From: Saccoglossus kowalevskii
Taxonomy: Eukaryota; Hemichordata; Enteropneusta; Harrimaniidae
Direction: 5' to 3'
Assembly (NCBI RefSeq): GCF_000003605.2
Contig: NW_003126386.1
Location: forward strand, 926,118 to 958,037
DNA: 31,920 nt
A program made the position numbers and the translations under genes. Under the pieces are notes generated by a model that ran no database searches, was not told where the DNA came from, and saw only the letters and a program-made list of their open reading frames with translations. Below are positions 1-31,920 of this stretch, in pieces (positions within the stretch are counted from its first letter, which is position 1; each line of letters opens with the position of its first letter).

Positions 1-318
1 CGTGGAATAATGGATGGGTTGTGTGGTATATGACCAGTGGAACAATGGGTAGGTTGTCAGGGATAGCGTGGTATATGACCAGTAGTGGAATAATGGATGA
101 GTTGTGTGGTGTATGGCCAGTGGAACAATGGATGGGTTGTCAAGGATGGCAATGCATATGACCAGTCGTGGAATAATGGATGGGTTGTGTGGTATATGAC
201 CAGTGGAACAATGGGTAGGTAGGTTGTCAGGGATGGCGTGGTATATGACCAGAAGTGGAATAATGGATGAGTTGTGTGGTATATAGCCAGTGGAACAATT
301 GGTGGGTTGTGTGGAAAG
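1..318. repeat. 83-bp minisatellite, about 4 units, left edge cut by window
   Basis: Units begin with GTGGAATAATGG at 2, 85, 168 and 255, giving spacings of 83, 83 and 87 bp; the 87 comes from an extra AGGT. Each unit is itself a dimer of two related halves of about 40 bp, both with the phrase TATATGACCAGT and an ATGG-rich part. The array probably extends left of the window. No coding role is supported, because the 83-bp period does not hold a reading frame. Confidence 0.9.
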
Positions 319-329
319 ATAGACAGTGA

Positions 330-1020
330 GACAGTGGTTTGGTAACCAGTAGGGTGATTTATGACTAGTGTTCTTTGAGACACAGAATCCGGAATGGGGA
401 CTAATTTTCCCGTTCCATGAAATGTGGACATATCCTGGCAGAGTGGTTTGGCGGCTGTACAAGTTTCACTGAGACAAGAAACAGTGTGTATTTTCCATTG
501 TAATCTAAACCCCACCGGTGAATACGATTTTGTTTTGTTTTTTATTTGACGGTAAATCATGCCATAAAGATAGCGGCTAGTATTAGTATATCGATTCAAA
601 CACGAATAAAATTGAACTAACATCGGTAAATGTTGACGAAGTAAAACAAAACTACTATTCTTATAACGGTCTCATGGTGGCGCGATACGCTTATTACTTT
701 GAAATGGGTTCAGTAGCGATCTTCAAGCGTGCTTTTTTTTGACGTTCGAGGCAATACGAGATTTGGGCTCATCAACCAGATATAGAAGTGCGCCATCGCG
801 CGACACTGCTCCGAATGCGAATGAAACTGTGTTGGTGAATTGGCAAATCTCATACCCGTGACAATTTTCGCATCATGCTGTATATAGTGATTGTAATTCA
901 TCGTCATAAAATATCCCTGACTCAACCTATAATAAAACACATACAAGTTATTTATTTATAAAATGTGTTTATTAATATAGCATAGCATAGTATTATGGTT
1001 TCTAATATAATATTGATGGT
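330..1020. other. No gene seen
   Basis: This is unique-looking sequence without recognisable coding, RNA or repeat content. A 78-codon frame on the minus strand at 710-946 has no recognisable family, no similarity I can name and no splice context, so it is not called. Confidence 0.5.
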
Positions 1021-1139
1021 ACTCAGAGAGGAGTTGGCCCCAGGGAGTTGAAAACAATATATTAATGAATGTCCGCTGTTCAAACAAACCTAATCAGAAT
1101 ACTCGTATACCACACGCATTTACTCCGGGTTTAACCTGC

Positions 1140-1510
1140 ATCCAATTCAGGCTTATATTTCGGCTGCTCCGTCTCGAATATAAACACTCCTTGTTGCCAG
1201 GGTTATTGTATCCTCGTTCCAGAGTTATATTTCGGCTGCACCACCTCCAACATAAACTCCCTTGTTATCGGGGTTATATTTCGACTCGGCGTAGATTCTG
1301 GCGACTAGCCACTTCAACATATCCACATTCCCCTGACCTCGTTCCCAGGGTTATATTTTTATCTGAATTCTACTCCATGTAAATGATGGAGACAACATAT
1401 CTTCGTTCCAGGGTTATATTTCTCTGATTTCTACTCCATGTAAATGCTGGCGACAAGCCACTTAAACAAGATTATATTTCGGCTCTATATAGACTCTGGC
1501 GACATGTTCC
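1140..1510. repeat. Degenerate tandem repeat with GGTTATATTTCGGCT core
   Basis: The core TTATATTT recurs at 1153, 1225, 1274, 1351, 1414 and 1472, usually preceded by a CCAGGG-like word and followed by TCGGCT, with phrases such as TCTACTCCATGTAAATG and CTGGCGACA shared between copies. Spacing varies from 49 to 77 bp, so this is an old, decayed array or a cluster of partial copies of one element. Confidence 0.65.
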
Positions 1511-1530
1511 CGCTCAACATAATATTCGTA

Positions 1531-3560
1531 ACTATAAATTCACATTAGTGGCAAACACAATGCAGACTATTAGAAAATGTTTGTGATTGTTACTTATTTT
1601 ACGACTTATTGTTTTAAGGTTGGACGCGGCGACACGCCGTCACGTGACATAAGAATGTTTTCAAACTTTCCATAATTATTTTTGTGATGGTTTTTTTTTT
1701 TTTTGGAATTCGTGGAATTCAGAAAAAAAAGATCTAAACTAATTTTTGAATTATGAACCTCTATTCTATTATTTTGTCCATTTTACAATCATGATCCAAA
1801 ATGACAGCCGATTTAGAATGTTTAGTGATCTGAGGAAATTACAAAGTCAGTGTTGCCATTTAAACAAATTATTTGCTCTTTTTCTTTTATTTAATAAAAC
1901 TTTCATTCAGAACGATTTTCCGCATTTTTTCATGATGGCATCCATAATGTGGCTTCTTATTTTTCTTATCGTACTGGTAAAAAAAAAGTTGATTATTTGT
2001 ATCCTAATTACTAATTATTTAACATATTTTGATTAATGCTTGGTAACCACTTTATCGCATTTCTGTATAGCAGTGCGTGAAACTATGGGATTGTGTGTTT
2101 ATTGTTATTTTTTATATAACCACTGCAATAAAACCGATGGAACGAGGCTACAACATACAGGTATGACTGCGAACTCGCTCATCGCGTTGACACACGGCTA
2201 TAATAATTCCAAAGGTTACTTCTGTTTACTTACCAGAAATAGCCCAGATAAACTCGGCCAAAGTTACTTCTTTTGAATGGTACACAATAATTTCACCATT
2301 CGTACCACATTGGAAGGTATTTGAATGGTCAAAAAATGATATATTCCATAATCGTGCCGTAATTTTGCGGTATTTTACGGGGTATTTTCATTCTACCATG
2401 ATATAAGGAAATGCGAATTCCAAATATGGAATGATTACGCGCATAGGCGCCCTCTAATAATAAAAACAAACAGTTAACAAACCACTGACAGAACAGAAAC
2501 AAATAAAACATTTTTTTTCGTCAGCAATTGTTGCTCGTTGACCTAGTTGATGACGTCAACACATATAGTGCAGTCACGCCAATGAAATTTAACACACTTA
2601 CACAACATTCAAAAAATTGTAACCCAGCTGTCAACCCAATCTACCACGACATCTCTCACACAGTCTCAGAGACGCGTGTTTATTATAAAAATTATACTTT
2701 CAAGCGTCACAAGAGTTGATACCAAGGCCATGCGCATTCTCACGCCGTTCATTTACCCCATCAAGGTACATTTTGAAACAGTAGCTACTCTCGTCTGGAT
2801 TGGATTTATCGAATATTAGCATAATTATCGAATATTAGCATAATTACAGTTATGTCATAAAACACGACATACAAATAAATAAAAATCAGAAATAGCAATA
2901 AAAGCCATAAAAGTTGAAAAGACCGATCTCATTAGAATTAAAAAATAAATAAAATGTACGAGTTGAGACTTTATTTGTACTGACATGTAAGAGCCTAGTA
3001 ATTTACGCATGCGCAGATTCAACTCCTACGATATCAAAATCAACATAAAATGTCACTCCAGTTTCTGGAATATTTGACAAACTATAGCCACAACTAACAC
3101 TTACTGACTCACTGTCTCCGCCACGTAAGTATTTTTGGCCAGTAATTTTTGTTCAAAAAAAATAGTGATAGTTAATATTCATATTCTGTATATGTACTTA
3201 TCGTCTATCTTTTTAACACAATATTGGCAGTTTGTAGTTAATATTTAAATATCTTACTTGTATTGAAATATAAGCAGCATTGTGTGCTGCCTGTAAAACT
3301 ACACACTGCACGGCTGCGAGCAATATATGGTTTGACGATGTGGGATGCGACAACACAATATCATAGCCTTCTGATAATGTGTGTAAGCAGCCCGCGAACA
3401 CCTGTCAGCAAAATATTTTCCTTGGCAATTTAGGATTATAATGAATATTTTAAAATAGTGATAGTTTCGTGTTTGGGAACTTCCGTGACGACCTGTTGCT
3501 ATTCCTTGATTATTTGTTTCCGGGCATCGTTCAAAGAAAATTGATATTGTGGGCTACCCC
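1531..3560. other. Gene-free AT-rich stretch
   Basis: I see no supported gene. The short frames here lack family signatures or splice context. The stretch around 2296-2470 ends in a GGCGCCCTCTA word of the sort often found at the edges of dispersed invertebrate repeats, but no element boundaries can be fixed. A small 19-bp duplication is listed separately. Confidence 0.5.
2808..2845. repeat. 19-bp perfect direct duplication
   Basis: The word ATCGAATATTAGCATAATT occurs twice back to back (2808-2826 and 2827-2845). It is a simple tandem duplication with no associated gene. Confidence 0.9.
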
Positions 3561-3565
3561 ATTGT

Positions 3566-3686
3566 AGGGCGGTGGTCGTCGCGCAGCGCGTGTTCGAATT
3601 TCACGTAAAGAACGTATTTTACACGCGTTGTGTACATTGCTATGAGTCCCATAGCGGACAGGACGCGGCGCGACGACCATCTCCCT
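3566..3686. mobile_element. 121-bp foldback / MITE-like inverted-repeat element
   Basis: A perfect 12-bp inverted repeat, TGGTCGTCGCGC at 3573-3584 and its complement at 3668-3679, extends to about 19 bp with two mismatches (AGGG at 3566, CCCT ending at 3686). The island is much richer in G+C than its surroundings. It begins about 90 bp past the stop codon of the triple ubiquitin-like gene, so it may lie in that gene's 3' untranslated region. No clear target-site duplication is visible, so a mobile origin is inferred from shape only; a structured RNA element is the alternative. Confidence 0.45.
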
Positions 3687-3777
3687 TTAAAGTCATTAAT
3701 GTCGTTATTAGATAGCAACGTAGAATGCAAACTACATAAAATGAGTGGAATGATAAAGTTATGACTGAGAAATGTTA

Positions 3778-4716
3778 TCATTGCACTATGCAACCGAATG
3801 GAAATGTGACAGGGTTTGTTTGAGCGTTTATCTTCCCGATAGCGACCTTCCCGTTCCCCTTACGGGTGATCTCAATATTTTTACCGGACACCAACAGAAG
3901 CAGGGTGTATGGTTTGACGATATCGTAGTAGTGTAAATCATTATCATCGAGAAGTTCTCGCCCATCATACACAATGTGTTGTTCCTCTACCGGGATCCCT
4001 CGATTTTCGAAGATCTTGGCTTTCACCTCCCAAACCGTCGTGGTAGGACTGACACACAGTTGATAGCTGTATCGGGCCATCGTCTTCGCGATGATAGGAA
4101 ACCGTCTGTACGTGACATACACCACAGATGACGCCATGATGTCATAGTCCCAGAGTGTTCGATCACCGTCCAATACTTTCCCCATGTAAATAAATTCCTG
4201 CAATGCCACCGGGATACCAGTTGCTTTCTCGTAGATTTCTTTTGTTTCTAGTATCGTGTTGAGTGGTTCCACAATCAGAGAATTCGCATCATCTCGCAGA
4301 TTTCTCACAGTCAAATGCAGTGTTCCTATGTCTAACGTCCTGTATACGCACAATACGGCTTCCTTACCAATGTCATAGTCAACCAAAGTCATGTCTACAT
4401 TACCCAGTCGATGACCCCTGTAGATTAATCTCTGTTGCTCAGAGGGTAGCCCGGTGCGTGTTTCGATGATTGATTTAACACTTTTCACTGTTTCCCACTC
4501 ACTCACTTTCAAGGTGAACGATTCTCCAAACTGCGTTCTGATAAAAATCGGTATAGTTACCTGCGCCCTGGTTTGTGTCGTTGATGAGCCGAACGCATCA
4601 ACGCCCGCATTCTGGACAAGACATTCAGGAGGAACGATGATCGGGTAGCTCTCTTGTCTGAATACCCACCGTGCTTTTGGTGTACTCTCTGTCTTGACTG
4701 TTTTGGTGTGTTCCAT
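3778..4716 (-). CDS. Triple ubiquitin-like-domain protein with C-terminal CaaX-like motif
   Basis: This is an intronless frame of 312 residues. The ATG at 4716 is chosen because it has a good context (ATAATGG); an in-frame GTG lies 6 codons upstream and a stop precedes that. After a polar leader of about 50 residues come three beta-grasp ubiquitin-like domains at about 53-127, 132-205 and 207-277. Each has the ubiquitin helix and turn (VKSVKSIIETRTGLPSEQQR; TGIPVALQEFIYMGK; VWEVKAKIFENRGIPVEEQ) and the L-x-D/Y-Y-D/N-I strand. None ends in Gly-Gly, so the protein is not an obvious processed or conjugated modifier. A basic tail of about 35 residues ends in GCIVQ; CIVQ fits Cys-aliphatic-aliphatic-X with X=Gln, as for farnesylation. 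UBL3/MUB proteins are a known precedent for a prenylated ubiquitin-like fold, but they have a single domain. The three domains are strongly diverged from one another. Substrate and role are unknown. A retrogene origin is possible given the lack of introns. Confidence 0.85.
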   Translation of the reverse strand: MEHTKTVKTESTPKARWVFRQESYPIIVPPECLVQNAGVDAFGSSTTQTRAQVTIPIFIRTQFGESFTLKVSEWETVKSVKSIIETRTGLPSEQQRLIYRGHRLGNVDMTLVDYDIGKEAVLCVYRTLDIGTLHLTVRNLRDDANSLIVEPLNTILETKEIYEKATGIPVALQEFIYMGKVLDGDRTLWDYDIMASSVVYVTYRRFPIIAKTMARYSYQLCVSPTTTVWEVKAKIFENRGIPVEEQHIVYDGRELLDDNDLHYYDIVKPYTLLLLVSGKNIEITRKGNGKVAIGKINAQTNPVTFPFGCIVQ

Positions 4717-4739
4717 TATGGATGAGACTTCCACAGCAT

Positions 4740-7700
4740 ATTCCTGATCAACAAATTATTATTTCGCCAGACGGGAGTCCAGGTCCGGCTACTATTTGTC
4801 AAGGATCGCCATCAACGGACAGCTGAAGATACACAGGTTCTCCCGTTACTACGAACCTGCGATGAAATCTCAAGGTTAGTAATTATTAACAATAACGAAT
4901 CGAACAATGCATATATGCCAATAATCTACTATTTGATAAAGCTGGCCATATCTAGTTTTGGCTACGTTTATACGACTGGAGCAGATCATTAATTGCGCGC
5001 ATGCGCCTTGTGTGACACGATGTTTGAGTTTGCATTGATAAAGATGATTGATTATCAAGATTTGTGGTGGATTGGAGTGGGGAGCTCTGAATCCACGGTG
5101 GCGCTCACGCATATCAACAACCAGAAGTGAAAGGTGGCCGCTGTGGTGCATATAACATGCCACAACACTCCGTAGCCATATTTGTTATTTACAACATCGG
5201 CCGGTGATCAAGCTCGACTGGAAACCAAACATAGTCTCGTTGCCAAGTGCCAAGTTTACCACCAGTCGTGAACTCGAGTGATTGATAATAGTTGCCAGAT
5301 ATCACGCGACGAGTAATATCTTATTTATACAATCCAAGTTAACATGCTTTCTCAAATGCTGACTACTATATATACTAGTACGTTATGTCCGTTGTCATGG
5401 TTACATGAGCTTTACGGGTGCTATTTAAACATGGTAGTAGACTCGAAAGAAAATTATATCCATAGTTACAGTATTAGGTCGAATTATATACCCTACAGAG
5501 CCTCCAACAACCCAAATTGTCATGTTTATTAGAAATGTTGATGAAATGTCAAACGTCGCGATTCAGACATCGGCAACTGCTCATGTCCGTCGGAATATAC
5601 ATAGCGGCAGTCAGTGAGGGTGTGAAATACGATTTCTTCTTACAGTTTTGAGATGTTTTTGAAACACCAAAGGCTATGACGTGCACATGTCAAACTTAGT
5701 TTATTGCCCTTATGGGCTGAACAAATAACCGAGATCGAACTTATTAACCAGAAATGGTTGAAAATTCATCTAAAATAAAACTGGCACTTGGGTCACAGAT
5801 GGGCGAAAATCACACGTCTCATACAAATACATGGAAGTAATTTTCCATACCACCATAGACAATATAAATTTTATATCACAATGTTAGCATCGTCTTTTCT
5901 TATAGGTGCATGGACAATAATTTAAAATAAAATAACCTGGTTTTAATCAGATGGTCTCAATGTTAACAATGTTGGAGGCGTTGTCTAGATCCAAATTGAG
6001 ACATTCATCCAATATTACTATATTATTTGTAAGCACGGCACACTAATACATATGCTCAGTGTATAAATCTAAACCGATCACTTTGTGAGTACATTGTACT
6101 CCAATATTAATAATTTAGGGAAGGGCAGTTTCAGATAATTTATATGACTAATATATTGACACCACACAACAAAACAGCACAGGCCACAATTGAAAAACAA
6201 GTTTGTTATTTTTGAATAAGGCAACCACACTGTACTCATTATGTGCCTAGTGCATGTCTTGTTAACTCTGAAATCAATAAAGTTGTCAATTATTGATAGG
6301 AATTTGTACGGGTAGTATGAGGTTTTCGTATATGTCGCCATATGGTCCAGTTGTCGACTCACACGTGCCTTTAAATAGAATGGCTGGAGAGCAGCCAAGC
6401 TTGGTGTAAATGAATTTAACACACGCATTAGATTTTATCAAATAAAATAACCACCAATTACATACCTGTATGTAATTATGGGAGAAGTCAGTTTTTCTGC
6501 GCGCTTTCTGCGCGGTAGCCTTGTGATGGGCCGCCTCTTGGAGACTTGAGGTCTCGGCTTGATCTCAATTGTGTTGTTTCAACCACCATTACGATTACAC
6601 TCAGATATCAAGTAGTTTATTGTTTAGGTCCCCTTAACCCGTTATTCAAGACCACTGCTTTCCGTTGTTTCCGAACGACGTCATGATACGTCTCGCGACT
6701 ATTATGAATATTTATAATATTTACCTCGCCACAGACTTAATATAGAAACAACTTCCAAATATATTGTTGTATTTTTAATAAAAAATAATTTCCTGAAAAC
6801 TTGAAATTGTCAACCTTAAATAATACACGAGTGGGAATTCGGTTCACTAAACATCGGTGATATGCGACGTGGAGTTTGGAGAGTCGGGGGTCGCCCTTGT
6901 TTAATGTTATTTATTGACATATGTATCATTGTATCTGTCAATCCCTATTATATGTAAATGTGTTCTATTAAGACGCGACACTATTTTGGCCACGTGGTTC
7001 CACGAATAAAATGTACCACCAGAGAACACCGCTCAAAAACCACATATCCAATCCAGAATGCATATACGTGTTAGTCCTGGAACCTGTGTACATTCCCAGT
7101 ACTCATAATTACCGATACACCGTGTAGTCATGTAGATCCATGATATGACTACGTGACTATAGCCCGGATAACCCCGTATATTAAATGTATATGCACCAAG
7201 CGGTGTATACATCACGTGAAATCCTCTCTGTCAGTGAAGGCAATTATTTTATTCCACACGTGTTTATGGTTCATTATTATATTATATCACGTGGTATTGT
7301 TTATGTCCCATATTTATAGTTATGACCCTTGTACACACTCCTTTCCCATGGCATATGTAAACCTGTCGATTCAATCGTGTTATGTGTCCTAGTTCTCAGA
7401 TGACCTCACTATATCACTATATATATAGTACAATGTATTAAGGTCACAGACTACGTAATCAGTAACAACATACTAGTATATCTATACTAAATAGAATAAA
7501 AAATTACACTACAATTACTGATCTCTGATGTTGAAGTTCTAATAAATTAACAATGCTATGATTTGATTTTTTGTATTACGCTCTATTTCTGCAATACAAC
7601 TTACATCATCGCCAAGCATTGTTAATTAATTAGGTCGTCGCTTCACAGTTATCGTGTGGACGGTCATGCCGATGGTCGGTTTAAGTAAGCTAGCGAATCG

Positions 7701-7950
7701 GAGGATGGGTAATCCACAAACGCAACATATTTCACAGAAGCTATTTATTTTCAATAGTTGTTTTACACGTTTCTTTTGTTGCTTTTGTGGGCAAGGATGT
7801 GACTGGTGGTCTCCCTCTTGCGCCCAGTTATGCAGTTACTTTGTTTTTATTTGAACTGAGTTTGAAAGTTTAAAAGCTTCATTTGTATATTTATTTTCGA
7901 AAATATCCATCTTAGGTAACTTCATGCGTGTTTATAGAATATTACGGCAA
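4740..7950. other. Gene-poor region between the two 5' ends
   Basis: The interval separates the divergently oriented ubiquitin-like gene and LONP2. I see no coding sequence with a family signature. The first 400 bp may include the promoter and 5' untranslated part of the ubiquitin-like gene, with AG acceptor-like sites near 4747 and 4864 on the minus strand. Several CACGTG E-boxes occur (for example in the 6364, 6990, 7211 and 7290 neighbourhoods), with no arrangement I can interpret. Confidence 0.5.
4997..5006. promoter_or_regulatory. NRF1-like palindrome GCGCATGCGC
   Basis: A perfect GCGCATGCGC core, the centre of the known NRF1 consensus, lies about 280 bp upstream of the start codon of the minus-strand ubiquitin-like gene. 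It is isolated in AT-rich DNA. Position and motif make it a plausible promoter element of that gene, but it could be chance. Confidence 0.35.
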
Positions 7951-7954
7951 AATA

Positions 7955-8393
7955 CAGTGAGGGACAGAAAGCTGGGGTTGTTATAAACATTTTATAAATC
8001 AAAATGGATGTTAGAATTCAAATTAATTCAACATTGTATCAATAAGCATGCGCCTTCGAGTCGTTTTGAATAAGAGGGTGGTCACAATTGCTAAGTCACG
8101 TGAAGGCATGCGCACGTATTATGGTCACAATTGCTAAGTCACGTGATGGCATGCGCACGTATTATGGTCACTATTGCTAAGTCACGTGATGACATGCGCA
8201 CGTATTATGGTCACTATTGTTAAGTCACGTGATGGCATGCGCACGTATTATGGTCACAATTGCTAAGTCACGTGATGGCATGCGCACGTATTATGGTCGC
8301 TCTTGGATCAATTTGAATTTAAACGGTGATTAGTATTTAAAATTGTTTATAAATACGTTCACAATTAATGCCCCAGCTTTGTGTCCTTCACTG
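7955..8393. mobile_element. MITE with TA target duplication, Tc1/mariner-type ends
   Basis: The left terminus CAGTGAGGGACAGAAAGC (7955 on) and the complement of the right terminus, CAGTGAAGGACACAAAGC (ending at 8393), form 23-bp terminal inverted repeats that match at 20-21 positions. Both ends are flanked by TA (7953-7954 and 8394-8395), the target duplication typical of the Tc1/mariner superfamily. Subterminal sequences (AATTCAAATT words) are also roughly inverted. There is no open reading frame, so the element is non-autonomous. It carries a 43-bp tandem array in its centre and lies about 0.9 kb upstream of the LONP2 start codon. Confidence 0.85.
8080..8296. repeat. 43-bp tandem array, five units, inside the MITE
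   Basis: Units start with GGTCAC or a variant at 8080, 8123, 8166, 8209, 8252 and a last partial at 8295, exactly 43 bp apart. Each full unit contains the palindrome TCACGTGA (an E-box of the USF/MITF/TFE type) and GGCATGCGCACG, which overlaps half of an NRF1-like site. Copies differ by only a few substitutions. The array has no intervening unique spacers, so it is not a CRISPR. Confidence 0.95.
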
Positions 8394-8395
8394 TA

Positions 8396-9260
8396 ATTCT
8401 GTCCTTTGATTTGGCGATATAATCTTTTGCAGGATTATTAACCAATTCATTTTGAAATGGTGGAATAGTTTACCCACAATGTACAATATAGTGATGTTCC
8501 TGAAGATCTGTCTTCAATTTTAACGAAAATCTGTCACCGAACAGGCTATATAGCAAATTTTAATAGTGTTTTATCGTTTAAAAAATTGCGTGCGGTCCCA
8601 TTTCGCGCGTCATATATAATAGTGTATTATACCATTATATCAATATGTCGAATGTCCAACATACATACGCCATGTGAGCAGTGAATAGCAACCATATCAC
8701 TAATTGTAGATTGGTGACAAAGGGTGAAATAATTATAAGCCGTGACTGATAGAGTGCTTTTTGTTTTTTTTATTTCTATTTTCTAAAATCTTGTTTTGAA
8801 TATCAGGGCATCGTTTTAAAATAGTAATTTCTTAATAATATGTGACCAATTTCTCCCATTTGGCAAATATAATACTGTAACACACAAACAAACGCTGTTT
8901 CATGTTAACATGAAATTATATTGTAAATAATATTCCAATGAACACTGTGAGGCGGTTTACGATCAGCTTTCTTTAAAAACAGTTAACTTGTCGCATGGGG
9001 GCGTTTCTGCTTTTCAAAGTGTCCTCTGAAAGGTAAGTTCATGTGAACAGTGAACAAATGTGTTACACGTAATTAAGATATTCATGTTTAAAATTTCATA
9101 TTTTTGAAAAAAAATGCCTTATTTAATAGATTAAGGAAAAGCGATACTCGCTATGTGATTAAATATCTATGCACGATTTCCTTCCCGGACATTTCACACG
9201 AATTGTAAAAAGTTCAACATAAACAGCGCCATCATGCGACAGCTCAGCCTTTAAAGAAAT
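8396..9260 (+). promoter_or_regulatory. Upstream region of LONP2
   Basis: This interval between the MITE and the LONP2 start codon should hold its promoter and 5' untranslated region. I see no TATA box at a convincing place. The start codon context is GAAATATGG, with A at -3 and G at +4. No upstream coding exon is needed, because the N-terminus aligns with vertebrate LONP2 from its first residues. Confidence 0.4.
8889..8966 (+). repeat. Dispersed repeat, copy 1, with an 18-bp palindrome
   Basis: This copy shares TTTCATGTTAA, GAAATTATA, CCAATGAACA and GTTTAC in the same order with 11872-11952 in LONP2 intron 3. It contains the perfect 18-bp palindrome TTTCATGTTAACATGAAA at 8898-8915. Element type and borders are unknown. 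Confidence 0.6.
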
Positions 9261-12200
9261 ATGGCGTCGTCAGCTCTAATCCGTATCCCTCGCCGACTTC
9301 CCCTGTTGCTGCTTGCAGACGGCGTTTTGTTGCCGGGTTCTTCCATGAGAATACCCGTGCACTCCGCCAAAAAGTAAGTACACCTCATAACTGCCATTTA
9401 ATCGTACGGTACCACTAGTAAATGTTACGTTCACGTAATTGCGTGCAATGGCTGTGTTGTTATTGCATTCACTGTACATGTACGTGGAAAGTTCAGGAAG
9501 AAACCAGAATGTACTTTAACCTCAGTAGCACCGTGACAAGATACACAATGTTACGATGATTGCGTAGCGTCAAATTTAACAACAAATAAAAACAAGATTA
9601 AACTAAAAACTACGTACAGTCAAAAATGTATTACTTAAAGGATGAATAAGACACTAATACTACTTTTTTGGTGGAGCTGTTACATGTATAATTCATCACT
9701 AATTTTCATACTTCTTTATAATTTCAATGAATTGAACTTCAAAATCTTCAATTTTTTATAGCTTTTCCAGATTGCTTTGGCAGTTTACCTCCCATCCATC
9801 GTGTATGGACTAAATTAATCTAGCTAAAAAATGGGAAAGTCTAAAATTCTCTTTGCAAGTATGAATTTGACTATCTGGCATCTTCAATGAGTCACTGATC
9901 AATCTTTCCTTGGCTTGATGTAACACATAAAAATGTTAAATTTAAGTGCTAAGGTTCCCATATGACATGCACAATGTGTGGAAAATACAAATCAATCTGC
10001 TAAAACTAAACACAGTAAATATTTCACCTTCTAATGTGCTTTCTTTGGTTTCTTGCAGCATGCATATGGTTAAGAATCATTTGTTGAAGTCCAGTAGTTT
10101 GAGTAACACTATTATTGGTGTCATTACAAAGGAGCGGGACAGTCAGGTTGTGTATACATCCCGTACATAACAGTGTCATCTGTCGGCTACAATGTCAGCA
10201 AGCAAGAACATTAGATTGATTAGATTTTCATGCACTTTCATACTTGATTATTTTGACAAATTATTTTATGTTTACTTCAGCAAGCACCAAGGAATTGCTG
10301 TATTGTCAATTAAAGTTGTATATGAGTATTTGGATAAATATTTGGATAAAAAATTAGAATTTGGTCCATGTCATATTTGGTATCTTGCCAGAAAATTGTT
10401 TGATTTTGTTTTTCATAATTTTGTCACTTTTTCAAATTTATTCTTATATTTTTTTACACTAGTATGTGTTTTGGAAGCGACTGAGCAACCAGTCCTTGGT
10501 TTGTTTAATCTTTATAATCAGTACATCAGTGGGGTATAGTTTTCATCATAATATATTTGACAACTTGCAATTGGCTTAAAGTGAACATGTGACTTGAATT
10601 AGCCAATTGTAGCATTTGTTATATATTTACAGGATGAAGATGCAAGTGGCTTGCATTCCATTGGTACAGCTGCTGTTGTTGTTCAGGTAACCGGTACTAA
10701 TTGGCCTCGACCAGCTTACACACTACTTCTGACTGGACTATGTAGATTTAAACTGGATAAATTGTTACAGCAGTCTCCTTATCCAATCGCTGCAGTTAGT
10801 CAATTGGATAGGTTCCCAGGTGATAATGAACCAGGTATGGTAATTTTCTGTTAGTGAGAGTGGAGTCAAATATTGTTGATATCTGCCAGTTTTTAGAGAT
10901 CTGCTAAAAGTCAGTTGAACATTTACAGGCAAGGTAGTGAATTAAAGCAATTGTTACCATCGTCAACAATGTTTATGTTTTTTAAGTTTTTACTATGAAT
11001 AGCACACAATGTATGATAAACAACTAGCAGAGAACAGAAGAGCGATAAGAGTATAAGAGTAGAATGCATACATGCACAGTTCTGACATTAGTGCCATCTT
11101 GGTGCAACATATTCAAGTGTATTTCATTAAATTTGGACCCAAATGAACCATTTTCAGTTGGTGATTTGACTGATAATTTTCTAGAATACAAACTGTTGTA
11201 ATTATATATAAGTTTTTAGAGATCTGCTAAAAGTCAGTTGAACATTTACAGGCAAGGTAGTGAATTAAAGCAATTGTTACCATCGTCAACAATATTTATG
11301 TTTTTTAAGTTTTTACTATGAATAGCACACAATGTATGATAAACAACTAGCAGAGAACAGAAGAGCGATAAGAGTATAAGAGTAGAATGCATACATGCAC
11401 AGTTCTGACATTAGTGCCATCTTGGTGCAACGTATTCAAGTGTATTTCATTAAATTTGGACCCAAATGAACCATTTTCAGTTGGTGATTTGACTGATAAT
11501 TTTCTAGAATACAAACTGTTGTAATTATATATAAGTTTTTAGAGATCTGCTAAAAGTCAGTTGAACATTTACAGGCAAGGTAGTGAATTAAAGCAATTGT
11601 TACCATCGTCAACAATGTTTATGTTTTTTAAGTTTTTACTATGAATAGCACACAATGTATGATAAACAACTAGCAGAGAACAGAAGAGCGATAAGAGTAT
11701 AAGAGTAGAATGCATACATGCACAGTTCTGACATTAGTGCCATCTTGGTGCAACATATTCAAGTGTATTTCATTAAATTTGGACCCAAATGAACCATTTT
11801 CAGTTGGTGATTTGACTGATAATTTTCTAGAATACAAACTGTTGTAATTATATATACCCGGTAGTACTGTAACATTTCATGTTAATGAGAAATTATAGCT
11901 CAGTGATTGTACATAATACTTCCAATGAACATTATGAAGTAGTTTACAAAGTGGTTTGTATATTACAGTGCCATCTTTGTGCAACATATTCTTGTGGACA
12001 AAATAATTAATTTCCAATCAGCTACAGATTTAGATCAGAATTTGTTTAAATAATAACACCATTTCTTTTGTGAGGAAGGTGAGAAATATTGATGTGGTGT
12101 TTATAATGTCAAAGGTCAATTTTACCATTATCACAACTTTCAATGAATTTAACCATTCCAGACATCCTGTAATTTTTATGTGTAAACCTTATTAACATTT

Positions 12201-15200
12201 GTTTAGAATGTCAATTAGAATTATGTCATGTAATTAATTGTTCATGAAGACGTATCAGACAAATGAATGAGTATTATAAAACAAAACATAAAATAGCAAT
12301 AGACGTATTTATAACTGTTTTGAATTAATTTTGCAAGAGTTTTGGTAAGAAATAATTTTCTTTGTGATTCACAACAACAAATCATTGTAAACCAACCACT
12401 GCTATGGACACTGAAATTGTGATTGTTATTCAACTATTTTCAGTCGGTGATTTCAGTGACGATGAATTGGCAGCGTTGACTGATAATTTTCTAGAACATG
12501 CTAATAAGTTGGTTGACATGTTGGATATTAGTATACCTATAGTCGCTAAATTAAAGGTAAGTATCAAGTTACAAATAGTATTCTTTGATGTAAATTATCT
12601 TATTTGTAAGATTTCTAGTTGTTACCTCAAACAAACCACCATTGAATGTTACCATCTGCTGTGTTTTTGTTGAGTAGGTTTGTGTGGCTTTAATATTATT
12701 TTGCCGCATAACTTTGCATATTCAGCAGCTAATTTGCATACATAATTTCTATTGTGTACTGTGATCTCTTCAATTTTATAAATAATGACAAACTGTGATA
12801 AATAGGTATCATATATGATTCCCCATGAATTCTAAAATCAAAGAAAGCTTAGAAAGAACTCCCATGTGCTGAGAGTATTGGAGACACATTAAATATAATT
12901 CGAAATTACTTAGCTGTAAATTAATTATGCAAATCAGAAAATTAATATGACCAGATTTGAGTGTAAAACTAATGAGGTCTGCGCAATGTAACAGAAAATC
13001 TATGTCTCCAAGTTTAATTGAAATGTGATTAGAACCAAAAAATTATGAATTATTATGCTTATTAGGGAATTAATATGAACAGATTTTTACCCCAAACTAA
13101 TTAGGTTTGTACATTTGTACTAAGTTTCATTGAAATGATATAACCCTAGAAAACCCTAAGCTTATAACACGCTGTAGGGGTGCTCGTGAAATGTACACTT
13201 ATAACACGCTGTAGGGATGCTCGTGAAATGTACACTTATAACACGCTGTAGGGGTGCTCATGAAATGTACACTTATAACACGCTGTAGGGATGCTCGTGA
13301 AATGTACACTTATAACAGCTGTAGGGGTGCTCGTGAAATGTACACTTATAACACGCTGTAGGGGTGCTCGTGAAATGTACACTTATAACACGCTGTAGGG
13401 GTGCTCGTAAAATGTACACTTTTTTTGTTTACAGAGGATGTTGGATAGTGTGCCAGCCCAAAACTTGCCAGATATATTTGCGTCAATTATCAAGACATCA
13501 TTCAATGAAAAACTGCAGGTATGCGAGGAATCCATCATTTTGTTATTGAATTTCATTCTTTTTATCAAATAAGAAAAAGATTATCTAGCATTTAATATTG
13601 CAGTCATGGCCATGTTGGTTGTAGTACTTATTTGTTGTATAATGCAGTGTATCCCCTGGGCATATTTTCACAGAAGAAGTGAGTGACAATACAGCATGGA
13701 TGTGAAGGCTCATTTATGAAAAGAACTTCAATACCCCAACACACATTAGTCAAGGCCATGGCAGTCTGTTATTATTACATATGTTGCCAAACTTTAAGAA
13801 AATTGCTTGGAAAGTCATGATTGAAGATGTTTGTATCAGTACACAAAAAAACAGTGACCTATTTTGTAAGAACTTGTTCAAAGAAAGATAGTTGCCTTGT
13901 TTATTTACTGCCGGTCATTTATACAATATTAAGTCAATATTACTTTAATATTATTTACTACCATAAAATCTGTATTAGAAGCCGCATCCCTAATATCCCA
14001 TTCTTTTTGAATAATTGTAAATGAAAAAATCACAATTTCTCATTTATGTAGATTTTCTAATAGAAACCACATCTTCTCTGTTGCATTGAACCATTTTAAG
14101 AAAAACCACAGCTTGTAATACAAATTTTACAGTAATAATCAAATATGGATAATAATTGGCAACTTAACCTTTGACCCGTAAATTAGAACTGGGCGTGCCC
14201 TGACTTATGATGAGTAAACCACCAGGGAAATTAGACTTAGAAAGATAGACAACCACATAGAGTGTTATTTATGTGAACAATTATACTATATATAATTACA
14301 GTTTGTATTCTGAAAAAACCTTTGAATCATGAAAATGAATGTTACTCGATTAAAAAAATGTCATTATTGTACCTCAGTAATGAATATTTGTCCTTCACAA
14401 AATTTTAATTAATTCTCTCTATATTCCGTTATTTTTTGTAGATTCTAGATGCAGTAGATTTAGCGGAACGGTTTAAGAAGACGCTACCGCTTCTAGTACG
14501 CCAAATAGAAGGCTTGAAATTACTCAAGCAATCAAGGAAAAATAACGATGATGAGTTTCTGGCTTTTAAAAAAACCTCAAGAAAACCATACATCATAAGA
14601 AGTTCTAAAAATTTCCATTTAGACCCAGAGGATGATGATGGAGATGGCGATGAAATGGTGGATTTAGAACAGAGACTTAAGTGAGTGATCAAATATGTGA
14701 GCAAGTTATTTTTGCTTCCTGTGTGAGAAGCGCTATAGGGAGTTGAGTTTATCCAGTCTCTATGTGTATCTGTTCCACCAATATCTCAAGAACAACTTGT
14801 CAAATTTTGATGGCATATGATACATGGGTGTTTTGGAATCAACAATACATGATGAATTGTCTGTGTATTAAATTAGCTAAATTAGCATGGTAGATTTAAT
14901 TTAAAAAAAACAAACATATTCACTCTATTAGAAGTGCAGCTCTGTCACAGTTCAAGTTGCATTTATTGTGTCTGTATAATAAAGCAAATACGGGACATGT
15001 ACCTAGCACATATGTAACTGTAAAAGTTTTCAACCATACCGTCACTGGTAGCATAGTGGTTGTTGCATTAACCTCATGATTAGTGGCATTCAAATCTTAC
15101 CTTGGGTGTTGAAAACTAAAAAGGTTTGACATCAACCATTGGTGAGTGTGCCACAGACTCAATGGGAAGGCTGAATTCACTGACTCCAGACTTTCGGGGA

Positions 15201-18200
15201 ACCTTGGTTAATGTCTGCTGGTGCTTGTGTACAACCGGGCATGTGCAATAAAATAATGATAGAAAGATACTCATACAGCCCTGTCACATAGTTCAAGTTT
15301 AAGGTACGCACCATGCTCATATTACACAGGTACACTCTTGTGCCGAGATAAGATGATTATTAAGTAACTCAGACTTGCACAGACTGAATTACAGGAGTAT
15401 GTTATTTTATTTGTTCTTTACATCCTGCATGGCAATACCATATATACCATGTACCGGGATATACAGTTATTAATGCTAGTTGTCTCACAAATTATTATTT
15501 TTCAGGGCTGCCAACTTACCTGAACATGCCAAGAAAGCTGCCCAAAAGGAATTGAAGCGACTAAAGAAAATGCCATCATCCATGCCGGATTACAGCTTAA
15601 CCAGGAATTATTTAGAGCTAATGTCTGAGTTACCATGGTCTAAGGAGACGACTGACAATCTCAGTATTGCACAGGCCAGGTGGGTAGATGGGAGAAGTTA
15701 CTGTCTGTGAAACAACTCATCAATTCAATTTAGTAATTTAGAGAATCTCAGCTGAAATATCTGTCACATCTGGGAAAAGACTTTCACTGCCTGATCGTTT
15801 TTTAATTTCGTTATAAAATAAAAATTTAATGATAAGAATTTGTACAAGTATTTATTTATTGCTTTCCTAGGCCACCGGCCCATATACAAACATATCAAAA
15901 CAATGCTTAAAGTGTAACAGGTACAAGTAGAATATGATGCTATTCTCGGTTATAGATCACACGGAATTAAATAATAATTAATTTGTTTACAATTGTTTCC
16001 TAACTTCAAATGCTCTGAACGCAAACACACAGATATTCCATAGAATATCACCATTTGTTGCTTGAACAAGCCTTTGAAATTTATCCATAGTTGATTGGAA
16101 GAATTGCATTTGCTTTGCACAAAGCAATTCGATTATTCATACAGACATTTGATTTATATATACAAAAACTCAACTTGAACATTTATATTATTTCTATGAG
16201 GATCAAGTTATAAGAGAAGAGAGTAACATTTTACCACTATAACAACCATTTTATTTTTCAAAATGTGTTCTTGCCATACATTGACAAGACAAGGTGGATG
16301 CATTGTAAACTTGCTACATCATAGTTCTCTGTCTTTGCATTAGACTGGATTTAGACGCTGATCACTATGGTTTGGACAAATTAAAGAAACGTGTTATCGA
16401 ATACCTTGCTGTACGACAAATAAAGAATTCACTGAAGGGACCCATACTGTGTTTTGTTGGACCACCTGGTGTTGGTAAAACTAGTGTTGGCAAGTCTGTA
16501 GCCAAGACTTTAGGAAGGGAGTTTCATAGGTAAGTTTTTGATCAGTTTTCATCATAGTTTAGTCTCCAAATGTGGTATTTCATCAGGTTATAATCTGAGA
16601 GGTCTACCTATATTACCAATATGTATAATATCAAATCAATCAGACTTGCGTTTTTTAACAAGAAATCAAAAATATAACTTTATATCAAAAATGACAAAAA
16701 TATTCATCAAAATTAGAGAATTGAAAATATCATCACGAAATGAACAAATCTGAGAGAGATCCACCTGTAGTACTTCTATACTAGTATATATAATATCAAA
16801 GTAATCGAAAAATATCACTTTTTACCAAACAATTTTCCATCAAATTTTAGTCAACTGCAGTCTCTAAATGTAATATTTCATAAAGGTTTAATCAAATGCA
16901 GTCTCTAAATGTAATATTCCATCAAGGTTTAATCAAATGCAGTCTCTAAATGTAATATTTCATAAAGGTTTAATCAAATTGAGTCTCTAAATGTAATATT
17001 TCATTAAGGTTTAATCAAATTGAGTCTCTAAATGTGATATTTCATTAAGGTTTAATCAAATGCAGTCTCTAAGTGTAATATTTCATCAAGGTTTAATCAA
17101 ATGCAGTCTCTAAATGTGATATTCCATCAAGGTTTAATAACTTAACATGATACGTTTATAGGATATCTCTTGGTGGTGTTTGTGATCAGAGTGATATCCG
17201 TGGTCATCGACGTACGTACATTGGTTCAATGCCTGGTCGTATTATACAAGGACTGAAGACAGTCGGAGTCAGTAATCCTGTTTTCCTGTTGGATGAAATT
17301 GATAAACTGGTCAGACATCCTTTACTTTCATTTTTCATACCAAAACCCTGATGTAATTCCATTTTTAGTCCCTGTTCGAACGAAGTCCGAAAACGGGGAC
17401 TATTAATTAGGGTTCGTTCCGTCTGTACGTACGTCCATCCGTACGTCCGGAGCTATATCTCAGACACCCATTGATGGATTTCATTCAAACTTTATATGAA
17501 GACAATACATAATGTCTTACATATGCACGTCAAGTTACTTTATGATCGGAGCAAAAATAGCCGACTGGCAGCCATTTTGGATGTAAAATTTGCTATTTCT
17601 GATACCTAAACGTGTCCGCAGCAGTTTCTCAGAAATGACTAGGCCGATTAGGATCAAAGTTGGTATGATGATCATACATATTGGATTGTAGGTGCACTTC
17701 ATTTTTTTTTCATGATTTAAACAAATATGGCCGACTGGCGGCCATCTTGTTTTTCATGGTACCCATGCTACTTTATCTTGAATGCAATGAATGTTTCTCT
17801 TTAAATTTTGTACAAAGATAGTATACCAAGAGTTACATCTGCACCATCATTATTTTTGTGATTCGATTCAATATGGATGACTGACGCCCAAATTTCATGT
17901 AAAAGTGCTAAATCGTCATTTTTACATGTCCGGAGCTGTTTCTCAGAGGTGACTAGATCGATTTAGATCAAAGCTGGTATGGTGATCATAAATATTGGGT
18001 TATAGGTGCAGGTCATTTTTTTGTGTGATTCAAACAAATATGGCTGACTGGCAGCCATTTTGTTTTTCATTGTACCCATGCTACTTTCTCTTGAATGCAA
18101 TGAACGTTTCTCTTTAAATTTTGTACAAAGATAGTATACCAAGGGATACATGCGCACCAACATTATTTTTGTGATTCGATTCAATATGGCCGGCCAATGC

Positions 18201-21200
18201 CCAATTTTCATGTAAAGTGCTAAATCGTAATTTTTACATGTCCAAAGCTGTTTCTCAGAGATGACTGGGCGGATTTGGATCAAAGTTGGTATGATGATCA
18301 TACATATTGGGTTATAGTTGCATGTCATATTTTTTCTGTAATTCAAACTAATATGGCTGACTGGTGGCCATTTTGTTTTTCATGATACCCTTGCCTACTT
18401 TCCCATGAATGCAATGAACATTTATGTTTAAATTTTGTACAAAAACAGTATACCAATAGATACATGAACATTATTTTTGTAATTTGATTCAATATGACTA
18501 CCCAATGTTCAATTCTCGTGTAAAAGCACTAAATCATAATGTTTTACAAATCCATCTCCTATTAATGGTTTCAATCTAATCTCAATGACTTCATCAGCAT
18601 CAAATTGATATGTCAGATCACAAAATTTTGGACAGGGACTGTGTCATTAACAAATGACTTGTTAAATTAAAAAAAATGATCTTATTTTTTTAGTGGCTGC
18701 AGCTTTTGATAAAATTGTTGAAAAAATATGAGAAAAGTGATGTGTGTTTATTTTGTGACTAAAGTTGACAAAGTGTTGATTCCTAACTGAATGAATGGTC
18801 ATGTGCAGCATGTGTCTGTCTGTATTGATGTATGTATCAACTTATCTAAAACTTGTATTCACATTATTGTTGATCATCATCACCATGCAATGAAAATAAA
18901 ACATTGATGTTGTTTTTTTGTTTCAGAATAAAAGTTTACAAGGTGATCCTGCAGCAGCTTTGTTGGAAGTTCTTGATCCTGAACAGAACAGCACATTTGT
19001 AGATCAGTATCCTTTTATCATCATCCATTACCATATTGTGGAACATTAGCGATCATATCTCTCCACTTCCTACAGTCATATGTTGCATCTTATCAATCAC
19101 TTATGCTACTTGCTTATCAACAATTTTTACCATATCTGAAATGATTTCTTCTGCATATTCTGTTGTGACCAGTGTTTTCATGTTTTGGTATCTACCGGGT
19201 ATTCATATTCTCACTTACTACATGTACTGTTTTCTCTCAATTAGTAGTGCACACGGTTATCTGTATGGTCAAAATAAGTCATATTTTAATTTTCCCACAT
19301 ACAATAAATACAATTTTGGGTTTATGTGCACTCCTAAACACGAAATATCACGTATTTATCCTTGACCCACTATGATAGTTACCTTAATGTGCAATTTGAT
19401 TTATCTAAAGTGTTATTCATAGCAACTGCCAACAGCATGTCTACTATACCCGCTGCATTGCTGGATAGAATGGAGGTGATCCATGTGGCTGGATACACCC
19501 AGGAAGAGAAAGTTCACATAGGTGTCAGACATCTCATACCTAAACAACTCAAAGAGCATGGATTGAATGCTGAACAGTTACAGTTTCCTGAGGATACTAT
19601 TAAAATGATCAGTAAGTATTAAGTAGTACACTGAAAGATGTCTCAACTGAACACCTCTTCCTGCGTCTTCTTTATAGCCTTGCAAAATATAAACATATTG
19701 ATAAACACCAAACTACTGTAAAATACTTGAGTGTGTATGAATTTTGGGAAATTTCAATTTAACTGAGTGGAAAAAATCTTCTAAAAAAACAATTGTGAAA
19801 ACACAAATTAGTTACATCAGCTAAAATAAGCATGCTATCTACTCTGACCCATATCATGGATTTTCCGTAGCCACTTAGGTGGTCCTGTTGTAGAGAATTT
19901 TCTTAGCCACTTAGCCTGTCTTGTTTTACAGCATTTAGCCTGGCCTGTTTTTACAACATTTTATTCTTTTGTTTTTTTCAGCATTTTGTCCTCTTTGGTA
20001 AACAACATTTTTTTAATCCCTTTAGCTGTTTGGAAAAGCAGTTATTGTTTATGATCATTCAGTGTGTTACACCTTTCTAGTTTGGTATTTTGAGGTCAAG
20101 AGGTACATTGTATCATCATTTAACCAACACTTTGTTTTCTTGTCTTCTTCTTCTTCTCCTCAGTTGCTCGCTACACTCGTGAAGCTGGGGTGAGATCACT
20201 GGAGAGGAAACTCGCTGCCGTATGCCGAGCTGTAGCTGTCAAAGTGGCTGAGAACATGACCATTAAGACAAAGAATGGGAAACAGGATCTTGAGAAAGAA
20301 AATGTAGAACCAGAGAAGGAACCTTTGTCTATAGATGAAAAGGAGTCGTTGAGTTCAGCAGCTACACTAGCCCATCCACCTGACATGCCTATTGTGATAG
20401 ATGAACATGCACTGCAGGATATTCTAGGGGTGGGTGAGATGTGTCATGTTTTCTATCTTCAGATTACTGTAAAAACTCAATAATTCTGAACACTAATAAT
20501 TATTTTGGAAAATTGGTCAAATTGGGTTGCAGGTGAACATTGTATTTTTTTCCAGCTATCAGCCATTTTTCTTTGAATCTTGGAAAAAATACGAGTGTTC
20601 ACCTGTAATCCTATATGCATGATCATGAAATCAGGGTCATATCTCTGTGAAATGATTCTGGACAAGTATCAGAATTTAACAAATTTGAGGACCAAAATGG
20701 CAGCCAGTCAGCCATATTATATCAAATGGTAAAGAAAACCAATGTGCCTATTGCAAGTCATTATACATGGTCTTGTAAAGTTTAAATGTGATCAATCTAA
20801 CATGTCTGAGAATTAAATCCGGACTGACAGAACTTAAATTAATAGTCCCTGATTGCTAACAAAGTCTGACTCTAAAAACACTATGCAACAAAATCAACAA
20901 CTGATGGTACTCAGTCTTTGATAATAATGAAATTCACTTTTAAAATAGTTGAAAGGACATATTTGATGACAGTGTCACTTTATAGCGTTATATATATAAT
21001 ATATAAAAAATGTTTTTTTTAAATGAAATTAAACGTGCATGATGACTGGGACATTTTAAATATACAGCTCCTATAATATTACCTTGTAGAGTGTAACCAT
21101 GGTAACCAGCAAAGTTACTTTGAAAATCTGAAGCAGAATTTGTTCCCCACTGCTTTCATAGAAGCACCACAGTTGCTGTTTACTGAGCCCATGTTTGTTT

Positions 21201-23814
21201 TTATGTGTGTCGTCACATTTGATTAAACCTTGATGGAATACCGGTAACACATGATGAACATGAAAATTCATTGTTGTATTGTCTTAAAGGCAATGTTTTC
21301 AAATACATGTCCCTGTTGGCTCTTCAATATCTTGTTTTGTTCTGCTTGTACAGCCACCAATGTTTGAAAATGAAACCTCAGAAAGACTTGGACAACCTGG
21401 AGTGGCAATAGGTAAGAAACATTGTACAATCTATATTGCAGATGTGATAGAACAGTCCAGTGAGGCAATGATGGGCTGTACTATATCTGTGAAAAATTTA
21501 ACTGTTATTTACACTGACTTGGAAAAATTCTTCTTTCAGGAAAGGGATTTACAGTATCTGACAGTTTGTATTAAATCTGTAATCATTATCACATGCACAA
21601 GCCAAGTTATTCCCTGTAGAACAGAAAATATGGCTTTTATACCCTATAGTCATCAGTTTTACAAATATGGAACTATTTTCATGGTGTTCCAGTTCTCAAA
21701 ATAAACAGAAATTATAGTTGTGTTTTTGCCATTAATGGAATAACATGAAGACATTTTGTTACAAACTACCTGTACATGCATTTTCAATCAAATACCTACG
21801 TGTATTGGTGAGCCACTGCTGAACACAGTGTCCAATCTTCAAAAACGTATCGTCTGTCCGTGTGATGACGCACGTCACCATGGAAACACCACAAGCCTTT
21901 GCAAGCTATGGCAGATTTCTCAGTTTTACTGCCTTCGTAAAGAATAACGCAGGAGAGTAATTAGTGTCCATGGTTCACAATATACTAATATTGTATTGAT
22001 AAAGTTGAGTAAGATAATGTTGCAAATTGTTTTACAGGTTTAGCATGGACAGAAGTAGGTGGTCAAATTATGTTTGTTGAAGCCACTAAAATGGACGGTG
22101 ATGGAAATTTGACATTGACCGGACAGTTAGGAGATGTCATGAAGGAATCTGCTAGAATTGCATTGAATTGGGTCCGGAGTAATGCTACCCGGGTAAGAAT
22201 TGACACTGGATATTCTGGTCTACTCACAACTTACTACCGGTAATATTTGTTATTTCATATATACAATAACTATAAATGTAAATTTTTGGGGTGATCACTA
22301 TAACATTTGTTTATTTCAGTGCGCTATTAAAGTATCGACTGGCACAGACCTTATGGAGAATACAGACATACATATTCATTTCCCCGCTGGTTCTATTAGT
22401 AAAGATGGTCCATCTGCTGGCGTCACTGTGGTCAGTGTACTTGTCTCATTATTTAGGTAAGGCATTTTTAATACTGCCCTCTAGTTGCAATCACAATGAA
22501 TTATGAGATGAAGATACAGCTACCGTCACCGTCCCTCAACACCTTTTTTGAGGGACGGTGCTATTGTTTGTTTTGAAACTTCAGCGATAAGTTCCTATAC
22601 AATGTTTATTACAGTGGTCGGTGTGTTCGCTCGGATACCGCAATGACTGGTGAAGTTACTCTACGTGGACTTGTGCTGCCTGTAAGTTATGTTAACTAGA
22701 TTCTTCATCCTTATAACATCAAATGGAAAATAAAAAAAAAAATTACAATATTTTTACTTTTAATTAAGTAGCATTCTAACTTATTCTTTGATTGACTAGT
22801 TGTCTGCCTGCTCCAATATCTCAAGAATCATAGAACATAATTGCTCTTTGATAAGTAGAAATCCTGTCAGCTGTTTCAATGATATCCCAAGAGCCATTTA
22901 AATTAACTTGATTTGTGGACTTGGGTGATTAGTTTACGGTGAAATTTGTGCATAATAATTACCTAATTTACATATATTAGCTGTTCAACAGGTTATATCA
23001 AGATCCACTTTAGTATTATATGTTAGTATTATACATTTCTTTATCTGATTTCACTGGGTTTAATGCTATAGGAAAATTGCCAAGTGATTGTCTCCATGGA
23101 AACAAGTTTCCTCTGGGCCAAAATATTAACAAGTTGTATTTTTAAAATTTACATAGATAGATCCTTGCTTCAGTATCATGCAATTCATTAATTAACATCC
23201 TCACGAACAAAACTAATATATAAATAACAGGTGTCTATGGGTCATATTTTGATGATTGTATGCAATTCTATTGGAGCAAATATAGTACATAAAATTTGAC
23301 GAGGTCGTATAGAATCCCTGCCATCAACTTATTTGTCAGCATTACTTTACTATGTGAGAAATGTATTTCTACTTATATAACATTTATTAATTTGAAAGGT
23401 TGGTGGAATCAAAGACAAAGTGCTAGCTGCTCATCGTACTGGTCTAAAAAGAGTTGTATTGCCAAAGAGAAATGAAAAAGACCTTCAAGAAATACCCACA
23501 AATGTCAAGGTAAAGAAAATTCAGAAATATTCTTGACTTCATGATGTATCAATATTTGTTCACACAGGACAATCATAACATGTTAAGTTCTCAGAACTCA
23601 TTAAATCAATCCTGCTCTGGTGCCAGAATGCATCATGAGCTTTTATTGTGTAAAGTTACAGTCCAGCCCTTCATATCTAATGCATTTCATTCTTTTACAG
23701 AACGACTTAGACTTTGTGTTCGTCACTAAATTAGAAGATGTTTTACAAGCTGTGTTTGAAGGTGGATATCCAGAACTGAATGCAAATGTCCCCAGCACAC
23801 AAAGCAAACTGTGA
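9261..23814 (+). CDS. LONP2: Lon protease homolog 2, peroxisomal (complete, 18 exons)
   Basis: ATP-dependent serine protease of the peroxisomal matrix, which processes and degrades matrix proteins. Exons: 9261-9373, 10059-10146, 10633-10834, 12444-12556, 13435-13518, 14442-14680, 15506-15679, 16344-16529, 17162-17309, 18927-19006, 19379-19611, 20164-20429, 21354-21411, 22038-22192, 22320-22456, 22615-22681, 23399-23509, 23701-23814. All phases join, giving 855 residues (human about 852). The N-terminus ([20 protein letters not shown]) matches human LONP2. A LON substrate-binding domain fills about 1-220, followed by an acidic linker ([12 protein letters not shown]). AAA+ motifs: Walker A GPPGVGKT about 377-384, Walker B VFLLDEID about 440-447, sensor FIATAN, arginine LLDRME, sensor-2 GVRSLER. 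The protease dyad is Ser about 745 (DGPSAG) and Lys about 786 (GGIKDK). The protein ends in SKL, a PTS1 signal. Donors of exon 2 (GTTGTG) and exon 9 (GTCAGA) are weak but forced by the protein. No frame damage is seen. Confidence 0.97.
11158..11186 (+). pseudogene. Fossil of LONP2 exon 4 start, copy 1 of 3
   Basis: TTTTCAG followed by TTGGTGATTT and then GACTGATAATTTTCTAGAA matches the real exon 4 (12444-12453 and 12478-12496), except for one substitution and the loss of 24 bases, an in-frame eight-codon gap. After TAGAA the match ends. If spliced in, the frame would reach a stop within a few codons, so this is a non-functional exon relic. It is repeated at 11481-11509 and 11804-11832. Confidence 0.8.
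11481..11509 (+). pseudogene. Fossil of LONP2 exon 4 start, copy 2 of 3
   Basis: This is the second copy of the exon 4 relic, carried by the middle 323-bp unit; the exon-matching part is identical to that of the first unit. Confidence 0.8.
11804..11832 (+). pseudogene. Fossil of LONP2 exon 4 start, copy 3 of 3
   Basis: This is the third copy of the exon 4 relic, carried by the last 323-bp unit, about 610 bp upstream of the genuine exon 4 acceptor. Confidence 0.8.
11872..11952 (+). repeat. Dispersed repeat, copy 2
   Basis: Diverged relative of 8889-8966: TTTCATGTTAA, GAAATTATA, TTCCAATGAACA and GTTTAC occur in the same order, with a short insertion. It directly follows the 323-bp triplication. 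Confidence 0.6.
12921..13150 (+). repeat. Two diverged copies of a dispersed element (LONP2 intron 4)
   Basis: Two successive stretches share AATTATGC, AATTAATATGA.CAGATTT, AAACTAAT.AGGT and AAGTTT.ATTGAAATG in the same order, beginning near 12925 and 13053. Similar words occur on the opposite strand near 22900-22990 in intron 16 (ACTAATC and TTATGCACAAATTTCAC), suggesting a family spread over the genome. Borders are unclear. Confidence 0.5.
13161..13419 (+). repeat. 37-bp tandem array, seven units, next to the exon 5 acceptor
   Basis: CTTATAACACGCTGTAGGGG and its variants start at 13161, 13198, 13235, 13272, 13309, 13345 and 13382. Spacing is 37 bp except one 36-bp unit. The last unit runs straight into the polypyrimidine tract and AG of exon 5 (starts 13435), so only about 15 bp of non-repeat DNA separate array and exon. 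Confidence 0.95.
15041..15262 (+). mobile_element. tRNA-derived SINE remnant (LONP2 intron 6)
   Basis: An A-box-like TAGCATAGTGG at about 15049 and a B-box-like GCATTCAAATC at about 15086 are spaced as in a tRNA, with CTCATGA in the anticodon-loop position. The head therefore resembles a decayed tRNA with a CAT anticodon. A body of about 130 bp follows and ends in an A-rich tail, AATAAAATAATGATAG. No target duplication is obvious, and the tRNA stems are too degraded for a working tRNA gene. Confidence 0.65.
16850..17140 (+). repeat. 41-bp tandem array, seven units, next to the exon 9 acceptor
   Basis: TCTCTAAATGTAATATTTCA and variants start at 16861, 16902, 16943, 16984, 17025, 17066 and 17107, each 41 bp apart. 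A diverged single copy (TAGTCTCCAAATGTGGTATT) sits near 16560 in the same intron. The array stops about 20 bp before exon 9 (17162). Confidence 0.95.
17367..18640 (+). mobile_element. 1.27-kb non-coding element with short inverted ends (LONP2 intron 9)
   Basis: The left end AGTCCCTGTTCGAA and the complement of the right end AGTCCCTGTCCAAAA match at 12 of about 15 positions. The first 33 bp also form an imperfect hairpin (GTCCCTGTT against AACGGGGAC). The interior has no coding capacity and contains three tandem blocks of about 313 bp with words such as ATATGGC.GACTGGC.GCCAT. The family is not recognised; a non-autonomous DNA element is likely. A diverged inverted relative lies at 20500-20870. 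Confidence 0.6.
17600..18560 (+). repeat. About 313-bp internal triplication
   Basis: TTTCTCAGA followed by a GATGACT-like word and GATCAAAG.TGGTATG recurs at 17625, 17939 and 18251 (spacings 314 and 312). Copies also share ACCCATGCTACTTT and GTACAAAGATAGTATACCAA. Divergence is clearly higher than in the 323-bp triplication of intron 3, so this amplification is older. Confidence 0.85.
19865..20010 (+). repeat. Degenerate short tandem repeat (LONP2 intron 11)
   Basis: Phrases of the form AGCCACTTAG.CTGTCTTGTT, AGCATTTAGCCTGGCCTGTT and CAGCATTTTGTCCT recur about every 30-40 bp. The array is decayed and its unit cannot be stated exactly. Confidence 0.45.
20500..20870 (-). mobile_element. Inverted, diverged relative of the intron 9 element (LONP2 intron 12)
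   Basis: Read on the minus strand, the segment shows GGGACTATTAATTTAAGTTC, then TCCGGA, TCTCAGACATG, then AATATGGCTGACTGGC.GCCATTTTGG, in the same order as 17367-17640. The two are therefore copies of one dispersed family in opposite orientation within the same gene. The copy is partial and lacks the internal triplication. Confidence 0.65.
22527..22560 (+). other. Perfect 13-bp hairpin inside the 158-bp intron 15 of LONP2
   Basis: CACCGTCCCTCAA at 22527-22539 is perfectly complementary to TTGAGGGACGGTG at 22548-22560, with an 8-base loop ending in a T run. The stem is GC-rich in AT-rich surroundings. It lies 70 bp after the exon 15 donor and 54 bp before the exon 16 acceptor. It could fold in the pre-mRNA, or be the relic of a small inverted-repeat insertion. 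Confidence 0.85.
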
Positions 23815-24149
23815 TATATTTCAAAGCGCCAAGATTGGGGTGTTGCAATAATATTAGATGCAAGGTTTTAAGTACAACTCACAATGTACATTACAATCAC
23901 TTGTAATTGGTTATATGGTAAATCCTTTCTTTTATAGCATTTAAAAAGGTAACTGTAGTGTAATGACATATATAACAGTATCAGATAGTACTTCAGTCAA
24001 ATCACAGCACAAATCCGGATTAAAACAAATGGCATTAATCAAGAGATCAATAGCTAGGGTGACAATATAATTGTAGGAAGTTTGAACATGTTCTAGTCTA
24101 GTCTATTGCACTTATCATATTTATCAACAGTAATGATCCTGTTTCTAGT

Positions 24150-24155
24150 AATAAA
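24150..24155 (+). terminator. Candidate LONP2 poly(A) signal, proximal
   Basis: AATAAA on the plus strand, 336 bp past the LONP2 stop codon. It is one of two candidates; no strong downstream GT-rich stretch is obvious. Confidence 0.4.
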
Positions 24156-24326
24156 TTCGTTGGCATAATCACTTGTTGACACCAAATATCAGGTTAATAA
24201 TCTATATTACGTTTGACAATATAGATTCAAGATTACACCTGAGTATGTGGCAGTTTCACATTTTAAGTATATCATTTGTAATTGACTCGTACTGGACCAA
24301 TGATGAGAGAAAAAAAGTGATTTTTA

Positions 24327-24332
24327 AATAAA
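24327..24332 (+). terminator. Candidate LONP2 poly(A) signal, distal
   Basis: AATAAA within TTTTTAAATAAAATAA, 513 bp past the stop codon and followed about 20 bp later by TTGTGTGTTTTTT, a GT/T-rich downstream element. This makes it the better of the two candidates. Confidence 0.55.
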
Positions 24333-24583
24333 ATAACAGTTTAAATCCACAATTGTGTGTTTTTTATAATGAATCGATTTACCAATGCTACACATACATG
24401 CACTGTGGAGATTGTATACATTCACAGCGGTAATCAATAGCTGATGAGGGTATCACAAAAAATAATGTCCCTACATCTAGAAGAGCTCCAAGCAAAAAGG
24501 AACATTAGTTCTTTGTTTAAAAATGTGCACAAAAGATATTAATAATTCATATAAAACATATCACCTCAATTAGAATATGTAAG

Positions 24584-24589
24584 TTTAAT
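24584..24589 (-). terminator. Candidate poly(A) signal of the minus-strand gene
   Basis: ATTAAA on the minus strand, about 170 bp past the TAG stop at 24759. No AATAAA was seen nearer by eye. Confidence 0.35.
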
Positions 24590-24758
24590 TGTCATTACAG
24601 CTCACCCAAATAAGAATATCATACATATAAGCAAAAGTTTGCCAGGAAAAACAATGTTGACCACCGCTACACATAAGAATATCTACATGTATAATCATTT
24701 GATTTCGCAATACCCTATTAGAGCAAAGTCTTTGGTCATGTGACTTCACAATATGATG

Positions 24759-27700
24759 CTATTTATGCTGGTTATCATGATTGTATTTATCTGAAACTCT
24801 ATTATGAAAACGTTTACCGAATGCTACATAGTCTTTTGGATTAAACCAACCCTGCAAAAAAAAAAAAGAAAGAATAAACATTACCTTAAGGCTAAAAAAA
24901 AATGTTTTTTTCTGGTCAAGAGAGAGTGGTGACATGCCTTACATTTCTCATTAATTATTAAAACATGCATACAAACAAATTTAATCTTGTCTTTCAGGGG
25001 TTAAAGTTGATTTCAATTACTGTGTAAAAATCACACTTTTGAGTTGTTTCTTTTTTTTCTCTTACAAACTTTTGTACTATTGTAGAAAACTAAAAGTCTC
25101 CTAAAATCAGTGTTCCAAATTTGGTACTGAGCAAATTTATACTGTGTACTTTATTTGGTCTATAAAAACCAAAATCGTAATTGTTGTAAACTGAATCGCT
25201 AATTACTTATTTTCATCAGAGAAACATCTCTGTAATTTATGTATATACCGGTAAGATTCGAACATAAAAATATCATACAATAAGGGTTCTTATACCTGAG
25301 GTACAATTATATGAAGCCAGTCTTCTTTCTGGTCTTTGAAAACTTCTGGTAATTCTGAGATGCAAGGAGTCTGGGCTAACTCTAGCAACCTGTCTCGACT
25401 ATATGTGATGCGCCTCTCACTGTAGTCTGGAATGTCCTTTACATTCAACAAACTCTGTAAAATTGAAATTGTGTCATCACTACAGAAATATATTTAACAA
25501 AATGCAGAACACTTACTGATAATAAATCCAGTTGTCACAATACTGTTATAACTGATTAGTAAGGGTTGGAGCAACTTCACTGGGTTTTAAAGTTTATGAA
25601 TTTGGTAGTGAAACAAAAAGTTCTACTGTTATTTTACATGATCACATGGATTTAATTTAAGTTAGCGATTTCAGATTTTCAATGAAAATAGCAAGTGTTG
25701 TGTTTTTCATACCTTGTCATCTGGACATGTATGTTCAGAGGCGGCGGCCATCTTGGATGAAATGGAAGACTGAACCAACTGCCTTTGCAACTCATCACCT
25801 ACAAACAATGAATGATGTGTACATATTTTAGCACAGATAGCAGTGACAATATTTAATGTCAAGACTAGTCATGATTAATTCTTTTTCATTATTAGTGATC
25901 ATGAGAACATGCATTGCATCAATGCTTTATTTGATATTAAAGACTGATTATTAGAGATTTAGCTTAGCATATCACACAACAGTATAGCTCTAACTCTAGC
26001 TAATTGTGTAACCTCCAACTCTAGTTGATAAGCTAATTGTGTAACCTCTAACTCTAGCCATTATGCTAATTGTGTAACCTCTAACTCTAGCCGATAAGCT
26101 AATTGTGTAACCTCTAACTCTAGCCGATAAGCTAATTGTGTAACCTCTAACTCTAGCCGATAAGCTAATTGTGTAACCTCTAACTCTAGCCATTATGCTA
26201 ATTGTGTAACTTCTAACTCTAGCCATTATGCTAATTGTGTAACCTCTAACTCTAGCCATTATGCTAATTGTGTAACCTCTAACTCTAGCCATTATGCTAA
26301 TTGTGTAACTTCTAACTAACTCTAGCCATTATGCTAATTGTGTAACCTCTAACTCTAGCCATTATGCTAATTGTGTAACCTCTAACTCTAGCCGATAAGC
26401 TAATTGTGTAACCTCTAACTCTAGCCGATAAGCTAATTGTGTAACCTCTAACTCTAGCCGTTATGCTAATTGTGTAACCTCTAACTCTAGCAGATAAGCT
26501 AATTGTGTAACCTCTAACTCTAGCCGATAAGCTAATTGTGTAACCTCTAACTCTAGCCATTATGCTAATTGTGTAACCTCTAACTCTAGCCATTATGCTA
26601 ATTGTGTAACTTCTAACTCTAGCCGTTATGCTAATTGTGTAACCTCTAACTCTAGCCATTATGCTAATTGTGTAACCTCTAACTCTAGCCGTTATGCTAA
26701 TTCTATGACCTCTTAGTCTTCGCTGGTTCCCAGCATCCATTGCGAATTGCAAGTAGGGCGCAGGTAACTAGTGTTTGCCAAATTGTTCCACTGGGCCGGG
26801 ATTCCGGTCCAAAGGCATGTGACGGTAACCCGCCAGCCTCTAACTCTCGCTGCTATGTTAATTGTGTCACCTCTTACTCAAGCCTTAATGCTAATTATGT
26901 GACCTCCAACTCTCACTGTGATACTAATTATATGATCTCTTACTCTAACTGTTATGAAATTACAGTATTATATTCACAACAAAATTGAAGCCTTTTACAT
27001 TGACACTTCTGACGTCCCAAGATAATAATAATAACTTTATGACACTACTATGCCATCAAAGGGTGCAGTATGGTAAATAAAATAAAATACAAATAATAAA
27101 AAATACAGCAAGTAAACTATAATAAGATGCTAAAAGCTTAATAGGAAAAAATTTAATGTTAATTACAGGATTCTCCCAATGTAGAGGCGATAGCTTTGAT
27201 ATACATATACTTGATTTCTGTTTTGCCTAATTTAGAAACTTTGCTAAGGGTATAAAAAGCCTTATCAGCACGTCATTATTTTAATGAAATTGTCTGTTTT
27301 ATTTAGTTTATTGTTAATTCCTATTTCTTGAAACAGCTCTCCTCTTTCTTTATCGAGAAATTCACAATCTAGGATAAAATGTTGTTCGTCCTCAACTGAA
27401 TTTGACATTTTTTTCAAAATCACTCTTCTGCAGGAAGTTGTAGTCACTAAGCCTAAATTTACTCACAATTTTCCGAAGGCTGAAGTTTGTTATTTCGGTT
27501 AGGTATGTTTCTATTTTCAAATATGATTTAAACAATTTATATATTCTCATTTTATTGTCATATTTATCATTTTTACTGTGAGGAAAATTTAAGCTTTCTT
27601 TTCATAATCTTTTGTGAGTTTTATTTTAACAACATTGATATTGAGATGTGCAAGTAATAGTGAAATCTAGTGGAAACAAACGTCATGAAAAACAAAAGTA

Positions 27701-30700
27701 TTTTCAAAAAACAAAAATAAAATTTAAACATACTTGTACTAGCATTTGTGATAGCAAATAATTGTCTTCTAGTAGCAGCATATTTGTCAGCACTAAGAGT
27801 AACTTTGTGCACATATGGACAGGTGGTTGGACCATATGGCTCTCTGATAACAGCAATCGCCTTGCCCTGTACAACTTGTTTCTCGGCTAAAATGAATTAA
27901 ATAAAATAATGCAAGTGAAATATTGTATGAACATGTACACAAGACAGAGCACGTTACCCCCCCCCCCCCCATGACCAATATCACACCTACCTACATGTAA
28001 CTCATAATTTCAATTTTTCATAAATCAAGGTGGTTTTTGATCACTGAAAATGTGATGGAAGAGTGGGAGGAAAACCAACTGTATTACAAATACTTTAATA
28101 ATCAAGATAACAGCATGAATTTCATCATCTTTACCAATCAAGGTTTGTTTATTCAGTAGTGTATGTTTAAGACCTACTGTGCTATGCAACTCTGATTTGC
28201 TGCATGATTTAGATTTAGATTGCGTCTGCGCCTGCAATCAGATCTATACAAAACCTCTTGGTAGAACATCATAATATTCCACTCCATGTGAGATCATTTA
28301 GTACCATCCACAAAGGTCATTTATAAAATTTGTGAAATGAAAAATTAAGCTTATGGCCCTTTAATGATTTAAAACTTTGAATAATCCCAAATGATGTGTC
28401 AACAAACCTATTTTCTTTTTCAAACACCTTCGTCCTCTGACACCACCATCCAGTTGGACGACGTCCATGTCATTTTCTTGCATTATCGTTTTTTGATCAC
28501 AAACAGCCTTGTTATCGCCAGTCGACAAATTATCTTGAATGTCTTGATTGTTAGTGAGGTCACTGAAATTTTGTTGGACTACATTGTCTTGATGACAGAT
28601 ACTGTCATTGCTATTCAGTAGCAATGCATCCTGCTGGCTGAAGTAGTCATCATCGTCGTTGTCGTCAAGTGGCATACTTGCGTACTTTCTAAGGTACTCT
28701 TCCAGCTCCAACTCATCACTTTTTGTAAATATTTCTGCACCAAATGAGTCCAACGCATCAGTGGGTATCCTGTCACCAGTTTCAGATTCGTCAATGCATG
28801 AATTAACAGATGTGATTGGAGGGTTTATGTTTATATTTTGTGTTTGTAATGCTAGGCTATCCATAGGAGAAATTGTCGGTTTAACATCAAGACAATCTCC
28901 AGCACCCCTCATATGAATTGTATTTGCTTCTGCACTATTTTGAAAATGATTATTTTCCAATCGTATTTTACTTTGGCATGGTTCAGCTTTCCATAAACTC
29001 TGTTCTACAAAATCAACTGAATGTTCTTTGTTTTCATTTCCAGTACAGTCGTCTTCTTCAACAATGTCCATTGGATATTCTGTAAAAACTGTCACATTGC
29101 CCTCGATATTGTTTTCTACAGAAATGTCCATATCGCATTCTGTATTGATCGTTACATTACCTTCAACCCAGACTTCCTCCCCTGTATGAACAGTGCTCAC
29201 GTCAGTGACTTGCGGGTCATGTTTTTGCATATCACAAATAGTTTTTTCTATTATTGTATTTGAGAGGTTCCTTTGTTTTGTTTTGTTTGCTGCAGAGTCT
29301 ATATTTCTCGTTTCAATCGCCAAACTATCACTTGCACCAACCATTTCAACTGGCGTTCTGTGTTTCTTCTTTGTAATATTAGGAATATTTTTGTCATGGT
29401 CTGTTGCTATCCCAGTTTCTACTGTCCATTCTTCATTAATAGTGTTCAGAATCTTAGATCCTGAAAGCAAAAGAAATGTGTTAAAATATGATATAATGTT
29501 AAAATTGTAATTGTCTAGTTCCAGTCTGAACATGTCAAATTAAAACTTTTTTTTTCGCTATTTTAGCTGAAGGGATGATTCAGTGGAAATAAAATCTAGC
29601 GAATACACTTTTTTTTCAGATTTTACATACCTACAACTCATCACAAATCAGTAAAAATTAACATACAAAACTGCCAAAAAAATTTGATTTAGCGAAAATT
29701 GATTCAAGCTAAAATATATGTATTTTACAGTACATAGTCTGACCAATGTGGGGGAAAAGTTACACAAGCAATGTACCGAACTACAATGAAATCAACAGTG
29801 TCAAATTGTGATTTACGAAATCTTTGTCATGGAGTCAGTCATTAACTGAATAAGTAAGACACCAAGGTATGAACATCACTGTCTACATATCAAAGATCTG
29901 TTATAAAACTAGAGGGTATCAAATTATTAATGTTCACTGTATGGCTGCCTTTATTTTCTATACCCGAGACTGTCTTTTTTGGTTTCTTTTTCTTATTCTT
30001 CTTGGGGATGACTATTTTCTCTTCATCCATCAATGGATTTGAACTGAGGAGGGAAGATTGTGCTTTCCACACACGAGGAGCAGCAAAGTCATCCATTTCA
30101 TCACTCTGCCAACAAATAAATAGCAAGCATTATCCTGCTGATCTATTAAGGTTTACAGACACATTAACATGTCTTTATTTTTTGAGCAATGTACATCATG
30201 TTTACTGCACATTTGAACACCTTTTTTGTTGACATCAGATGCAGAAACGCTATATCGTGTGATGGAGATAGAATCCAGTCACTGAATGCAAACGTTCGCA
30301 CAGCGAGAAACATTTTTCACCACCATTTTTTACTGTTATCTCTCATTAAACTATCATAATGGTATTTCTACAAGCAGTAAAAAGATGTATGCTAATAAGG
30401 TTACTGGAAAGTATACACTCAGGCAGTATAGAAACACATTGACCTCTGCTACGCATTGGTTGATACCTAATATTATGGCACAGGTGTTCCTACATGTGGG
30501 TTGCATTTTGACTGTTGTGGTTGTTGTGTTGACTTGTGTTCAAGTGATCAATGTTGAAAATAATTATAGTAAACTTAGTACGTTTTCACTTATCTTCCAC
30601 TACTAATCTTTCCTATGGCCCTCAAAAAAAGAACACACACACAACTAAACTAATGAAAATGACCAGTTATATACAAATACAATCAGGCTTAATAGTTTCT

Positions 30701-31920
30701 GAGCAGTTGACTGATGTTATAGCTACCAGAAATTATTTGGTGAAAAGTGACAAATACCAGCTTTGGGTTCAACAAAAGTATTTGACAACCAGCTTTTCAA
30801 AGTATTTTTTTTCTTAAATTTCAACTCATGTCAACTATGATATGACAAACATCCAAAGAATAGATTAAGAATAATATAGACTTCATGAATTCGGATATAC
30901 CGTAAAGCTTACCCAGTCTTCCGGCTCTGGAATAGTATCACTTGTGCTTGTCGGTGATGACACAGAAGACGAACTGCAGGTGGAGCCTGTCAGCTGACCT
31001 GTATATCGAGATGAATAATTCACTTGATATAACAATCGTTATTATACATTTGGAATCTAAAACATTAAAATTCAGCCATTCGTAAAACTCCTGCAACAGC
31101 CATGTAGTGCACGACGTAAATAGAATCACATGACTGAGCAAAAACTATCACACAGGCATTTTTGGATGTTATATCTCATTAATTTTTGATTAAATATAAA
31201 AAAATATGTAATAATGTGTGTACCCAGTCAACAAAGGATTGCATCTACCTCGAATATTAATTTGTCGATACAATCATGCTGCCTACATGCATATTTTGCA
31301 GTATTTTCATAATAACCTCCAAATTCGCAAGATTTCCCATTTGAATTCATTAACTAGACTACTCTCACTGCATTTAAAATATCAATGGTGAATAAAAGTG
31401 AACTTGAACCTGAACTACTCCATCTCTCTGTATGAGGCGAGCCAATATTGCTATCATGTTCTATATTTTCAATTCTTTGACCAGATTTCAGGTTTATTGA
31501 TGAACCGAAAGTTGGTGGCATGTCATCATTTGGGTTTGAAACCTGCAAGAGAAATAAGTATGATTACACAGAGATACAAAGAACATGTGCTACTGTAAAC
31601 CCTATCATTTTAAGGTTAGGTATTCATTACTAAATTAAAGAAATATTTCTCATTTCTCAGTCTTTTTGATAATTTACAATATTTGTAATTTTAACAATGT
31701 TAAAATAATAGCCACATGTTGAACACCTTTCACCAGTACAACACATTCTTTCAATTCAGATTATCGGAGAAGTCAGATGTTCGTCTATTACCTTCAGAAA
31801 TTTTCTCAAGCAAAATAATAATACAAATAAAAAATATAACTTCCTAAAATATAACACTGCCAAAAAAATTAATTACCAGTAGAAAATGTACTTACCAGAT
31901 AAAAAGCTTGAGACAAGTAA
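24759..31920 (-). CDS. Unrecognised acidic protein with eIF4E-binding motif (partial, 5' end outside window)
   Basis: Nine exons join in phase on the minus strand: 31920-31896 (partial), 31542-31410, 30998-30913, 30105-29964, 29460-28408, 27886-27734, 25798-25713, 25454-25296 and 24851-24759 (TAG). They give about 642 residues. The first part is Ser-rich (STCSSSSVSSPTSTSD), followed by EPEDW and a lysine patch PKKNKKKKPKK that may be a nuclear signal. The 351-codon exon is acidic and low in hydrophobics, probably disordered, with an internal repeat (GNVTINTECDMDI / GNVTVFTEYPMDI) and a second one (DSLAIETRNID / DSLALQTQNIN). The conserved-looking C-terminal part starts near VVQGKAIAVIREPYGP and includes RITYSRDRLLEL, which fits Y-x4-L-hydrophobic with the flanking Arg of 4E-BP-type eIF4E binders, then WFNPKDYVAFGKRF. 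A translational regulator that binds eIF4E is inferred from the motif alone. C8orf88 and 4E-T are similar only around the motif. Family unknown. Confidence 0.82.
25999..26695. repeat. 33-bp minisatellite, 21 units, in an intron of the minus-strand gene
   Basis: GCTAATTGTGTAACCTCTAA starts every 33 bp from 25999 on, with one 4-bp insertion near 26310 (21 x 33 + 4 = 697). Units fall into two types ending in CCGATAA or CCATTAT, mixed along the array. Because 33 is a multiple of three, frames stay open on the minus strand as an 11-residue repeat. It lies in the intron between exons 25713-25798 and 27734-27886. Confidence 0.97.
26835..26960. repeat. Decayed extension of the 33-bp array
   Basis: Phrases such as CCTCTAACTCTCGCTGCTAT, TTAATTGTGTCACCTCTTAC and GCTAATTATGTGACCTCCAA are mutated versions of the 33-bp unit. 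About 110 bp of unrelated, more GC-rich sequence (26720-26830) separates them from the clean array, so an insertion or rearrangement has split the old array. Confidence 0.75.
27018..27610 (-). mobile_element. 3' end of a LINE (reverse transcriptase C-terminus), broken
   Basis: The minus strand encodes FSLRKIVSKFRLSDYNFLQK and then, in another frame, SVEDEQHFILDCEFLDKERG with GELFQEI after it. This is the classic end of invertebrate non-LTR polymerases: L..FR.S.H.L, then a zinc-knuckle region with EDE.HFLL.C and R..LF. A frame change separates the two parts and the first Cys pair is not evident, so the copy is dead. The 3' end is an (ATT)n run (minus strand), at about 27018-27030, as in CR1/L2-like elements. 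It is truncated at its 5' side. Confidence 0.8.
27957..27970 (+). repeat. C14 homopolymer
   Basis: A run of 14 C in the intron just upstream (minus sense) of exon 27734-27886. It is a likely site of length polymorphism or sequencing error. Confidence 0.9.

Follow-up and report, generated by a model that had tools for sequence, protein, structure and literature searches.

Tandem arrays of ubiquitin-like domains (UBLs), as in ISG15, FAT10 and OASL, and prenylated UBLs, as in UBL3/MUB, are already known, each apart from the other. UBL3 has one UBL and FAT10 has two, OAS1 p46 is devoid of UBLs, and to our knowledge none of ISG15, FAT10 and OASL is known as a prenylated tandem. UBL3/MUB proteins are described as prenylated and membrane-bound, and a disulfide-based modification of proteins through two C-terminal cysteines has been reported for UBL3 (PMC6158211). 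MUBs are described as prenylated UBLs that recruit and inhibit E2 enzymes at the plasma membrane via backside binding, the inhibition requiring a Pro-Phe lap-bar motif in the alpha2-beta5 loop (PMC4996978). PMC8764230 presents mammalian OASL as lacking a conjugation motif and describes the chicken OASL tandem (7sbi), and PMC7612834 states that the CaaX box of OAS1 p46 decides its membrane targeting. In the open-licence literature, outside which most subscription journals lie, no title or abstract opening on a prenylated tandem-UBL protein was found among the matches listed.

The window, that is, the whole stretch of 31,920 nucleotides analysed here, carries a gene for a protein (P0001) with three UBLs and a CaaX-type end, the parts of which are listed in Table 1. 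The original prediction of an intact frame was exact in coordinates, strand and reading: the protein has 312 residues, runs from ATG to TGA and ends in CIVQ. The stop-free frame at this place comprises 325 codons; the longest simulated stop-free frame was 282 codons with the composition of the ORF region (n=200, 31,920 bases) and 244 codons with the composition of the window (a separate n=200, 31,920 bases). The short frame that overlaps the start codon is a possible reinitiation control of the gene.

Table 1. Parts of the window gene (positions in the window)
Feature	Position	Strand	Remarks
Single-exon coding region	3778..4716	minus	312 codons + stop; ATG at 4716, stop 3780-3778
N-terminal 54 residues	4555..4716	minus	no family match
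UBL domain 1, residues 55-131	4324..4554	minus	lowest paralogue conservation of the three UBLs (26%)
UBL domain 2, residues 133-205	4102..4320	minus	Ile44-like patch L-I-Y-T
UBL domain 3, residues 206-278	3883..4101	minus	highest paralogue conservation among the UBLs (47%)
Tail, linker part, residues 279-308	3793..3882	minus	
CaaX-type terminus CIVQ, residues 309-312	3781..3792	minus	
Upstream short frame, 7 codons	4716..4739	minus	stop overlapping main start (TAATG)

The Pfam profile search of the protein bears out the three successive ubiquitin-like domains that had been predicted, giving three stretches of PF00240 (ubiquitin; 156 bits, cut-off 25.4, E 1.9e-46), as well as weaker matches to other ubiquitin-fold models (Rad60-SLD, 86 bits; TBK1_ULD, 32; Ubiquitin_2, 27). 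Among the best 60 of 340 matches in the PDB, linear ubiquitin chains rank top, covering residues 55-276 with few short gaps; each domain searched singly matches ubiquitin chains best, and domain 3 with the tail also matches the chicken OASL tandem 7sbi (E 3.3e-10). The domains start at residues 55, 133 and 206, near the 76-residue spacing of ubiquitin, and this, together with the linear-chain matches, suggests that the ancestor of the gene was likely of the polyubiquitin type. The domains are 30/76, 25/74 and 26/76 identical to ubiquitin and 27/77, 27/80 and 20/78 identical to one another. Residue 72, Arg in ubiquitin, is Thr in domain 1, Arg in domain 2 and Ser in domain 3, and the predicted lack of Gly-Gly extends to the whole protein, in which GG does not occur once.

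Thus, the window protein resembles the products of polyubiquitin genes (UBB, UBC, UBI4) in its head-to-tail ubiquitin-fold units, spaced by about 76 residues in one coding frame, but differs in that its units are only 34-39% identical to ubiquitin, lack Gly-Gly and are followed by a tail with a CaaX-type end; near-identical repeats joined at Gly-Gly are not found in it. With ISG15, FAT10 and OASL it shares diverged tandem UBLs, three of them in contrast to the two of ISG15 and OASL. ISG15 ends in LRLRGG, whereas the window protein combines three UBLs with no GG, in place of the two UBLs and terminal Gly-Gly motif of ISG15 and FAT10. OASL has an OAS-like region, whereas only 54 residues precede the UBLs here, and the 10 Pfam matches of the protein at E 1 include no OAS family, although an upstream exon is possible. 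UBL3/MUB proteins share with it a ubiquitin fold and a CaaX box, but they have a single ubiquitin-fold domain in place of three PF00240 stretches, and UBL3 has two C-terminal cysteines where the window protein has one. OAS1 p46 is a parallel for the CaaX-type end only. At the level of sequence, the features tested exclude UBL3/MUB, ISG15 and OASL as the identity of the window protein.

A search of the source genome (572 Mb, 4830 contigs) with the window protein scored nine candidates, and the four matches at E <=0.001 were the protein itself, a paralogue (L002, E 6.1e-39) on a separate contig and two in one frame of 666 codons. The paralogue encodes a protein (P0002) of 284 residues from the first Met, which ends in CSIM and is identical to the window protein at 91/251 positions (36%); similarity includes the N-terminal region, where VQNAGVDAFG resembles VQNNSSVGTGAFG. 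Its single frame holds three repeats, but the first is eroded (12/76 identical to ubiquitin) and PF00240 matches just two stretches, so the complete triple is not strictly retained. With the paralogue as query, six candidates yielded four matches at E 0.01, all of them in these three genes. With the PF00240 profile, at least 19 matches were obtained among 40 candidates on 12 contigs, and the contigs found with two or more were three, those of the window gene, the paralogue and the 666-codon gene. The gene counts from these searches must be read as minima; their matches include no canonical polyubiquitin gene, which indicates that the genome search is incomplete. The 666-codon frame (L003, 529-2526, contig C1644) encodes a further unusual multi-UBL protein, with six PF00240 stretches, a weak coiled-coil match ahead of them (CCDC93_CC, below cut-off) and the end VLYLK without Gly-Gly or CaaX. 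The same genome also contains a frame that we take to be parkin-like. This frame, a UBL3-like exon and the Lon-type protease exons described below suggest a genome of animal type. A hemocyanin match (PF14830), sought as a sign of a molluscan host, was absent, and the controls gave none either.

The genomes of viruses were considered as a source of the family, and this origin was rejected, as no relative was confirmed in viral contigs, where the window protein gave no pattern match and a search by alignment gave 73, none of them confirmed; in a genome-contig collection, none of 100 pattern matches was confirmed. A 121-bp element with inverted ends, 85% identical between the window (3570-3690) and the paralogue locus (2550-2670), lies 3' of one family gene and 5' of the other and looks like a MITE.

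Both family members found, in one genome, have CaaX-type ends with Cys at -4, an aliphatic a2 and an accepted X (CIVQ, just as predicted, and CSIM). According to PMC11152559, human FTase fully modifies CSIM, the sequence of prelamin A, in a yeast assay, CASQ and CAHQ are likewise modified by the human enzyme, and CaaS/Q ends are not prenylated by human GGTase-I; CIVQ itself was not found in that paper. Since FTase accepts CASQ and CAHQ and GGTase-I does not accept CaaS/Q ends, CIVQ points by analogy to a farnesyl rather than a geranylgeranyl signal. The tail, predicted to be basic, is so in the window gene (5 K/R against 1 D/E in 34 residues) but hardly in the paralogue (6 against 5 in the stretch counted).

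It might be argued that these ends are coincidental and that the protein is a soluble, non-conjugatable tandem of UBLs, comparable in its action to the UBL part of mammalian OASL. Strict CaaX-like ends (Cys, any residue, V/I/L, accepted X) do occur by chance in 35/4661 frames, and Cys at -4 in 240/4661, a count that covers frames of at least 10 codons from the window plus 12 non-overlapping loci and excludes the ends of the two family genes. Outside the Cys, the two tails are poorly conserved (29% identical over 28 aligned residues, a short and gap-fitted alignment). The window gene was moreover noticed partly for its end, so that the fair test is the end of the paralogue; there, a chance CaaX-type end has a probability near 0.01, yet this paralogue, saturated at third codon positions, ends in the FTase-tested CSIM. 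Such a soluble protein is therefore rather doubtful.

Conservation of surfaces differs among the domains. In the alignment, ubiquitin positions 8/44/68/70 of domain 2 are LIYT in the window protein and LIYV in the paralogue, and Lys at position 48 is present in both; on this alignment domain 2 retains an Ile44-like patch in both copies. In domain 1, Ile44 alone of the four is kept in the window protein and none in the paralogue, and in domain 3 the positions read MVLL and KVHI. The patch in domain 2 would suit a regulator of the MUB/UBL3 type with extra UBLs, prenylated and both tethering and inhibiting an E2 by backside binding, as MUBs do (PMC4996978). However, a Pro-Phe lap-bar was not seen in the alpha2-beta5 loops of domains 1-3 when the alignment was read by eye. 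PF13881 (Rad60-SLD_2), which we take to be the UBL3 model, also stays below its cut-off of 23 in the window protein (12.7 bits) and the paralogue (20.7 bits), and a separate exon elsewhere in the genome exceeds it (28.9 bits, with one stop inside the match, exon-edge-like) and is presumably UBL3. A regulator of this type is thus unlikely.

The description of the gene as intronless applies to its coding region alone: the paralogue shows signs of a possible 5' UTR intron, and donor-like sites lie inside the window coding region. Upstream of the paralogue there are a TATA box (TATATAAAGG), a donor at 3553 and, shortly before the ATG, an acceptor at 2244. Such signals are compatible with an intron in the 5' UTR, as carried by animal polyubiquitin genes; upstream of the window gene, no TATA/donor/acceptor set as clear as this was found. 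With tabulated splice-site scores, four GT sites inside the window coding region score >=8 (4669, 4560, 4506 and 4367), which exceeds the background of 0.53 per kb, and these sites argue mildly against a single-exon gene. A larger mRNA is conceivable in which this frame forms a single exon and the tail results from read-through into an intron: a candidate donor (CCC|GTAAGG at 3863, score 6.8) lies a little past domain 3, and an open tail of 29 codons has a chance probability of about 0.22, so that the open tail by itself is no evidence. Donors scoring >=6.8, however, occur once per kb on the strand of the gene, the four stronger sites map to the N-terminal region or domain 1 and not to the tail, none of the 10 best-scoring donor sites in the paralogue coding region reaches 8, and both paralogues remain open to a CaaX-type end through differing tails. 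This makes a larger mRNA quite unlikely.

Motifs that might hint at an immune role (ISRE-like) were absent upstream, in 7 kb of the window and 1.6 kb of the paralogue locus. The window also contains, on the plus strand, exons of a Lon-type protease (10603-22457; LON substrate-binding, lid and Lon_C domains), perhaps of the peroxisomal LONP2 type; on the minus strand, an open frame of 390 codons (28361-29533), acidic by eye and unmatched by any Pfam family at E 1; and a 33-bp tandem repeat of 21.5 copies (25999-26713), with two open minus-strand stretches encoding a repeated RVRGYTIS-like peptide.

The two paralogues have been under long constraint at the protein level. Over 219 aligned UBL codons, protein identity is 38%, and codon-position identity is 55% at first, 63% at second and 26% at third positions; four-fold sites are identical at 9/38, about chance level, dN is 0.62, and dS is saturated and not computable. 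It is the saturation of third positions alongside conserved first and second ones that indicates this constraint. By domain, protein identity is 26% (domain 1), 41% (domain 2) and 47% (domain 3). The prediction that the gene is no recent polyubiquitin duplicate is supported. A recent retrocopy is rejected on the codon-position identities. A decaying polyubiquitin retrocopy, the alternative raised in the original prediction, could explain an intronless coding region far diverged from ubiquitin, but is disfavoured by the same constraint, by frames of 312 and 284 codons that are both intact after third-position saturation and by the pairing of domains 2 and 3 between paralogues in the domain tree, and is very improbable. 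In this tree (14 rows; 9 of 11 inner branches open), domain 3 joins domain 3 (97/96, starred by the tool) and domain 2 joins domain 2 (91/85, just below the star), and the first domains are unpaired; according to a warning of the program, the domain 2 group and one domain of the 666-codon frame may have been joined as long branches. From these pairings, the arrangement of domains most likely predates the split of the paralogues, as best supported for domain 3. Cleavage of a pro-form after Gly-Gly, followed by conjugation, is barely credible: the paralogue does hold two GG, in SGGKGG after domain 3, but the window protein has none and an LRLRGG-type context is absent from both. Accordingly, the claim that the protein cannot be conjugated is firm for the window gene, but not for the paralogue.

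The reading we prefer, with a rough probability of 0.55, is that the window gene encodes a non-conjugatable, polyubiquitin-derived and prenylated adaptor or decoy that presents UBLs at a membrane. A polyubiquitin-type ancestor would have given rise to a fixed chain of three diverged UBLs, and with the loss of its Gly-Gly tails this chain would escape both cleavage into monomers and conjugation. Through a farnesylated Cys in its CaaX box the chain might be kept at the cytosolic side of a membrane, and there its UBLs, chiefly domain 2 with the Ile44-like patch, may bind ubiquitin-binding proteins or E2 enzymes non-covalently, so that the membrane-held chain would act as an adaptor or a decoy. 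More tentatively, and with less than even odds, the two genes may represent an undescribed family of genome-encoded, lipid-anchored mimics of linear ubiquitin chains, lacking the Gly-Gly sites at which DUBs cleave, which serve as a permanent membrane platform or sink for chain readers and evolved independently of both UBL3 and ISG15/OASL. If true, this constrained pair would join the tandem and the prenylated UBLs, a cleavable ubiquitin precursor having evolved into a fixed, membrane-tied chain mimic, and it would bear on whether non-covalent mimics control the readers of ubiquitin chains at membranes.
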